Origin: an uncultured Vicinamibacterales bacterium
GTDB taxonomy: Bacteria; Acidobacteriota; Vicinamibacteria; Vicinamibacterales; UBA8438
Length of the DNA stretch: 64,000 nucleotides
Assembly (NCBI GenBank): GCA_958295905.1
Contig: OY282382.1
Location: 5,638,910 to 5,702,909, forward strand
Reading direction: 5' to 3'
Shown: positions 1-64,000 of the stretch, one piece after another
How positions within the stretch are numbered: the first letter of the stretch is position 1
Layout: every line of letters starts with the position of its first letter
The notes under the pieces: model-generated
What the model was told of the DNA's origin: nothing
Seen by the model: only the letters and a program-made list of their open reading frames with translations
Database searches by the model: none
Position numbers and translations under genes: made by a program

Positions 1-1582
1 CGCCGGTGATCGCGGCCAGCCGGGCGCCGCGCCGCCCGCGGACGGTGCCGTTCACGCGGTCGCGGTGCAGATACGCCCCGTAGCGCCCCCGCGAGGTCGT
101 CATCCCCTCGGACAGCATGTCCATGACCGCCTCGAACGCGGGGCGCGGCAGCGAGGCATAAGGCGCAGCGGCCCGCGCGAGCGCGAAGAGATCGTCGATC
201 GGCCAAGTCTCCGACGCGCATGCGGCCACTATCTGCTGGGCCAGCACGTCGAGCGGCCATTCGGGAATCTCCAGTTGGTCGAGCCGCCCCTGCCGGACGG
301 CCCGGACCAAGGCGGCGCACTCGATCAACTCGTCGCGGGTGGTGGCGAAGAGCCGCCCGCGCGGCACATGGGAGTCGTCCGGCGTGTCGACGTGGTGGCC
401 GGACCGGCCGACCCGCTGCAGGGCGACGGCGATCGACCGCGGCGACCCGATCTGGCAGACGAGGTCGACGGTCCCGATGTCGATACCGAGCTCGAGCGAC
501 GCGGTGGCGACCACCGCGCGCAACCGGCCGCTCTTGAGCTGCCGCTCCGCGCGCTGCCGGAGGCGCCGGGAGAGACTGCCGTGATGCGCGAGCACCGCCT
601 CCGCCCCCAGCCGCTCCTCGAGATGATGGGCCACCCGCTCGCACAGCCGCCGCGTGTTGACGAAGACGAGGGTGGTGCGCTGGGCCACGATCAGCTCGGC
701 GAGCCGGTCGTAGATCTCCTCCCACATCTCGTTCGTGGCCACGACCCCGAGCTCGTCCCGCGGCACCTCTATCGCCAGATCGAGGGGACGCCGGTGCCCG
801 CTGTCGACCACCGTGACGGAAGCGGCGGCCGGCTCCCGCCCGCGGCCCGGCGGCGCGTCGCCGGTCTCCGCCGCCGGCCGCGCCTCGCCGCCCCCCGGGC
901 TCCCGGACGCCGCAACGGCGGGGCTCCCCTGCAGAAACCGGGCGATCGCGTCGATCGGCCGGACGGTGGCCGACAACCCGATTCGCTGGGGCCTCGGCCC
1001 GCCGGCCTTCCGGACCAGATCGTCGAGGCGGGCCAACGTCAACGCGAGATGCGATCCCCGCTTGTCGTCGGCCACGGCGTGGATCTCGTCGACGATGACC
1101 GTCGCCGCCCGGCGCAAAGCCGCCCGGCCGCGTTCGGCGGTCAGCAGGATGAACAACGACTCCGGGGTGGTCACGAGAATGTGCGGCGGCCGGCGCACCA
1201 TCCGCTCGCGCTCCCAAGCCGGGGTATCGCCGGTGCGCACCGCGGTCCGGATGCCGGGGGCGGTCAGCCCCCGCTCGACCGCCAACTGCTCGATCTCCGC
1301 CAGCGGGGTCTCTAGGTTCCGTCCGATGTCGTTGCTGAGGGCCTTCAGCGGTGAGACGTAGACGACCTCGACCCGATTGTCGAGCCGTCCCGCGAGCCCG
1401 GCGGTCACCAGCCGGTCGAGACAGATGAGAAAGGCGGCGAGGGTCTTCCCGGATCCGGTGGGAGCCGACACCAGCACGTCGCGGCCGTCCCGAATGGCGG
1501 GCCAAGCTTCGAGCTGCGGCGTCGTGGCGGCGGCGAAGCGCCCGCGGAACCACTCGGCGGTGAGGGGATTGAAATCCTGCAT
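1..1582 (-). CDS. lhr: Lhr-type ATP-dependent helicase, C-terminal part beyond window edge
   Basis: Reading the minus strand from an ATG at 1582 gives an open frame that runs off the left edge, so about 527 N-terminal residues are visible. Lhr proteins are superfamily 2 helicases that translocate on single-stranded nucleic acid using ATP and are linked to DNA repair. Visible in order are motif I APTGSGKT (residues 40-47), [13 protein letters not shown], the DEIH box in [17 protein letters not shown], then the second RecA domain with [25 protein letters not shown] and LQRVGRSGH. This series is specific to Lhr rather than to RecQ or generic DEAD-box proteins. Lhr proteins usually exceed 800 residues, so roughly half or more is shown. 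It lies 82 bp downstream of the DUF349 gene on the same strand. Confidence 0.93.
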
Positions 1583-1615
1583 GGCGCGGCGCGTCCCGGC
1601 CCGAGGCCGCCCGCC

Positions 1616-1658
1616 GCGCCGGTCGCACGCGTGCGACCGGCGCGGGATCGAACCCGCG
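1616..1658. terminator. Two overlapping strong hairpins between the DUF349 gene and lhr
   Basis: Positions 1616-1643 form a perfect 28-base palindrome (14-bp arms). Immediately next to it, 1641-1658 forms a second hairpin with arms CGCGGG/CCCGCG and a six-base loop; on the minus strand this second hairpin reads like a tRNA T-arm. The pair lies just after the stop of the DUF349 gene and before the lhr start. A transcription terminator or processing site is the simplest reading, but there is no T-run, so a protein-binding palindrome is equally possible. Confidence 0.45.
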
Positions 1659-1663
1659 AACGG

Positions 1664-4600
1664 TCAACCGCGGCGGCGTCGGCGCGGCGAACCTCCGTCG
1701 CGGGACGATCCGCCGCCGCGCGGCCGGGAGGCCCCCGACGGGGCCGGCGGCGCGGGGTTCAGTTGGAAGTAGCGGTCGCACGCGGCGCGGAACCGCTCGG
1801 AAAGCTGGTGCCCGGTCTCGCCGGGGATGACCCCGAGCGCCCGCCGCTCCGCCTGCAACCGTCTGACCGCCTCGGCGTCCTCCCGCCGCTTGACGTCCGG
1901 GTCGACGCCGGCGCCCATCGTGTTGCTGGCCAGCGCCTCCCGCAGCCGCGCCGCGAGGACCTCCGACGGCGATCTCCCGTCCCCGGGCGCGGCGCCGTCC
2001 TCCTCCTGGATCATCGACTCGACGCGCTCGCAGAGACGCTCGAGCGCAGGCACGTTGCGCACCGGGTCGAGATCGGTGCCGGCGAACGCGGCGGGGAACC
2101 GATCGACGAGACGGCTCAGGGCGGTGTCGAAACGCGCCGTCAGACTCCGTTCCTGGGGCCGGGGTATCGGCTCCATTCCGCGCCACTCGGTCCGGACCGC
2201 CTCGACCGTCTCTGCGAGATCGGGCGGCGGCTCGGCATCGCCGGCCGCGCCCTCGCCCGAATCCGGCGCGAGCGCCTCGAGGCGCCCGCACACCGCCGCC
2301 CGCGCCAGGATGCGCTCGGCGAAGGGGGCGTCCACCGCCTCGCGCGCGCGTGTGTAGACCCGGTCGCACGCGGCCCGGAAGCGCTGCCACAAGACCTCGG
2401 AGCGCGAGCGCCGCACCGGCCCCACCGTCTTCCATTCCGCCTGCAACTGCCTGACCGCCGCCTTGGCGGCCTCGATGTCGGACTCCTCGGCCAGCGCTTC
2501 CGCCTTGCCGCAGAGCTCCTCCTTCAACCGGGCGTTCTTCGCCCAGAGCTCCTTGCGCTCCGCCAGATCCTGCCGGCGCCGCCGGAAGAAACGGCCGCAC
2601 GTGGCCCGGAAGCGATTCCAGACCTCGCGCTCCTCCTTGCGGGTCGCCGGCCCCACCTGCTTCCACTCTTCCTGCAGCTCGGTCATGCGCTGCGCGACCT
2701 TGATCCAGTCGGTCGAGTCGGCCAGACGCTCCGCCTCTTCGCACAACGCCACCTTCTTCGCGAGGTTCTCCCGGCGCACCGTGTCCTGTGCGGCCCGGTG
2801 GGCTTCGAATCGCGGATGCAGGACGTCGTGGGCCGCCTTGAAGCGCCGCCACACATCGTTCCCTTCCTCACGCGAGACGTCGCTCGCCTGCCGCCATTCG
2901 TTCATGATCTGCCGGAACTCCCGGGCGAACGCCTCGTCGTCCTCTTCCTCCCGCGCGGCCAGCGCCTCCAGGCGCTGGCACAACGCCGCCTGCACCCCGA
3001 CGTTGGCCCACTGCTTCCATTCGACGAGCCCCCGCAACTCCCGAACCCGGCCGGTCAACGCGGTCTGCGCGGCCCGAAGCCGTTCCGTGAGGGTCTCGCG
3101 GTCCTGGCGGGTCGGCAACCGCCCCAGATTGCCGAGCAGGGAACGGGTCAGACGGAGACCGTGCTCGGCGTCCTTCAGATCGAGCTTCTCGTCGGCCAGC
3201 GCCCGTTCGATCTCGTCGCAGCGGGCGTTCTGCTTGGCGAGGTTCGCCTGCTCCCGGCGACGGCGGACCTCCCGGGCGGCAATCAACCGATCGCCCCGCT
3301 TCCGTTCCGCCGCTTCCGCGCGGGGAGCCAAGTCGGCCACCTCGGCGGCGGTGGACTCCCGCGCCAACGCCGTCCACTCGTTGTGGGGCACCTTCCAACC
3401 GGTGGTCAGCTCCTCGAGATCCTGGGTGGCGCTCACCGCCTCGAGCGTCTCCACCAACGCCGTCAGTCGGACGATACGGGCGGCGGCGGTGCGGCGCCGC
3501 TCAGCCTGCCCTTCGGCCGCCGCCGCCAGATCATTGAACCGCCGCTCGACCTGCGTCGAGGCGTCTCCTCCCGGGCGCTCGTCAGCGGCGGCGGCGCCGG
3601 CCGCCGACGGAACCTCGGGGAGCGCCGCCCATTCGGCGCGAACGACGCCGACCTCGGCCATCAGCGCATCGGCGTCCCGCGTCTCGTCCGCCGCGAGCGC
3701 GGTCAGCCGGTCGCACAGGGCGACGCGCGTCGCGAGCGCGTCGCTGCGGACCTGTCGGCGTTGATCGGCGGCGCTCCGCTCGGCCTCGAGCCGCGCGAGA
3801 TGGTCGACCGCCGCCGCCACCGCCGCCCGCCAGCGCTCGGCCACCGCGGCATCGGCGGCCGGCACGTCAGCGGCGGCCGGCGGCTCGGTCGCCGCCGGCA
3901 CGTCGGCGGCGGCCGGCGGCTCGGCGCCCGTGGACTCCTCCTCACCCTCGATCGAGCGCCAATCGCGCCGAGCCTGATCGAGCCCGGCGCTCGCCGCGTC
4001 CCACCGCTGCACGCCAACCAGCGCTTCGACCCGCTCGCAGAGTTCCCCGCGCCGGCACCGCAGCTCGTCCGGGGTCGGGGGCACGGGCTGCGCGTCGAGC
4101 TCGGCGAGCGCGGTCTTCGCCTTCCGCGACACCGGCTTCGTGCGGGCGCGGACGGCGATGGCCCTGAGAAGATCGCGGTCGGCGGGCCCCAGGGGAGCAA
4201 GCCGATCGAACGCCGCCAGAGCGACCTCCCGATGGTCGGTCTTGACCGCCACCGCGACCAGCTCCTCGCGATGGTCGAGCTTGGCGAGCGCCGCCCCGCG
4301 TACCGCGCGGTGCCTCGATCGCCGGGCCACCGCGCCGATCGCCTTCTGGGATTCGAGTCGATCGAGGGCCGACCGGCTCACCGACTCGACCCTGGCCATC
4401 CGGGCGACCTCGCCGAGATCACGGGCCTCGGACAACCCCCCCAAGGCGGCCTCGCCCTCGTCGAGCTCCGACGCCTCGACGGCTATCGCCCGCAGTATCG
4501 AGGCCGCCTCGTCCCGCACCTGATCGTCGGCGTCGGTCCGCGCGATACGGCCGATCGTCGCGGGGTCCGACAACCGGGCCACCGCCGCCAGCCGCACGCC

Positions 4601-4738
4601 CGGATCGGCGTCCTCCGACGCGATCGCCGCGAACACGTCCTGGGCATCATTCTCCAGGCCGTCCACGGCCGCCGCCCGCACCGACGGATCCTCGTGCTGC
4701 CAACCCGGCTGGCCACGCAATCGGTCAAGCAAACTCAT
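1664..4738 (-). CDS. HEAT-repeat and DUF349 domain protein
   Basis: This 1024-residue protein is soluble, with no signal peptide or membrane segment. Residues 1-220 are alanine-rich helical HEAT-like repeats (for example PGVRLAAVARLSDP). The rest is charged, helical and coiled-coil-like, with repeated DUF349 units recognisable from a Trp-centred motif: WRQASDVSREEGNDVW near residue 620, WKQVGPATRKEEREVW near 693, WKTVGPVRRSRSEVLW near 769 and WRGMEPIPRPQERS near 850. DUF349 proteins have no settled biochemical role. A proline-alanine linker around residues 270-300 contains a short tandem duplication (EPPAAADVPAA twice). The gene begins 280 bp from the divergent cyclophilin gene, and lhr follows on the same strand. 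The family assignment is firm; the function is unknown. Confidence 0.85.
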   Translation of the reverse strand: MSLLDRLRGQPGWQHEDPSVRAAAVDGLENDAQDVFAAIASEDADPGVRLAAVARLSDPATIGRIARTDADDQVRDEAASILRAIAVEASELDEGEAALGGLSEARDLGEVARMARVESVSRSALDRLESQKAIGAVARRSRHRAVRGAALAKLDHREELVAVAVKTDHREVALAAFDRLAPLGPADRDLLRAIAVRARTKPVSRKAKTALAELDAQPVPPTPDELRCRRGELCERVEALVGVQRWDAASAGLDQARRDWRSIEGEEESTGAEPPAAADVPAATEPPAAADVPAADAAVAERWRAAVAAAVDHLARLEAERSAADQRRQVRSDALATRVALCDRLTALAADETRDADALMAEVGVVRAEWAALPEVPSAAGAAAADERPGGDASTQVERRFNDLAAAAEGQAERRRTAAARIVRLTALVETLEAVSATQDLEELTTGWKVPHNEWTALARESTAAEVADLAPRAEAAERKRGDRLIAAREVRRRREQANLAKQNARCDEIERALADEKLDLKDAEHGLRLTRSLLGNLGRLPTRQDRETLTERLRAAQTALTGRVRELRGLVEWKQWANVGVQAALCQRLEALAAREEEDDEAFAREFRQIMNEWRQASDVSREEGNDVWRRFKAAHDVLHPRFEAHRAAQDTVRRENLAKKVALCEEAERLADSTDWIKVAQRMTELQEEWKQVGPATRKEEREVWNRFRATCGRFFRRRRQDLAERKELWAKNARLKEELCGKAEALAEESDIEAAKAAVRQLQAEWKTVGPVRRSRSEVLWQRFRAACDRVYTRAREAVDAPFAERILARAAVCGRLEALAPDSGEGAAGDAEPPPDLAETVEAVRTEWRGMEPIPRPQERSLTARFDTALSRLVDRFPAAFAGTDLDPVRNVPALERLCERVESMIQEEDGAAPGDGRSPSEVLAARLREALASNTMGAGVDPDVKRREDAEAVRRLQAERRALGVIPGETGHQLSERFRAACDRYFQLNPAPPAPSGASRPRGGGSSRDGGSPRRRRRG

Positions 4739-4939
4739 GAGGCTGTGTGGTCCCGTTCAGATTCCGGTGGTCCCCGGGGCCGGCGGTCATCACCGGCGGC
4801 CCCGCTGGACAGCGTCCAAGGGAATTATGCATACTCGGGGCCAAAAGTGGCGGATGGCGGTTTAATCGGCGGCAGGATCGGGCAAGCCCGTCTCGACGGA
4901 CGGACCCCGGTTCCCGGTACTACGCGCGTTTGGATCTAA

Positions 4940-4952
4940 AATATCAGATATT
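4940..4952. promoter_or_regulatory. AT-rich palindrome in the divergent promoter region
   Basis: The 280-bp gap 4739-5018 separates the divergent DUF349 and cyclophilin genes. It holds AATATCAGATATT, a perfect 6-1-6 inverted repeat, inside the only AT-rich stretch of the gap (about 4930-4958). Such a site between divergent genes could be an operator or part of a promoter. Nothing else was recognised in the gap. Confidence 0.3.
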
Positions 4953-5018
4953 GGATGAGTGGCATCAGCCGCTCTCGGATGAGCGATTCGTCGCTCCAAC
5001 GGCCAAAGGAGGCCCGTC

Positions 5019-5597
5019 ATGTCGTTTCGCTCTCTCGCGCTCTTCGTGATCTGTGGCCTCGCCGCGCACTGGGCGGTCCCGCCGGCGGCGGCCCAGAACA
5101 ACCCCGTCGTCGTGATCGAGACCAGCCTCGGCTCCATCACCGCCGAGCTCGACCGCCGGAACGCGCCGGTCTCGGTGGCCAACTTCCTCGCGTACGCCGA
5201 CAGCGGCTTCTACGCCGGCACGGTGTTTCACCGGGTCATCAGGGGCTTCATGATTCAGGGCGGCGGACACACGGCCGACATGCAGCGGAAAGAGACCCGC
5301 GCCCCGATCCGCAACGAGGCGACCAACGGACTCGCGAACGACCGGGGCACGCTGGCGATGGCCCGCACCAACATCGTCGACAGCGCCACCGCCCAGTTCT
5401 TCATCAACACCGTCGACAACCCCGCGCTCAACAATCGCGGCACGGACGCCGCGAGCTACGGCTATGCCGTCTTCGGCCGGGTGATCGACGGCATGGACGT
5501 GGTCGACCAGATCGAGAGCGTGTCGACCGGGCGCCGCGGACCGTTCCAGGACGTGCCGAACACGACGGTCGAGATCCTCTCCGTCACCCTGCAATAG
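5019..5597 (+). CDS. Exported peptidyl-prolyl cis-trans isomerase, cyclophilin type
   Basis: Cyclophilins isomerise X-Pro peptide bonds and assist folding. This 192-residue protein starts with a Sec signal peptide (hydrophobic residues 5-22, cleavage expected after PAAA near residue 26), so it acts outside the cytoplasm. The cyclophilin fold is clear from VVVIETSLGSI, the active-site block VFHRVIRGFMIQGGG, and QFFINTVDN, with the key Arg, Phe and Gln in place. The length is normal for a bacterial single-domain enzyme. A strong ribosome binding site, AAAGGAGG, precedes the ATG. A second exported cyclophilin follows 72 bp downstream; the two probably form an operon that arose by duplication and divergence. 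Confidence 0.93.
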   Translation: MSFRSLALFVICGLAAHWAVPPAAAQNNPVVVIETSLGSITAELDRRNAPVSVANFLAYADSGFYAGTVFHRVIRGFMIQGGGHTADMQRKETRAPIRNEATNGLANDRGTLAMARTNIVDSATAQFFINTVDNPALNNRGTDAASYGYAVFGRVIDGMDVVDQIESVSTGRRGPFQDVPNTTVEILSVTLQ

Positions 5598-5669
5598 CGC
5601 GCCCGGCAACCAGCGCCCCGTCCGTCGTCGAGTCGGCGGGACCGGGTGGAGCCGATAAAGGAGTACGCG

Positions 5670-6281
5670 GTGTATCCACGCATCTGCTCGGCGGTTCTGG
5701 CGTGCGTCCTGGCGGGTCTGTCGACCCTGCCGGCGGCGGGCCGGCAAATGCCGCCGAACCCCCGCGTGCTGGTGGAGACCAGCATGGGGAGCTTCGAGAT
5801 GGAGCTGTTCCGGGACCGCGTGCCGGCGACGGTGGTCAATTTCCTGATCTACGTGCGGGACGGGTACTACGACGGCACCGTGTTTCACCGGGTGATCCGC
5901 GACCTGATCGTGCAGGGCGGCGGCCTGGCGGTCGGCGGGGAAGAGCGGCTGGAACCCAAGCTCGAAGGGCTCCGCGGCACGATCATCAACCAGGCGAGCC
6001 GCAACCTGCTGAACCGGCGCGGCACCGTGGCGATGGCGCGGGGCTCCGCGCCGGACAGCGCGCGGGCGCAGTTCTTCATCAATCTCAACCACAACAACAA
6101 CTTCGACTACCGGAACGGCTCGCCATCGGGCATCGGCTACGCGGTCTTCGGCCGGGTGACGGAGGGCATGAACGTCGTCGACCGGATAGGCCGCGTCCGA
6201 ACCGGCAACCAGGACGGCATGCGCGACGTCCCGCGCGAGCCGGTCGTCATCCACTCGATCACCCGGGTCGAGGCAGGCTGA
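5670..6281 (+). CDS. Exported peptidyl-prolyl cis-trans isomerase, cyclophilin type
   Basis: This is the second cyclophilin of a tandem pair. It has the core blocks RVLVETSMGSFEMELF, VFHRVIRDLIVQGGG and AQFFINLNHNN, so catalysis of prolyl isomerisation is expected. The GTG at 5670 is chosen over the in-frame GTG at 5646 because AAAGGAG ends six bases before it, and because it gives a compact signal peptide (CSAVLACVLAGLSTLPAAG). The mature protein is about 180 residues. It is clearly diverged from its upstream neighbour, for example in the Asn-rich loop NLNHNNNFDY. The gene ends three bases before a 118-bp inverted-repeat element. Confidence 0.91.
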   Translation: MYPRICSAVLACVLAGLSTLPAAGRQMPPNPRVLVETSMGSFEMELFRDRVPATVVNFLIYVRDGYYDGTVFHRVIRDLIVQGGGLAVGGEERLEPKLEGLRGTIINQASRNLLNRRGTVAMARGSAPDSARAQFFINLNHNNNFDYRNGSPSGIGYAVFGRVTEGMNVVDRIGRVRTGNQDGMRDVPREPVVIHSITRVEAG

Positions 6282-6284
6282 TGC

Positions 6285-6402
6285 GCTGGGAGTCTGCGCC
6301 CAGAACGGTTTTGGGTCCGATTTGACACAATATGTAGCGGTCAATCGCCGGCGCTTGCGCAACATATGGTAGTCATAATTTCCTGCGGCGCAGACTCCCA
6401 GC
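6285..6402. mobile_element. MITE-like element, family M1, copy A (118 bp)
   Basis: Perfect 16-bp terminal inverted repeats, GCTGGGAGTCTGCGCC at 6285-6300 and its reverse complement at 6387-6402, enclose an AT-richer core. The reverse complement of the element at 22527-22644 has the same 118-bp length, the same ends and a related core (shared blocks such as GAACG, TTTGGG and CGATT). No open frame lies inside, so it is non-autonomous. Confidence 0.7.
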
Positions 6403-6529
6403 GATCCGTCACGTCATAAGTTTCGGACAGACGGACTTGAGTCGAACGACGTATTTTTCTGCATAGGACTCTTGCGGTTCGAGGTGAGTGCCCCGGCGCT
6501 CCTATTTTTAGTGGTGGCGATGCACTAGG
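6401..6529 (+). repeat. Dispersed repeat R1, copy A (about 130 bp)
   Basis: This block is about 80% identical by eye to 62228-62360. Shared stretches include CGTCACGTCATAA, GACGGACTTGAGTCGAAC, CGGTTCGAGGTGAGT and the end GCACTAGG. Internal arms (GTCGAAC and GTTCGAG) could pair as a stem. It abuts the M1 element. From 6530 to about 6660 there is only a piece of the REP-like spacer repeat (GGAGCCGCAGGCGACGATTT); no gene was recognised there. Confidence 0.6.
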
Positions 6530-6756
6530 CGGGTCGTCGGGCGTCGGAGCCGCAGGCGACGATTTCCGGGCCGGGAGCTCGCGCCGCAGGAGTTAACTCC
6601 CAACACGACCGCCGCGCCCGCGCCGCGCCGGCGCCGGCCCGCCGCGGGTCCGGTGCCGTGAACCTCCTCGGGCGCCGAACCCGGACGACGCTTTCCCGAT
6701 CCGAGGCCGGCGAGCTGCCGGGGCCGCGGGAATCCGATCACGCCGAGCCCGCTGAC

Positions 6757-9573
6757 ATGTCGGATCGCACTTCCCCGCCGGGCGGCGACGCCGAGCTCGA
6801 ACGCCGCATCCTCCACCTCGTCGGACAACTGGTGGCGGAACTCCGTCCGGGGTCCGCCGCCGCCGGCGTCAATCCGGACGACTCGCTGGAACGCGACCTC
6901 GGGTTGAGTTCGCTCGAGCAGGTGGAGCTGCTGAGCCGGATCGAGAGGACCACCGGCGTCCGCGTGTCGGACGCGGTGCTGGGCACGGCCGACACCCCGG
7001 CGGATCTGGTGCGGGCGGTGGCCGCGGCCGAGCCGGAGGCGGCGGACACGCTGCCCGCCGTGCGGCCGGCGCTCGGAACCGCGGCCTCCGCCCCCGAATC
7101 GGCCCGGACCCTCGTCGACGTCCTCGAGTGGCACGCGCACGCATCGCCGGATCGGCCGCACATCCACCTGCGGGAGGACGACGGCGCCGAACGGACCCTC
7201 ACCTACGCCCGGCTCTGGCGCAGCGCGGCCAAGGTCGCGGCCGCGCTGCGCGGCCGGGGCATCGGCCAACGGGACACCGTGGCGATCATGCTGCGGACCG
7301 AGGCGGCGTTCTTCCCCGCCTTCTTCGGCACGCTGCTCGCAGGGGCGATCCCGGTCCCCGTCTACCCCCCGTTCCGCCCCGACCGGATTGCCGAGTACGT
7401 CCAGCGCCAGGGGCGCATCCTGTCGAACGCGGGAGCCCGCCTTCTGATCACTTTCGCGGCGATCGAGCGTTTGGCGGGCCTGCTCCGGGGCCGGGTTCCG
7501 ACGCTGTCGGCGGTCGTCACCCTGGACGAGCTCGCGCCCGGGAGCCACGACGACGGCCCGCTGCCGGAACGGCCGTCGGGCCGGCTGACCGGCGACGATC
7601 CGGCGCTCATCCAGTACACGTCCGGGAGCACCGGCCAGCCGAAAGGGGTCCTGCTGACGCACGCGAACCTGCTCGCCAACATCCGCGCCATCCGCGACGG
7701 GCTGGCCATTCAGCCGGACGACGTGGCCGTCAGTTGGCTGCCGCTCTACCACGACATGGGGCTCATCGGCGCCTGGCTGGGCTCCCTCTATGCCGGCGTC
7801 CCGGTCGCGATCCTGTCGCCGCTCGCCTTCCTGTCGCGGCCCGCCCGCTGGCTGTGGACCATCCACGCCCACCGGGCCACCCTGTCGGTGGCGCCGAACT
7901 TCGCGTTCGATCTGTGCGTCGCCAAGATCACCGACGAGGAGACCACCGGCCTCGATCTGGGGTCGCTGCGCGCCCTCCTCAACGGGTCGGAGGCGATACT
8001 GCCCCGCACGCTGACCCGCTTCTCCGAACGCTTCGCCCCCGTCGGACTGCGGCCCGACGCCCTGCGGCCGGTCTACGGACTGGCCGAGTGCTCGGTCGGT
8101 CTCGCGGTCACCCCGCAGCGCCACCCGGCCCGCGTCGATCGGGTCGCCCGGGAGTTCCGGACGACCGGGCAGGCCGCGCCGAGCCCCGAACCGGATGCGC
8201 TCGAGTTCGTATCCTGCGGCGCCCCCCTGCCGCGGCACGAGATTCGGATCGTCGACGGGGCCGGCGCGCGCCTCGACGAGCGCCTCGAGGGGCGGGTGCA
8301 GTTCCGCGGCCCCTCGACGATGGCCGGCTATTACCGCAACCCGACCGCGACCCGGGCCGTCACCACCGACGACGGATGGCTCGACTCCGGCGACCTCGGC
8401 TATCTCGCGGGCGGCGAGCTGTTTCTGACCGGACGGCGCAAGGACATCGTCATCAAGGCCGGCCGCAACATCTACCCGCACGAGGCGGAGGCGGTGGCGG
8501 ACGCGGTCGATGGCGTGCGCAAGGGGTGCGTCGCCGCGTTCGGGGTCCCCGATGCGGCGGTGGGAACGGAGCGGCTGGTGGTGGTGGCGGAAACGCGCAC
8601 CACGGATCCGGCCCGGCGCGAACGGATGCGGCGGGAGATCATCGAGCGGGTGGCCGGCGCGCTCGGGGTTCCCCCGGACACCGTCGTGCTGGCCCGGCCG
8701 GGGTCCGTCCTCAAGACCTCCAGCGGCAAGGTGCGCCGGGGAGCGACCCGCGACGCCTATCGTACGGGCGGGCTCGAGCGGGGCGCCGGATCGCCCGCCC
8801 GCCAGTGGGCGGCGATGGTGCTGGAGGCGGCGCGCGGGCGCGGCCGCGGGGCCGCCGACGTCCTGCTCCGGTCGGCCTATACCGTCTATCTGGCCGGTGT
8901 GCTGGTCCTCCTGGTGCCGCCGCTGTGGGTCCTGGTGCGGACCAGCCGCCGGCCCGGCGCGGCCCGGCGGTGGCTGCGCCGGTTCGCGCGGATACTGGCC
9001 GCGACGTCGCTGTCCCGGGTGACGGCCACCGGGCTCGAGCATCTCCGCGACCTCGGACCGGCCGTCTTCGTGGCCAACCACGCCAGCTTCGCGGACGTGG
9101 TCGTGGTGCTCGCCACCCTGCCCGCCGACCTCCGCTTCGCCGCCAAAAGCCGGCTGGCGACCTATCCCGTCCTGAAAACCATCATCCGCCGCAGCGGCTA
9201 CCTGCGGATCGAGAAGGACGCGCTGTCGCAACGGATGGAAGGCGCCGAGGAGGTCCGCGCCACGCTGGCCGCGGGGGAATCGATGTTCGTGTTTCCCGAA
9301 GGGCGTTTCGTCCGGGCGCCCGGACTGCTGCCGTTTCGCCTCGGGGCGTTCCGGGCTGCGGCGGAGGCGGGACGTCCGCTGGTGCCGGTGGCGCTGGCCG
9401 GCACGCGGCGGGTGTTCCCGGCGCAGACCCTGCTGCTCCGACCCGGCCGCATCCGGGTCGTGGTCGAACCGCCCCTGCATCCGGAAAACGCCGCGTGGAG
9501 CGAGATCGTCCGGCTGCGGGACGAGGCGCGGCGGGCCATCGCGGGAGACGCCGGCGAGGAGTCTGCGCCGTAG
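6757..9573 (+). CDS. ACP - fatty acyl-AMP ligase - PlsC acyltransferase fusion
   Basis: Three enzymatic modules lie in one chain of about 938 residues. First comes an acyl carrier protein domain (residues about 10-90), with the phosphopantetheine-site motif DLGLSSLEQVELL (Ser about 52). Next is an adenylation domain (about 105-660) with YTSGSTGQPKGVLLTH, YGLAECSVGL, DSGDLGYL and GRRKDIVIKAGRNIYP, as in fatty acyl-AMP ligases. Last, after a hydrophobic segment near residues 710-735, is a PlsC-type acyltransferase with NHASFAD (HX4D box near 771) and FPEGRF. It could activate a fatty acid, hold it on its own carrier domain and pass it to an alcohol acceptor at the membrane. An upstream in-frame GTG at 6658 would add 33 residues; neither start has a clear ribosome binding site. 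It is single, facing a convergent alcohol dehydrogenase. Confidence 0.88.
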   Translation: MSDRTSPPGGDAELERRILHLVGQLVAELRPGSAAAGVNPDDSLERDLGLSSLEQVELLSRIERTTGVRVSDAVLGTADTPADLVRAVAAAEPEAADTLPAVRPALGTAASAPESARTLVDVLEWHAHASPDRPHIHLREDDGAERTLTYARLWRSAAKVAAALRGRGIGQRDTVAIMLRTEAAFFPAFFGTLLAGAIPVPVYPPFRPDRIAEYVQRQGRILSNAGARLLITFAAIERLAGLLRGRVPTLSAVVTLDELAPGSHDDGPLPERPSGRLTGDDPALIQYTSGSTGQPKGVLLTHANLLANIRAIRDGLAIQPDDVAVSWLPLYHDMGLIGAWLGSLYAGVPVAILSPLAFLSRPARWLWTIHAHRATLSVAPNFAFDLCVAKITDEETTGLDLGSLRALLNGSEAILPRTLTRFSERFAPVGLRPDALRPVYGLAECSVGLAVTPQRHPARVDRVAREFRTTGQAAPSPEPDALEFVSCGAPLPRHEIRIVDGAGARLDERLEGRVQFRGPSTMAGYYRNPTATRAVTTDDGWLDSGDLGYLAGGELFLTGRRKDIVIKAGRNIYPHEAEAVADAVDGVRKGCVAAFGVPDAAVGTERLVVVAETRTTDPARRERMRREIIERVAGALGVPPDTVVLARPGSVLKTSSGKVRRGATRDAYRTGGLERGAGSPARQWAAMVLEAARGRGRGAADVLLRSAYTVYLAGVLVLLVPPLWVLVRTSRRPGAARRWLRRFARILAATSLSRVTATGLEHLRDLGPAVFVANHASFADVVVVLATLPADLRFAAKSRLATYPVLKTIIRRSGYLRIEKDALSQRMEGAEEVRATLAAGESMFVFPEGRFVRAPGLLPFRLGAFRAAAEAGRPLVPVALAGTRRVFPAQTLLLRPGRIRVVVEPPLHPENAAWSEIVRLRDEARRAIAGDAGEESAP

Positions 9574-9609
9574 GAGCGCCGCGGGCTCCCGGCACGACGC
9601 CGCCCGCGG

Positions 9610-10656
9610 TCAGGACGCGAGCACGATCCTGCCGATCGCGCGGCCGGCGCGCAGATCGTCGAGGGCGGCCTGCGCATCGGCCGGGGGCCGTGACTCGATC
9701 GGGATCGAGGGCGCCCGCCCCGCCTCGGCGAACCGCATCAACCCGCGCATCTCCGCGGGACTGCCGACGTACGATCCCTGCACGGTGAGGCTCCGCAGCG
9801 GCCAGAGCGGCAGCGACGCCCGCAACTCCCCCCCGAAGAGTCCCACGACGACGAGCAGGCCGCCGGTGGCGAGGACCCCGAGCCCGAGCGCGGCGCTCTT
9901 CTCCGAGCCCACGAAATCGATGACCGCGGCGGCGCCGCCGCCGGTCGCCCGCCGGAGCCGCCGGGCCGCGTCGGGGGCCCTCGCATCGACGACCTCGGCC
10001 CCCGCCTCGGCCCCCGCCCGCAGGGTCGCGTCGTCGACGTCGACGGCGAAGAGGGCGGCGTCGGTCATCGACCGGGCGAGCTGCAGGGCCGCGAACCCGA
10101 CGCCCCCGAGACCGATGATGACCAACGGGCGCCGATCGACCCGCGCCCGGACCTTCCGGACCGCGCCGAAGGCGGTGAGCCCGGAGCAGGCGTACGTGCA
10201 GGCGAGGGTCATCGGGAGATCGCCGACCGGGAAGAGATACCGGGGATGCGGGACGAGGACGTGATCGCTGAACCCGCCGGGCCGGGTGACGCCGAGCGCC
10301 TGCGGCTGCGCGCACAGATGTTCCCGCCCCGACCGGCAGGTGCCGCAGCCGCCGCACCCGATCCAGGGATACACCACGTACCGGGCTCCGGGGTCGACGC
10401 CGCCGGCGTCCGGACCGCGCGCCACGACGACGCCGCCGATCTCGTGTCCCAACGTCAACGGCAGGGTCCGCCCCTTCGACAGGTCCAGCCGCCGCCCGCC
10501 GCCCAGGTCGAAGAAGCCGTCCTGCAGGTGCAGGTCGCTGTGGCAGACGCCGCAGGCCTCGGTCCGGACGAGCACCTCGGTCCCGACCGGCTTCGGCGGC
10601 AGCGACTCGACCCGTTCCAGGGGCGCGCCGAACCGGGTGAGCTGATGGCTGATCAT
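9610..10656 (-). CDS. Zinc-dependent alcohol dehydrogenase family protein
   Basis: This 348-residue medium-chain dehydrogenase/reductase would oxidise alcohols or reduce aldehydes with NAD(P). The catalytic zinc ligands are visible in CGVCHSD (residue about 35) and GHEIGG. The four structural zinc cysteines lie in CGGCGTCRSGREHLC. The Rossmann nucleotide loop is IIGLGGVGFAALQ near residue 180. The length is typical for the family. It is transcribed toward the acyl-AMP ligase fusion, with only 36 bp between the stops. The class I methyltransferase upstream on the same strand (76 bp gap) may be co-transcribed. The substrate cannot be told from sequence. Confidence 0.92.
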   Translation of the reverse strand: MISHQLTRFGAPLERVESLPPKPVGTEVLVRTEACGVCHSDLHLQDGFFDLGGGRRLDLSKGRTLPLTLGHEIGGVVVARGPDAGGVDPGARYVVYPWIGCGGCGTCRSGREHLCAQPQALGVTRPGGFSDHVLVPHPRYLFPVGDLPMTLACTYACSGLTAFGAVRKVRARVDRRPLVIIGLGGVGFAALQLARSMTDAALFAVDVDDATLRAGAEAGAEVVDARAPDAARRLRRATGGGAAAVIDFVGSEKSAALGLGVLATGGLLVVVGLFGGELRASLPLWPLRSLTVQGSYVGSPAEMRGLMRFAEAGRAPSIPIESRPPADAQAALDDLRAGRAIGRIVLAS

Positions 10657-10731
10657 GGGTCGACCTCCCGGGTTCCGTGGCCGCCCGGCCGCCGCCGCAG
10701 CCCAGGGCCCGCCGCGTCGCCGCCGCGATCA

Positions 10732-11481
10732 TCACGCGGGGGACGCGGTGCCGTAGATGAAGAAGTTGTCGGTGACGCGGAGATCCGCGCGCCAGCCCAG
10801 CGGCTCGAGCCGGGCGGTCAGCGGCCCGGGCTCGTAGCGCACCTTGACGATCTCGAACGTCCGCCCGTCGTTGAGGGACCGCCGCTCGGTCGTCCGGGCG
10901 CGATCGACCGGGGCCTCCGGCCGCGGCGCCTCGGCAACGCCGCGGTTGTCGACGAAGAACACCGTGCCCCCCGGGGCGACGGCGGCGCGGAGCCGCCCCC
11001 AGAAGTCGTCGAACCGCGACGGCGGCACGTGGGACAGCCAGAACCCGAAGAAGATGAAGTCGTACGCTTCGTCGGGTTGCCAGCGGAAGATGTCGCACTG
11101 GCGGTAGCGGACCGCCGCCGACCGGACCCGCGCGCGGTTGCGGGCGATCACCTCGTTCGAGGCGTCGACGGCGGTCAGGACGCCGCCGTACCGGGCGAGC
11201 TGGCCGGTCCACAATCCCGTCCCGCACGCCAGCTCCAGCATCCGTCCGGAGGGACCCGCCACGTGGAGCGAATCGCGGACGAGGGCGATCTCCCGCCGCC
11301 AGCGCCGCGTATGTTCCGGACCGTGGTTGTAACGGCCCTGCCGATGGAACCACTCGTCGTACTCCGGCGCCCGGCAGCGGTAGTAGCGAATCTGTTCATC
11401 GACGAGCGCTTGATCGACGTCCGACTCTGCCTGCAACGATACCCCCGGCGCTCCCGGACCCAACCCACCAACCCAACCCAC
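10732..11481 (-). CDS. SAM-dependent class I methyltransferase
   Basis: This soluble protein is about 249 residues long. It has the SAM-binding motif I LELACGTGLWTGQLA, followed by VTAVDAS (motif II acidic residue) and YDFIFFGFWLSHVP, the pattern of class I methyltransferases. The start is uncertain: the GTG at 11481 lies within a run of short ACCCA/ACCAA-type repeats that translate to a glycine-rich leader, and the conserved part only begins around VDEQIRYYRCRAPEYDEWF, about 27 residues in. An internal TTG start near residue 17 is possible. A MITE-like element begins 18 bp upstream of the annotated start and may supply or disrupt its promoter. The acceptor is unknown. Confidence 0.85.
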   Translation of the reverse strand: MGWVGGLGPGAPGVSLQAESDVDQALVDEQIRYYRCRAPEYDEWFHRQGRYNHGPEHTRRWRREIALVRDSLHVAGPSGRMLELACGTGLWTGQLARYGGVLTAVDASNEVIARNRARVRSAAVRYRQCDIFRWQPDEAYDFIFFGFWLSHVPPSRFDDFWGRLRAAVAPGGTVFFVDNRGVAEAPRPEAPVDRARTTERRSLNDGRTFEIVKVRYEPGPLTARLEPLGWRADLRVTDNFFIYGTASPA

Positions 11482-11498
11482 TAACCCACTAATCTAAG

Positions 11499-11653
11499 GA
11501 TCCGCGCAAGAACAACTTCCTTCAGAAGCCGCAACACGCCGTAACGGGATCGACGCCGGATGCGGCAGATGCGCGGCATGGATGCGGCCGAAGTGAAACT
11601 GCGCCACGAAACCGATGCCAGCAAAACCGGGAGTCTATTCTTGCGCCGATCCC
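11499..11653. mobile_element. MITE-like element, family M2, copy A (about 153 bp)
   Basis: The ends form imperfect terminal inverted repeats: GGATCCGCGCAAGAACA on the left, and the reverse complement of the right end, GGATCGGCGCAAGAATA (15 of 17 match). The whole element is more than 90% identical by eye to 57798-57952 in the same orientation. No transposase is encoded. The following 238 bp (11654-11891) contain GC-rich short inverted repeats but no gene that I can recognise. Confidence 0.7.
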
Positions 11654-11891
11654 AAGGACGGTGATCGATGTAGTTTTCCACCCGGCGCGCTGCCGGGACC
11701 CGCGGGGCTTCGAAATCGCCGCGCGGCGCGGCGATGGGCGCGGGCGGGGCGGAGCGCGGGAGGCCGCCGATCATCACCGAGTTTCCTCGGTAGAGTCGCC
11801 AACGGCATCCAGGCGCGACGCTCTTCCGCCCGCCGGCGCCCCCGCCCCTTTCGGTGCGGCGCGGGGGCTGGCCGCGGGCTGCCCACTAATA

Positions 11892-12401
11892 CTAACCGTC
11901 CTCATCCGCCAACCGGTCGAGCGCCGCACCGGTCAGTCGATAGACCTTCCAGTCGTCCATCGGCACCGCGCCGGCCCGCCGATAGGACCGAATCGCCAGC
12001 TCGTTCCATGCCAGCACGGACCACTCGAACCGAGGACAGCCCCACTCGCGCGCGGTCCGCGCGAGATACCGGAGCAGGCGGCGCCCGATCCCGCGCCCGC
12101 GGTACTCCACGCGCACGAAGAGATCTTCGAGATACAGGCCCCGCTTCCCCGCGAACGTCGAGAAGTTGTGAAAGAACAGGGCGAAACCGGCCGGCCGGTC
12201 CTCGACCACCGCAATCACCGCCTCGGCGCTCGGCGCCGGGCCGAACAGCGCCTCCCGGACGTCGGCCTCGGTGGCGGTGACTTCGCCGGCCATCCGCTCG
12301 TACTCCGCCAGCTCGCGGATCAAGGCCAGCACGAGCGGCCCGTCCGCCTCGACGGCGGGTCGGATACGGCAGGGGGATGCGTCTCGCCCGCCCATCGGCA
12401 T
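11892..12401 (-). CDS. GNAT family N-acetyltransferase, diamine acetyltransferase-like
   Basis: This is a 169-residue single-domain GNAT enzyme, transferring acetyl from acetyl-CoA to an amine. The sequence begins IRPAVEADGPLVLALIRELAEYER. It carries the acetyl-CoA loop in VEYRGRGIGRRLLRYLA (residues about 100-116) and ends with WNELAIRSYRRAGAVPMDDWKVYRLTG. This ending is typical of the spermidine/spermine or thialysine acetyltransferase subgroup. Two starts are possible, ATG at 12401 or 12395. It follows the PLP enzyme gene by 13 bp on the same strand, so the two are probably one transcript, perhaps coupling a Cys/Met-type lyase with acetylation of an amine product. That coupling is inference. 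Confidence 0.9.
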   Translation of the reverse strand: MPMGGRDASPCRIRPAVEADGPLVLALIRELAEYERMAGEVTATEADVREALFGPAPSAEAVIAVVEDRPAGFALFFHNFSTFAGKRGLYLEDLFVRVEYRGRGIGRRLLRYLARTAREWGCPRFEWSVLAWNELAIRSYRRAGAVPMDDWKVYRLTGAALDRLADEDG

Positions 12402-12414
12402 GCTCTCGGGCGGG

Positions 12415-13611
12415 CTACGGCGCGAGCGATCGATCGAGGTCTTCCAGCAGATCCTCGACGGCCTCGATCCCGATCGACAGCCGCAGCAGGTCGGCGGGCA
12501 CCCGCGTACCGGGGCCCTCGACCGGGGCCCGATGCTCCACGAGGCTCTCGACGCCGCCCAGCGAGGTGGCGTTCCTGAAAAGGCGCAACGCGCCGGCCAC
12601 GCGTTTCGCGGCCGCCGCGCCCCCCCGCGGGCGGAACGACAGGAGCATTCCGAACCCGCCGGACATCTGCCGCGCCGCCACCGCGTGCCCCGGGTGCGAC
12701 GGCAGTCCGGGATAGCGCACGTCGCGCACGGCGGGATGGGACGCCAGCCGCCCGGCGATGCGCAACGCGCTGTCCGCCGAACGCGGAACCCGGAGAAACA
12801 GGGTCCGCATGCCGCGCAGCAGCAGCCACGCCTCGAACGGTCCGAGCACCGCGCCCCGATAGGCGCGATCGTGGACGAGCCGCTCCCACAACGCGTCGCG
12901 GCGGGCGGTGACCACCGCCCCCGCCAGCACGTCGGCATGGCCGTTGAGCTGCTTCGTCGCCGAGTGCACCACCAGATCGGCGCCATGCTCGAGGGGCCGG
13001 CACAGCACCGGGGTGCTGACGGTGCTGTCCGCCACCACCCGGGCTCCCGCGACGTGCGCGGCCTCGGAGACCTCCGCGATGTCGGTGATCGCCGCACCCG
13101 GATTCGCCGGGGTCTCGATCCAGACTATCTTCGTCCGTCCGGGTCGGAGGGCCGCCTCGAGCGCGGCCAGATCTCCGTTGGGAACGATGTCCAGGGCGAT
13201 GCGGCCGCGGGCCGCGAGCTCCTCCAGCCACCGCTGCAGCGTCCAGTACATCTGCTCGGGAGCCACCACGTGGTCGCCGACGTCGAGCGTCTCGAACACC
13301 GTCGTGGCCGCCGCCATCCCCGAGCCGAAGAGCAGGGCGCCGTCGCCGCCTTCCAGCCGGTTGAGCAGCGACTCCGCCTGCTCGTAGGTCGGGTTCTCAT
13401 CCCGCGTATAGGTATGGCCGCCGGGATAGCTGCCGTCGGGGGCCCGCTCGTAGAGGGTGGACGGGTAGATGGCGGGAACCACCGACCGGGTGGCCGGCTC
13501 GACCCAGCCGAGCGCCTGCGCGGCCAGCGTCTCGGGGCGCTCACGGAAGTCGCCGGACATGGCCGTCTTCGTGGAGTGCGGCTCGGCCGCACGATGACGC
13601 CGCTCGTTCAC
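12415..13611 (-). CDS. Cys/Met metabolism PLP-dependent enzyme (cystathionine gamma-synthase/lyase family)
   Basis: This 398-residue fold-type I PLP enzyme belongs to the transsulfuration family. Visible marks are YTRDENPTYEQAESLL near residue 65, the phosphate-binding GSGMAAATTVFE, the Asp and substrate region WIETPANPG, and the PLP-lysine block HSATKQLNGHADV. The family includes cystathionine gamma-synthase, beta- and gamma-lyases and O-acetylhomoserine sulfhydrylase; sequence alone does not separate them. The GTG at 13611 is chosen because AGGTGG sits just upstream; an ATG at 13560 is the alternative. That ribosome binding site adjoins a 35-bp direct repeat (see 13619-13725). A GNAT gene follows immediately. 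Confidence 0.9.
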   Translation of the reverse strand: MNERRHRAAEPHSTKTAMSGDFRERPETLAAQALGWVEPATRSVVPAIYPSTLYERAPDGSYPGGHTYTRDENPTYEQAESLLNRLEGGDGALLFGSGMAAATTVFETLDVGDHVVAPEQMYWTLQRWLEELAARGRIALDIVPNGDLAALEAALRPGRTKIVWIETPANPGAAITDIAEVSEAAHVAGARVVADSTVSTPVLCRPLEHGADLVVHSATKQLNGHADVLAGAVVTARRDALWERLVHDRAYRGAVLGPFEAWLLLRGMRTLFLRVPRSADSALRIAGRLASHPAVRDVRYPGLPSHPGHAVAARQMSGGFGMLLSFRPRGGAAAAKRVAGALRLFRNATSLGGVESLVEHRAPVEGPGTRVPADLLRLSIGIEAVEDLLEDLDRSLAP

Positions 13612-13618
13612 AGGTCCA

Positions 13619-13725
13619 CCTCAATGCCACCCCCGACCCGCGCCTCGTGCGTGGATGGAGGGGGCGCGGGGCACGGTCCAGCGCAACTAACCTCAATGCC
13701 ATCCCCGGCCCGCGCCTCGTGCGTG
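13619..13725. repeat. Pair of 35-bp direct repeats upstream of the PLP enzyme gene
   Basis: Positions 13619-13653 and 13691-13725 match at 33 of 35 bases (both begin CCTCAATGCCA and end GCGCCTCGTGCGTG), with a 72-bp period. The copy nearest the gene contributes the TTGAGG that helps form its ribosome binding site. The duplication therefore reaches into the 5' leader of the gene at 12415-13611. Confidence 0.6.
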
Positions 13726-13774
13726 CCTACGCGAGTCATCTCTCGGCCTTGCCCCCGAGAAGCCCGCCCCCCGC

Positions 13775-14046
13775 GGGTTCGAAGGACCGCCACGGCAAAC
13801 GCGCTTCCGGCGGCGGCAACGAGGCCGGAGCCGGGAGCGCGATTCCGATCATCCACTCGATCGAACGGGCTTCAAGGACGGTGAGGCCCGCTCGGACTTC
13901 GGCACGGTGGGTGTCGAGGTCGGCCGGCGGGGCGTGATCGCCGTGCTCGGCGGCCGGTTGAACGACAGGCGTGACCGCGCCGACCGGTCTGCGTTCGATG
14001 CCGGCGTCCTTCCGATTCGCCGGCGGGCGTGTCGGGCATCCAGAAA
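13775..14046 (-). pseudogene. Frameshifted remnant of a coiled-coil, tail-anchored small protein
   Basis: In one minus frame the segment reads ADLDTHRAEVRAGLTVLEAR then IEWMIGIALPA. A shift near 13835 into another frame continues it as PGSGLVAAAGSAFAVAVLR, ending near 13779. Together these resemble small proteins with an acidic coiled coil followed by a C-terminal membrane anchor, of the kind seen intact at 34241 and 62356 in this window. A frameshift in a decaying gene is the best explanation, but similarity is by eye only. Confidence 0.35.
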
Positions 14047-14084
14047 CCATTCTAACCCGGGCGCGGGAACCGTGGAGGGCTCCT

Positions 14085-14258
14085 CCCAGGACCATCCCAC
14101 GCTCCGCCACCGCCGTGCGCAGGCGGAATCGTCGCGGTCCTGGGGCTCCGGCGTGCGGAATCGTGGGTCTCACGCGGCGCCGGCCGGTCGGCAAGACGGT
14201 GGCGACCCCTCGAATCGGGGGCGGGCCGTCACGCGCAGTCAGCGTGGGATGTCCTGGG
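14085..14258. mobile_element. MITE-like element, family M3, copy A (about 174 bp, with target duplication)
   Basis: The left end CCCAGGACCATCCCACGCT and the right end AGCGTGGGATGTCCTGGG form terminal inverted repeats of 18-19 bp with one inserted base. The element is flanked on both sides by CTCCT (14080-14084 and 14259-14263), a likely target-site duplication. Related partial copies lie at 20964-21112 and 35138-35222. It sits 40 bp beyond the stop of the MATE gene. Confidence 0.75.
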
Positions 14259-14298
14259 CTCCTCCTGGGCTTCGTCCCGGTGGCCGCCCCACTTCGCC

Positions 14299-15714
14299 TC
14301 AGGCTCGGGCCGGACCGAGGTCGACGGCGATGTGCCGCCACTTGCCCTGGCGAAACCGGAGAACGCTGAGCCCGCACCGGGTCATGTGGCCGATGACGAT
14401 GGCCAGCCAGATTTGGCGGGACTCCAGGCCCGTCGTGGCCTGCAGGACGGCGCAAATGCCGAGCGGCACGATCACCTGCGACACGATGGAGATGTACAGC
14501 GGGCTCCGGGTGTCGCCGGTGCCCTGCAGCCCGCCGGTATGGGCCAGGGCCACGGTGACGAACAGGCCGGAGATCGCGAGATAGCCGAGCAGCTCGACCC
14601 CGATGTCGACGACTGCGCCCTCGTGCATCCCGAAGATCGCGAGGAGCCACCGCGGTATCGCGAAGAAGAGGAGCCCCACCGCGGAGGCGACCATCAAGCC
14701 CATCAGGGAGGCGACCCACGCCGCCCGGGCGCTGCGGTCCGGAAACCCGGCGCCGAGGTTCTGGCCGGCGATCGCCGCGGTGGCCCCCATCAGGCCGACC
14801 GAGGTCCAGGTGATCAGCGAGAAGAGCTCCGTGTATCCCACCGCGTAGGCGGCCTGGGCGGCGGCGCTCTCCGGGAGGGATCCGATGAACCGGAGCATGA
14901 GCACCCCGCCCAGATTCATCACGATGCCCTGGAACCCCGCCGGCAGGCCGAATCTGAACAGGGACCGGATGATGTCCAGGTTCGGCCGATACGACATGGC
15001 GCGGGAAAAGTGGATGACGAGCCGGTCGGAGAACAGCAGCCACAGGAAGACGGCGGCGGTGATGCCGCTCGCGAGGGCCGTGCCCATGGCCGCGCCGCGG
15101 GTGCCGAACGCCGGAATGGGCCCCAGCCCCCGAATCAGCACGACGTTGAACACGATGTTCATCGCGGTCATGGCGATGCCGAGGCGCATCGGGGTCTTGG
15201 CGTCGCCGGCCGCCCGCAGCGCCCCGCCGAACATGAAGAACAGCAGCATGCCGATGCTGAAGACGAACAGGATCCGGATGTAGGGCAGCGCCTCGATCTG
15301 CACCTCGGGGGCCGCGTTGATCAGCGTCAGCAGCTTCGGGGCGAACCAGTAGCCGATCGGGGCCATGACGCCGACGGCGAGGGCGACGGCCACGAGAAAC
15401 GCCTGGTACACCGACTGGTTGACCTTGTCCGGATCGTCGGCTCCCGCGAACCGCGCCACCAGCACGCCCATCCCCGTGAACACCGACGCCACGAAGACGA
15501 TCACGAGGATGAAGATCTGGAGACTGACCCCGATGGCGGCGTTGCCGGTATGGCCGACGAAGTTGCCGACCATCGCCTGATCGATGATGCCCTGGAGCCC
15601 GCCGATGACGTTCTGCACCATCGTCGGCCACGCCAGCCGCCAGACGGCCCGGGTCAGGGGCCCCTCGACGATCGAACGGTCGAACTTCGATTTGGGGGGG
15701 GCGGTTTCGGTCAT
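14299..15714 (-). CDS. MATE family efflux transporter
   Basis: This is a 471-residue integral membrane protein with about 12 hydrophobic segments in two homologous halves, the layout of MATE exporters that expel drugs or metabolites in exchange for Na+ or H+. The N-half begins LTRAVWRLAWPTMVQNVIGG and continues IIDQAMVGNFVGHTGNAAIG, a typical MATE signature. The C-half repeats the pattern with FRFGLPAGFQGIVMNLGG and GATAAIAGQNLGAG. The start is the ATG at 15714 (MTETAPPKSKFD). The length is normal. It is monocistronic, divergent from the Nudix gene (168-bp gap), with an M3 element just after its stop. The substrate is not predictable. Confidence 0.93.
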   Translation of the reverse strand: MTETAPPKSKFDRSIVEGPLTRAVWRLAWPTMVQNVIGGLQGIIDQAMVGNFVGHTGNAAIGVSLQIFILVIVFVASVFTGMGVLVARFAGADDPDKVNQSVYQAFLVAVALAVGVMAPIGYWFAPKLLTLINAAPEVQIEALPYIRILFVFSIGMLLFFMFGGALRAAGDAKTPMRLGIAMTAMNIVFNVVLIRGLGPIPAFGTRGAAMGTALASGITAAVFLWLLFSDRLVIHFSRAMSYRPNLDIIRSLFRFGLPAGFQGIVMNLGGVLMLRFIGSLPESAAAQAAYAVGYTELFSLITWTSVGLMGATAAIAGQNLGAGFPDRSARAAWVASLMGLMVASAVGLLFFAIPRWLLAIFGMHEGAVVDIGVELLGYLAISGLFVTVALAHTGGLQGTGDTRSPLYISIVSQVIVPLGICAVLQATTGLESRQIWLAIVIGHMTRCGLSVLRFRQGKWRHIAVDLGPARA

Positions 15715-15882
15715 GCAGCGCTCAAGGCGACGAACGGGGGGCTCTCCTGGAAGGAACGGCCGGCGCCGCGCCGGCGGGCGGTGACGTCCGTGCCCCGGCC
15801 CCCGCCCCACGGCGGTCAGTGCGGGAACGGCCGGCTCAGTTCGGACACCCTCATCAGACGCGGTAGGATAGACGCTCGGATC

Positions 15883-16530
15883 GTGGAAGCAGCACCGACA
15901 CTCTATCAGATCGAAACCCGGCTCCGCGCCGCGCTCGACCACCCGACGCCGCGTCCGGACGTTCACGCCGACCTCGCGCCCCGGCCGCGGCGGGGCTGGC
16001 GGGCGGGAGTCGTTCCAACCCCGGCCCGCACCGCGGCGGCCCTGGTGCTCATCTACCCGGTCGGCGCGCGGCCGCATCTGGTGCTGACCCGGCGGGCGGA
16101 CACCCTCGGCCGGCACGCCGGCCAGATCTGCCTGCCGGGGGGCGCGGTCGACGCGCACGAGACCATCGAAGCGGCGGCCCTGCGCGAGGCGCGCGAGGAG
16201 ATCGGCGTCGGGACGGCGCCGCGGGTCGTCGGGCCGCTGACGGCGCTGCACATTCCGGTCAGCAACTTCGCCCTGCATCCGGTCCTCGCGGTCACCGACC
16301 GGCGCCCGCGTTTCGTCGCCGCGGCGGCCGAGGTGTCCCACATTCTCGAGGTGCGGCTCGACGACCTCCGGGACCCCGGATCCCGGCGGTGCGGGTGGAG
16401 CTGGCGCGGAACCGAGATGATCGCGGTGCCCTACTTCGAGGTGCGCGGCGAGCGGGTCTGGGGCGCGACCGCGATGGTGCTGGGAGAGCTGATTCACCTG
16501 TTGGGGGGGAACGGCCGGGGCCCGATCTGA
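15883..16530 (+). CDS. Nudix hydrolase, CoA pyrophosphatase-like
   Basis: This 215-residue protein has a complete Nudix box, GGAVDAHETIEAAALREAREEIGV (residues about 86-109), which binds Mg2+ and hydrolyses nucleoside diphosphate-linked substrates. The preceding block LTRRADTLGRHAGQICLPGG is the signature of the CoA-pyrophosphatase (NudL/YeaB) group, which cleaves CoA to 3',5'-ADP and phosphopantetheine. The GTG at 15883 is taken as start because the conserved domain begins shortly after and nothing recognisable precedes it; there is no strong ribosome binding site. It lies 57 bp upstream of parC on the same strand. Confidence 0.85.
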   Translation: MEAAPTLYQIETRLRAALDHPTPRPDVHADLAPRPRRGWRAGVVPTPARTAAALVLIYPVGARPHLVLTRRADTLGRHAGQICLPGGAVDAHETIEAAALREAREEIGVGTAPRVVGPLTALHIPVSNFALHPVLAVTDRRPRFVAAAAEVSHILEVRLDDLRDPGSRRCGWSWRGTEMIAVPYFEVRGERVWGATAMVLGELIHLLGGNGRGPI

Positions 16531-16587
16531 CCCTCCCCGAGGGACCGCACGCCGGACCCCGTTCGAGACCGATACATCACACAGACG

Positions 16588-18978
16588 ATGGCCAAGAGAC
16601 GTACGCGCGGCGCGCCCCTGTTCGACGGTCCGGACGCCGGCGCCGGCCCCACCGCCCCCGAGCCCCCCGCGGTCGAGACGGTCGAACTGATCGATGCGGC
16701 GCAGGCCCGGTATCTGAACTACGCGCTGTCGGTGATCACGGCCCGCGCCCTGCCGGACGTGCGGGACGGGCTGAAGCCGGTGCAGCGGCGCATCCTCTAC
16801 ACGATGTGGGAGCAGCGGCTGCACGCCGACGCCAAGCCCCGCAAGTCGGCCAAGGTGGTGGGCGACGTCATGGGGAGCTACCACCCCCACGGCGACACCG
16901 CGCTGTACGACACGCTGGTGCGCATGGCGCAGCCCTTCGCCCTGCGCTATCCCCTGGTTGACGGACACGGCAACTTCGGGTCGCTCGACGGCGACGGCGC
17001 CGCCGCCATGCGCTACACCGAATGCCGTCTGGCCCCGCCGAGCGCCGAGCTGCTCGACGAGATCGACCAGGAGACGGTGCCGTTCCGGCCGAATTACGAC
17101 GGCACCCGCACGGAACCGGTGGTGCTCCCGGCCCGGCTGCCGAACCTGCTGATCAACGGCGCGACCGGCATCGCCGTCGGCATGGCGACCAACATCCCCC
17201 CGCATCATGCCGGCGAGGTGTGCACGGCGTTGCTGGCGCTGCTCGACAATCCCGAGCTGAGCAGCGCCCGGCTGTGCCGGTACATCCAGGGTCCGGACTT
17301 CCCGACCGGCGGACAGATCCTGAACACGCCGGACGAGCTGGCGCGGATCTACGAGACCGGCGGCGGGGCGGTCCGGATCCGCGCCACCTGGGAACCGGGA
17401 CCGACGACCCGCGGCGGCCGGACCCTCCACGTCACGAGCATCCCCTATGCCGTGAACAAGGCCCAGCTCGTGGAACGGATCGCCGAGGTCATCCTGGCCC
17501 GCAGGCTCCCCCCCCTGCTCGACGTGAAGGACGTGTCCACCGACGACGTCCGCATTGCGCTCGAGATCAAGCGGGACGCGGACGAGCGGATGGTGATGGC
17601 GTACCTGTGCAAGCATACGCCCCTGCAGACCAGCTTCGCCGTCAACCTGACCTGCCTCGTGCCGACCGAGCAGCCGGAGGTCGGCCGCCCCCAGCGTCTC
17701 GATCTCCACCAGATCCTCTGGCATTTTCTCCGGTTCCGGCTCGAGGTGGTGACCCGGCGTCTGGAGCACGAGCTCCGCGCCCTCGAGCGCCGCATTCATG
17801 TTCTCGAAGGCTTCGAAACCGTATTCGACGCGCTCGACGAGGTGCTGCGGATCGTGCGGCGGTCAGACGGCAAGGCGGACGCGGCCCGCAGCATCATGCG
17901 GCGTTTCGAACTCGACGCCGAGCAGACCGACGCGATCCTCGAGCTGAAGGTCTATCGGCTGGCCCGCCTCGAGATCGTCGCCATCCGCGGGGAGCTGGCC
18001 GCGAAGCGGCACCGGGCGCGCCAGATAACCGGGCTGCTCGGCGACGAGGCGCGGCGTTGGGACCTCGTGCGGGACGAGATTCTCGCGATCCGCGAGGCCT
18101 ACGGCGACGCCGCGGCGAATCCCCGCCGGACGCGAATCGAGAGCGCCGGGGAGGAGGTGGAGTACACCGCGGACGACTTCATCGTCGCCGAGGACGCCAT
18201 CGTCCTGGTCACCACCGACGGCTGGGTCAAGCGCCAGAAGGAGGTGCGGGACATCAGCGCCACCCGGCTCCGGGAAGGAGACACCTGGCTCGCCGCCCTC
18301 GGCGGCAGCACCCGCGCCACCGTCGTCTTCTTCAGCAACTTCGGCGCCGCCTACACCGCGCGCATCGTCGACGTTCCCGCCACCACCGGGCACGGCGAAC
18401 CGATCCAGCGGCAGTTCAAGCTCAAGGACGGCGAGCGCATCGTCGCCGCGCTGAGCCTCGATCCCCGGGTCGCGCCGGGGATCGCCGCGAGCGGCGAAAC
18501 GGAGGTTCCGCCGCGCCACGCGGTGGCCGCGACCAGCGACGGCTACAGCCTGCGCTTCAGCCTGGAACCGTTTCTGGAGCCGAGCACCCGCGCCGGCCGG
18601 CGATTCGCGCGCCCCGCGGCGGGGGCCGAGGTGGTCCGGGTGGCCACCACCACCGGCGCCGAGACAATCATTGCGGTGACCGCGCAGGCCCGGGCGATGC
18701 TGTGCCCGGCCGGCGACATCAATTTCCTGTCGGGCCCCGGCCGGGGCGTCATCCTGATCAAGCTGGCGCGGGGGGCGGACCGGGTGCTGGGCTTCATCGC
18801 ATCGACCGGCGGCCGCGACCTCCTGACCGTCGAGACGAGCCGGGGCGCGACCCAGACCGTGAGCAGCGCCAAGTACGGCGTCGCCAGCCGGGGCGGCAAG
18901 GGCCGGGTGCTGCTGCAGCGCGGGCAGTTCACGCGGGTGATCCCGCCGCCGGTGACGGTGCCCGTGCTCGGGGGCTGA
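16588..18978 (+). CDS. parC: Type IIA DNA topoisomerase subunit A, topoisomerase IV-like
   Basis: This 796-residue A subunit cuts and religates DNA. The catalytic tyrosine lies in AMRYTECRL (Tyr143), and the fluoroquinolone-target helix reads [20 protein letters not shown]. In this helix Thr104 and Asp108 correspond to Ser83 and Asp87 of E. coli GyrA. The isoleucine wedge region and a C-terminal beta-pinwheel follow. The C-terminal domain has only SRGGKGR where gyrase has the QRRGGRG GyrA-box, which favours a ParC-type decatenase over gyrase. The parE gene follows 56 bp downstream, supporting an operon encoding the A2B2 enzyme. A chromosomal gyrAB pair should exist elsewhere. Confidence 0.92.
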
Positions 18979-19034
18979 ACCGCCGCCGACCGACCGCCGA
19001 CACCACCGACCACCGTTCACCGACCGGACGATCC

Positions 19035-20957
<1,923 letters not shown>

Positions 20958-20963
20958 CGGCGG

Positions 20964-21112
20964 TCGTGCGCAGGCGGAATCGTGGCGGGTTCCGGGGCTC
21001 CGGACGTGCGGAATCGTGGTCTCACGCGGCGCCGGACGGTCGGCAAGACGGTGGCGGCCCCTTGAATCGGGGGCGATGCCGTCACGCGCAGTCAGCGTGG
21101 GATGCTCCTGGG
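20964..21112. mobile_element. MITE-like element, family M3, copy B (left end lost)
   Basis: From the GTGCGCAGGCGGAATCGT block onward this segment is highly similar to 14115-14258, and it ends with the terminal repeat AGCGTGGGATGCTCCTGGG (21094-21112). The left terminal repeat is missing; the homology begins almost at the parE stop. The remaining gap to 21230 has no recognisable gene. Confidence 0.65.
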
Positions 21113-21230
21113 CCGCCGGGTGGCGCCGGCCCCGCCGTCGTTGATACGATAGGGGCGTTCCGGGGCGGAGGCCCGCACCTTCGGCCGACGTCGCCCCGAC
21201 CGACCGCCGTTCGACGCTTGGAGATCGCCG

Positions 21231-22382
21231 ATGCGCTGTCCGACTCGACTTGCCCTGCTGTTCCCCCTCGTTCTGCTGGCGGCGCCCGGCCCGGCGCCGG
21301 CCCAGCCCGCCCGGTCGAGCCAGGCGCCCGTGGCCGCGCCGGCCGACGCGTGGCCGCAGTTCCGGGGCGCCCCGTCGCTGAGCGGGGTGTCCGAGGCGGC
21401 GCTGCCGGCCGAGTTGACCCTGCAGTGGACCTACCAGGCCGAAGACGTGATCGACTCGTCGGCGGCCATCGCCGACGGGACCGTCTACGTCGGCAGCTAT
21501 TCGGGCAACCTCATCGCCCTCGACCTCGACACCGGCGGGGAGCGCTGGAAGTACTCGACCGGCGACATGGGCATCGGCGAGTCGTCGCCCGCGGTGGCCG
21601 GCGGCCTCGTGTTCATCGGCGACCTCGGCGGCGTGTTCCACGCCGTAGACGCGGCGACCGGGGAGGCCCGCTGGACGTTCGAGACCCTCGGCGAGATCAA
21701 GTCGTCGCCGGTCGTGGTCGGCGACCGGGTGCTGATCGGCTCGTACGACGGCTATCTCTATGCCCTCGACGTCGCCGACGGGACGCTGGTGTGGAAGTAC
21801 GAGACGCTGAACTACGTGCACGCCACACCCGCAGTGTGGGACGGCGTCGCCTATTTCGGCGGGTGCGACGAGGTGTTCCACGGGGTCCGCATCAGCGACG
21901 GGGCCGAGATGGTCAGCCTGCCGGCGGGCGCCTACACCATCGCTTCCCCGGTAATCGACGACGGAAGGGTCTTCTTCGGCACCTACGACAACGAGGTCAT
22001 CGGCATCGACCTCGAGACGCAGGCGCTGACTTGGCGCTACGAGCATCCGCGGCGGCACTTCCCGTACTACTCGTCGGCGCTCGCGACCCGGGACACCGTC
22101 GTGGTCGGCGGGCGCGACAAGATGATCCACGCCATCGACCAGAAGACGGGCGAGGCGCGGTGGACGTTCACGACCCGGGCGCGGGTCGACTCGTCCCCGG
22201 CCGCGAGCGGGGACCGGGTGTACGCGGGATCGAGCGACGGCCGCCTCTACGTGCTCGACCTCGCGACCGGGCGGAAGCTGTGGGAGTTCGACACGGCCGC
22301 CCCGCTCGTCGCGTCGCCGGCCATCGCCGCGGGACGGCTCGTCATCGGCTCCGAGGACGGCGTGCTGTACTGCTTCGGGTGA
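21231..22382 (+). CDS. Exported PQQ-like beta-propeller repeat protein
   Basis: This is a 383-residue secreted protein with a Sec signal peptide ([20 protein letters not shown]). It has repeated beta-propeller blades of the PQQ_2/BamB kind, each with a pattern like [20 protein letters not shown] or [20 protein letters not shown]. At least seven such units can be counted between residues 60 and 383. No quinoprotein catalytic Glu-Asn-Asp set or vicinal disulfide was recognised, so a binding or scaffolding role is more likely than dehydrogenase activity. A second cysteine-containing blade ([11 protein letters not shown]) is noted. It stands alone between an M3 copy and a REP-rich gap. Confidence 0.85.
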
Positions 22383-22435
22383 TCCGGCGGCCACCGGTCG
22401 CTCCTTCAAGGATGATTGAGCGGCAGGCGAAGCCG

Positions 22436-22526
22436 CCCCGGGAGTCTGCGCCGCAGAACGGCGCGGACTCTTGGCGGGTTGGCGGGTTGGTTGGGCGGCA
22501 ATCGGAGCCGCAAGCGACGATTCCGG
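22436..22526 (+). repeat. REP-like hairpin plus 50-bp spacer module
   Basis: This composite repeat starts with a hairpin, GAGTCTGCGCCG then CGGCGCGGACTC, followed by a spacer beginning GGCGGGTTGGTTGGGCGGC and ending GACGATTCCGGG. The same two-part module recurs at 27895-28107 (two copies), 24085-24190 and 59560-59640 (reverse), with fragments at 6530-6575, 39652-39688 and 48673-48715. It directly abuts the M1 copy B. Confidence 0.6.
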
Positions 22527-22644
22527 GCTGGGAGTCTGCGCCGCAGGAAAAATCAGCCCCCACATATAGTGGAGTTGAAGGTCTACGACGGCTATATACA
22601 GGGTCTAATCGTGCCCAAATCGTTCCACGGCGCAGACTCCCAGC
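22527..22644. mobile_element. MITE-like element, family M1, copy B (118 bp)
   Basis: Perfect 17-bp terminal inverted repeats, GCTGGGAGTCTGCGCCG at 22527-22543 and its complement at 22628-22644, enclose an AT-rich core containing ACATATAGTGGAG and GGCTATATACAGG. It is the same length as copy A at 6285 and inserted in the opposite orientation. The remaining 100 bp before the radical SAM gene contain GGGCTATAGTGGAGG, a possible -10 region. Confidence 0.7.
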
Positions 22645-22746
22645 GGCGATTCCCGGGGCTCTGGGCTATAGTGGAGGATAAGTGGAGCGCCGGCGAGGGC
22701 ACTCCGGGTTCTTCCGATACCGCCTGACCCTCGACCGCGAAGACGG

Positions 22747-24078
22747 ATGACCGACACAACCCAGCCGGCCGCGCCGGAGCAGACCGAGGTCGGCAGCTAC
22801 TTCGTCGCCAACTACCCCCCGTTCTCGACGTGGACGCACGAGGCGGTGGCCGCCGACGCGCGGCCGGCGCTGGACCAGCCCGCCGCCGACGTCCCCCTCG
22901 GCCTCTACCTGCACATTCCGTTCTGCCGGAAGCGGTGCCACTTCTGCTACTACCGCGTGTACACCGGCAAGAACGCCGGCGAGGTGGCGGAATACCTCGA
23001 CCTGTTGAGCCGGGAGTGGGAGCTCTACGCCACGCAGCCGGCCATCGCCGGCCGTCCCCTGCGGTTCGTGTACTTCGGGGGCGGCACGCCGTCGTTCCTG
23101 TCGGTGCGGCAGCTTCGCGGACTCGTCGACCGGCTGTCGCAGGTGACGCCGTGGACGGAGGCCGAGGAGATCACCTTCGAGTGCGAGCCGGGCACCCTGA
23201 CCGAGTCGAAGCTGGCCCAGATCCGCGAACTGGGGGTGACCCGGCTCAGTCTCGGCATCGAGCACTACGACGACCACGTTCTCGAACTGAACGGCCGCGC
23301 CCACCGCTCGGCGGAGGTTTTCCGGGCCTACCGCTTCGCCCAGACCCTGGGTTTCCCGCAGGTCAACATCGACCTCATCGCGGGCATGCTCGGCGACGAC
23401 GACGCGAAGTGGCGGGCGGCGGTCGAGCAGACGATCGAGCTTGACCCCGACAGCGTCACCATCTATCAGATGGAGCTGCCCTACAACACCACCATCAGCC
23501 ACGACCTGCTGGAGAAGACCGGGCAGTTCTCGGAGGCGGTGGCGGGCTGGCCGACGAAGCGGCGCTGGGTGCGGGAGGCGTTCGGGGCGCTGGAAGACGC
23601 CGGCTACACGGTAGGCAGCGCCTACACCGCGGTCAAGAACCCGGCCGCGACCCGGTTCGTCTACCGCGACCAGCTCTGGCGGGGGGCCGACCTCGCACCG
23701 CTGGGGGTCGCCTCGTTCGGGCACGTCAACGGCGTCCACATGCAGAACTTCGACGGATGGGGCCCCTACGCGGCCGCGATCCGGCGGGGCGAGATTCCCC
23801 TGAACCGCGCCTACCGGCCCACCGAGGAGGAACGGCTGATTCGCGAGTTCGTGCTCCAGCTCAAGCTCGGCTCGGTGCGGCCGGCCTACTTCCAGGCCAA
23901 GTACGACGTGCCGGTGCTGGAGCGGTTCGCGGGCGCCCTCGCCGCCCTGCGCAACGACGGCTACCTGACGGCGGCCGATGCGGATCAGATTGCCCTGACC
24001 CGTGACGGGCTGCTCAGAGTCGACAGCCTGCTGCCCCGCTTCTTCCGTCCCGAGCATGTCAACCTCAGATACACGTAG
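22747..24078 (+). CDS. HemW-like radical SAM enzyme of a biosynthetic operon
   Basis: This is a 443-residue radical SAM protein. The [4Fe-4S]-SAM motif is CRKRCHFCYY (Cys60, Cys64, Cys67), followed by YFGGGTPSFLS, ECEPGTL, RLSLGIEHYDD and NIDLIAGMLG, the order seen in the HemN/HemW family. The fourth cysteine after the motif in HemN (CxxxCxxCxC) is tyrosine here, and a HemW C-terminal-like domain is present. It is probably not the housekeeping heme chaperone, because it is the first gene of an operon with a halogenase-like flavoprotein, a thioesterase, an acyl-CoA ligase-like protein and a VOC protein. The following gene starts 22 bp before its stop. A role modifying a pathway intermediate is inferred. 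Confidence 0.85.
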   Translation: MTDTTQPAAPEQTEVGSYFVANYPPFSTWTHEAVAADARPALDQPAADVPLGLYLHIPFCRKRCHFCYYRVYTGKNAGEVAEYLDLLSREWELYATQPAIAGRPLRFVYFGGGTPSFLSVRQLRGLVDRLSQVTPWTEAEEITFECEPGTLTESKLAQIRELGVTRLSLGIEHYDDHVLELNGRAHRSAEVFRAYRFAQTLGFPQVNIDLIAGMLGDDDAKWRAAVEQTIELDPDSVTIYQMELPYNTTISHDLLEKTGQFSEAVAGWPTKRRWVREAFGALEDAGYTVGSAYTAVKNPAATRFVYRDQLWRGADLAPLGVASFGHVNGVHMQNFDGWGPYAAAIRRGEIPLNRAYRPTEEERLIREFVLQLKLGSVRPAYFQAKYDVPVLERFAGALAALRNDGYLTAADADQIALTRDGLLRVDSLLPRFFRPEHVNLRYT

Positions 24079-25492
24079 CCCGGAAAGCGACGCCGTTCCC
24101 ACGGCGCAGATTCCTGACCCGGAAAACGTCGCCGGCGGCCCCGATTCCCGCCCAACCAACCCCGCAGGAGCCTGCGCCGTTTCCGCGGCGCCGACGCCTG
24201 ACGCGGCCGCAGCTCTCGATCCGTCCTACGACGCGATCGTCGTCGGCGGCGGGCCGGCCGGGGCCACCACCGCGGCCGTCCTCGCCCAGCACGGACGCCG
24301 GGTGCTGCTGCTGGAGCGGGAGCGGTTCCCCCGATATCACATCGGCGAGTCGCTGATGCCCTATACCTGGTTCACCTTCGAGCGCCTCGGCGTGCTCGAC
24401 TGGTTGAAAGGGTCGGGCAGCCCGCTGAAGCACAGCGTGCAGTTCGTGTCGACGAACGGCAAGGTGTCGCAGCCGTTCTATTTCTTCCAGACCATCGAGC
24501 ACGAATGCGCCAGCACGTGGCAGATCCTGCGGTCGGACTTCGACGCCATGATGCTGCGGAACGCGGCCGGGAAAGGGGCGGAGATCCGGCAGGGGGTGAC
24601 CGTACGCGACGTGCTGCTGGAGAACGACCGGGCCGTCGGCGTGCGCGCCACCCTGGCCGGCGGCGAGACCGCGACCTGGCGGGCCCGGGTCGTCGTCGAC
24701 GCCACCGGACGCGATACCCTGCTCGCCAACCGACTGGGATGGAAACGGCGGGATCCGGACCTCAACAAGATCGCCATCTTCACCTACTTCACCGGCGCGC
24801 GCCGGGATCCGGGGCTGGATGCGGGCGCCACCACCGTCGCCTACATCGCGGACAAGGGCTGGTTCTGGTACATCCCGCTGGTCGATGACACGGTGAGCGT
24901 CGGCGTCGTCGCCGAGCACGACTACCTGTATCGGGACACCCGCGACCCCGAAGCCATCTTCCGGCGCGAGGCGGCCGAGTGCCAGTGGATCCGCGAGCAC
25001 CTCGAGCCGGGCGCGCACCGGGGGCCGGTGCGGGTCACCGGCGAGTTCAGCTACCGCGCCGCCGCCGCCGCCGGCGACGGCTTCTGCCTCGTCGGCGACG
25101 CCTACGCCTTCCTCGATCCCGTCTTCTCGTCGGGGGTCTTCGTGGCCCTCAAGGGAGGAGAGCTCGCGGCCGACGCGATTCACGCCGCCTTCGACCGCGG
25201 CGAGGACGTCACCGCCGCGACCTTCGACGACTACGCCCGCGACGTGCGCTACGCCCTCGACAGCTTCCGCCGGATCGTGATCGCGTTCTACGACCAGACG
25301 TTCAACTTCGGCGAGTTCATCGGCGCCTATCCCGACCTGCAGCCGCGGCTCGTCGACCTCCTCGTGGGGAACGTGTCCCGGGATCTCGAGCCGCTGTTCG
25401 AGGCGCTGGCGGAGTACTCGCGGCGTACGGTCTCAAGCGGTGCAGCAACAACCTGCCGTCGAGAGCCCCACGCCGCCCAGGACCCACCGTGA
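24056..25492 (+). CDS. Flavin-dependent halogenase-like oxidoreductase
   Basis: This FAD-dependent enzyme is about 478 residues long. The dinucleotide-binding loop is VVGGGPAGATTAAVLA (near residue 62), followed by FPRYHIGESL, the flavin halogenase/geranylgeranyl reductase-like motif. GWFWYIPL near residue 268 matches the WxWxIP motif of tryptophan-type halogenases, and GDAYAFLDPVFSSGV is the second FAD-contact motif. The lysine expected of halogenases near GESL was not located with certainty, so a related monooxygenase or reductase is possible. The first ~50 residues are low-complexity and coincide with a REP-like repeat (24085-24190), making an unusual N-terminal extension. It overlaps both neighbours, the downstream one by GTGA. 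Confidence 0.85.
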   Translation: MSTSDTRSPESDAVPTAQIPDPENVAGGPDSRPTNPAGACAVSAAPTPDAAAALDPSYDAIVVGGGPAGATTAAVLAQHGRRVLLLERERFPRYHIGESLMPYTWFTFERLGVLDWLKGSGSPLKHSVQFVSTNGKVSQPFYFFQTIEHECASTWQILRSDFDAMMLRNAAGKGAEIRQGVTVRDVLLENDRAVGVRATLAGGETATWRARVVVDATGRDTLLANRLGWKRRDPDLNKIAIFTYFTGARRDPGLDAGATTVAYIADKGWFWYIPLVDDTVSVGVVAEHDYLYRDTRDPEAIFRREAAECQWIREHLEPGAHRGPVRVTGEFSYRAAAAAGDGFCLVGDAYAFLDPVFSSGVFVALKGGELAADAIHAAFDRGEDVTAATFDDYARDVRYALDSFRRIVIAFYDQTFNFGEFIGAYPDLQPRLVDLLVGNVSRDLEPLFEALAEYSRRTVSSGAATTCRREPHAAQDPP

Positions 25493-25917
25493 TCAGCGAG
25501 TTCCGCCTCACCCGGCGCGTCCAGTTCCACGAGACCGACGCGGCCGGCATCGTCCACTTCAGCGTCTTCTTCCGCTACATGGAGGAGGCCGAGCACGGAC
25601 TGTGGCGGGCGGCCGGCTTGAGCATCGCCCCGCCCGGAGCCCGGATCGGGTTTCCCCGCGTCGCGGCGAGCTTCGATTTCCGCCGGCCGCTGCGGTTCGA
25701 GGACGAGTTCGAGGTCCTGCTGCGGGTGACGGGGAAGTCGGCGAAAAGCCTGTCGTACAGCGCGGCCATCACGAAGGACGGCGAGACCGCGGCCCGCGGC
25801 GCCCTCACCGTCGCCTGCGTCGCCAAGGAGCCCGGACAACCGATGCGGAGCACGCCGATTCCGCCGGAGATCGCCTCCCGTTTCGCGGTGGCGCCCGCGG
25901 CCGAGGACGACCGCTGA
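25489..25917 (+). CDS. Hotdog-fold acyl-CoA thioesterase, YbgC/4-hydroxybenzoyl-CoA type
   Basis: This is a 142-residue single hotdog domain. The active-site block RVQFHETDAAGIVHFSVFFRYMEEAEHGLW (residues about 10-38) carries the Asp of the HETDAAGIVHF motif found in 4-hydroxybenzoyl-CoA and YbgC thioesterases, which hydrolyse acyl- or aroyl-thioesters. The GTG at 25489 overlaps the previous stop in the arrangement GTGA. The gene's own TGA overlaps the next ATG as TGATG, so translation is coupled on both sides. Within the operon it would release or swap an acyl group made by the adjacent ligase. The substrate is not known. Confidence 0.9.
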   Translation: MISEFRLTRRVQFHETDAAGIVHFSVFFRYMEEAEHGLWRAAGLSIAPPGARIGFPRVAASFDFRRPLRFEDEFEVLLRVTGKSAKSLSYSAAITKDGETAARGALTVACVAKEPGQPMRSTPIPPEIASRFAVAPAAEDDR

Positions 25918-27260
25918 TGGCGGGTCCGGGGACGGCGCCGCCGGAGTCCGAGCGCCAGCCGCGCGCGACCCTGATCGAGCGGCAGGGCCGGCGGCTCGCC
26001 GATCTCCTGGACGCCATCGACGGCCGGAACCCGTTCTACACCCGCAAGCTCGCCGAGGCCGGGATGGACCCGGCGGGCCGGCGCTTCCCCGAGGACCTCC
26101 GGGCCCTGCCGTTCACGACCCGGCACGAGCTCGCGGCCGACCAGGGGGCGCACCCGCCGTGGGGCACCGCCCTCACCGAACCCATCGAGCGCTACTCGCG
26201 GTACCACCAGACGTCGTCGACGACCGGCCGGCCGCTGCGCTGGCTCGACACCGGCGCGAGCTGGCGGTGGGTGGTCGACTGCTGGAAGGCGGTGTACCGG
26301 GGCGCGGGGATCACCGCCGCCGACCGCATCTTCTTCCCGTTCGGGTTCGGCCCGTTCATCGGCTTCTGGTCGGCGTTTGACGCCGGGGTGCAGCTCGGGG
26401 CCCTGTGCGTCCCCGGCGGAACGATGTCGAGCGAGAGCCGGCTCCGGCTCCTCGACACGGTGCGGCCCACGGTGGTGTGCTGCACGCCCACCTATGCGCT
26501 CAGATTGGCGGAGGTGGCGCACGCCGGCGATCTCGTCGATCTGGCGGACGGTCCGGTCCGGACCCTCATCGTCGCCGGCGAGCCGGGCGGCCACATCCCC
26601 GCCACGCGCGAGCGGATCGAGCGCAGTTGGGGCGCCCGCGTCATCGACCACCACGGCCTGACCGAGGTCGGGCCGATCAGCTTCGAGTGCCGGGAGGCGA
26701 CGGGCGCGCTGCATCTGAACGAGTGCGAGTTCCTCTGCGAGGTGATCGATCCGGCCAGCGGCGCGCCGGTTCCCCCGGGCGGGCCGGGCGAGCTGGTGGT
26801 GACCAATCTCGGCCGTACCGCGAGCCCCGTCATCCGCTACCGGACCGGAGACATCGTGCGGCTTCAGGACGAGGTCTGCGCCTGCGGCCGGACCCTGGCC
26901 CGCGCCGACGGCGGTATCCTGTCGCGGGCGGACGACATGGTCTGCGTGCGCGGGGTCAACGTCTACCCGACCGCGGTCGAAGCGGTCATTCGCCGGTTCC
27001 CCGAGGTCGTGGAGTACCGGTGCACGGTGTCGACCCGCGGCCCACTGGCGACGCTGGCGGTGGAGATCGAGCTGCGGCCGGGCGCGGCGGTCGTGGGGCC
27101 GCCGGCCGCGGTGGGCGATGCCCTGCGCGAGGCGCTGGGCCTGACCGTCCCGGTGCGGGCGGTGGACGCCGAGTCGCTGCCCCGGTTCGAGCTGAAGGCG
27201 CGGCGGTTCGTGGTGGACGGACCTGCGACGGGAACACCGGAAACAGGAGCACGGCAATGA
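25917..27260 (+). CDS. Phenylacetate-CoA ligase-like adenylate-forming enzyme
   Basis: This 447-residue adenylating enzyme resembles the PaaK family, which makes acyl- or aryl-CoA from carboxylates and ATP. The phosphate loop is TSSTTGRPLRW near residue 100. Further marks are HHGLTEVGPISFEC, the ATP-binding YRTGDIV, and a C-terminal domain starting GRADGG/SRADDMVCVRGVNVYP with ELKARRF near the end. Several cysteines occur at VCACGRTL, as in other PaaK relatives with a structural metal site. It is translationally coupled to the thioesterase upstream (TGATG) and to the VOC gene downstream (ATGA), firmly placing it in the operon. Confidence 0.9.
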   Translation: MAGPGTAPPESERQPRATLIERQGRRLADLLDAIDGRNPFYTRKLAEAGMDPAGRRFPEDLRALPFTTRHELAADQGAHPPWGTALTEPIERYSRYHQTSSTTGRPLRWLDTGASWRWVVDCWKAVYRGAGITAADRIFFPFGFGPFIGFWSAFDAGVQLGALCVPGGTMSSESRLRLLDTVRPTVVCCTPTYALRLAEVAHAGDLVDLADGPVRTLIVAGEPGGHIPATRERIERSWGARVIDHHGLTEVGPISFECREATGALHLNECEFLCEVIDPASGAPVPPGGPGELVVTNLGRTASPVIRYRTGDIVRLQDEVCACGRTLARADGGILSRADDMVCVRGVNVYPTAVEAVIRRFPEVVEYRCTVSTRGPLATLAVEIELRPGAAVVGPPAAVGDALREALGLTVPVRAVDAESLPRFELKARRFVVDGPATGTPETGARQ

Positions 27261-27634
27261 GTGAAGTCAGGCTGTCGCGGATCGCCAACGTCATGCTGGG
27301 CACGACCGATCTGGCGCGATCGCTGGCCTTCTATCACGAGACCCTCGGGCTGGACATTCGGTTCCAGTCGCCGGGCTTCGCGTTCCTCGACGGCGGCGGG
27401 GTCGCCCTCGCCCTCAGCGAGGCCCACGCACGGCTCGCCACCCCGGTGGCGGGGGGCACCGAGATCGTGTTCGGGGTCGAGGACGTGACCGCCGCCCATG
27501 CCGCGCTGACCGCGCGGGGAGTCGCGTTTCTCAGCGCCCCCCGCAACGTCACCGGCGACCAGTGGGCGGCCAACTTCCGCGATCCGGACGGGCACCTGCT
27601 TTCGGTGTTCGGCCCGCGGAGCGCCGCGTCCTGA
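27257..27634 (+). CDS. VOC superfamily (glyoxalase/bleomycin-resistance-like) protein
   Basis: This 125-residue single vicinal-oxygen-chelate domain has two beta-alpha-beta-beta-beta halves: RIANVMLGTTDLARSLAFYHETLGLDI, then FGVEDVTAAHAALTARGV and FRDPDGHLLSVFG. A Glu/His metal-binding set is plausible (His at the FYHE region; Glu in TEIVFGVED), but not complete enough to name a reaction. Such domains catalyse isomerisation, dioxygenation or ring cleavage, or bind hydrophobic products for resistance. It is the last gene of the five-gene operon, joined by an ATGA overlap. About 480 bp of repeat-rich non-coding DNA follows. Confidence 0.88.
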   Translation: MSEVRLSRIANVMLGTTDLARSLAFYHETLGLDIRFQSPGFAFLDGGGVALALSEAHARLATPVAGGTEIVFGVEDVTAAHAALTARGVAFLSAPRNVTGDQWAANFRDPDGHLLSVFGPRSAAS

Positions 27635-27639
27635 ACCGG

Positions 27640-28110
27640 CCGGGGAAGAACCCTCGGAAGGGTACAGCCGGGAGCCTGCGGGGCGGGAGACTGCGCCGTG
27701 GCAGGAACGGCCCCGCGGAGGCCGCGCCGGGCGAATCGGGGCGCCCCGAAGCGGCGGTGTCCGGCTTTTAGTGAGAAGCGCCGGTGTCCGGGCTATAGTG
27801 AAGGGGCACGGCGTCGCCTGACGACTCGGCGCCGCCGGCCGAGACGCGCGCGGGCGGGACCGCGAGGGTCGAGATCCGGCAACCAAGCGTCTTCGCCGTA
27901 GAACGGCGCGGACTGCTGGAGGGTTGGTTGGGCGGCAATCGGAGGCCGCAGCGCGACCTTGCGGTCGCGTTCGGAGTTTCGCTGACGCGAAACTCCGACG
28001 GCGACGATTTCCGGGCCAGGCGTCTGCGCCGTAAACGGCGCGGACGCCTGGCGGGTTGGTTGGGCGGCGAGCGGAGGCCGCAGGCGACGCTCTCCGGGCC
28101 AGGTAGGAGC
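27640..28110. repeat. REP-rich intergenic region with two composite modules
   Basis: This 470-bp gap has no recognisable gene. It holds two copies of the hairpin-plus-spacer module: a hairpin near 27895 (CGCCGTAGAACGGCG) with spacer GGTTGGTTGGGCGGCAATCG, and a hairpin at about 28021-28050 (GGCGTCTGCGCCG, CGGCGCGGACGCC) with the same spacer. There is also a short local duplication of GCCGGTGTCCGG followed by a TAGTGA-type box (27757-27800), and a degenerate hairpin at 27685. Related pieces lie upstream of the radical SAM gene at 22436. Confidence 0.6.
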
Positions 28111-28114
28111 ACCG

Positions 28115-29692
28115 ATGGACACGCGCATCTCTCGCCGCCAATTGCTGCATGCGGTCGGCGCGGCCGGCGGGTCGGCCGCCGTGCACGCCGCGGCCACCGC
28201 CCTGGGGCTCTTGCCGGCGGTGGCGCGGGGCGCCGGTCAGATCGCCCTCCGCCCGGCCGGCGGCCGGCCGCGGCACGTCGTCGTCATCGGCGCCGGCATC
28301 GCGGGCCTGACCGCGGCGTACGAGCTCCGCAAGGCGGGCCACCGCTGCACGGTGCTGGAGGCCTCGCACCGTCCGGGGGGCCGCAACCTCACCCTCCGCA
28401 GCGGCGACGTCATCGACGAGCTGGGCGCCCGGCAGACGTGCGAGTTCGACGACCATCCCGACCTCTACTTCAACGCCGGTCCGGCGCGGATTCCCGGCAA
28501 CCATACGAGCCTGCTGCGCTACTGCCGCGAGTTCGACGTCCCTCTCGAGATCTTCGTCAACGACAACCGCAGCGCCTGGGTGCAGGACGACGCCGCCTTC
28601 GGCGGGAGGCCCATCCGCAACCGCGAGTACATGACCGACGCCCGCGGCTTCCTGGCCGAGCTGCTGGCGAAATCGGTCGACCCGCGCGCCCTCGACGCCC
28701 GTCTCGACGCCGACGATCACGAGCGGCTGCGCGAGTTCCTGCGCGCGTACGGCGACCTGGACGAGACGCTCGCCTATCACGGCTCGGACCGCGCCGGCTA
28801 CGCGAGCGGCGGAATGACCACGCCCGGCGTCAAGAAGCCGGTGCGCGACTTCTCCGAGCTGCTCGGCGCGAACTTCTGGCGCGAGCACATGCACTGGGGC
28901 GAACTGGCGGACCAGACGGCGCCCATGCTGCAGCCCGTGGGCGGCATGGACCGAATCGTCGACGGCTTCATGCGCCGCATCGGCGACGCGGTCGAGCTGC
29001 GGGCGGCGGCGCACGAGATCCGCCTGGGCGAGGCCGGCGTGGAGGTGGCGTACACCGGCGCCGGCGGCGAGGTGCGGGCGGTCCGGGCCGACTACTGCCT
29101 CAACAACATGCCGGCCCATCTGGTGGTGGGACTCAGGCACAACCTGCCCGCCCGGTACGTGCGGGCGCTGTCCGCCCCCGAGCGCGGCAGCCTCTTCAAG
29201 CTGGCCTTCCAGGCGAAGCGCCGCTTCTGGGAAGACGAACAGATCTACGGCGGCATCTCCTGGACCAACCAGGACATCACCCAGATCTGGTATCCGCCGC
29301 ACGGCATCCACAGCCGCGGCGGCGTCATTCTCGGGGCCTACGCGTTCGACGACGCCCCCGGCACCCGGCTCACCCGGTTGTCGCCGGCCGAACGCATCGA
29401 GGCGACGCTGGCCCAGGGCGAGAAGGTGCATCCCGACTACCGGCAGCTCGTCGAGCGGGGCGTCAGCGTCGCCTGGTACCGCATGAACCATGTGCTCGGC
29501 TGCTCGACCCGCTGGACCGACGAGGCGACGCGGGACCATTTCGCGACGCTGCAGAACCCCACGGGGCGGCACTACATGGTGGGCGATCAGATCAGCTACC
29601 ACCCGGGCTGGCAGGAAGGCGCCATCCAGTCGGCCTACCATGCCCTGCAGGACATCGACCGGCGGGAGCGGGAGGCGGCGGACGCCGGTTGA
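28115..29692 (+). CDS. Tat-exported flavin amine oxidase
   Basis: This is a 525-residue FAD enzyme of the monoamine/L-amino-acid oxidase family. The N-terminus RISRRQLLHAVGAAGGSA is a twin-arginine (Tat) signal, so the enzyme is exported folded with its flavin. The FAD site reads VVVIGAGIAGLTAAYELRKAGHRC then LEASHRPGGRN (residues about 52-95), and YMVGDQISYHPGWQEGAI near the C-terminus is the second flavin-contact motif. Typical products would be an imine, ammonia and reduced acceptor. The diheme cytochrome c encoded 38 bp downstream could be its electron acceptor in place of oxygen; this is inference from adjacency. The start at 28115 has GGTAGG upstream. Confidence 0.9.
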   Translation: MDTRISRRQLLHAVGAAGGSAAVHAAATALGLLPAVARGAGQIALRPAGGRPRHVVVIGAGIAGLTAAYELRKAGHRCTVLEASHRPGGRNLTLRSGDVIDELGARQTCEFDDHPDLYFNAGPARIPGNHTSLLRYCREFDVPLEIFVNDNRSAWVQDDAAFGGRPIRNREYMTDARGFLAELLAKSVDPRALDARLDADDHERLREFLRAYGDLDETLAYHGSDRAGYASGGMTTPGVKKPVRDFSELLGANFWREHMHWGELADQTAPMLQPVGGMDRIVDGFMRRIGDAVELRAAAHEIRLGEAGVEVAYTGAGGEVRAVRADYCLNNMPAHLVVGLRHNLPARYVRALSAPERGSLFKLAFQAKRRFWEDEQIYGGISWTNQDITQIWYPPHGIHSRGGVILGAYAFDDAPGTRLTRLSPAERIEATLAQGEKVHPDYRQLVERGVSVAWYRMNHVLGCSTRWTDEATRDHFATLQNPTGRHYMVGDQISYHPGWQEGAIQSAYHALQDIDRREREAADAG

Positions 29693-29730
29693 CGAGGATG
29701 ACGGGTCGAGAAACGGAAGCCGGGAGAGCC

Positions 29731-30411
29731 ATGCAGCATCTTCGACTAGGGTGGGCGCTGGCCGCCGCTGCGGTCCTGGCCGCCGGCGCGCGGCCGGCCA
29801 CGGCGCAGGCGCCGGACGACACCGCGGCGTCCGCGCCCCGGGGGCTGTATGCGGCGGTCTGCGCGTCCTGCCACGGCACCGACGGGCGGGGCAATCGGCA
29901 AATCGACGCGCCGGTGCTCGCCGGCCTGAGCGCCGCGTACCTCGAAAGGCAACTGCACGGCTTTCGCCGCGGCTACCGGGGCCGCCACCCCGAAGACCGG
30001 GAAGGCGTGGAGATGCGGCCCATGGTGAACGGGCTCGGCGACGCGGACCTCGCGACCCTCGGCGCGTGGCTGGCGGCGCAGCCCCCGCCGGGTCCGGCCG
30101 GCGCGGAAGCGGCGACCGATACCGAGGCGCGGGGCGGCGACCCGGCGCGCGGGCAGACGCTCTACGCCGCGTGCGCGGTCTGCCACGGACGGTCCGGGGA
30201 AGGCAACGACGCCCTCGGGGCGCCCCGCCTCGCGGGTCAGGCGGGCTGGTACACCGCGCGGCAGCTCCGCAAGTTCATCGACGGCGTCCGGGGCTCGCAT
30301 CCCGACGACACGTCCGGCGCCTCCATGCGGGCGAGCGTGGCGGACTTCGACCCCCGCGATGTGGCCGACGTCGTGGCCTGGATCGAGGCGCTGCGGGAAC
30401 CGGGACGGTGA
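29731..30411 (+). CDS. Periplasmic diheme cytochrome c (two class I domains)
   Basis: This 226-residue secreted protein has a Sec signal (ALAAAAVLAAGARPATAQA) and two heme c sites, CASCHG (Cys44, Cys47, His48) and CAVCHG near residue 148. Each is followed by a Met-containing segment (MRPMVNGL and MRASVADF) likely to give the axial Met. It is the two-domain c4-like type that shuttles electrons in the periplasm. The ATG at 29731 is preferred over 29698 because GGGAGAG precedes it and it yields a normal signal peptide. The 3' end (ADVVAWIEALREPGR) has been duplicated twice downstream. Together with the upstream amine oxidase it may form a periplasmic redox pair. Confidence 0.9.
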   Translation: MQHLRLGWALAAAAVLAAGARPATAQAPDDTAASAPRGLYAAVCASCHGTDGRGNRQIDAPVLAGLSAAYLERQLHGFRRGYRGRHPEDREGVEMRPMVNGLGDADLATLGAWLAAQPPPGPAGAEAATDTEARGGDPARGQTLYAACAVCHGRSGEGNDALGAPRLAGQAGWYTARQLRKFIDGVRGSHPDDTSGASMRASVADFDPRDVADVVAWIEALREPGR

Positions 30412-30718
30412 GACGGTGGCGGACCCGACCCACGCGGCGCGGCCGACGTGTGGCGGCCTGATCGAGGCTGCGTCCCCCCAGGCAGGCGACCGATTCGTGC
30501 CGGTCGCGCGCGGCGCGGCCGACGTGACGGCCTGGATCAAGGCGCTGCGGGAACCGGAACGGTGAGACGGTGGCGGACCCGACCCACGCGGCGCGGCCGA
30601 CGTGTGGCGGCCTGGATCGAGGCTGCGTCCCCCCAGGCAGGCGACCGATTCGTGCCGGTCGCGCGCGGCGCGGCCGACGTGACGGCCTGGATCGAGGCGC
30701 TGCGGGAACCGGACGGTG
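30411..30718 (+). repeat. Two tandem 154-bp units copying the cytochrome c gene tail
   Basis: Units 30411-30564 and 30565-30718 are nearly identical. Each ends with a copy of the last ~47 bases of the cytochrome gene: the in-gene ADVVAWIEALREP is repeated as ADVTAWIKALREP and ADVTAWIEALREP. The first copy even keeps its own stop at the same place. These copies lie beyond the real stop and are not needed for the protein. Confidence 0.75.
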
Positions 30719-30835
30719 AGACTGGAGTAGGATCAAGGTCGTACGTATCCGCCGCGCCGGTTCGGCGTGGGCGCCGGCGAGTCCGTCGGCGTGCGCAGGA
30801 CGACCTGCGCGCCGGAGCGGGAGGCAGGTTGCAGC

Positions 30836-31825
30836 ATGCGTCGAGACGGATTGGCGGCAGTGGCAGTGGCATGCGCCCTCGCGGCGTCGTGCGGCGGCGC
30901 GGACGGGGACGCGGCGCCCGAGCGCGTGTTCCTGAGCATGGGCACGGCGCCGCCGGGGGGCGCCTTCTTCGTCGTCGGCAGCGCGCTGGCGGAGGTGCTG
31001 AACGAGTTCGGGGCCGGGTTCGGCTGGAACGCCACGGCGGAAGCCACGAGCGGCTCGCAGGAGAACATCCGGCGGCTCGACACCGGCGAGCTCGATTTCG
31101 CCATGTCGAACGCGGCGATCACCTACTTCGCGGTCCGGGGCGGCGAAGGCTGGGACAAGGCGTATCCGATGCGAACGGTCATGACCCTGGCGCCGAACGT
31201 GGCGCTGTTCATCAGCCCCGCCGGGTCCGGCGTCGAGACCATCGAGGATCTGCGCGGCGAACGGGTGGGCGTCGGGCCGGCCGGCGCCGGTTTCGAGTAC
31301 TTCGTCGGGCCGCTGCTCGCGGCGCACGGCCTCACCTACGACGATTTCTCGCCGCTGAACGCCACCCAGTCCGGCGCCGTCGACCTGATCGCGGACGGCT
31401 CGGCGGCGGCGGTGTTCGTGGGCGGGGCGGTGCCGACGGCCTCGATCACCCAGGCCTCGGCCTCCCAGGACATCCACTTCATACCGTACGACGAGGACGT
31501 TCGGCGGCAGCTCATCGACGAGTACCTCTTCTTCGGCCCCGCGACGATTCCCGCCGGCACCTATCGCGGGCAGGACGAACCGTTCGAGGGACTCGACGTC
31601 GGGTCGATGCACCTCATCACCGCGGCCGGCGTGAGCGATGAGCTCGTCTACAACGTGACGAAGACCCTGTACGAGCAGCGGACGAGCGTCGTCGAGAAGC
31701 ATGCCGCGGGTCGGGCCATCAACCCCGCCAACGTGGTGCGGGACACCGGCACCGAGTTCCATCCGGGCGCGGTCCGCTTCTACCAGGAGATCGGGATCTG
31801 GCCGGATCGGGAGCCGGCGCCGTAG
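30836..31825 (+). CDS. TAXI family TRAP transporter substrate-binding lipoprotein
   Basis: This is a 329-residue periplasmic binding protein of the TAXI subgroup of TRAP transporters. The signal LAAVAVACALAASCGG contains a lipobox with Cys, so it is probably anchored as a lipoprotein. The mature part opens with VFLSMGTAPPGGAFFVVG and ATSGSQENIRRLDTGELDFAM, the standard TAXI N-lobe; IEDLRGERVGVGPAGAGFEY and AGVSDELVYNVTKTLYE follow. The start at the ATG 30836 is used because it gives a proper lipoprotein signal with GGGAGG upstream; an earlier ATG (30767) would bury it. The fused TRAP permease gene follows 140 bp downstream. Confidence 0.9.
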   Translation: MRRDGLAAVAVACALAASCGGADGDAAPERVFLSMGTAPPGGAFFVVGSALAEVLNEFGAGFGWNATAEATSGSQENIRRLDTGELDFAMSNAAITYFAVRGGEGWDKAYPMRTVMTLAPNVALFISPAGSGVETIEDLRGERVGVGPAGAGFEYFVGPLLAAHGLTYDDFSPLNATQSGAVDLIADGSAAAVFVGGAVPTASITQASASQDIHFIPYDEDVRRQLIDEYLFFGPATIPAGTYRGQDEPFEGLDVGSMHLITAAGVSDELVYNVTKTLYEQRTSVVEKHAAGRAINPANVVRDTGTEFHPGAVRFYQEIGIWPDREPAP

Positions 31826-31965
31826 CCGCCCGCGGCGAAACCCCCGCGCGCACCGAGAGCGGCGGGGGCGCCGGCGGGCTGAAGAGCGCCCGCGGGCAGA
31901 GAACGTCCGTGCCTGACCAGGCGTGAGGAGGGCGCCTGTCGCCGGGCGGCCGCACCGAGATCACC

Positions 31966-33942
31966 ATGCCCGAGACAACCGCGCCCACGCCGACCGGGCG
32001 GGACACCGACGCCGTCCGGCAAGCGATCACCCGCGCGCTCGCGGTGGGCCTGTGCGTGTTCACCCTGGTCCAGGTGAACTACCCGACCCTGGCCCCGCAG
32101 CCGCAGTTGGCGGTCTTCGCCCTGCTGGGGCTGGTCATCTGCTTCCTCAACGTCCCGATCCACCCGAACCTGAAGAACCATCCCGCGGCGCGGGCCGGCG
32201 ACGTCGTCCTGGCGGTGCTGGCGGCGGTCTGCTGCGGGTGGATCCTGGTTCAGAACGAGCCGTTCTTCGAGGGTCTGTGGCAGGGCGGATCGAGCCTCGG
32301 CAACCGCGCGGGGTTCGAGACCGGCACGGACATCCTCGTCGGCGTCGTCGGCCTGCTGCTGGTCATCGAGGCGGCGCGCCGCTCCCTCGGGCTCGCCCTG
32401 CCGATCCTCTCCGGCCTGTTCCTGGTCTACGCCTACGTCGGCGCCACCATGCCCGACTGGCTGTTCCCGCACCGCGGGTACACCATCGAGCGCATCGTCG
32501 CCCAGGCGTTCCTGCAGGCGCAGGGCACCTTCGGGGTCGCGCTGGGCGTGATGTTCACGTACGTCTTCCTGTTCGTCATCTTCGGCGCCTTCCTCTCGGC
32601 CAGCGGCGCCACCCGCTTCATCATCGACTTCGCGCAGGCGGTCTTCGGCCGCAGCCCGGGCGGACCCGCCAAGGTGGCGGTGCTCAGCAGCGGCCTCATG
32701 GGCTCGCTGTCCGGCAGCGCCGTCGCCAACACCGCGACCACCGGCGCCTTCACCATCCCGATGATGCGCAGCGCCGGCTTCAAGGCGACCACCGCGGCCG
32801 GCATCCAGGCCGCGGCCAGCTCCGGCGGCGCGCTGATGCCCCCGGTGATGGGGGCCGGCGCCTACATGATGCTCGAGATCGTCGACCCTCCGGTGACCTA
32901 TATCGAGATCATCCGGGCCGCGCTCATTCCCGCAATTCTCTACTACCTGTCGCTGTTCCTGATCACCCACTTTCACGCGCGCGGGACCATGGCCGACGCC
33001 GCCCCGGAGAGCCCCGCCGCGACCGCGGCGGCCACGCCGCTGGCCGAGTCGCGGCACGAGGGCGTCGTCTTCGCCACCGCCCTCGGCCTCCTGATCCTGC
33101 TGCTGATCCTGGGATACACGCCGTTCCGGGCGGTGACCGCGTCGCTGGTGGGCATCGTCGTCGTCGGGGCGTTCAACGAGCGCACCCGCCTGTCCGTCCA
33201 GGACGTCATCAAGGCCTTCGTGAAGTCGGCCCGCGACGTCGTCTCCCTCGTCGCCGCCTCCGCATCGGTGGGCATCATCATCGGCATCGTGACCCTGACC
33301 GGCATCGGCACCCGCCTGCCCGCGACCATCCTGCCCCTCGCCGAGCAGAGCCTGTTCCTCGCCCTCGTGCTGATCATGATCTCGTCGATCGTCCTCGGCA
33401 TGGGCCTCCCCTCGGCCGTCTGCTACCTGCTGCTCGCGACCCTCATCGGCCCCGTGCTCGGCAACCTCGGGGTGGTGCCTCTTGCGGCGCATCTGTTCAT
33501 CTTCTACTTCGGCATGATGTCGATGGTGACCCCCCCGGTCGCCCTCGCCGGCTACGCCGCCGCATCCATCGCCGGCACCAACATCATGGCGACGAGCTTC
33601 GCCGCGTTCCGCTTCGCCCTCGTCGGGTTCACGCTGCCCTACATCTTCGTCTACCGGCCCGAGCTCCTCATGCTGACCACGGCCGGTGAGACGGCCGGCC
33701 CCCTCGCCATGGTGGTCCCGGTGGGCATCGGCGCCCTGGGGGTGCTGTGCTTCGCCTCGGGCATCACCGGCCAGCTCCGGACCGCGCTGCCCCTGCCCCT
33801 CCGCCTCGCGGTGTTCGCGGCCGCCGCCCTGCTCCTCGCCCCCGGCCCGGCCGTCGCGGTCGCCGGCCTGCCGGTGCCGGTGCTCGATGCGGCCGGCGTG
33901 GTCCTGTTCGGGGTGATCTTCGCGATGAACCGGGCGCGGTGA
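31966..33942 (+). CDS. TRAP transporter fused permease (4TM-12TM, TAXI type)
   Basis: This 658-residue integral membrane protein fuses the small (DctQ-like) and large (DctM-like) TRAP permease subunits, as usual in TAXI systems, and imports organic acids or amino acids with Na+ or H+. Hydrophobic segments span the whole chain from residue 25. The DctM signature occurs as GLMGSLSGSAVANTATTGAFTIPMM, AAASSGGALMPPVMGAGAYMM, LGMGLPSAVCYLL and TPPVALAGYAAASIA. It works with the TAXI binding protein encoded upstream. The start at ATG 31966 gives MPETTAPTPTGRDTD. The ligand is unknown; the amine oxidase upstream suggests nitrogenous compounds, but that is only a guess. Confidence 0.92.
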   Translation: MPETTAPTPTGRDTDAVRQAITRALAVGLCVFTLVQVNYPTLAPQPQLAVFALLGLVICFLNVPIHPNLKNHPAARAGDVVLAVLAAVCCGWILVQNEPFFEGLWQGGSSLGNRAGFETGTDILVGVVGLLLVIEAARRSLGLALPILSGLFLVYAYVGATMPDWLFPHRGYTIERIVAQAFLQAQGTFGVALGVMFTYVFLFVIFGAFLSASGATRFIIDFAQAVFGRSPGGPAKVAVLSSGLMGSLSGSAVANTATTGAFTIPMMRSAGFKATTAAGIQAAASSGGALMPPVMGAGAYMMLEIVDPPVTYIEIIRAALIPAILYYLSLFLITHFHARGTMADAAPESPAATAAATPLAESRHEGVVFATALGLLILLLILGYTPFRAVTASLVGIVVVGAFNERTRLSVQDVIKAFVKSARDVVSLVAASASVGIIIGIVTLTGIGTRLPATILPLAEQSLFLALVLIMISSIVLGMGLPSAVCYLLLATLIGPVLGNLGVVPLAAHLFIFYFGMMSMVTPPVALAGYAAASIAGTNIMATSFAAFRFALVGFTLPYIFVYRPELLMLTTAGETAGPLAMVVPVGIGALGVLCFASGITGQLRTALPLPLRLAVFAAAALLLAPGPAVAVAGLPVPVLDAAGVVLFGVIFAMNRAR

Positions 33943-34071
33943 GGCGGCACCCCCGCCCGGCAATACGGTGGCGCCGAGATCCGGCGTGGCCTGCTTGATG
34001 GGCGGCGCGCGGACCACCTCGGCGGCCCGGCGCCGATGGCGGAGAAGCGGAGGACACGCCCGTGACCGCCT

Positions 34072-34165
34072 CCTGCGCGGCTCCACGTTCCGAAGGGTTC
34101 ATTCCACCGAAGAGCGTCGCCGTGCCGTCCCGCCGCCGCACCTGCGCGGCTCGACGTTCCGAAGG
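34072..34165. repeat. Pair of 25-bp direct repeats in an intergenic gap
   Basis: CCTGCGCGGCTCCACGTTCC-type 25-mers at 34072-34096 and 34141-34165 match at 24 of 25 bases with a 69-bp period. They lie in the 298-bp gap between the TRAP permease and the small coiled-coil gene, which otherwise shows a run of GGAACC motifs near 34180-34205 and no gene. Confidence 0.5.
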
Positions 34166-34240
34166 ACCGAGACGGTTCGGAACCAGGACGGAACCAGGGG
34201 AACCAGTCGGACCCGGCAGGATCGGTGCTAAGCTAAGGAA

Positions 34241-34618
34241 ATGAGCGACCTTGCGGCGCCGGAACCGCCCGCCGGCGGCGCGGCGCGCACCACCGGTGAG
34301 ACGAAAGCGATCATCAGGAGCATCGTCGGCACCGGAGTCGGACTCGCCACCCTGCTGTTGATGCTGGCCGGTCTGACCCTCCAGCAAAACGCCAACGTGA
34401 ACGCCCGCATCGACGACGTGAACGCCCGCATCGACGACGTGAACGCCCGCATCGACGACGTGAACGCCAACCTGAACACCCGTATCGACGACTTGCGCGC
34501 CGACGTCACGGCACAGATCGCCGGCGTGAACACCCGCATCGACGACCTTCAGGAGAACATCCGCGAGCTGCGCGCACTGATCATCGACGCCATCAAGCGC
34601 ACCGACCCCGCCGACTGA
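34241..34618 (+). CDS. Small membrane-anchored coiled-coil protein with tandem heptads
   Basis: This 125-residue protein has no recognised family function. Residues 1-25 are polar. One membrane segment follows (about 26-48, SIVGTGVGLATLLLMLAGL). The rest is a long coiled coil made of tandem seven-residue units VNARIDD, three nearly perfect at 54-74, then VNANLNTRIDDL and VNTRIDDLQENI. The DNA repeats are 21 bp long and almost identical, so copy number could change by slippage. An A-rich leader with CTAAGGAA just before the ATG gives a good ribosome binding site. Related architecture (coil plus anchor) is seen at 62356-62598. It sits in a patch of accessory genes. Confidence 0.75.
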   Translation: MSDLAAPEPPAGGAARTTGETKAIIRSIVGTGVGLATLLLMLAGLTLQQNANVNARIDDVNARIDDVNARIDDVNANLNTRIDDLRADVTAQIAGVNTRIDDLQENIRELRALIIDAIKRTDPAD

Positions 34619-34717
34619 TCTCCTGCCCCTCCTCCGGGCGATTCGCTGCCCATCGGGTCGGGCCGGCAGTTGGAACACGAGCCATGACGGTGTTGGACCG
34701 CACCGCGGCCGACGCCG

Positions 34718-34843
34718 GCGGGTCGAGAGCCACAGGTATTCCTCGTCGCTCCAGTTGCCTTGGCGTGGCAGGCTCAAGATGGCGTCGAGGGCCTCCCGCG
34801 ACGCGCGGCAGTGCTCGTCGATGCCGCGGGAAGCATAGCGGTG
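34718..34843 (-). pseudogene. Fragment of an unidentified coding sequence
   Basis: The minus strand reads HRYASRGIDEHCRASREALDAI, then LSLPRQGNWSDEEYLWLSTR. The composition is protein-like with mixed hydrophobic and charged residues, quite unlike the arginine-rich antisense frames around it. It lacks a start and its frame runs on without a natural end into the antisense of the coiled-coil gene. It is most likely the remnant of a gene lost when this accessory patch was rearranged. The family was not identified. Confidence 0.3.
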
Positions 34844-34914
34844 TGTCGCGTGAGCGCTGACTGACGAGGCTCCGGTGTTGCCATGGCTATGTAGCCATGG
34901 CCAAATAGATCGTC

Positions 34915-35157
34915 ATGCAGACCATCGGGGCGGGCCGGTTCAAGAACATCTGTCTGAAGTTGCTGGACGAGGTGGCGGCCACACGAACCCCCATCGTCAT
35001 CACGAAGCGCGGCAGGCCCGTCGCGCAGCTCGTTCCCTGCGTTGCGCCGGACCGGGTCGGCAGTCTTGCGGGCAGCATCCTGCGGGAGACCGGCGACCCC
35101 TACGGCACCGGCGGGCACTGGAACGCGGATCGAGATGCCAGGAGCATCCCACGCTGA
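34915..35157 (+). CDS. Phd/YefM-type antitoxin, orphan, C-terminus altered by a mobile element
   Basis: This is an 80-residue DNA-binding antitoxin. QTIGAGRFKNICLKLLDEVAATRTPIVITKRGRPVAQLVP is the standard Phd/YefM N-domain, which dimerises to bind its operator. The C-terminal part, which would wrap the toxin, ends GDPYGTGGHWNADRDARSIPR. From 35138 the coding sequence runs into an M3 element, so the last six residues and the stop codon come from the repeat. No PIN or RelE-type toxin gene follows on either strand, so the module is broken or the antitoxin is solitary. The gene lies in a patch of fragments and repeats. Confidence 0.8.
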   Translation: MQTIGAGRFKNICLKLLDEVAATRTPIVITKRGRPVAQLVPCVAPDRVGSLAGSILRETGDPYGTGGHWNADRDARSIPR

Positions 35158-35222
35158 CGGCGCGTGACGGTTCGCCCCCGATTCGAGGGATCGCCGCCAC
35201 CGCCCGATCGCTCGGCGCCGCG
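35138..35222. mobile_element. MITE-like element, family M3, copy C (partial)
   Basis: This segment begins with the family terminal repeat CCAGGAGCATCCCACGCT (35138-35155) and continues GCGCGTGACGG, CGCCCCCGATTCGAGGG and CGCCGCCACCG, matching the inverted copies at 14085-14258 and 20964-21112. It loses similarity near the hairpin at 35221. The insertion overlaps the end of the antitoxin gene. Confidence 0.6.
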
Positions 35223-35241
35223 CTGGTCTCGAAGACCAGCG
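35221..35241. terminator. Short perfect hairpin downstream of the antitoxin gene
   Basis: CGCTGGTCT and AGACCAGCG form a perfect 9-bp stem with a three-base loop. It lies 64 bp beyond the antitoxin stop at the end of the M3 fragment. There is no T-run, so termination is only a suggestion. Confidence 0.4.
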
Positions 35242-35274
35242 AATTCGTGACTACGAGCACGTACGCACGGTCTG

Positions 35275-35304
35275 GTGAGCCTCGACCCCCGCCTCGAGGC
35301 TCAC
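35275..35304 (-). terminator. Strong hairpin at the stop codon of the DUF4143 ATPase gene
   Basis: GTGAGCCTCGA and TCGAGGCTCAC form a perfect 11-bp stem with an eight-base loop. The hairpin overlaps the TGA stop (35301-35303 on the minus strand), so it would fold at the very end of that transcript. The position suits a terminator or mRNA-stabilising stem. Confidence 0.5.
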
Positions 35305-36527
35305 TGTAGGTACCACGGCAGCACGCGGAAGCCCCGGAACTCGAAGCGGCCGGTTCCGCCGTGCACGAGGACGCCGCCGCGGTTCGGGTTGCCGGGGAGC
35401 GCGGTCCACCAAGCGAGCGTGTCGACGGCGTCGGCGGGCACCGTCCGCCCCGATTTCACTTCGACGGGAACGATCCGGCCGCCGGCGTCGACCAGGACGT
35501 CGATCTCGCGCCCGGCCGCGTCCCGCCACCACGAGAGCGGCGGGTCGCGGCGGCGCGCGGCGAACGCCTTGACCAGCTCGGACACGACGAACGACTCGAA
35601 GATGGCGCCGCGCAGCGGATGACGCTCCAGGGTCCGGGCGTCGGGAATGTCGAGGAGATAGCAGACGAGACCGGTGTCGAGGAAGTGGAGGCGGCGCCGT
35701 TTGCGCAACCGCTTGCGGTAGCTCGCGTGATGCGGCGGGAGGGTCGTCGCGAGAAAACCGATCTCCAGAGCCGCGAGCCAGCGCTTCGCGGTCTGCTGGG
35801 TCACGCCGGCGTCGGCCGCGAGGGCGCTGAAGTTCACTTCCTGCGCGGTTCGCGCGGCGGCGAGGCGGACGAAGTTCTCGAAGCTCCGCGGGTCGGACAC
35901 CTGCAGTACCTCGCGGAGGTCTCGTTCGACGTAGGTGCGCAGATAGTCGGCCAGCCACGGCTGCGCCGGCAGGTTCCGGGCGTGAATGCGCGGGTAGAAC
36001 CCGTTCACGAGGGTCCGCCAGAGATCCCTCGGCGGCGGGCCCGCGGTCTCGGCCGGCGACCCGGCGGCGCCGTCGAGATTCAGCGGATCGAGCGGCGGGC
36101 GTTCGTGGAGCTCCGCCAGCGACAACGGATGGAGACGCAAGAGCGCCGTCCGCCCCGCCAGCGTCTGGGAGACCGACGCCATCAGCAGCAGGTTCTGCGA
36201 GCCGGTCAGGATGAAGCGGCCGGGTTCGTCGTGCTCGTCGACGAGCACCTGGATGTAGGACAGCAGCTCGGGCGCCCGCTGGATCTCGTCGAGAATCAGA
36301 CCCCGCCCCTTCGCCGCAGCCAGCACGCCCCGCGGGTCGGCGAGGGCCCGCGCCCTTTCGTCGGGCGCTTCGAGCGACAGGTAGCGGTGCGCGGGAAACG
36401 CCGCCCGCACCAGCGTCGTCTTGCCCGACTGGCGCGGGCCGGTGAGGGTGACGACCGGATTCGCCGCGGCGGCAGCCCGCAACGCACCGGTCAGGTGCCG
36501 GGGAAGCATGCATGATGATCCTGGCAT
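35301..36527 (-). CDS. AAA_14/DUF4143 ATPase
   Basis: This 408-residue protein of the widespread AAA_14-DUF4143 family has a cytoplasmic N-terminal ATPase domain and a C-terminal nuclease-like DUF4143 domain. Walker A is TGPRQSGKTTLV (residues about 29-40), Walker B is GLILDEIQRAPEL, and sensor 1 is FILTGSQNLLL. The C-terminal part contains DFLDTGLVCYLL-like HFLDTGLVCYLLDIPD and ends with EIDVLVDAGGRIVPVEVKSG, the PD-(D/E)XK-like core with its EVK. The biological role of the family is not established; it is often found in accessory regions. Starts at 36527 or 36509 are possible (AGGATC precedes the latter). It is divergent from the GcvH-like gene. Confidence 0.9.
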   Translation of the reverse strand: MPGSSCMLPRHLTGALRAAAAANPVVTLTGPRQSGKTTLVRAAFPAHRYLSLEAPDERARALADPRGVLAAAKGRGLILDEIQRAPELLSYIQVLVDEHDEPGRFILTGSQNLLLMASVSQTLAGRTALLRLHPLSLAELHERPPLDPLNLDGAAGSPAETAGPPPRDLWRTLVNGFYPRIHARNLPAQPWLADYLRTYVERDLREVLQVSDPRSFENFVRLAAARTAQEVNFSALAADAGVTQQTAKRWLAALEIGFLATTLPPHHASYRKRLRKRRRLHFLDTGLVCYLLDIPDARTLERHPLRGAIFESFVVSELVKAFAARRRDPPLSWWRDAAGREIDVLVDAGGRIVPVEVKSGRTVPADAVDTLAWWTALPGNPNRGGVLVHGGTGRFEFRGFRVLPWYLQ

Positions 36528-36552
36528 GCCGATTGAGGATGCGTCAAATCCG

Positions 36553-36563
36553 TGATCCGATCA
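36553..36563. promoter_or_regulatory. Small palindrome between divergent genes
   Basis: TGATCCGATCA is a perfect 5-1-5 inverted repeat in a locally AT-richer stretch (36535-36590) of the 177-bp gap between the DUF4143 ATPase and the GcvH-like gene. It is a candidate operator for the long downstream operon, offered with low confidence. Confidence 0.25.
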
Positions 36564-36704
36564 TCAAAAAGACATCGCCATCACTCCGGACCGACGAAGG
36601 ACATACGAAATCCACGGGCGAACGCGCGGCCGGTTTCGCCGGCGTCGCCCCCTGCCTGATACCATCAAGCGGAGACAGCGACGCCGCGCCCCGCCATCCC
36701 CGCC

Positions 36705-37157
36705 ATGACCCCCGCCGAGATCCCCTATAATCGCTCGCGGTTCTCGACCCGCCTCCTTGAGAACAGGCTCTACACGGCCGGCCACAGTTGGCTGGAGCGG
36801 GAGGACGGGGAGGTGTGGCGGGTCGGGTTCACCAAGTTCGCGGTGCGCATGCTCGGCGAGATCGTCGAGCTGGGGTTCGAGACCGAGCCGGGGTCGACGG
36901 TCGAGACCGGCCAGGTCATCGGCTGGCTGGAGGGTTTCAAGGCGGTGACCGACATGTACTCGCCGCTGGCGGGGCGGTTCGAGGGGTTCAACCCCGCCGT
37001 CGACGAGCGGGCGGCGCTGCTGTCGAGCGATCCGTACCGCCGGGGCTGGCTCTTCCGCGTGCGCGGACAGCCGGGAGACGACTGTCTCGACGTGCACGCG
37101 TACATCGCGTTGCTCGACACGACCATCGACAAGATGCTGGGACGACGGCATGACTGA
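36705..37157 (+). CDS. GcvH-like lipoyl-carrier protein
   Basis: This 150-residue protein resembles the glycine cleavage H protein. The lipoylation hairpin is present: WLEGFKAVTDMYSPLAGRF (residues about 66-84), with the lysine to be lipoylated in place, preceded by AVRMLGEIVELGFETEPGS and followed by the H-protein-like SSDPYRRGWLFRVR. No gcvT or gcvP gene is nearby; instead it heads an operon with Fe-S, radical SAM, GTPase and terpene genes. It is therefore more likely a dedicated lipoyl carrier, as GcvH-like LbpA proteins are in the sHdr sulfur-oxidation pathway. It overlaps the GTPase gene by 8 bp, so translation is coupled. No clear ribosome binding site precedes the ATG. Confidence 0.85.
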   Translation: MTPAEIPYNRSRFSTRLLENRLYTAGHSWLEREDGEVWRVGFTKFAVRMLGEIVELGFETEPGSTVETGQVIGWLEGFKAVTDMYSPLAGRFEGFNPAVDERAALLSSDPYRRGWLFRVRGQPGDDCLDVHAYIALLDTTIDKMLGRRHD

Positions 37158-38244
37158 GCCGGCGCGCTACGTCATGATCGGCGGGTTTCTGGGGGCGGGG
37201 AAGACGACCGCGGTGGCGCGGCTCGCCCGGCACCTGACGGACCGGGGCAGGCGGGTCGGGCTGATTTGCAACGACCAGAGCAGCGGGCTCGTCGACACCA
37301 CCCTGCTGCGGTCCCGGGGCTTCCCGGTCGAGGAGATCACCGGCGGCTGCTTCTGCTGCCGCTTCAACTCGCTGCTGGAGGCGGCCGAGAACCTGACCCG
37401 GGACTCGCGGCCCGACCTGTTCCTCGCCGAACCGGTCGGGAGCTGCACCGATCTGGTGGCCACCGTCTCCTATCCGCTGCGCCGCATCTACGGCGACCGG
37501 TTCACGGTGGCGCCGCTGAGCGTCCTCGTCGACCCGGTGCGGGCCGCCCGCATGGTGGGCCTGGTCGACGGCCGGAGCTTCTCGGAGAAGGTGACCTACG
37601 TCTACCGCAAGCAGTTGCAGGAAGCGGACGTCATCGTCGTCAACAAGTGCGACGCGCACCCCGCCGATCTCCTCGACCGGCTGTCGGCGGCCCTCGGCGA
37701 AGAGTTCCCCCATGCCGCCGTCCTCACCTGCTCGGCCCGGACGGGAACCGGGGTCGAGAAGTGGTTCGAGACGGTGCTCGCCGACAATCCTGCGTCCCGA
37801 TCGCTGGAGATCGACTACGATATATACGCGGCCGGCGAGGCGTTGCTGGGCTGGCTGAACTGCACCGTCCAGCTTCATGCCGACGAACCGTTCGACGGCA
37901 ACCGGACGCTGGTCGATCTGGCCCGGCAGGTGCGCGGGCGCCTCGCCGCCGCCGGGGAGGAGATCGCCCATCTCAAGATGACGCTGGACGCGCGGGACGG
38001 GTCCGGCACGCTGTCGGTGGTGAGCCTCGTCGGCACCGACCGGGAACCCGACCTGCGGGAGTCGCTGCTTGATCGCGTCGACGCGGGCGAGCTGGTGGTG
38101 AATCTTCGGGCGGAGACGGATCCGGCCCGGCTCGAAGCCGTACTGCGCGGCACCCTGGCGTCGCTCGACGGTGTCGAGGCGCGGGTCGAGCATCTGGAGC
38201 GGTTGAGGCCCGGACGGCCCGTGCCGACGCATCGGATGGCGTGA
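37150..38244 (+). CDS. CobW/G3E family GTPase
   Basis: This 364-residue P-loop GTPase belongs to the G3E group, which loads metals or cofactors onto partner enzymes. Walker A is GGFLGAGKTT (residues 11-20). The metal-binding CxCC motif is GGCFCCRF (65-72), and the guanine-specificity motif is NKCD (165-168). A C-terminal CobW-like domain follows the G domain. The combination of GxCxCC and NKxD argues for a metallochaperone-like GTPase rather than MeaB. In this operon it probably helps activate one of the Fe-S or radical enzymes, or handles a metal for the cyclase; this is inference. It begins inside the end of the GcvH-like gene (ATGACTGA). Confidence 0.9.
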   Translation: MTEPARYVMIGGFLGAGKTTAVARLARHLTDRGRRVGLICNDQSSGLVDTTLLRSRGFPVEEITGGCFCCRFNSLLEAAENLTRDSRPDLFLAEPVGSCTDLVATVSYPLRRIYGDRFTVAPLSVLVDPVRAARMVGLVDGRSFSEKVTYVYRKQLQEADVIVVNKCDAHPADLLDRLSAALGEEFPHAAVLTCSARTGTGVEKWFETVLADNPASRSLEIDYDIYAAGEALLGWLNCTVQLHADEPFDGNRTLVDLARQVRGRLAAAGEEIAHLKMTLDARDGSGTLSVVSLVGTDREPDLRESLLDRVDAGELVVNLRAETDPARLEAVLRGTLASLDGVEARVEHLERLRPGRPVPTHRMA

Positions 38245-38274
38245 CGGCCCGTTGCGCTTCGCAGGTGGGTGGGA

Positions 38275-38424
38275 ATGAGTGACAACGCATACCGGTGGGC
38301 GTCGATGGTCCTGATGGCCGCAACCGCGATCGGTACCTGGTGGACCCGGCATGACGTGACCGTGTTGTCCGGGCGCGTCACGGAGGGCCGCCGAGCGCGG
38401 GTATCGGCGCTGGTCCGCCGGTGA
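38275..38424 (+). CDS. 49-residue single-pass membrane peptide
   Basis: A short frame from ATG 38275 to TGA 38424 is preceded by GGTGGGTGGGA, a usable ribosome binding site. It encodes a peptide with one hydrophobic stretch (YRWASMVLMAATAIGTWWT, residues 6-24) and a basic C-terminus (GRRARVSALVRR). Its stop overlaps the GTG start of the next gene as GTGA, the same coupling used elsewhere in the operon. No homology is claimed. It may be a small membrane anchor for one of the soluble proteins of the operon, or a translated leader. Confidence 0.55.
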   Translation: MSDNAYRWASMVLMAATAIGTWWTRHDVTVLSGRVTEGRRARVSALVRR

Positions 38425-38756
38425 GCGCAGCGGATGCCGCAATGAAGATTCTGTACTGCAACTGCACCTACGCCAAGGTCGTCCCGGCCCAGGTCAAGAA
38501 GGAGGTCCTGCGCCGGCTGAGCGACTCCGGCCAGGCCTTCGATGCGGTGGCGGACCTCTGCGACATGTCGGCGCGCAAGGACGCCGCGTTGCGGAAGATC
38601 GCCGAGGGCGGCGACACGAAGATCGCCGCCTGCTACCCGCGCGCGGTGAAGTGGCTGTTCCACGCGGCGGGCACGCCTCTGCCGAGCGGGGGCGTCGACG
38701 TGCTGAACATGCGCGAGGACTCGGCCGACGACGTCATTAGGGAGCTGCTCGCATGA
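38421..38756 (+). CDS. Small cysteine protein resembling the HdrA N-terminal domain
   Basis: This 111-residue soluble protein has the pattern KILYCNCTYAKVVPAQVKKEVL near the start (Cys13, Cys15), Cys47 in VADLCDMSARKDAAL, and TKIAACYPRAVKWLF (Cys71). This order recalls the N-terminal Fe-S region of HdrA-type flavoproteins (CxC start, then a VVAACSPR block), but there is no FAD domain. It may bind a cluster or dock the adjacent ferredoxin. The GTG start at 38421 overlaps the preceding stop. An ATG at 38442 (MKILYCNC) is an alternative. The next gene starts as ATGA across its stop. The family name is uncertain. Confidence 0.65.
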   Translation: MSAADAAMKILYCNCTYAKVVPAQVKKEVLRRLSDSGQAFDAVADLCDMSARKDAALRKIAEGGDTKIAACYPRAVKWLFHAAGTPLPSGGVDVLNMREDSADDVIRELLA

Positions 38757-39628
38757 GCCGCATCGAGGGACGCAACCTGCGGGTCGTTCTGTACGAGGGT
38801 CCGGGCAGCCAAGCCCTCGACGACGACGAGCGCTTCCAGGCCCTATCGGCCCTCCTCGACAACGGCTTCGAGGTCACGCGCCCGATGGCCGGGCAGGACG
38901 TGGCACCGGCCGACGGCGCCCCGGTCCTGGTGCTGGGCCGGCTCGACGAAGCGCCGGCCGCGGACCCGGACCAGGAGGTGCACTTCCGCGACCTCGGGGA
39001 GGTCGGCCCCCTCGACGCGGCCCGCGAGGTGCGGGAGGCGGCCGGCGCGCGCAAGCTGGAAGCCTGGAAACCGTGGTTCCCGGTGATCGACTTCGATCGC
39101 TGCACCAACTGCATGCAGTGCCTGACGTTCTGCCTCTTCGACGTGTACGGGGTCGACAAGCAGAAGCAGATCACGGTGCAGAACCAGGACAACTGCAAGA
39201 CCGACTGCCCGGCGTGCTCGCGGGTGTGCCCCGAGGTCGCCATCCTGTTCCCGAAGTACGGCAAGGGTCCGATCAACGGCGACGTCGTCCGCGAGCAGGA
39301 TGTCCAGCGCGAGGCGATGAAGGTGGACATCTCCACCCTCCTCGGGGGAGACCTCTACGGGTCGCTGCGCACCCGCCAGCGCGAGGCCCGGAAGCGCTTC
39401 TCGACCGAGCGCGACGAATCGAAGGCGCTGCTCGAGCGCAAGCGCTGCCTCGGCAAGCTCAAGAAGGACCTCGACATTCCCGACGAGGTGCTGATGACCC
39501 TGCCGTCGGCCGAGGACATCGAGGAGCGGGCGGCCCGCGCCAAGGCGAAGATGGAGAAGCGCCTCGCCCGCTCGCAGACCGCGCAGGACGCCCGGCCGGC
39601 GCCGACGGAACGGGAATGGGGCATCTGA
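38753..39628 (+). CDS. Ferredoxin-like protein with two [4Fe-4S] motifs
   Basis: This 291-residue soluble protein has a central dicluster ferredoxin domain with CTNCMQCLTFC (Cys117, 120, 123, 127) and CKTDCPACSRVCP (Cys148, 152, 155, 159). The N-terminal ~100 residues are an unassigned alpha/beta region (VVLYEGPGSQALDDDER). The C-terminal ~110 residues form a long charged helix (EARKRFSTERDESKALLERK). It probably carries low-potential electrons to the radical SAM enzyme encoded next, or between the HdrA-N-like protein and a partner. It starts by an ATGA overlap with the preceding gene. A 12-bp stem hairpin lies between its stop and the radical SAM gene. Confidence 0.85.
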   Translation: MSRIEGRNLRVVLYEGPGSQALDDDERFQALSALLDNGFEVTRPMAGQDVAPADGAPVLVLGRLDEAPAADPDQEVHFRDLGEVGPLDAAREVREAAGARKLEAWKPWFPVIDFDRCTNCMQCLTFCLFDVYGVDKQKQITVQNQDNCKTDCPACSRVCPEVAILFPKYGKGPINGDVVREQDVQREAMKVDISTLLGGDLYGSLRTRQREARKRFSTERDESKALLERKRCLGKLKKDLDIPDEVLMTLPSAEDIEERAARAKAKMEKRLARSQTAQDARPAPTEREWGI

Positions 39629-39651
39629 CCGAAGTCGGCGGCGCCACCGCC

Positions 39652-39688
39652 GCGGGAGTCCGCGCGGGGGAACGGTGCGGACTCCCGC
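39652..39688. repeat. REP-like hairpin inside the operon
   Basis: GCGGGAGTCCGC and GCGGACTCCCGC form a perfect 12-bp stem around a 13-base loop. The sequence matches the hairpin half of the REP-like family in this window. Its place between the ferredoxin and radical SAM genes could stabilise the upstream mRNA or lower downstream expression. Confidence 0.6.
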
Positions 39689-39767
39689 CGGATCGGCGGG
39701 GCGGACAGCGGTGCCGCGGATTGGCGCCGTCGGGGCCGGGACCGGCGGGGTTGGGAGCGGAACGATC

Positions 39768-40973
39768 ATGTTGAGAGCGGCGGCCGGCCTCGGCTATCGC
39801 ACGATGCGCTCGACCGACGCGCGCCTGTTGTGGAAGTTCGCGTACAACTTCGGCTACAAGGGCGTCCGCTCGGTCCAGAAGTTCAAGAAGCGCCTCAAGG
39901 CGGGGGTGTCGTTCCCCCCGTTCCTCTACATCTCGATCACCAACGCCTGCAACCTGCGCTGCCAGGGGTGCTGGGTCGACGTCGACAAGCCCCAGCACCT
40001 GATCAGCTACGACGACCTGAACCGGCTCATCGACAACGCCAAGCAGCACGGCAACAGCTTCTTCGGCATCCTCGGCGGCGAGCCGTTCATGCACCCGGAC
40101 CTCATCCGGGTCCTGAAGGCGCACCCCGACTGCTACTTCCAGATCTTCACCAACGGCCACCCCATCACCGACGCCACGGCCGAGCGGCTGCGGGAGGCGG
40201 GCAACGCCACCCCGCTCATCAGCGTCGAGGGCACCGAGTCGATCAGCGACGTCCGGCGCGGCCGCGGGGGGGTGCTGAACCGCACCCTCGAGGGCATCCG
40301 GGCCAGCGTCCGCCACGGGCTGATCACCGGCGTCTGCACCAGCGTCTGCCAGTCGAACATCGACGACCTCGTGCGCGAGGAGTGGATCGACCGGTTGATC
40401 GGCATGGGGGTGCATTACTGCTGGTTCCACACCTATCGGGTGGTGGGGCCGGTCCCCAACCCCCAGCTCGCGCTGACCCCCGAGCAGGTGCTGTCGGTGC
40501 GCCGCTTCGTGATGGACATGCGCAACCGCAAGCCCATCGGCCTCATCGACGCCTACTGGGACGACAAGGGGCAGGCGCTGTGCCCGGCCGCGACCGGCAT
40601 CAGCCACCACATCGGCCCCTTCGGCGACGTCGAGCCCTGCCCCATCATCCAGTTCGCGAACGAGAAGATTCAGGACAACGACGGCGACCTTTACAAGACG
40701 ATGACCGAGTCGCCGCTGCTCGCGGACTTCCGCCGGACCGCGGCCGACGCGACCCGGGGCTGCATCGTGCTCGAGCGCCCCGACCTGCTCCAGGAGATCG
40801 TCGAGCGGCACGGGGCCGGCGACACGACGATACGCCGGACCGCCGGCCCCGAGCTCGAGGCGCTGCGCCCGCGGCCCAGCCAGCACAACCCCGGGAATGA
40901 GATTCCCGAGGAGAACTGGGTCTATCGGTTTGCGAAGAAGCACTGGTTCTTCGGATTCGGTGCGTATACATAA
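39768..40973 (+). CDS. Radical SAM enzyme, HpnH/SPASM-like, of the terpenoid operon
   Basis: This 401-residue radical SAM protein has the cluster motif CNLRCQGC (Cys61, Cys65, Cys68) after LYISITNA. It continues with ILGGEPFMHPDLIRVL, FQIFTNGHPI and PLISVEGTESISDVRRG, the order of the PqqE/HpnH-like branch. C-terminal cysteines in CPAATGISHHIGPFGDVEPCPIIQF and GCIVLE suggest a SPASM-like auxiliary cluster. HpnH adds adenosine to diploptene in hopanoid synthesis, which is suggestive beside a squalene-cyclase-like gene, but this protein is longer and has the auxiliary cysteines, so the reaction is open. GGGAG lies 10 bp before the ATG at 39768. The DUF116-prenyl synthase gene follows after 16 bp. 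Confidence 0.87.
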   Translation: MLRAAAGLGYRTMRSTDARLLWKFAYNFGYKGVRSVQKFKKRLKAGVSFPPFLYISITNACNLRCQGCWVDVDKPQHLISYDDLNRLIDNAKQHGNSFFGILGGEPFMHPDLIRVLKAHPDCYFQIFTNGHPITDATAERLREAGNATPLISVEGTESISDVRRGRGGVLNRTLEGIRASVRHGLITGVCTSVCQSNIDDLVREEWIDRLIGMGVHYCWFHTYRVVGPVPNPQLALTPEQVLSVRRFVMDMRNRKPIGLIDAYWDDKGQALCPAATGISHHIGPFGDVEPCPIIQFANEKIQDNDGDLYKTMTESPLLADFRRTAADATRGCIVLERPDLLQEIVERHGAGDTTIRRTAGPELEALRPRPSQHNPGNEIPEENWVYRFAKKHWFFGFGAYT

Positions 40974-40989
40974 GGGATCAGTCAGGCCC

Positions 40990-42759
40990 ATGGCCACGGA
41001 CACATCGAACTACGCCGCCGAAACCCAGGTCATCCCCCTGCTGCAGCTCCCGGCACAGGTGCCCCGGCAGACCTACCGGCCGGCGCAGTCGAACATCCCG
41101 GACGACAAGGCGGTGCGGGTCCGCCTGAAGCGTGTCGCCGAGGAGCACGTCAAGCGGGTGGGCGCGGTCCCCCCGCTGACCCTGGACGAACTGACCGAGC
41201 ATACCGCCGCGGTGCTCGCCGAGGCCGGTCTCGACCCGATCTACGGCGACTACGCGTCGATTCTCGTCAGCAACGCCGCCTGGCGGGACTCGCTCGCCCG
41301 GATTCCCTACGAACGCCGGCTCCTCCTCATCCCGAAGTGCCTGCGGGTGGAGGAGAAGTGCCCCGCCCCGTTCGACGAGTTCGGCCTGCTCTGCAAGGAA
41401 TGCGGGCTGTGCTCGATCCAGGACCTGACGGTCGAGGCCGAACGGCTCGGCTACGCCGTGCTCGTGGCCGAGGGCTCGGCCATCGTCCGCTCGATGATCG
41501 AGACCGGCAAGATCGAGGCGATCGTCGGCGTGAGCTGCATCAACGTGCTGGAGAAGTGCTTCCCGCACATGGAGGCGGCGTCGATCCCCGGCGTCGCGAT
41601 ACCGCTGCTGCAGGACGACTGCGTCAACACCACCGTCGACCTGGACTGGGTCTGGGACCTGATTCACCTGACGAGCGACGACAAGACGTACCGTCTGGAC
41701 CTCGACGCGCTCAAGACGACGGTGCGGGGCTGGTTCGCCTCCGATGAGCTCGACGAGATCATGGGCCCGGTGGACGTCGAGGACGTCACCGCCCGCATCG
41801 CCCGCGACACCCTCGAGAAAGGCGGCAAGCGCTGGCGGCCGTATCTTGCGGCGTGCACGTACATGGCCCTCGAGACCGACCGCCGGGACACCGAGCCGAA
41901 CCTGACGGCGGCGGTCCGGAAGGCGGCGGTGGCCATCGAGTGCTTCCACAAGGCGTCGCTCATCCACGACGACATCGAGGACGGCGACGACCGCCGCTAC
42001 GACAGCCCCGCCCTGCACACCGAGGTCGGGGTCCCGGTGGCCCTCAACGCGGGCGACTTCCTGGTCGGCGAAGGCTACCGGCTGCTCGCCGAGGCGGGCC
42101 GCCCCGAGGCCGTCGCAATCGCGGCCGAGGGCCACGTGACCCTGAGCCGCGGCCAGGGCCGCGAGCTGCTGTGGGCGCGCGACCCGCAGCCGCCGGCGTC
42201 GTTGCAGGTGCTCGACATCTTCCGGCAGAAGACGGCGGCGGCCTTCGAGGTGGCGCTGCGCATCGGCGCCATTTTCGGCGGCGCCGACGCGGCGACGCAC
42301 GATGTGCTGCGGAAGTACAGCGAGTCGCTGGGCATCGCCTACCAGATCAAGGACGACATCGACGACTTCAGGGGCGAGGCCGACTCGAACGACCTCGACC
42401 AAGTGCGCCTGTCCCTCATTCTGACCATCGCCCACAAGCGGGCCGAGGGCGGCGACCGCGATCGCGTCGCGTCGGCCATCCGGTCCGGTGCGGCTGACCC
42501 GGCGGAGACGGAGGAGATACGCCGCATCGCCGAGGAGTACGGCGTCCTCGACAAGGCCGAGGACCTCCTCGCCGCCTACCGCGAGGACGCCGTCCGGTCG
42601 CTGCGGTTCCTGGCGAGCCCGACCCTCAAGGGCCTGATGCGCCGTATCGTGGGCAAGATCTTCGGCGAGACCCTGATCGAGGGCTACTGCAGTGAGTTTG
42701 AGACTCGAAATGCTGCAAGTCGCGCGGCTGGCGCCGACGCTGCTGCAGGAAGCCTCTGA
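40990..42759 (+). CDS. DUF116 - polyprenyl synthetase fusion protein
   Basis: This is a 589-residue two-domain protein. Residues about 60-255 are a DUF116 domain, recognised by RLLLIPKCLRVEEKCPA, LLCKECGLC (Cys117, 124, 135, 138, 141), AEGSAIVRSMIETGKIEAIVGVSCINVLE and LLQDDCVNT; it is cysteine-rich and probably holds a metal or cluster. Residues about 265-560 are a trans-isoprenyl diphosphate synthase, with GGKRWRPYLA, the first Asp-rich motif DDIED (327-331) and the second DDIDD (455-459), which bind Mg-diphosphate. It should elongate allylic diphosphates to a chain whose length I cannot predict. I know of no described protein with this domain pair. The ATG at 40990 is chosen; upstream in-frame sequence overlaps the radical SAM gene. 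Confidence 0.88.
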   Translation: MATDTSNYAAETQVIPLLQLPAQVPRQTYRPAQSNIPDDKAVRVRLKRVAEEHVKRVGAVPPLTLDELTEHTAAVLAEAGLDPIYGDYASILVSNAAWRDSLARIPYERRLLLIPKCLRVEEKCPAPFDEFGLLCKECGLCSIQDLTVEAERLGYAVLVAEGSAIVRSMIETGKIEAIVGVSCINVLEKCFPHMEAASIPGVAIPLLQDDCVNTTVDLDWVWDLIHLTSDDKTYRLDLDALKTTVRGWFASDELDEIMGPVDVEDVTARIARDTLEKGGKRWRPYLAACTYMALETDRRDTEPNLTAAVRKAAVAIECFHKASLIHDDIEDGDDRRYDSPALHTEVGVPVALNAGDFLVGEGYRLLAEAGRPEAVAIAAEGHVTLSRGQGRELLWARDPQPPASLQVLDIFRQKTAAAFEVALRIGAIFGGADAATHDVLRKYSESLGIAYQIKDDIDDFRGEADSNDLDQVRLSLILTIAHKRAEGGDRDRVASAIRSGAADPAETEEIRRIAEEYGVLDKAEDLLAAYREDAVRSLRFLASPTLKGLMRRIVGKIFGETLIEGYCSEFETRNAASRAAGADAAAGSL

Positions 42760-43468
42760 CCCGGTCGCCCAGTACCTCCATGCCCGGTTCAACGACGACG
42801 GCGGCGCCGCCGACCGATCCGGGCGGAGCGATCTCTACTACACGGTCTTTGCCCTCGAAGGCCTCATCGCGCTGCAGCGCGATCCCCCGCCCGGGGTCCA
42901 CGGCTTCCTCGAGTCGTTCGGCGACGGCGGCGACCTCGACCTCGTGCACCTGTGCTGCCTCGCCCGGTGCCGGGCGGCGGTGAAGCAGCCGGGCCCCGAC
43001 CTCGCCCCCCGCATCCGCGGGCAATGGGACCGCGGCAGCGTCTATCACGGCTTCCTCGCGTGGGGCGCCCTGGAGGACCTGGGACAGCGGCCGGAACCGT
43101 TCGCGGTGCCGGGGGGCACCGGCGTCCGAACCACCCCGACGACGGCGGCCGCGGTGACCCTGCTCCGCCGGATGGGCGTCCCGGTTCCCCCGGAGGCGAC
43201 CCGGTGGCTGATGGCGCGGGCCCACCCCGAGGGGGGGTTCCTGGCCACCGACGCGGCACCGATGCCCGACCTGCTGTCGACCGCCACCGCCCTGCACGCC
43301 CTCGCCGGCGAGCACGTACCGTTCGAGCACCTGAAGGAGCCGACGCTCGACTTTCTCGACACGCTGTGGACCGGCAACGCGTTCTGCGGAACCTGGGCCG
43401 ACGATGAACCGGACTCCGAGTACACCTGGTACGCGCTCCTCGCCATGGGCCACCTCAGCCTTGCGTGA
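42692..43468 (+). CDS. Half-size prenyltransferase/squalene-cyclase-fold protein
   Basis: This soluble alpha-barrel protein is 252-258 residues long. Starts at GTG 42692 or ATG 42710 both lie inside the end of the prenyl synthase gene. Repeats of the protein-prenyltransferase beta-subunit and terpene-cyclase family are visible in SDLYYTVFALEGLIAL, HPEGGFLATDAAPMPDLLSTATALHALAG and GNAFCGTWADDEPDSEYTWYALLAMGHL. It is about the length of one alpha-alpha barrel and lacks a DxDD motif. It may bind a prenyl chain or be a subunit of the cyclase encoded next, which starts within its last codons. Catalytic activity is uncertain. Confidence 0.75.
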   Translation: MSLRLEMLQVARLAPTLLQEASDPVAQYLHARFNDDGGAADRSGRSDLYYTVFALEGLIALQRDPPPGVHGFLESFGDGGDLDLVHLCCLARCRAAVKQPGPDLAPRIRGQWDRGSVYHGFLAWGALEDLGQRPEPFAVPGGTGVRTTPTTAAAVTLLRRMGVPVPPEATRWLMARAHPEGGFLATDAAPMPDLLSTATALHALAGEHVPFEHLKEPTLDFLDTLWTGNAFCGTWADDEPDSEYTWYALLAMGHLSLA

Positions 43469-45374
43469 GCGGCTGCTCGCGGCCCGCACCCCGGCCGGCC
43501 ACTGGGAGGGCGAGCTGTCGTCGAGCCCCCTCTCGACCGCCACCGCGGTGACCGCGCTGTCGATCGCCGGCGGGAACGAGGCGCTCGTGCGCGGCGGGCT
43601 CCGGTGGCTGGCCGCCCACCAGAATGCGGACGGCGGCTTCGGGGACGCCGACGGTTGCCCCAGCAACATCAGCACGACGACCCTCGCGTGGGCCACCCTC
43701 GGGCAGCACCACGCGGTGGGGCGGGAACGGGCGGAAGCGTGGCTTTCGCGGCGCGTCGGCCCCCTGACCGCGGAGTCGCTGGCCGCCGCCATCACCCACG
43801 TGTACGGCGACGACCGGACGTTCGCGGTCCCCATCCTGACCCATTGCGCGCTCGCCGGGCGCTTCGGCTGGGAGCACGTGCCGGTGCTGCCGTTCGAGTT
43901 GGCGGCCCTCCCCCGCGCCTGGTTCAAGTGGGTCGGGCTGCCGGTGGTGAGCTACGCGCTGCCCGCGCTGATCGCGATCGGGCAGGCGCAGCACCACCAT
44001 CACCCGACCGCGAACCGGGCCGGCCGCGCGGTGCGCGACGCGGTCCGTGCGCGCACCCTGGGCATCCTCGAGTCGATCCAGCCCGCGTCGGGCGGGTTCC
44101 TCGAGGCGGCGCCCCTGACGAGCTTCGTCACCATGGCCCTCGCCGGCAGCGGCCTCGTCGAGCACCCGGTGGCGCGGCGCGGCGTCGCGTTCCTCACCGA
44201 CTCGGTCCGCGGGGACGGGAGTTGGCCGATCGACACCAATCTCGCCACCTGGCTCACCACCCTCTCGATCAACGCCCTCGGGGGGACGGCATTCACCGCG
44301 GAGGAACGGCGCTACCTGCGGCGCTGGCTGCTCGACCAGCAGTACCGCGTCGTGCATCCCTATACGCAATCGGCCCCCGGCGGCTGGGCCTGGACCGACC
44401 TGCCGGGCGGCGTGCCGGACGGCGACGACACCCCGGGCGCCCTCCTCGCGCTGGCCGAGCTCGGAGGGCACGGCGAGACCGCACGGGGCGCCGAAGCGGA
44501 CGCGGCCGTCGCCGGACGAGAGGCGTCCGCGGGGCACGGCGTGACGAGGGCGCAGGTTGGAAGCGGACAACCGCGGACTGAACGCGGTCGGACTCGGACG
44601 AGCAACGCGGCCCCCACGAGACACGGCGCCGGCCGCACGCAACGGAGCTTCCGCCATGGGCTCCCCGCGGTCGATGACGAGACACGGGCCGCGGCCGCCG
44701 CCGGCGTCGGCTGGCTGATCGACCTGCAGAACGACGACGGCGGCATCCCGACGTTCTGCCGGGGCTGGGGCCGGCTGCCGTTCGACCAGAGCAGTCCCGA
44801 CCTCACCGCCCACGCCCTGCGGGCGTGGCGGGCGTGGCGGGGGCTCGACCCGCGGGTCGACCGGGCGATGGAGCGGGCCGTCGCCTACCTGGCGCGCCAC
44901 CAGCGCCCGGACGGATCGTGGGTTCCGCTGTGGTTCGGCAACCCGTGGACGCCGGACCAGACGAACCCCGTCTACGGCACGGCGCGGGTCCTCGAGTGCC
45001 GGGACCTCCTGCCGAGCGAAGCGCGTCGGCGCGGCGAGCGCTTCCTCCGGACGATGCAGCAGGACGACGGCAGCTTCGGCACCATCGAGGAGACCGCCCT
45101 CGCGGCCGCCGCCACCGGCGACGCCCGCGGCCGGCACTGGCTCCTCACGCGGGCCGCGTTCGAGCCGTCCCCCATCGGGCTCTACTTCGCGAAGCTGTGG
45201 TACTTCGAGAAGCTCTACCCGCTGATCTTCACGGTCGCGGCGCTGGCCGCCGGCGACCAATACACCGTGGCCCCAACGCACCCAAACCCGCCGCCCCATC
45301 GTCCCGTCGAACTTGAAGTGGCCAAGGCCACGCGCGGCTCCATTTTGAGCTTCGCGCTGGCGGCGACTACTTGA
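43404..45374 (+). CDS. Squalene-hopene-cyclase-like class II terpene cyclase
   Basis: This is a 656-residue class II cyclase with the proton-donating DxDD motif, PDGDDTPGALLAL (DGDD near residues 338-341). It has several QW repeats: QNADGGFGD, QNDDGGIPTF, QRPDGSWVPLWFGN and QQDDGSFGT. The core from ERLLAARTPAGHWEGELSSS to EKLYPLIFTVAALA matches squalene-hopene cyclases in length and order. Between the DxDD segment and the next helix (nt about 44480-44660) lies a ~60-residue Arg/Ala-rich insertion with no family counterpart. The start is ambiguous: ATG 43404, or TTG 43461, which overlaps the upstream stop (TTGCGTGA) and sits right before the conserved part. The last ~30 residues are also atypical. 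It should cyclise a linear polyprene made by the adjacent synthase. Confidence 0.88.
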   Translation: MNRTPSTPGTRSSPWATSALRERLLAARTPAGHWEGELSSSPLSTATAVTALSIAGGNEALVRGGLRWLAAHQNADGGFGDADGCPSNISTTTLAWATLGQHHAVGRERAEAWLSRRVGPLTAESLAAAITHVYGDDRTFAVPILTHCALAGRFGWEHVPVLPFELAALPRAWFKWVGLPVVSYALPALIAIGQAQHHHHPTANRAGRAVRDAVRARTLGILESIQPASGGFLEAAPLTSFVTMALAGSGLVEHPVARRGVAFLTDSVRGDGSWPIDTNLATWLTTLSINALGGTAFTAEERRYLRRWLLDQQYRVVHPYTQSAPGGWAWTDLPGGVPDGDDTPGALLALAELGGHGETARGAEADAAVAGREASAGHGVTRAQVGSGQPRTERGRTRTSNAAPTRHGAGRTQRSFRHGLPAVDDETRAAAAAGVGWLIDLQNDDGGIPTFCRGWGRLPFDQSSPDLTAHALRAWRAWRGLDPRVDRAMERAVAYLARHQRPDGSWVPLWFGNPWTPDQTNPVYGTARVLECRDLLPSEARRRGERFLRTMQQDDGSFGTIEETALAAAATGDARGRHWLLTRAAFEPSPIGLYFAKLWYFEKLYPLIFTVAALAAGDQYTVAPTHPNPPPHRPVELEVAKATRGSILSFALAATT

Positions 45375-45468
45375 ACCAGCGGCGATACAGCAACTCGCTC
45401 GACCTCTTCGCTATACAACTCATGAACCACAAGTAGATGCTCATGAACACCAAGGCGGCCATCACCAT
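45367..45468 (-). CDS. Possible 33-residue antisense membrane peptide
   Basis: On the minus strand, GGGGGGA precedes ATG 45468, which opens a frame encoding VMAALVFMSIYLWFMSCIA then KRSSELLYRRWFK and a TAG at 45367. One transmembrane helix with a basic tail is typical of small membrane proteins, and this stretch is notably AT-richer than its surroundings. It occupies the 150-bp gap between the cyclase and cysteine desulfurase genes. It could instead be the tail of a lost larger gene, since the frame stays open to 45531. Evidence is limited. Confidence 0.3.
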   Translation of the reverse strand: MVMAALVFMSIYLWFMSCIAKRSSELLYRRWFK

Positions 45469-45526
45469 CAGTCCCCCCGTGGGAATGCTCACGACCTGCC
45501 AAACAGCCGCTGCACCCCGAGTTCCG

Positions 45527-46672
45527 ATGATCTACCTGGACCACAACGCCACGACGCCCCTCGACCCCCGGGTCCTCGACGCGATGCTGCCGTTCCTCAC
45601 CGATCGCTTCGGCAACGCGGCGAGCCGCCACCACGCCCTCGGCTGCGCCGCCGCCACCGCGGTCGAGACGGCGCGCGGGCAGGTGGCGTCGGTCATCGGG
45701 GCCGACCCGCGGGAGATCGTCTGGACGAGCGGCGCGACCGAGTCGGACAACCTCGCCCTGCAGGGGGTCGCCGGCGCGCCGGCGTACGCGAAGAAACGGC
45801 ACGTCGTGACGGTGGCGACCGAGCACCGCGCCGTCCTCGACACCTGCGAACGCCTCGAGAGTCAGGGAATCGCCGTGACGTATCTGGGGGTCGACGGCGA
45901 CGGGCGGCTGGACCTCGACCGCCTCGCCGCGGCGATCACGGAGCGGACCCTGCTCGTCTCGGTCATGCACGCCAACAACGAGACCGGCGTCCTGCACCCC
46001 ATCGCCCGCATCGGCGCGCTTTGCCGCGGGCGCGGGGTCCTGTTCCACACCGACGCCACCCAGTCCTACGGCAAGGAGCGGATCGACGTGAACGCCATGC
46101 GCATCGATCTACTGAGCGCCAGCGCCCACAAGATCCACGGACCGAAGGGCATCGGGATGCTCTTCGTCCGGCGCCGCGGCCCCCGCGTGCGCTGCGAGCC
46201 GCTGGTGCACGGCGGCGGCCACGAGCGCGGACTCCGCTCGGGCACCCTCAACGTGCCCGGCATCGTGGGCATGGGGACCGCGGCCACCCTGGCCGCCGAG
46301 AACGGCGCCGTGCGCACCCTGCGGGACCGCCTGGAGACCGGCCTGCAATCCCGCGTGGACGGGGTCGCGGTCAACGGCGGCCGGGCCGAGCGCCTCGCGA
46401 ACACGACGAACCTCAGCTTCGCCGGGGTGGACGGGGCGAAGCTGATGAAGCGGATGCCCGGGCTGGCGGTGTCGTCCAGCTCCGCCTGCACCAGCGCCGC
46501 CCTGCAGCCCAGCTACGTGCTCGGCGCGATGGGCTGCGACGACGCCCGCATCCGCGGCAGCGTCCGCTTCTCGCTCGGACGCTTCAACACCGCCGAACAG
46601 ATAGAGACCGCCATCAAGACCGTCGCCGGAGCCGCGGCGGCTTTGCGGGCCGGGTCGACGGCCGTCCCGTAA
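45527..46672 (+). CDS. iscS: Cysteine desulfurase, NifS/IscS type
   Basis: This 381-residue PLP enzyme removes sulfur from L-cysteine as a persulfide for Fe-S clusters and other sulfur cofactors. MIYLDHNATTPLDPRVLDAM is the typical start, hence ATG 45527. The PLP-binding lysine is in SASAHKIHGPKGIG, and the active-site cysteine is in VSSSSACTSAALQPSYVLGAMG. RSGTLNVPGIVGMG is also conserved. It lies 150 bp beyond the terpene operon on the same strand. Given the many Fe-S proteins and the lipoyl carrier upstream (lipoyl synthase consumes cluster sulfur), it may serve that pathway. Its last ~143 bp are duplicated twice after the stop. Confidence 0.92.
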   Translation: MIYLDHNATTPLDPRVLDAMLPFLTDRFGNAASRHHALGCAAATAVETARGQVASVIGADPREIVWTSGATESDNLALQGVAGAPAYAKKRHVVTVATEHRAVLDTCERLESQGIAVTYLGVDGDGRLDLDRLAAAITERTLLVSVMHANNETGVLHPIARIGALCRGRGVLFHTDATQSYGKERIDVNAMRIDLLSASAHKIHGPKGIGMLFVRRRGPRVRCEPLVHGGGHERGLRSGTLNVPGIVGMGTAATLAAENGAVRTLRDRLETGLQSRVDGVAVNGGRAERLANTTNLSFAGVDGAKLMKRMPGLAVSSSSACTSAALQPSYVLGAMGCDDARIRGSVRFSLGRFNTAEQIETAIKTVAGAAAALRAGSTAVP

Positions 46673-46943
46673 TGGACTGCGACGGCGGGCATCCGCGGCG
46701 GCGTCCGTTTTCCCGCTCGGACGCTTCAACACCGCAGAACAGAGACGGCCGCCATCGAGACCGTCGCCGGAGCCGCGGCGGCTTTTGCGGGCCGGGTCGA
46801 CGGCCGTCCCGTAATGGACTGCGACGGCGGGTATCCGCGGCAGCGTCCGTTTCCCGCTCGGCCGCTTCAACACCGCCGAACAGATGGAGACGACCGTCGC
46901 CGGGCGGCGGCGGCTTGGCGGGCTGAGCCGACGGGCTTCCCGT
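46672..46943 (+). repeat. Two decayed tandem copies of the cysteine desulfurase gene tail
   Basis: The 3' part of the gene, from ATGGGCTGCGACGACG at 46529, recurs from 46672 (ATGGACTGCGACGGCG) and from 46814 with periods of 143 and 142 bp. Each copy keeps CATCCGCGGC, CGCTTCAACACCGC and GACGGCCGTCCCGTAA-type ends, with point changes and small indels that shift frame. The 160 bp from there to 47104 have no gene; AGGAACGTAGGAGAAGGAG lies just before the next start. Confidence 0.75.
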
Positions 46944-47104
46944 GATTCCCGTGATACGCTGGCGTGCGTGGCGGTAGCGGGACAGCGCCGGGAACCCGTC
47001 GTAAGGCGGTAGCGCGGGTTGCCGGGCCGCCGCTGCCGGCAACATCGTCCGCTGCCGGGCCGAGACCGCCGGAACGTAGAGGAACGTAGGAGAAGGAGCG
47101 TGGC

Positions 47105-47800
47105 ATGACCGCCAGACGTCTGCTCGGCGTGGTCGGACTCGCAGCCGTGCTTTGCCTTCCGGTCGTCGCAGAGGCGCAGGAGACGACCCGGGGCTACGCC
47201 CCCGCGACACTCCCGCGCACGATCCCGATCTTCCCGCTGCCGGACGTCATGCTGTTCCCCGGCGCCACCCGCCCCCTGCACATCTTCGAGGCGCGTTACC
47301 GCGAGATGGTCGCGGATGCGCTCGAGGGCGATCGTCTGATCGGGATGGTGATGCTCCAGCCCGGCTACGAGGCGGACTACGCGGGGCGCCCCCCGGTTCA
47401 TCCCGTCGGCTGCGTCGGGGTCATCGCCGAGGCCACCGAGCTCCCCGACGGCCGCTACAACATCCTGCTCGGCGGCCTCACCAAGTTCCGGATCGTCCGC
47501 GAGGACGACAGCCGCGCCTACCGGGTCGCCGACGTCGAGCCGATCAGCGACGCCATCAGCCCCGCCGACCGCAACCGGCTGCGCGACGTGCGGAAAGACC
47601 TCGCGGCCCTGATCCCGCTCGGGATCCCCGGGCTGCAGGTACCGGACGGCCTGGACGACGAGGACCTCGTCAACGGCATCTCGCAGCTCATCGACATCGC
47701 CCCCGCCGACCGGCTGGGACTGCTCGAGCAGCCGGGACCGCTGGCGCGGGCGGAAGCCCTCATCGACCTGATCTACATCCGCTCCGCCCTCCGGCAGTGA
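47105..47800 (+). CDS. Exported LON substrate-binding domain protein
   Basis: This 231-residue protein consists of a Lon N-terminal (PUA-like) domain: TIPIFPLPDVMLFPGATRPLHIFEARYREMV, then LIGMVMLQPGYE, VGCVGVIAEATELPDGRYNILLGGLTKFRI. A helical C-terminal region follows. It has neither the AAA+ nor the Ser-Lys protease domain of Lon. Unlike the usual cytoplasmic stand-alone LON proteins, it begins with a clear Sec signal (LLGVVGLAAVLCLPVVAEAQ), so it should be periplasmic. A strong purine-rich ribosome binding site (GGAGAAGGAG) precedes the ATG. The plsC gene follows 16 bp downstream, suggesting co-transcription. The function outside the cytoplasm is unknown. Confidence 0.87.
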   Translation: MTARRLLGVVGLAAVLCLPVVAEAQETTRGYAPATLPRTIPIFPLPDVMLFPGATRPLHIFEARYREMVADALEGDRLIGMVMLQPGYEADYAGRPPVHPVGCVGVIAEATELPDGRYNILLGGLTKFRIVREDDSRAYRVADVEPISDAISPADRNRLRDVRKDLAALIPLGIPGLQVPDGLDDEDLVNGISQLIDIAPADRLGLLEQPGPLARAEALIDLIYIRSALRQ

Positions 47801-47816
47801 CGCCGACCCGACGTCC

Positions 47817-48554
47817 GTGAAGCTGCTGGTCTACCTGTGGGCACCGTTCGCGAACCTGCTCTGGTACGCCCACACGGTGGTCATGGCGAGTCTGTCGTTT
47901 TTCATCTGGCCCTTCGACGGCACCGGCGACCGTCAGTTCTGGTGCGCGCGCTGGTGGTGCCGGCTCGTGGCGTGGTCCATCTTCGCCCGCATCCGGGTGC
48001 ACGGCGTCGAGCGGGTCCGGGGAGACCGAAGCTACGTGTACGTGGCGAACCACGCGAGCCTCATCGACACCCCGGCGCTGTTCGCGTACCTGCCGTACCC
48101 GTTCCGCATCGTGGCGAAGCGCAACCTCTTCTTCGTGCCGTTCATGGGCTGGCATCTGTGGACGGCGGGGCACTTCCCGATCGACCGCCGCGACCCGCGC
48201 AAGACCGCGCGCAGCCTGCGCCGGGTCATCGAGGGGGTGCGGCGCGGCCGCTCGCTGGCCGGGTTCCCCGAGGGCACCCGGACCCCCGACGGCCGTCTCC
48301 AGGACTTCAAGCCGGGGCTGTTCCGGATCGCCCTCAAGGCCGGCGTACCCGTCGTCCCCGTCACCATTCGCGGCACCTTCGCCCTCCTCCCCCGGACCAC
48401 CCTCGCCCCGCGGCCCGGTTCCGTCGACGTGATCGTGGGAGAGCCGATCGCCACCACCGACTACGGCGAGCGGGGGGTGGACCGGTTGATCGACCACACG
48501 CGGGAGGTGATACGGGAGACGCTTGAAGCGGGCTCGCCGGACCGGCGCGGGTGA
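47817..48554 (+). CDS. plsC: 1-acyl-sn-glycerol-3-phosphate acyltransferase
   Basis: This 245-residue membrane-associated acyltransferase should convert lysophosphatidate to phosphatidate in phospholipid synthesis. The HX4D box is NHASLIDTPAL near residue 80. The acyl-acceptor motif is FPEGTRTPDGRLQDFKPG near 152, and VPVVPVTIRG follows. An N-terminal hydrophobic segment (LLWYAHTVVMASLSFFIWPF) anchors it. The length and order match PlsC. The GTG at 47817 is used, 16 bp after the LON-domain gene. Downstream, 48555-48806 is non-coding, with a REP-like half hairpin (GGGAGTCTGCGCCC near 48677). Confidence 0.9.
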   Translation: MKLLVYLWAPFANLLWYAHTVVMASLSFFIWPFDGTGDRQFWCARWWCRLVAWSIFARIRVHGVERVRGDRSYVYVANHASLIDTPALFAYLPYPFRIVAKRNLFFVPFMGWHLWTAGHFPIDRRDPRKTARSLRRVIEGVRRGRSLAGFPEGTRTPDGRLQDFKPGLFRIALKAGVPVVPVTIRGTFALLPRTTLAPRPGSVDVIVGEPIATTDYGERGVDRLIDHTREVIRETLEAGSPDRRG

Positions 48555-48806
48555 GCAGCCTGCGGCGCAACCCCGCGCCCCAACGACAGTGACTCACCAG
48601 ACGCTCGAAGGGGTCGCCCCCGGTGGGGTGAACGACCATGGCGCAACCCCGCGCCGCACCGGGGTCGGGTCGCCGGGAGTCTGCGCCCTGGGAGCGGTGC
48701 GGCGCCTCACTTTCCTGGCGCGCCCCCCCGATTCCCGGTCGAGGCTTGCCAATCCCCCGCACAACGAGTAGCCTGATACGGCTACGGATCACGAAGGAGC
48801 CTTTTC

Positions 48807-49262
48807 ATGCGCACGCTGCTCGCCGTTCTGTCGTTGCTGGTGGTCGGTTTCGGGGTCCACACCGCGGTGCGGACCCAGGAACCGGTCATCGAGGTCTACA
48901 AGTCACCCACCTGAGGGTGCTGCGTGGGATGGGTCTTGCATCTCAAGGAAGCGGGTTTCAACGTACGAACCACCGACATGCCCGACGTGACGCCGCTCAA
49001 GCAGGAAAAGGGGATTCCGCAGCGGCTTTTCTCGTGCCACACGGGCCTCGTCGACGGCTACGTCATCGAGGGCCACGTGCCGGCCGAGGACATCCGCCGG
49101 CTGCTCGACGAGCGCCCCGACGTCGCGGGCATCTCGGTGCCGGGCATGCCCGTCGGCTCGCCGGGCATGGAGGGTCCGAAGTCGTTCTACCGGGAGTATC
49201 CGGTCATCTCCTTCACCGACGACGGCGAGCTGGCGCTCTACAACACCCACACGCCGCAATAG
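48807..49262 (+). CDS. DUF411 family protein with in-frame TGA, candidate selenoprotein
   Basis: From ATG 48807 (AAGGAG seven bases upstream) the frame reads a signal-type N-terminus (LLAVLSLLVVGFGVHTAV) and VIEVYKSPT, then TGA at codon 36 (48912-48914). It continues GCCVGWVLHLKEAGFNVRT through to a TAG at 49262. DUF411 proteins have YKSPTCGCC at this place, so TGA replaces the first motif cysteine, giving U-G-C-C if read as selenocysteine. Homology continues without shift on both sides: QRLFSCHTGLVDGYVIEGHVPAEDI and the C-terminal MEGPKSFY. The full product is 151 residues, normal for the family. DUF411 proteins are periplasmic, probably metal-binding, and often copper-linked. The alternative is a point nonsense mutation (TGC to TGA). 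The following hairpin favours decoding. Confidence 0.8.
48925..48945 (+). promoter_or_regulatory. SECIS-like hairpin downstream of the in-frame TGA
   Basis: In the mRNA, UGGGAUG (48925-48931) pairs with CAUCUCA (48939-48945) as a seven-pair stem including one G-U pair, with the seven-base loop GGUCUUG. The loop begins 17 nt after the UGA. Bacterial SECIS elements place a small hairpin with G in the first loop positions about 16-37 nt after the codon, and E. coli fdhF has GGUCU in its loop. Pairing was worked out by hand. Confidence 0.6.
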
Positions 49263-49283
49263 CAGCGATAGCGGACCGGAGCA

Positions 49284-49437
49284 TGCGCGCCCTTGGGGAA
49301 GCCCTGGTGAAGCACCGTTCCCCGAGGACGCGTCTCCCCGGTACGCAACCGGCTCGTCAGCACGGGACCTGCGCGCCCTTGAGGAAGCCCTGATGAAGCA
49401 CTGTTCCTCGAGGACGCGCCTCCCGGTACGCATCCGG
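49284..49437. repeat. Tandem duplication after the DUF411 gene (86-bp period)
   Basis: TGCGCGCCCTTGGGGAAGCC at 49284 recurs as TGCGCGCCCTTGAGGAAGCC at 49370. The following bases (TGGTGAAGCAC, CGAGGACGCG, CGGTACGCA) are also repeated with few changes. The region 49263-49549 contains no recognisable gene. Confidence 0.6.
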
Positions 49438-49549
49438 GTCCTTCCGGCGGGGACCGCCATCTGCGCGCATCGTTCCCGTCCCCACCGCCGGCGCTCCCGT
49501 TTCACCGCCTCGTCCCGGTTGCCGGCGGCCCTCTCCTGACCAGGGCCGG

Positions 49550-49993
49550 ATGCCTCCGCACGCCTGTCCGCCCCGCGACCGGGCGCCGCAGCAGGCGGCG
49601 GCCGTTCCTTTCCGAGACCGCGCAGGCACGGTCGAGATCTGCCTGATCACAACCATCAGGACCGGCCGATGGACCGTACCCAAGGGGTTCATCGATCCCG
49701 GCGCCACCGCGCCGGAGACCGCGGTCAAGGAAGCCCGCGAGGAGGCGGGCATTCACGGGCGTGTCGTGGGCGGCCCGGTCGGTTACTATGACATCAGCAA
49801 GCAGGGCGGGCGTTACCGGGTCGCCGTCTATCTGATGCGCGTCGATCGGGTGGACGACCGTTGGGAGGAGCAGGCCCTCCGGCAACGGCGCTGGGCTTCC
49901 GTCCGCCGCGCGGAGAAACTGCTCGCCGGCCGGCCCGTCGAGGCCATGTTCCGGCGGGCGCTGACACACATCGACAACGAGGAACCATCATGA
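49550..49993 (+). CDS. Nudix hydrolase, diphosphoinositol-polyphosphate phosphohydrolase-like
   Basis: This is a 147-residue single Nudix domain. The box is GFIDPGATAPETAVKEAREEAGIHG (residues about 45-69), with the catalytic EAREEAG in place. The strand pattern AAAVPFRDRAGTVEICLITT, then RWTVPKGFID, matches the small DIPP/ADP-ribose-type Nudix proteins, which hydrolyse diphosphate bonds in nucleotides or polyphosphates. The substrate is unknown. Its stop overlaps the next ATG as ATGA, coupling it to the NIPSNAP gene. The start is uncertain; conserved sequence begins about residue 15. Confidence 0.87.
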   Translation: MPPHACPPRDRAPQQAAAVPFRDRAGTVEICLITTIRTGRWTVPKGFIDPGATAPETAVKEAREEAGIHGRVVGGPVGYYDISKQGGRYRVAVYLMRVDRVDDRWEEQALRQRRWASVRRAEKLLAGRPVEAMFRRALTHIDNEEPS

Positions 49994-50430
49994 CCATCAA
50001 GACCCGACATCTCGTCGTGTTCGTCACCGCGGTGTTCGTCGCCGGCTTCGCGGCCGGGACCCTGTGGCAGGCGGACACCGCCGTCCACGCCCAGGGCGAA
50101 AGGGCGTTCGAGCTGAGGACCTACACCGCGCCGGAGGGCAAGCTGCCGAACCTGGAGGCCCGGTTCCGCGACCACACGATGCGCATCTTCGAGAAGCACG
50201 GCATGACCAACGTGGGCTACTGGGTGCCGCAGGACGCCCCCGCCTCGGACAACACACTCATCTACATCATCTCGCACGACAGCCGCGAGCAGGCGGCCGA
50301 GAACTGGCAGAGCTTCCGCGACGACCCCGAGTGGGCGGAGGTGTCCCGCGCCTCCCAGGTCGACGGCCGCATCGTGAGCAACGTCGAGGCGGTGTTCATG
50401 GACGCGACCGACTACTCGCCCCTGAAGTAG
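49990..50430 (+). CDS. Exported NIPSNAP family protein
   Basis: This 146-residue protein has an N-terminal signal or anchor (HLVVFVTAVFVAGFAAGTLW). A ferredoxin-like alpha/beta NIPSNAP domain follows: FELRTYTAPEGKLPNLEARF, RDHTMRIFEKHGMTNVGYW, and NTLIYIISHDSREQAAENWQSF with DPEWAEV. NIPSNAP proteins have no established bacterial function; the fold is related to dimeric alpha-beta barrel enzymes. The start at ATG 49990 overlaps the Nudix stop (ATGA). It is a common exported family in Acidobacteriota-like genomes, as judged from general knowledge. Confidence 0.88.
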   Translation: MTIKTRHLVVFVTAVFVAGFAAGTLWQADTAVHAQGERAFELRTYTAPEGKLPNLEARFRDHTMRIFEKHGMTNVGYWVPQDAPASDNTLIYIISHDSREQAAENWQSFRDDPEWAEVSRASQVDGRIVSNVEAVFMDATDYSPLK

Positions 50431-50515
50431 ATCCGCGCCGTGGAACGGCGCCCCGCCCCCCTCCCCGCCACGGGGGCGGAGCGGGACGCCGGCCCGGCCG
50501 CGCCAAGGAGAACGC

Positions 50516-50791
50516 ATGAGCGAAGCGGACGGCTACGTCGTCATCTCGATTGTGCAGGGCCAGTTCGTCGAGGCGCAGATCAAGGCGTTCCTCGAAGCCC
50601 ACGGCATTCCCTGCGAGCTCCGCGGCGAGGCCCTGCGGGTGACGCACGCCATCTCCGTCGACGGCATCGGCGCGGCCGAGGTGCTCGTGCCGGCGGACCG
50701 GGCCGACGAGGCGCGCGACCTCCTGGCGCGGGCCGAGCGCGGCGAGCTCGCCATCGACGACCCGCCGGCGGAGCCGCCCGCCGAGTCCTGA
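50516..50791 (+). CDS. DUF2007 family small protein
   Basis: This 91-residue protein has a single DUF2007 domain: YVVISIVQGQFVEAQIKAFLEAHGIPCELRG, then GIGAAEVLVPADRADEARDLLA. The family is described as a putative prokaryotic signal-transducing or PII-like fold protein, usually encoded beside membrane or transport proteins. AAGGAG precedes the ATG by six bases. The C-terminal tail (DDPPAEPPAES) is disordered. The FetB-like permease gene starts 12 bp after its stop, suggesting co-transcription and a possible regulatory link. The binding partner is not known. Confidence 0.87.
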   Translation: MSEADGYVVISIVQGQFVEAQIKAFLEAHGIPCELRGEALRVTHAISVDGIGAAEVLVPADRADEARDLLARAERGELAIDDPPAEPPAES

Positions 50792-50803
50792 CCGGCCGCG
50801 ACG

Positions 50804-51505
50804 ATGAACGACTCCGTCCCGCTCATCCCCCTGACCCGGCTCGCCCTCGCGCTCCTTCCCGTCCTCGCCGTCCTCGTCATCATCCACCGCTGGTCGCTGG
50901 GCACCCGCACGGCGGTGGTCGCGGTGCTCCGCATGGTCTCCCAGCTCCTGCTGGTGGGCTACGGGCTGACGTTCATCTTCGGGTCGGAGCGGGCGATGGT
51001 GACCCTCGCGGTGGTCGGCGTCATGCTGGCCGTCGGCGGCTGGATCGCACTGCGTCCCCTCGGAGACGAACGGGCGAGCCGCTATCCGACGGCGCTCGCC
51101 GCCATCAGCCTCGGTGCCCTGACGGTGCTGGCGCTGGTGACTCAGGCCGTGCTCGACGTGGGCCCGTGGCACGACGCCAGCGTGGTGATCCCCCTCGCCG
51201 GCATGATCATCGCCAACTCGATGAACACCGTGAGCCTCGCCGCCGAGCGGTTCCGGGCCGAGCGCCGGCGCGGCGCGACCTACCCCGAGGCGCGGCACGC
51301 GGCCATGAGCACGGCCCTGATTCCGATGACCAACTCGCTGCTCGCGGTCGGGCTGGTGTCCCTGCCCGGAATGATGACCGGCCAGATCCTGTCCGGCGTC
51401 GCCCCCCTCGTGGCGGTGCGCTACCAGGTCCTCGTGATGTGCATGATCTTCGGGTCGGCGGGCCTCGCCGCCAGCGGTTACCTCGTCCTGCAGCGCCCGC
51501 GCTGA
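50804..51505 (+). CDS. fetB: FetB/UPF0014 family ABC permease
   Basis: This 233-residue membrane protein has about seven hydrophobic segments and the UPF0014 signatures LRMVSQLLLVGYGLTFIF, IPLAGMIIANSMNTVSLAAERF and ALIPMTNSLLAVGLVSLPGMMTGQIL. In E. coli FetB pairs with the ATPase FetA to export iron and protect from oxidative stress. No fetA-like ATPase gene is adjacent here; the upstream neighbour is a DUF2007 protein. The ATPase may be encoded elsewhere. Downstream, the opposite-strand amidohydrolase gene ends in a repeat-rich gap (51506-51768). Confidence 0.88.
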   Translation: MNDSVPLIPLTRLALALLPVLAVLVIIHRWSLGTRTAVVAVLRMVSQLLLVGYGLTFIFGSERAMVTLAVVGVMLAVGGWIALRPLGDERASRYPTALAAISLGALTVLALVTQAVLDVGPWHDASVVIPLAGMIIANSMNTVSLAAERFRAERRRGATYPEARHAAMSTALIPMTNSLLAVGLVSLPGMMTGQILSGVAPLVAVRYQVLVMCMIFGSAGLAASGYLVLQRPR

Positions 51506-51622
51506 GGGTTGCCTACCGCCGCGTCCGTCGTCCGGCCCCGGTGGGCCTGACGGCCGGCTGCGCCTCGTGCCGCAACGTCGTCCCCCCCCAACGCCTCCCC
51601 GCTCCCCGCACGCGGCCGAGAC

Positions 51623-51768
51623 GGCGGTCAGGATGGATTGAGGGCCCCGCGGGGCAGCGGTCAGGGATCGACGACCGCCGAGGCGGGGCGGCGGTCAGGA
51701 TCGGCTGCGCCCCGGGGGGTCTTGACGCGGTCCAGCAGGGATCGACGACCGCCGGGGCGGGGCGGCGG
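51623..51768. repeat. Repeated copies of the amidohydrolase gene end
   Basis: GGCGGTCAGGA, which contains the minus-strand stop of the amidohydrolase gene, recurs at 51623, 51690 and 51764. Each copy is linked to GGATCGACGACCGCCG-type blocks at about 70-bp spacing. These are tandem copies of the gene's last bases placed beyond its stop, as seen for the cytochrome c and cysteine desulfurase genes. Confidence 0.6.
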
Positions 51769-52725
51769 TCAGGACGGATCGACGGCCGCGGCGGCCGGCG
51801 CGGCGCCGAACACCCGGTCGAAGTTCTCGGCGAAGATCGCCGCCCGGCCCGATCCGTCCGGGCCGACGGCGTCGAACGCCTTGCGTTGCGCCTCGTAGAT
51901 CGACCGCTGCCATCCCCGCGGGAAGAAGGACGAGTCCGAGCCGAACAGGATCCGCTCGGGGCCGAGGACGGCGAGGGCCTGCCGGAACACCCCGTCCAGC
52001 GCGGGGGGCGGCGCCTGGTACTGCACCCAGCCGTTCGAGCTCGACGTGTCGACGTGGACGTTCGGGCAGAGGTCGGCCGCCATCAGCGTCTCGCGAAAGA
52101 GACCGGCGCCGAAGTGGGGAATGACCACGGGCACGGCGGGGAACGCCGCGGCGGCGGGCACGAGGTCGAGCGGGTTGCCCCGCCGAACGTCGAACCGGCA
52201 CGGCAGGCCGAGCTTGCGGCGCACCCCGACCGAGAGGACCCCGCAGTGCACGAACACCGCCCGGCCGTGCTCGGCCGCCGCCTCGAAGACCGCGAAGACC
52301 CGCGCGTCGTCGAGCGCGAAGTGGTGCATGGCGGGAAAGAGGCAGGCGCAGCGCAGCCCGTGCCCGCCGAACGCCGAGCCGAGGCGGCCCGCCACATCCG
52401 GCGCCGTCGGGTTGAACATGAAGCTGCCCGCGAGCCGCGCCGGGTGTCGGGCCACCGCCGCCGCGACCGACGCCTCGTCGCCGGGGACGCTCGCCATCAG
52501 CGCCGCGCGCGCCACCCCGTGCCGGTCGAGCTCCTCCACCCAGCGATCCGCGAGGGCGGCGGGGCTTCCCGGCGCATCCCATCCCAGCCGCGCCGGCAGA
52601 TCGACGGCGGGATCGGCGGCCGGCGGCGCGGCCGGATCCTTCGCCAGCGTCTCGAAGAAGCCGGCCGAAAAGAAGTGGCAGTGGGCGTCGTTGAGCGTCC
52701 CGGCGGGGGGGGAAATGATGGCCAT
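51769..52725 (-). CDS. Amidohydrolase-superfamily protein (amidohydrolase 2-like)
   Basis: This 318-residue soluble TIM-barrel protein has the metal-site start NDAHCHFFS (HxH near residue 14). PVVIPHFGAGLF provides the mid-barrel histidine, and LFGSDSSFFPRGW near residue 265 the C-terminal Asp, the order of the amidohydrolase 2 family (decarboxylases and lactonases such as ACMSD-like enzymes). DVDTSSSNGW-type VDTSSSNGWVQYQ is also characteristic. The reaction is probably C-C or C-O cleavage of a small carboxylate or lactone; the substrate is unknown. The start at ATG 52725 gives MAIISPPAGTLND. The gene tail is repeated downstream. Confidence 0.87.
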   Translation of the reverse strand: MAIISPPAGTLNDAHCHFFSAGFFETLAKDPAAPPAADPAVDLPARLGWDAPGSPAALADRWVEELDRHGVARAALMASVPGDEASVAAAVARHPARLAGSFMFNPTAPDVAGRLGSAFGGHGLRCACLFPAMHHFALDDARVFAVFEAAAEHGRAVFVHCGVLSVGVRRKLGLPCRFDVRRGNPLDLVPAAAAFPAVPVVIPHFGAGLFRETLMAADLCPNVHVDTSSSNGWVQYQAPPPALDGVFRQALAVLGPERILFGSDSSFFPRGWQRSIYEAQRKAFDAVGPDGSGRAAIFAENFDRVFGAAPAAAAVDPS

Positions 52726-52798
52726 GCTCGTCGTCGTGCGCCGACGGTCGCGTCACGCATCGCCGCTCGAATGCAGCGGGGACTCTCGCCGCGGGCGG

Positions 52799-53443
52799 TC
52801 AGGGTAGGCGCAGGACGAGCCCGCGCTGCTCTATCCCGGGCTCGACGGTAACGGTGACGATGTTGGACAGCCGCCCGCCGCGCTCGGCCTGGAATGAGAT
52901 CCGCGTGCCCGGCACCAGACCGGCTATCACGAACGCCCCGCCCGCCTGCGTCACCGTGCGGCCGCGGGTGAGCACCGAGAAGAGCCCGGCGCCCGGCAAC
53001 GCCCGGCTGTAGCCGACGTGGACGCGCGCGTCCGCGGCCGGGCAACCGTTCCCGTCGAGGACGAATCCGCTCGTGGTCGCCTCCGGCAGCAGTCCGATCC
53101 GCACGTCGCTCTGCTTGCGTTCTTCGATCGTCAGCTCGCCGAAGTACGGCGCGAACCCGTCGGCGCGGGCGAGGACGACGGCGGGCCCAGGGAGCACGTC
53201 GCCGAACTGGAACATCCCGCCGCGCGTCCTCGCCGTCTCTACGAGGTTGTCGGGGTGGCCGGCGATCAGTGTCACGAGCCCCTCGGCAGGCCGGCCGGTC
53301 GTCAGATCCGTCATCCTGCCTACGACGGCCGCCGAGACCGCATCCGCGTACTGGGCTCCGGCCGGCTGGGGACTCAGTGCGGCGATCGCGAAGACGGCCC
53401 CGAGGACGGCCCCGCAACAGACTCGATGGTACGGTTCCATCAT
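52799..53443 (-). CDS. Exported carboxypeptidase-regulatory-like domain protein
   Basis: This 214-residue secreted protein has a Sec signal (CGAVLGAVFAIAALSPQPAGAQ) and two beta-sandwich CarboxypepD_reg-like repeats: VVGRMTDLTTGRPAEGLVTLI with FQFGDVLPGPAVVLARADGF, and SGFVLDGNGCPAADARVHVGY with AGGAFVIAGLVPGTRISFQAE. These immunoglobulin-like domains bind or present rather than catalyse. AAGGAGG precedes the paired ATGs, so either may start translation. It is 73 bp upstream of the amidohydrolase on the same strand. The 225-bp gap to the PadR gene holds the divergent promoters, and no other gene was seen. Confidence 0.82.
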   Translation of the reverse strand: MMEPYHRVCCGAVLGAVFAIAALSPQPAGAQYADAVSAAVVGRMTDLTTGRPAEGLVTLIAGHPDNLVETARTRGGMFQFGDVLPGPAVVLARADGFAPYFGELTIEERKQSDVRIGLLPEATTSGFVLDGNGCPAADARVHVGYSRALPGAGLFSVLTRGRTVTQAGGAFVIAGLVPGTRISFQAERGGRLSNIVTVTVEPGIEQRGLVLRLP

Positions 53444-53668
53444 CGGTCCTCCTTCTACTTATAGACGGCAGGACGGTCGGATCGGTTGCCGGCCGCGCCG
53501 GTACGCCCGTCCGGCGGTCTGGTTGTCCGCCCGACAGCAAGACGAAAACGCAGGCTCGCCGAGCGCAGAGGAGATGGTCGCGCCGCGTTTGGGGGCGGGC
53601 GCATTCAACTTACCCTTGTTTACCGAGATGAATCGTGCCAGAATTACACGGTAACCGAGGGGAACATC

Positions 53669-54016
53669 ATGACCAAGCCGTCGAACCTGGTGCAGGGAAC
53701 GTTGGATCTGCTGATCCTGAAGGTCGTCGACCTCACCCCCCTGAACGGGTGGGCCATCAGCCAGCGCCTAAGGCAGGTGTCGAACAACGTGCTGCTGGTC
53801 AGCGACGGGTCGCTCTATCCCGCCCTGCACAAGCTCGAGCAGCAGGGCTGGATCAGCGCCGAGTGGCGGGAAACCGAGAACCGCCGGCGCGCGAAGTTCT
53901 ACACGCTCACGCCGGCCGGGCGTCGGCACCTTGAGCAGGAAGCGGCGAACTGGTCGCGGCTGTCGCGGGCCATCACCGACGTCCTGCGATTGACGGAGGC
54001 GGGTCATGCCCCTTGA
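53669..54016 (+). CDS. PadR family transcriptional regulator
   Basis: This 115-residue winged-helix regulator opens NLVQGTLDLLILKVVDLTPLNGWAISQRL, with GSLYPALHKLEQQGWISAEW and RRAKFYTLTPAGRRHLEQE, the PadR signature. PadR proteins repress nearby genes, often transporters, and respond to small ligands. GAGGGGAAC provides the ribosome binding site. TTGTTT (near 53617) and AGAATT 18 bp later resemble a weak promoter. It overlaps by 11 bp the remnant of an ABC permease gene. The PadR-permease pair is the usual arrangement of the acidobacterial orphan permeases, so the regulator survives while its target gene is broken. Confidence 0.92.
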   Translation: MTKPSNLVQGTLDLLILKVVDLTPLNGWAISQRLRQVSNNVLLVSDGSLYPALHKLEQQGWISAEWRETENRRRAKFYTLTPAGRRHLEQEAANWSRLSRAITDVLRLTEAGHAP

Positions 54017-54646
54017 CCGATGGCTGTGCGCATGGCGGGTCCGGCTGCGGATACTCTTCGACCGACGTCGTGCCGACCGCGGGTTGGAGGAAGAGTTACG
54101 GCACCACGTCACGCTGGAAACGGAAGCGCGGTGCGCGCAAGGCGTCCCGCCGGGCGACCTCTTGGTGGCCCTCATGCCCGGGACGCCGCCCCGCACCTCG
54201 CCTTCTACAGCGTCGCGGCGGTCGATCAGCTCCTGCCGGACACCCTCGCGGCGCGGCGGTTCACGACGCTGCTCCTCGCGCTGTTCGGGGCGGCGGCCCC
54301 CGCCCTCGCCGGCCTCGGCATCTACGGCGTCATCGCGGTGGCCACGGCGCAGCGGACCCGCGAGATCGGCCTCCGCCTCGCGATGGGGGCCGAGCCGCGC
54401 AACGTCGTGTGGATGGTCGTCCCCGGCGCCGTCGGCCTCGCCGGCGCCGGGGTCGCGATCGGGCTGCTCGCGTCGCTCCTTTTCTTGCAGGCCCTCACCA
54501 GCCTGCTCTTCGACGTCGTCCCGTTCGACGTGCCGACGCTGGCCGCGGTGTCCCTGCTGCTCCTGGCGGTGGCCGCAGCCGCCGCCTGGTCCCCGGCGCG
54601 GCGCGCGAGCCGCGTCGATCCGCTCGTCGCGCTGCGCACGGAGTGA
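54006..54646 (+). pseudogene. Internally deleted, frameshifted ADOP-type ABC permease
   Basis: The first ~50 codons from ATG 54006 read LDRWLCAWRVRLRILFDRRRADRGLEEELRHHV, the start of a MacB/FtsX-like 'orphan permease'. From about 54190 a different frame gives the C-terminal end: LAFYSVAAVDQLLP, RRFTTLLLALFGAAAPALAGLGIYGVIAVATAQRTREIGLRLAMG and SLLFDVVPFDVPTLAA, ending SPARRASRVDPLVALRTE at 54646. Intact members are about 800 residues; here the middle is missing and the two ends are out of frame. It is a pseudogene left after a large deletion. Confidence 0.8.
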
Positions 54647-54794
54647 GGCGATCAGCGAATCGGCGCGATATCGAACGCGACGCCCGCCCCCGCGAACAGG
54701 CCGACGCCATCCGAGAACGCCACCTTTCCACCCGTCCCCGACGCCTCTGTCGGCTGTCAACACCCGAACCCGACGACGACGCGGGCCGACACCC

Positions 54795-54956
54795 GAGGCG
54801 CGGGTTCGCTGGAGGAGATCGAGGCCGATATCCAGCAGGTCGAGCAGGAGAGCGTGGCCATGCTGAAGGAGATGACGGGATGATGGCGCCTGGATGCGTC
54901 CGGACAAGCCGGGCATCGCGGCGCGGGTGGCCGGGCTGAAGGAGATGACGGGATGA
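54795..54956 (+). pseudogene. Duplicated tail of a lost gene (coiled-coil ending in LKEMTG)
   Basis: One frame reads GSLEEIEADIQQVEQESVAM then LKEMTG and a stop at 54883. After 73 bp a second, shorter copy reads RVAGLKEMTG and stops at 54956. The charged helix resembles the C-terminal tail of type I restriction modification subunits (HsdM), but no upstream part of such a gene is present. The surrounding 54647-55127 gap has no intact gene. Confidence 0.4.
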
Positions 54957-55127
54957 TGGTGCGCGGCAGCCCCGCCGGGCCCCGGCACGCTGGCTGACGC
55001 CACCTGCCCGGCGCCGGTCGGGCGACCTTCCGCGCGGGTTCCCCGCCGCCGCGGCCCGCGCTATGATGGACATGTCCGCCACGACCCGTGTCGGCCATCC
55101 GCGACCCCGCAGCCCACGGAGCCCGCT

Positions 55128-56564
55128 ATGCACCTCGTACCGTCGCTCGGAACAACCGCCCTGATCATCGCCGCCGCGGCCTTCCCGGTCGAGGCGCAAC
55201 CGGCGCCCCTGACCGACCCCATCCCCGACCCGATCCGGAAGGGCGACCTGGTCGTGGAAGCGACCAAGTTCGTTCGCGCTCCGCAAACCGCGGATTCGGC
55301 CGCGGACGCCATGACGAACGAGGCCTATGCCCGCATCCAGTACCTGACGCCGGTCGGGGACGGCTCGGGACGGCTTGTCATCAACGACTTGCGCGGATTG
55401 CTGTACATCACCGACGAGAACGGGGCGGCGCCGGTCACCTACATGGACATCCGCACCCTCGACGTCGGCTTCGACGACTCGATGTTCCCCAACGAGACCG
55501 GTCTGGTGGGGGTTGCGTTCCACCCGCAGTTCGCCGACGCCGGCACGCCGGGGTTCGGCAAGTTCTACACGGCGTACAGCGCCCGGTCGGACAGCGGACG
55601 CGCCGACTACCTGGACGACGACGCCGGGAGCCACGAGAGCGTGATCCGCGAGTGGACGGCCGACGATCCGGGGGCGGACGTGTTCAGCGGCACCTCGCGC
55701 GAGGTCTTCCGCATCGGCCAGTTCGCCCCCAACCACAACGTCGGCACCATCGCGTTCAATCCGACGGCCGCTCCGGGATCACCGGAATACGGGCTCCTCT
55801 ATGCCAGCCTCGGGGATGCCGGGGCGGCCTACGATCCCCGCGACTTCGGCCAATCCCTCGGTGTGCCCCACGGCGCGATCATCCGCATCGACCCTCTCGC
55901 CGGCGACGGAAGCCGGGGGTACGGCATTCCCGCGGACAATCCGTTCGTGGGCGAGGCGGGTGTCGCCCCCGAGATCTGGGCCTACGGTCTGCGGCATGCG
56001 CAGCAGTTCTCCTGGGACACGGACGGCCGGATGTTCATGGGCGACATCGGCCAGAACGCCGTGGAAGAGGTCAATCTGGGGGTGCCCGGCGCCAACTACG
56101 GTTGGCGGCTCCGGGAGGGCACGTTCGCCACGGGCTACGCCGTCGGACCCGGGCGTCCGGGACGGCTGTATCCGCGCCCGGCGCAGGACGAGCATCCGTT
56201 CGTGTATCCGGTGGCCCAGTACGACCACGACGACGGCTACGCCATCAGCGGCGGGTTCGTCTATCGCGGCCAAGCCATTCCCGCCCTGCAGGGCAAGTAC
56301 GTCTTCACCGACTTCCCGCGCGGCCGCGTGCTGCACATCGATGCGGACACGCTCGTGTCCGGTCAGCTCGCGGAGATCCGGGAGCTCCGACTGGTATTCG
56401 AGGGCGAGGAGCGCGACCTCGTCGAGGTGGCCGGATTCCCCAACACGTACGCCCCGGGCGACCGGGCGGACGCGCGCCTGGGGATCGATTCGGCGGGGGA
56501 ACTCTATCTGCTGACGAAGAGCGACGGCTGGGTCCGGAAACTGGAGCCGGCGCGGGCGCGGTAG
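55128..56564 (+). CDS. Exported PQQ-dependent sugar dehydrogenase-like beta-propeller protein
   Basis: This 478-residue secreted protein has a Sec signal (TTALIIAAAAFPVEAQPAP) and a six-bladed propeller of the soluble glucose/sorbosone dehydrogenase (GSDH) family. Typical elements are GLVGVAFHPQFADAGTPGFGKFYTAY, NHNVGTIAFNP, LYASLGDAG, APEIWAYGLRHAQQFSWD, GDIGQNAVEEVNLGVPGANYGW and ISGGFVYRGQAIPALQGKYVFTDF. Family members oxidise sugars or alcohols with PQQ in the periplasm. The catalytic histidine corresponds to that in FAPNHN; PQQ ligation should be checked by alignment. The start at ATG 55128 is preceded by GGAG. It is monocistronic. Confidence 0.87.
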   Translation: MHLVPSLGTTALIIAAAAFPVEAQPAPLTDPIPDPIRKGDLVVEATKFVRAPQTADSAADAMTNEAYARIQYLTPVGDGSGRLVINDLRGLLYITDENGAAPVTYMDIRTLDVGFDDSMFPNETGLVGVAFHPQFADAGTPGFGKFYTAYSARSDSGRADYLDDDAGSHESVIREWTADDPGADVFSGTSREVFRIGQFAPNHNVGTIAFNPTAAPGSPEYGLLYASLGDAGAAYDPRDFGQSLGVPHGAIIRIDPLAGDGSRGYGIPADNPFVGEAGVAPEIWAYGLRHAQQFSWDTDGRMFMGDIGQNAVEEVNLGVPGANYGWRLREGTFATGYAVGPGRPGRLYPRPAQDEHPFVYPVAQYDHDDGYAISGGFVYRGQAIPALQGKYVFTDFPRGRVLHIDADTLVSGQLAEIRELRLVFEGEERDLVEVAGFPNTYAPGDRADARLGIDSAGELYLLTKSDGWVRKLEPARAR

Positions 56565-56853
56565 GGCGCCGGCGACCTCGATGCGCGCGCAGACTGCCCG
56601 CCTGCTCGGCTCGAAGTGAACATCCCACGCGACGCCGATGGCCGTCTGTGACCGCGCGTCCCCCGAATGGCGGGATCCCGCCCCGCAGGACGCGCTCTCA
56701 GGCGGATTCCGCCGGGAAGCCGGCCGCCCCCAGCCGCGAACGACCGGCGGCGCCGGAGCGTATAGGCGTACAGACACGGGATACTGAAGATGCCGCCCCT
56801 TCGGCCACGGCCCGCAACCGTTGGGAGGCATCTCGTCGCATTCCGGGCGCGCC

Positions 56854-57690
56854 ATGACCACTCCGCACCCGCAAGTTCGCCGGCGCCATCCGATACGGAA
56901 ACGGCTGCCGCTCCTGCTCGCCGGCGCCCTGCTCGGCGCCGTCGTCACCTTCGCCGGCGGCTTGGTGTCCCGGCCCGCGAACGAATCGCCGGCCCCGGAC
57001 GATGCGCCGGTCATCGTGGCGCACGGTCTCGGCCGGACCACGGCGTCGATGGCGATCCTGGCCAACCGTCTCGAGGAGGCCGGGTTCCGGGTGGTCCGGT
57101 TCGGGTACCCGTCCCGCGCCGAACCGATAGAGGCGCTGGTGGATCGGCTGCGGGACGCGGTGGCGCAGTGCTGCGGGGACGATCCCCGGCGCGTGCACTT
57201 CGTCACCCATTCGATGGGTGGCGTGCTGGTGCGGGGCTACCTGTCCGAACGGCCCGAGCCGCACGAGGGACGCGTGGTGATGTTGAGTCCGCCGAACCAG
57301 GGAAGCGAGATCGTCGACGCCTTCGCCGATTCCCCCCTGCTCCGGTCGTTTCTCGGACCAGCGGGGTCACGGCTCGGCACCGCCCCGGACGGCATCGCCG
57401 GCCAGTTCGGGCCCATCCGGTTCAGCCTGGGCATCATCACCGGCAACCTGAGCCTGAACCCGATCGGGTCGTGGCTGATCCCCGGCCCCGACGACGGCAC
57501 CGTCGGCGTCGACCGGGCAAAGGTCGAAGGCGCGTCATCGTTCCTCGTCCTGCCGGCGACCCACACCTTCATCATGAACCGCCGCGACGTCGCGGAGGAA
57601 GTGGCGCATTTCCTCCGGCACGGCAGGTTTCGGCGGGAGAACCCCGATGGACAGGGGCGCCGAACCGGCGGGATCCCTATCCGACCCTGA
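56854..57690 (+). CDS. Membrane-anchored alpha/beta hydrolase (lipase/esterase)
   Basis: This protein is about 278 residues long, with an N-terminal basic segment and membrane anchor (RKRLPLLLAGALLGAVVTFAGG) and an alpha/beta hydrolase domain. VIVAHGLGRTTASMAIL holds the oxyanion loop, and the nucleophile elbow is VHFVTHSMGGVLVRGYL (Ser in HSMGG, residue about 123). VMLSPPNQGSEI follows, as in triacylglycerol-lipase-like hydrolases of the LipA/PGAP1 type. The acidic residue and histidine are probably in DDGTVGVDR and ATHTFIM. ATG 56854 is used rather than a TTG 33 bases earlier. The 289-bp gap before it (56565-56853) shows no gene. Confidence 0.85.
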   Translation: MTTPHPQVRRRHPIRKRLPLLLAGALLGAVVTFAGGLVSRPANESPAPDDAPVIVAHGLGRTTASMAILANRLEEAGFRVVRFGYPSRAEPIEALVDRLRDAVAQCCGDDPRRVHFVTHSMGGVLVRGYLSERPEPHEGRVVMLSPPNQGSEIVDAFADSPLLRSFLGPAGSRLGTAPDGIAGQFGPIRFSLGIITGNLSLNPIGSWLIPGPDDGTVGVDRAKVEGASSFLVLPATHTFIMNRRDVAEEVAHFLRHGRFRRENPDGQGRRTGGIPIRP

Positions 57691-57797
57691 ATCCGCTCCC
57701 GCTTCCAGGCGCCGTGAAACGTCTGCTCGATGTGGAACGAGGCGCCGTTCCGATGCCCAGGACCGGGTGATGGGTTCGAGCCCTTGGTTGGTAGTAG

Positions 57798-57952
57798 GGT
57801 CCGCGCAAGAACAACTTCCTTCAGAGGCCGCAATCACGCCGTCATGGGATCGACGCCGAATGCGGCAGATGCGCGGCATGGATGCGGCCGAAGTGAAACT
57901 GCGCCACGAAACCGATGCAGCAAACCGGGGAGTTTATTCTTGCGCCGATCCC
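57798..57952. mobile_element. MITE-like element, family M2, copy B (about 153 bp)
   Basis: This copy is more than 90% identical by eye to 11499-11653, in direct orientation. Its ends are GGTCCGCGCAAGAACAACTT on the left and, reading inward from the right, GGATCGGCGCAAGAATAAAC. It lies between the hydrolase gene and the converging propeller protein gene. The rest of the gap shows nothing else. Confidence 0.7.
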
Positions 57953-58014
57953 TGCCCTCGTGAACAACGACGACCGGCCGGCGGCGCGGCGCGTCCCGCC
58001 GCCGGCGCGGCGCG

Positions 58015-59346
58015 TCAGTCGATCCCGGACCCTGCGCGTCCGCCAATCGCGTACAGATGGCCGGTGGTGCGCAGGAATATCTGCCCGTCGGACACCGCGA
58101 TCGAGCTGAGCACGTAGTCGTCCAAGTCGTTCTCGGCGAGCAGCTCGAATTCGGGCCCCGCCCGGAAGACACTGGTCAGGCCCCCCTCACTCGTGACGTA
58201 GACCTTGCCGTCGGCGAGAACCGGCGAGGCGCTGTAGGTACCCGGGCGCAGACGCCGGCGGCCGTAGATCTCCTCGCCGGTCTGCGCGTCGAGCACCCAC
58301 ACGATGCCCTGGTCGTTGACGATGTAGAAGTGCCTGCCGTCGGTCACCGGCGTCGGCACGTCGGGACCGTTGTCGGTCTTCCACGCGAGGTGCGAGGTGG
58401 TGACGTCGCCCCGGCCGCCGGCCCGGAGGGCGAGCAGCGGGCGGACCCGGGTCGGCGCGTAGATCATCCCGCCGTGGACGACCGGCGACGCGATGATGCG
58501 GTAGGCGCCGTTGTTGCGCGGGTTCAGGCCGTCGGCCCGCCACAGCTCGCGGCCCGTGGCCGGATCGTGCCCGGTCACGACGTCGCCGCCGGTGATCACG
58601 ATCTCGCGCGCGCCGCCGTACTCGAGCAGGGCCGGGGTGGTGTACGAGTCGGGAGACTCCCGCCGCGCGTTGGTGGGCCGCTCGACCCGCCACACCGTCT
58701 CACCGGTGCGGCGATCGAGGCGCAGGACGTACGACGGGTCGTCGGTGCGCATGCCGTGGATGACCTGGACGAACAGCGCGTCGTCGACGAGGAGCGGCGA
58801 CGACGCGTATCCCCAGTTCAGCCCGAACCGGCCGTACGACGCCTGAATGTCGCGCTGCCACAACGGGTTGCCGCCGAAGTCGAACGCCGTCAGCCGGCCC
58901 GTCCCGGTCATCACGTAGACGTGCTCGCCGTTGGTCACCGGCGACGGCGACGACATGTTCTGCTTGCGCAGCCGCCTGTCTCCGTCGCTCAGGTGACGCA
59001 CCCAGAGCGTCTCGCCGCGGTCCCGGTCGAGGCACCAGAGGCTGATGTTCTCGCCGTCGGCGACGTTCAGGAAGATGCGCTCGCCCCAGACGATCGGCGT
59101 CGACCCCGTCCAGGCGGGCATCGCCACCCTCCACGCCACGTTGGCGTCCGGTCCCCAGGTCACCGGCAGGCCGGTCTCGGTGCTGACCCCGTTGGCGGCC
59201 GGCCCCCGCCAGTGCGGCCAGTTCTCGCCCGCCCCGGCCGCGGGCGCGGCGGACAGACCGGCGAGCATCGCCACCGCTGCGACCCCGACCCGGCGCCCCC
59301 CGGCCCGGACTCCACCGGCAACATCCGGCACCCATCGCTGCTGCAT
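58015..59346 (-). CDS. Exported PQQ-like beta-propeller protein
   Basis: This is a 443-residue secreted protein with a signal segment ([20 protein letters not shown]), then [33 protein letters not shown], the standard opening of this PQQ_2/propeller family. Blades follow, such as [42 protein letters not shown] and [17 protein letters not shown]. It is probably a periplasmic binding or assembly protein; no catalytic PQQ set was recognised. ATG 59346 is preferred over 59379 because GGAGG lies about 10 bases upstream. A second secreted protein gene lies upstream on the same strand, 300 bp away, and may be transcribed with it. Confidence 0.87.
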
Positions 59347-59499
59347 CAGTCCGTCGTCCTCCTGCAAGAACCCGCTCATCGGGTGGCCATCGACATCCTC
59401 GAGTCGCCTCGGCGCGGCATCGGTCCGTCGTCCGCTGCCGAAGCGCGGGCGGCGGCTTCCGGCGCCCCGTCACCCGACGCCGCCCAGGACGACGGGCGG

Positions 59500-59646
59500 C
59501 GCTCCGACGTTTCCGCAGCCCGGAGAGCGCCGCCGCGCGGTCTTGCGGGCGCGTTGCGGCACCGCTCGCCGCCCGACCAACCCTCCAGCAGTCCGCGCCG
59601 GTCCACGGCGCAGACTGCTCGCCCGGAGAGCGCCGCCGCGCGGCCG
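59500..59646 (-). repeat. REP-like hairpin module in the gap between two exported-protein genes
   Basis: The reverse of the module at 22436 is visible: CCGCCCGACCAACCCTCCAG (59568-59587), then the hairpin CAGTCCGCGCCGGTCCACGGCG and CAGACTG. The 300-bp gap 59347-59646 holds no recognised gene. CCCGGAGAGCGCCGCCGCGCGG is itself repeated at 59519 and 59616. Confidence 0.5.
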
Positions 59647-60666
59647 CTACTGCTGCTCGGCGACGGCGGATCGTTCTTCCGCGCGGGCACCGCTCAGCAG
59701 GTTGAACATCCCGTGGTTGCCCTCGTGGCAGGCGTACTCGTAGAGGGGCGCGTCGGACCGGTTCAACGGGAACCGGCCGGTGAACGGCGCCGTCCACGTG
59801 TCCGGGTCCTCGACCGTGAACTCGTACCGGATCGTGTCGCCGTCCACCCGCGTGAACCGCTCGACGAGCCGGGTGTTCGAGGCCGACCCCCACGACACGA
59901 ACGAGGTGTTGAAGCTGCCGGTCCCGTTCGTGAAGTTCGTCGTCTCGACCACCAGGGTGCCGCCCTCCCACCGGCCGCGCGAGCTCCCCAACCACTGGCG
60001 GATGCTCGGCGGCAGCGCATCGCCGTCCAGCGGCACGACCCGCACGTCGTGCACCATCTCGTGCAGCAGGACCACGTAGCCTGGAGCCTGGAAGATCTGC
60101 ACGTTGTTGTTGTAGCCGCCCGGCAGCATCGGCGGACCGGTGCTGAAGCCGAGCAGGCACCGTTCGGCCACCCCGCGCGCCTCGGGACCGTCCTCGTTGA
60201 GACCGCCGACCCGGATCCGCACTGGATACCCGCCGGCCGCACGGTGCGCCTCCGCCGCCGCCTCGGCCTCGGCCGTCAGCGCCGGCAACCGGCCGTCCGG
60301 CGGATCCACGAGCAGCGACGCCTGGGTCAGCGCCGTCGCCCGCGCCCGGTCCGTCCACACCGCCTGGCTGTACCCCCCGACCTCGCCCGGCGGCGGCCCG
60401 TCGTCGTCACGCGCCAGCGCCTCGGCGTTGCTGCGCTGCGCGACCACCGCCGCCTCCTCGGCCGTCAGCTCGCCGCGCCCCTCGAACTCGTCGGGCCGCT
60501 CGAGCGGCGTGAACGTCCAGTAGTCCCAGACCCCCTGAAGATCGGGGTCGCCCCACGGCGTGCGGGGCCCCTCCGCCCCGGTCTGCCCGGCCGCGGGCGC
60601 CGGCGACAACGACAACCCCGCGCCCAGCGCCGCAACCCCTGCCCAGCAAATCAATCGCTTCATCAT
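59647..60666 (-). CDS. Exported protein of unknown function, GDPDLQGVW family
   Basis: This 339-residue secreted protein has a Sec signal (LICWAGVAALGAGLSLSPAPAAG). The mature part starts RTPWGDPDLQGVWDYWTFTPLERP and contains LVDPPDGRLPALT, RCLLGFSTGPPMLPGGYNNNVQIFQAPGY, SSRGRWEGGTLVVETTNF, RLVERFTRVDGDTIRYEFTVEDPDTW and a conserved end LYEYACHEGNHGMFNLLSG. This architecture occurs as many paralogues in Acidobacteriota-like genomes, with no known activity; conserved Cys and His near the ends hint at metal binding. ATG 60666 is chosen because GGAAGGGG lies just upstream (60663 is also possible). Confidence 0.8.
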   Translation of the reverse strand: MMKRLICWAGVAALGAGLSLSPAPAAGQTGAEGPRTPWGDPDLQGVWDYWTFTPLERPDEFEGRGELTAEEAAVVAQRSNAEALARDDDGPPPGEVGGYSQAVWTDRARATALTQASLLVDPPDGRLPALTAEAEAAAEAHRAAGGYPVRIRVGGLNEDGPEARGVAERCLLGFSTGPPMLPGGYNNNVQIFQAPGYVVLLHEMVHDVRVVPLDGDALPPSIRQWLGSSRGRWEGGTLVVETTNFTNGTGSFNTSFVSWGSASNTRLVERFTRVDGDTIRYEFTVEDPDTWTAPFTGRFPLNRSDAPLYEYACHEGNHGMFNLLSGARAEERSAVAEQQ

Positions 60667-60837
60667 CGGAGCCCCTTCCCGGCCAACCATCCTGATCCGA
60701 ACCCGGAACCCGGGTCGGGTCGACCTCAGATTCCTGTCATTATGACTCATCCTCAAGTCTCCGCCCGGGATGGCAGCCGCCGCCTTGGCCCGGCGCCTTG
60801 AACTGACACTAACGGTTATTTGGCGAGAGCCCTAAAC

Positions 60838-62196
60838 CTAAACCAGCCTCGGTTCCACCAGCTTGCCCTCGGGCAGGAGACGCCGGACAATCTCGACGCT
60901 CCAGGGCTCGCAAATCAGACCCTCGTCGACGTCGTTCGCAAGCTGATGCGGCGCGACGAAGCTTCCGCTGAGTGACGTTCCCCGGCGTTCGAAGAACTCC
61001 GTTGCGCTCAGAGCGACGGCCACATCGTCCGTTCGCGCGCGCCACTCGTAGACGACGGCCACATGGCGCCGCGTCCTGTCGCCATCTCGGCCGCGGATCC
61101 ACACGGCGCCGAGCAACTCCAGTTCCGAAGGCTCGACGCTGATACGGAGCTCTTCCTGAAGCTCGCGGACCGCGCCCCGTCCGATGGATGGTCCATTGGC
61201 GCCGTCCTCCCGCCTGACATGACCGCCGGCCCAGATCACGATCTTGCCGTGGAGCGGACTGTCGCTGCGCTGCTCTCTACGCTTCAGTCGAAGAAGGTCT
61301 CCGCTCCCGTTGCGCACCACCACGACCGGCAGGGCCTGCACCCGCGCCGGGTCGGATTCCACGCTCTCGCGGCTCCTGAACGTGCCCCGGCTGGTGAACA
61401 GGTCGACCAGGCTCTGCGCCGCCGAACTGCCTATCCACGTCGTCTTGTCGAAGAGCGGCGCCGCGGTGTCCGCGGGAAGAGACAGTATCTCCTCTTCGAG
61501 TTGTTCCTCGATCAGACGGAGGACGAGACCGGCGACTTCTTCGGCGATCGCCCTGGGGCCGGCGGAAGGATCCCGGGACGTGTCGACCTCGAACATTCGG
61601 AAGTGCTTCCTGCCCAGCCGTACGGCGGTTTCCCGGGTCGTATCCAGCATCGTGCGCAACACGTCTTCGTTCATGATGGAACCGGATGCGCCGTCGACCG
61701 GGAGATATCCCCGCTCGCGTTCCATCGAATCGGCGGGCGACGCGGTCATCACGATCACCCCGGTGATTCGCTGGCGCCAGTCGTCCATCAGGAGGAACTT
61801 CTCGATCGACTCACGCTCGGCCCGGCGAATTCTCGCGAGACGTTCCATGACCGCGAACCAGTTCACCGCGTCGAACAAGCCCCGATCGAGAAGCAGGACA
61901 TCCGGATCGCCGGGCCCGGACGGAACCTGCGTTTTCTCCAGAATCTGAGATAAGGTCGTACAGGCAGTCCAGACGTTGAAGTTGGCGTGCTTCTTGTCCC
62001 GAATCGGGCAGATCGATGCGTGTTCCACAACGACCTCGACGCGGAACCCGCACCGCTTGAGAAACGCTTGCACTTGGCCGAGCGTGGTGCTCTTGCCTGC
62101 CTTCGGGACGCCGGCGAACTCGACCACCACCGGTTTCCTGGCCGCCCCGAACCGCTCCGCGGCTGCCTCGGCGCGGCGCTGCAGGGTTGACTTCAT
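60838..62196 (-). CDS. P-loop kinase-like protein fused to a Nudix-like domain
   Basis: This 452-residue soluble protein has two domains. Residues 20-235 hold a P-loop nucleotide-binding domain: Walker A GVPKAGKST (29-37), LLLDRGLFDAVNWF with a Walker B-like Asp-Arg as in deoxynucleoside/thymidylate kinases, and IVMTASPADSMERERG. Residues 290-420 look Nudix-like, with VIWAGGHVRRED then GRGAVRELQEELRI, close to the REUXEE Nudix core but with altered spacing. The base composition is visibly lower in G+C than its neighbours, and it is flanked by an R1 repeat, suggesting transfer. The pairing suggests work on nucleotides or on a nucleotide-linked group; the actual substrate is unknown. Confidence 0.7.
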   Translation of the reverse strand: MKSTLQRRAEAAAERFGAARKPVVVEFAGVPKAGKSTTLGQVQAFLKRCGFRVEVVVEHASICPIRDKKHANFNVWTACTTLSQILEKTQVPSGPGDPDVLLLDRGLFDAVNWFAVMERLARIRRAERESIEKFLLMDDWRQRITGVIVMTASPADSMERERGYLPVDGASGSIMNEDVLRTMLDTTRETAVRLGRKHFRMFEVDTSRDPSAGPRAIAEEVAGLVLRLIEEQLEEEILSLPADTAAPLFDKTTWIGSSAAQSLVDLFTSRGTFRSRESVESDPARVQALPVVVVRNGSGDLLRLKRREQRSDSPLHGKIVIWAGGHVRREDGANGPSIGRGAVRELQEELRISVEPSELELLGAVWIRGRDGDRTRRHVAVVYEWRARTDDVAVALSATEFFERRGTSLSGSFVAPHQLANDVDEGLICEPWSVEIVRRLLPEGKLVEPRLV

Positions 62197-62227
62197 CGGG
62201 ACCGCTCGATTCGCCGCGGGCTGCTCC

Positions 62228-62360
62228 AGCGGTTCGTCACGTCATAATCTTCAGACGGACGGACTTGAGTCGAACAATGTCTTTTCTTCTGCATGGGACT
62301 CTTTCGGTTCGAGGTGAGTTCCCCCGGCGACCCCTTTTTTAGTCATGGCAAAGCACTAGG
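62228..62360 (+). repeat. Dispersed repeat R1, copy B (about 130 bp)
   Basis: This block matches 6401-6529 over its whole length at about 80% by eye. It runs from just upstream of the P-loop/Nudix gene start to the stop codon of the small coiled-coil gene: its final CACTAGG contains that gene's TAG. It may carry the promoter of the P-loop/Nudix gene or the terminator of the coiled-coil gene. Confidence 0.55.
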
Positions 62361-62598
62361 GAAAGAACACCAGCTTGACCAACAAGCCCAGAATGAGCGG
62401 GCCGAACGTGAACATCGCCACCTTCAGGCCTGCGATCTCCACCTTCAGGCCTGCGATCTCCGCCTTCAAGGCCGCGATGTCCTCCTTGGCCGCGGGGTGC
62501 TCGGCGACGGGGATGGCGGCAGCCGCCGCCTTGGCCTTTGTCTCGGAGGCGCCAGCCTCGATCAGGGCGTCGTAGACCTCGCTGACGATGATGCTCAT
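62356..62598 (-). CDS. Small coiled-coil protein with C-terminal membrane anchor
   Basis: This 80-residue protein opens SIIVSEVYDALIEAGASETKAKAAAAAI. A short coiled coil follows with tandem heptads AALKAEIAGLKVEIAGLKV (residues about 43-62), then a terminal transmembrane helix (FTFGPLILGLLVKLVFFP). The arrangement resembles DUF1640/CCDC90-like small proteins. The function is unknown. The DNA heptad repeat (CTTCAGGCCTGCGATCTCC twice) can expand or shrink by slippage. The gene ends exactly at the border of the R1 repeat. The start ATG 62598 lies 39 bp from the oligopeptidase stop. Confidence 0.7.
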   Translation of the reverse strand: MSIIVSEVYDALIEAGASETKAKAAAAAIPVAEHPAAKEDIAALKAEIAGLKVEIAGLKVAMFTFGPLILGLLVKLVFFP

Positions 62599-62637
62599 GC
62601 TCTCAATGTAGCCGCCGGCGACGAGGCCCGCAACCGC

Positions 62638-64000
62638 CTACGCCAGCCCCGCCTGTCGGAGCAGGAAGGCGTACTGCAGCGCCGTCTCGCGGTAGCGGCG
62701 GTAGCGGCCGGAGACGCCGCCGTGACCGGCGTCCATGTTGGTCTTGAGGAGCAGGGGGCGCGCGTCGGTCTTCAGGGCCCGCAGCTTCGCGACCCACTTC
62801 GCGGGCTCCCAGTACTGCACCTGCGAGTCGTGCAGACCGGCCAACACCAGCAGGGCGGGATAGGCGCGGGCCGAAACGTTGTCATAGGGCGAGTAGCCGA
62901 GGATGTCGTCGAACGCGGCCCGCTCGTGCGGATTGCCCCACTCGTCGTACTCGCCGGTGGTCAGGGGAATGGCGTCGTCGAGCATGGTGGTGACGACGTC
63001 GACGAACGGGACCTGGGCCACCGCGCCGGCGAAGAGGTCGGGGCGCATGTTGAGGACCGCGCCCATCAGCAGCCCGCCGGCGCTGCCGCCCATGGCGTAG
63101 AGGCGCTCGGGGCTCGTGTACCGCCCGCGGACGAGGTGCTCGGCGCAGGCGATGAAATCGGTGAACGTGTTCCGCTTGCGGCCCCGCCGGCCCTCTTCGT
63201 ACCACTGCCGGCCGAGCTCCTGACCGCCGCGCACATGGGCGATCGCGAACCGGAACCCGCGGTCGAGCAGGCTCAGCCGGGCGGAGCTGAAGGCGGGGTC
63301 CATGGAGATGCCGTACGCCCCGTAGCCGTACAGCAGCAGGGGGCTCGTCCCGTCGCGCGGCGCGCCGGTCCGCTCAACGAGGGAGATCGGAACCCGCCGG
63401 CCGTCCGGCGCGGTCGCCAGCACGCGCTCGGCCTCGTAGTCCGCGGGGTCGAACCCGCCCAGCACCTCCCCGCGCTTCAGCAGGGTGCGCGAGCGGCCCT
63501 CCATGTCGTAGTCGTAGATCGACCGCGGCGTGGTCAGCGACTCGTAGCCGAACCGGAGCATGCGGGTGTCGGGTTCGCGGTTGACCGACAGGCGCACGTC
63601 GTAGACCGGCTCGTCGAAGGCGATGTCGTGGGCGCCGTCTCCGGACCACGGACGCACTTGCAGGCGCGCGAGGCCGCCGCACCGTTCCTGCAGCACGAGA
63701 TGGTCGCGGAACAGCGCGAACGACTCGATGAACACGTCGTCGCGGGGCGGCACGACGTCGACCCACTGCTCGGGCGGAACCCCGCCCGCCGCGGTCTCCA
63801 TCAAGCGGAAGTTGCGGGCGCCGAAGTTGGTGCGGACGTAGAACCGATCGCGGTAGTGGTCGACGTCGTACTCGTGGTCGCGCGCGCGGGGCCAGAACAG
63901 CTCGAACGCGCCGTCGGGCCGGCCCGCGTCGAGATACCGGTACTCCGTGGACACCGTCTGCGCCGACGCGATCAGCAGGTACCGCTTCGACCGGCTCTTC
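62638..64000 (-). CDS. ptrB: Oligopeptidase B (S9A prolyl oligopeptidase family), N-terminus beyond window
   Basis: The visible 454 residues form the C-terminal two thirds of an S9A serine peptidase. It opens in the beta-propeller (KSRSKRYLLIASAQTVSTEYRYLDA). The hydrolase domain follows with LLLYGYGAYGISMDP, AHVRGGQELGRQWYEEGR and the nucleophile elbow YAMGGSAGGLLMGAVLN (Ser in GGSAGG). The histidine is in TNMDAGHGGVSGRYRR. NMDAGHGG is typical of oligopeptidase B, which cleaves peptides after Arg or Lys, rather than of prolyl oligopeptidase. The frame is open to the right edge, so the start lies outside; GTG at 63954 is internal, not the start. Confidence 0.92.
   Translation of the reverse strand, partial: KSRSKRYLLIASAQTVSTEYRYLDAGRPDGAFELFWPRARDHEYDVDHYRDRFYVRTNFGARNFRLMETAAGGVPPEQWVDVVPPRDDVFIESFALFRDHLVLQERCGGLARLQVRPWSGDGAHDIAFDEPVYDVRLSVNREPDTRMLRFGYESLTTPRSIYDYDMEGRSRTLLKRGEVLGGFDPADYEAERVLATAPDGRRVPISLVERTGAPRDGTSPLLLYGYGAYGISMDPAFSSARLSLLDRGFRFAIAHVRGGQELGRQWYEEGRRGRKRNTFTDFIACAEHLVRGRYTSPERLYAMGGSAGGLLMGAVLNMRPDLFAGAVAQVPFVDVVTTMLDDAIPLTTGEYDEWGNPHERAAFDDILGYSPYDNVSARAYPALLVLAGLHDSQVQYWEPAKWVAKLRALKTDARPLLLKTNMDAGHGGVSGRYRRYRETALQYAFLLRQAGLA

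Follow-up and report, generated by a model that had tools for sequence, protein, structure and literature searches.

A putative selenocysteine form of the copper protein CopG (DUF411) in an uncultured member of the Vicinamibacterales

A DUF411 gene found in the window (the whole stretch of 64,000 nucleotides that was analyzed) very likely encodes a selenocysteine (Sec) form of the exported protein CopG, with an in-frame UGA decoded by means of a hairpin and with a role in copper handling. Many unrelated bacteria very probably make a Sec form of this protein as well. Insertion of Sec at codon 36 is the best supported part of this reading: it is inferred, in the absence of protein or expression data, and we consider it close to certain. 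According to the proposed mechanism, SelB and tRNA-Sec would decode the UGA of codon 36 as Sec, aided by the downstream hairpin; elsewhere in genomes with Sec-CopG, UGA is an ordinary stop. The resulting protein would carry U-G-C-C where its homologues have C-G-C-C. The features of the gene are listed in Table 1.

Table 1. Positions of the Sec-CopG gene and its features in the window.
Feature	Position	Strand	Remarks
copG (DUF411) gene with Sec (inferred)	48807–49262	+	151 aa including Sec36; stop TAG 49260–49262
Ribosome-binding-type site GGAG	48796–48799	+	7 nt before ATG; read from the sequence, function inferred
N-terminus of the Sec-CopG frame, signal- or anchor-type	start ATG 48807	+	reading of the sequence
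TGA as Sec36 codon (inferred)	48912–48914	+	position 1 of the (C/U)GCC motif; conserved in homologues
Cys38 and Cys39 codons, rest of UGCC	48918–48923	+	invariant in 48 aligned homologues
SECIS-like hairpin	48925–48945	+	7-bp stem 48925–48931/48939–48945, loop GGUCUUG 48932–48938
Invariant Cys77-His78 codons	49035–49040	+	alignment of 48 homologues
GMPVGSPGM segment, codons 113–121	49143–49169	+	Met114 and Met121 invariant (alignment); copper role inferred from the family

The frame of 151 residues had one interruption, the TGA, which was located between VIEVYKSPT and GCCVGWVLHL; the standard code would yield just 112 residues, starting from the GTG at 48924. The part downstream of the TGA was identified as Pfam DUF411 (PF04214) with 96–98 bits against a cut-off of 27. 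The presence of TGA at the first cysteine of CGCC in a DUF411 gene, claimed in an earlier note made from the letters of this DNA, was thus confirmed; the start with a ribosome-binding-type site, the frame extending to TAG, and the normal DUF411 remainder were also as described there. Further disabling changes downstream, which that note had named as a possible refutation, were looked for in the DUF411 gene of the window, and none was seen. A dN/dS of about 0.1 downstream of the TGA within the genus indicated purifying selection, which was established by comparison for both sides of the TGA. The source genome (6.3 Mb) contained a single DUF411 gene, the copy of the window. Export of the encoded protein is inferred.

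Judging by sequence similarity and by a predicted structure, the DUF411 protein of the window is CopG, a copper protein with a thioredoxin fold. The earlier note had given the family correctly; the known function, that of the copper protein CopG, was not named in it. In a phmmer comparison, the window protein matched CopG of Pseudomonas aeruginosa (6wis) with an E-value of 3e-30. An AlphaFold2 model built from a 48-sequence alignment had a mean pLDDT of 91.5, and Foldseek matched it to the CopG structures 6wis and 6wje with an E-value of 1e-14, target-normalised TM-scores of 0.91–0.93, and 40–42% identity; the next matches, thioredoxins and glutaredoxins, had E-values above 0.01. The thioredoxin domain and the C-terminal extension of 6wis/6wje were both present in the predicted model. 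The CxCC motif of CopG was found as UGCC, with Sec replacing the first Cys. Since the DUF411 protein is CopG, the Sec position falls in a known copper-cluster motif. Comparison also established the conservation of ligand-type residues: residues 36–39 (U/C, G, C, C), W42, C77, H78, Y85, G89, H90, M114, and M121, among others, were invariant in the 48-sequence alignment.

Two papers assign to CopG a Cys-bridged tetranuclear (Cu4) copper cluster on CxCC and a role in copper redox chemistry (PMC7558416, PMC8456105), and the former states that the copper cluster of the family uses two Met residues (PMC7558416); both cite Hausrath et al. 2020. The window protein shares with CopG of P. aeruginosa (6wis/6wje) and CutG of Rhodobacter capsulatus the fold, the (C/U)GCC motif, the invariant Cys-His pair, the Met-containing segment, and an N-terminal signal or anchor. 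Unlike them, it has Sec for the first Cys of CxCC and lacks copper-gene neighbors: genes of a LON-domain protein, an acyltransferase, a NUDIX protein, and a NIPSNAP protein surround it in the window, and no copper genes adjoining Sec-CopG were found there. Copper operons were established by comparison in relatives. In the betaproteobacterial Sec loci, copG was found with genes of a multicopper oxidase, a cupredoxin, and CusF (11–14 loci); plasmid-borne Cys homologues adjoined genes of copper/silver ATPases, SilA, a heavy-metal two-component system, and a multicopper oxidase.

These data bear on the alternative that survives best, namely that the selenoprotein is a thiol-disulfide (UxxC) oxidoreductase without any copper role, in which the CopG cluster is not formed. 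The thioredoxin-like fold of the predicted model and the lack of copper genes beside the window gene are compatible with it, as is the position of Sec at the UxxC nucleophile, a common selenoprotein pattern (PMC13188914). However, all of the 120 non-redundant Sec homologues assembled retained GCC and the Cys-His pair of CopG as well as its segment with Met residues, of the GM-x-x-GSPGM type, and the Sec genes of betaproteobacteria are located in copper operons. We regard a function restricted to thiol-disulfide exchange as unlikely.

For the preferred reading, a Sec-CopG engaged in copper handling, the homology with CopG of P. aeruginosa suggests that UGCC and two Met residues would hold a multinuclear copper cluster and that the protein may interconvert Cu(I) and Cu(II) or shuttle copper in the periplasm. 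Sec might be a selenolate ligand of the copper cluster, the more reactive partner within a UxxC redox pair, or both at once. Copper binding is inferred, and so is whatever selenium adds to the protein; Se–Cu ligation is plausible, being inferred by homology only and untested. The broader proposal, a natural copper cluster with a Sec selenolate ligand that occurs in many bacterial phyla and has undergone repeated Cys/Sec exchange, is one toward which we lean only slightly. To our knowledge, no natural Cu–Sec cluster has been described. The metals at known Sec–metal sites are Mo/W, in the case of formate dehydrogenase, and Ni, in that of hydrogenase (PMC13188914).

The Sec machinery was complete in the source genome, which encoded tRNA-Sec (63 bits; ARAGORN also called tRNA-SeC(tca)), SelB (303 bits), SelA (542 bits), and SelD (290 bits). 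A search of the genome for selA, selB, selC, and selD had been proposed in the earlier note, and all four turned out to be present, as in E. coli with its fdhF and in bacterial selenoprotein decoding generally. Of the 28 genomes examined from the taxonomic family of the source organism, 25 had tRNA-Sec and 21 had SelB. Matches of at least 55 bits were accepted as clear tRNA-Sec because those of 46–52 bits probably include other long tRNAs. A clear tRNA-Sec was found in 30 of the 41 TGA-bearing genomes of the order; of the other 11, three had no tRNA-Sec match and eight had weaker ones. Some of these 11 genomes are incomplete, but not G027 (94%), G144 (92%), G114 (93%), and G040 (97%). Within the order, tRNA-Sec is present in most genomes, including those with the Cys form, so that the Sec machinery is a weak discriminator there.

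The hairpin downstream of the TGA had an energy of −7.8 kcal/mol when folded alone. Its loop of 7 nt begins with GG and starts 17 nt after the TGA, the hairpin itself starting 10 nt downstream. The hairpin with the loop GGUCUUG reported in the earlier note is therefore real, but the 17 nt given there as its distance apply to the start of the loop and not to that of the hairpin. It resembles the SECIS of E. coli fdhF in being small and in having an apical loop of the GGUC type 17–18 nt downstream of the UGA; its stem sequence, in contrast, is unrelated to that of fdhF. The hairpin of this gene taken alone scored z = −0.47 relative to dinucleotide-shuffled and +0.89 relative to synonymously shuffled sequences: it is not exceptionally stable, and its energy is uninformative as evidence. 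The bSECIS criteria also discriminated poorly, their energy limit being reached by 76% of the Sec and 66% of the Cys sequences, and an Rfam search of 48500–49700 gave no credible match.

Constraint on the hairpin at the RNA level is supported by sequence comparison, not by its energy. In 16 relatives forming the main group of the family, 47 degenerate codons were invariant in amino acid and only 6 of them were fixed to one codon; four of these six were the hairpin codons GGA, GTC, CAT, and CTC, identical in 16/16 relatives (hypergeometric p of about 8e-5, calculated by hand). With respect to the check for conserved downstream pairing suggested in the earlier note, this synonymous freezing is a result in its favor. 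In four other Sec lineages, codons 1–12 had a higher synonymous identity than the remaining codons (p 0.0003–0.03); the Cys homologues demonstrated a similar but weaker trend (p 0.027). The region just past the TGA folded better than synonymous shuffles in 78 non-redundant Sec genes (mean z −0.80, p 8.5e-8), whereas in 25 Cys homologues the same region did not (mean z −0.18, p 0.27). In three downstream control stretches, the Sec genes nowhere folded significantly better than the Cys genes. The stem register varied between Sec-CopG lineages.

The absence of protein data and the occurrence of the Cys form in relatives leave some room for a product without Sec, arising either by UGA read-through with another amino acid (Cys or Trp, through a near-cognate tRNA) or by termination as a short peptide. 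Such a product is very improbable in view of the complete Sec machinery, the co-occurrence with tRNA-Sec, and the conservation of the hairpin codons; moreover, the site is that of a redox or metal Cys, which is typical of Sec. The insertion of Sec giving a UGCC motif, as proposed in the earlier note, is supported by the machinery, the recurrence of the TGA, and the hairpin codons, the insertion itself remaining an inference. Of the checks named in that note, all those carried out favored its reading.

The TGA position certainly recurs beyond chance. A homologue was present in 25 of the 28 genomes of the family, with 52–95% identity to the window protein, and all but one of these 25 genomes had TGA at the codon 36 site (24/25). 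The remaining one had TGC (L042, genome G023); since tRNA-Sec and SelB are both present in that genome, its Cys form is not a consequence of machinery loss. In the order Vicinamibacterales, a homologue was found in 91 of 162 genomes, and the 70 loci read by codon had TGA (41), TGC (28), or TGT (1) at the site; neither TAA nor TAG occurred among those 70 loci. GTDB was scanned, one genome per species, with the pattern P-x-UGA-GCC-x-x-W[V/I/M]; at least 118 loci matched, of which at least 95 were DUF411 genes open on either side of the TGA. These loci and the family set share some genomes. According to this pattern scan, Sec-CopG occurs in at least eight phyla, and the recurrence of TGA in DUF411 of related genomes, named as a check in the earlier note, was borne out by the family set and by the scan. 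Among the matches listed, the carriers were Acidobacteriota, Pseudomonadota (Beta- and Gammaproteobacteria), Gemmatimonadota, Chloroflexota, Actinomycetota (Acidimicrobiia), Rokubacteria/Methylomirabilota, Desulfuromonadales and other delta-type groups, and Tectomicrobia; they were mostly metagenome bins, with one cultured isolate, Parendozoicomonas callyspongiae (L169). Also among the matches listed, tRNA-Sec was clear (at least 57.9 bits) in 38 of the 44 Sec-CopG genomes tested, as compared with 2 of the 6 genomes that matched the pattern by chance only.

The gene could in principle be a pseudogene, the TGA being a nonsense mutation one change away from TGC and the downstream frame a remnant or the product of an internal restart, for which the in-frame GTG at 48924 is a possible start. 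This is extremely improbable: the same TGA recurs in the family homologues and in the scanned loci, selection is purifying on either side of it, no TAA or TAG stands at the site in the 70 loci read by codon, and there is no second lesion, while a restart at 48924 would lose both the motif and the signal sequence. Pseudogene and restart were ruled out by conservation and selection. A genome-wide reassignment of UGA to an amino acid, for which there is no specific support and to which we give practically no weight, was ruled out because several homologues of the family are themselves terminated by TGA (e.g., L021, L026, L029, and L035), so that UGA is not simply reassigned, and because the standard code leaves the neighboring genes intact.

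Two irregularities were observed among the scanned loci. In a Burkholderiales bin, one locus (L189 4278) had the start of Sec-CopG with its middle part absent, and an intact copy (L124) was present in the same bin; L189 4278 may be a decaying or misassembled paralogue. In two GTDB metagenome bins titled Bordetella parapertussis (L091, L107), genes of a multicopper oxidase, a cupredoxin, and CusF were located close to that of Sec-CopG; judging by their titles, these look like mislabelled betaproteobacterial bins.

In a tree of 155 sequences, 13 changes of the Sec label were required by parsimony, and at least five of them were forced by well-supported branches, which argues for repeated exchange between Cys and Sec. 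The alignment is short, and the direction of change was not resolved by the tree.

We treat the protein as a Sec variant of an already known copper protein and, in this sense, as a new selenoprotein family. Neither DUF411 nor CopG is listed among the 119 prokaryotic selenoprotein families and subfamilies of a 2026 review (PMC13188914). Searches of the literature for DUF411 together with selenoprotein found nothing, although a mention in the groundwater-MAG study of Deng 2026 (unvalidated candidates) or in subscription journals is not excluded; those for CopG with selenocysteine found, among the matches listed, only papers unrelated by title. Within the literature searched, the remark of the earlier note that no described Sec DUF411 protein was known to its author agrees with both the catalogue and these searches. 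No NCBIfam model matched the window protein. Annotation pipelines usually take bacterial Sec codons for stops, and Sec-CopG genes are therefore likely to be annotated as truncated or to be missing.

Metal-linked selenoproteins of the catalogue include CopZ-family (2Fe-2S) proteins, the SO_0444-family Cu/Zn efflux transporter, the mercuric transport protein, and cation-transporting ATPase (PMC13188914, Table 1). Sec-CopG resembles them in having Sec in place of a metal-type Cys in a metal-handling protein; they belong to different families, none of them DUF411/CopG, and the UGC and UGSC families of the same table have domains different from DUF411/CopG. With its broad distribution (at least 95 loci in at least eight phyla) and its solved copper-cluster structure, the family makes the gain of selenium over sulfur testable on a defined metal site. 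If the reading is true, a biological Cu–Se site would exist in a copper-handling protein of many bacterial phyla, and bacteria of soil, marine, and groundwater habitats would have their copper handling tied to the supply of selenium.

Two further features were observed near the gene. Directly 3′ of it (49287–49420), a strong hairpin was present in two copies, 86 nt apart, with energies of −37.8 and −34.6 kcal/mol (z −2.4 and −3.6) and compensating changes between them (GGGGAA/UUCCCC versus GAGGAA/UUCCUC); the pair was absent from all other fetched loci, including those of the same genus. At 39675–46672, inspection by eye revealed a terpenoid-type gene run with an HpnH-like radical SAM protein, squalene/hopene cyclase-like ORFs, and a long ORF fusing a cysteine-rich domain with a polyprenyl synthase, followed by a cysteine desulfurase-like ORF.
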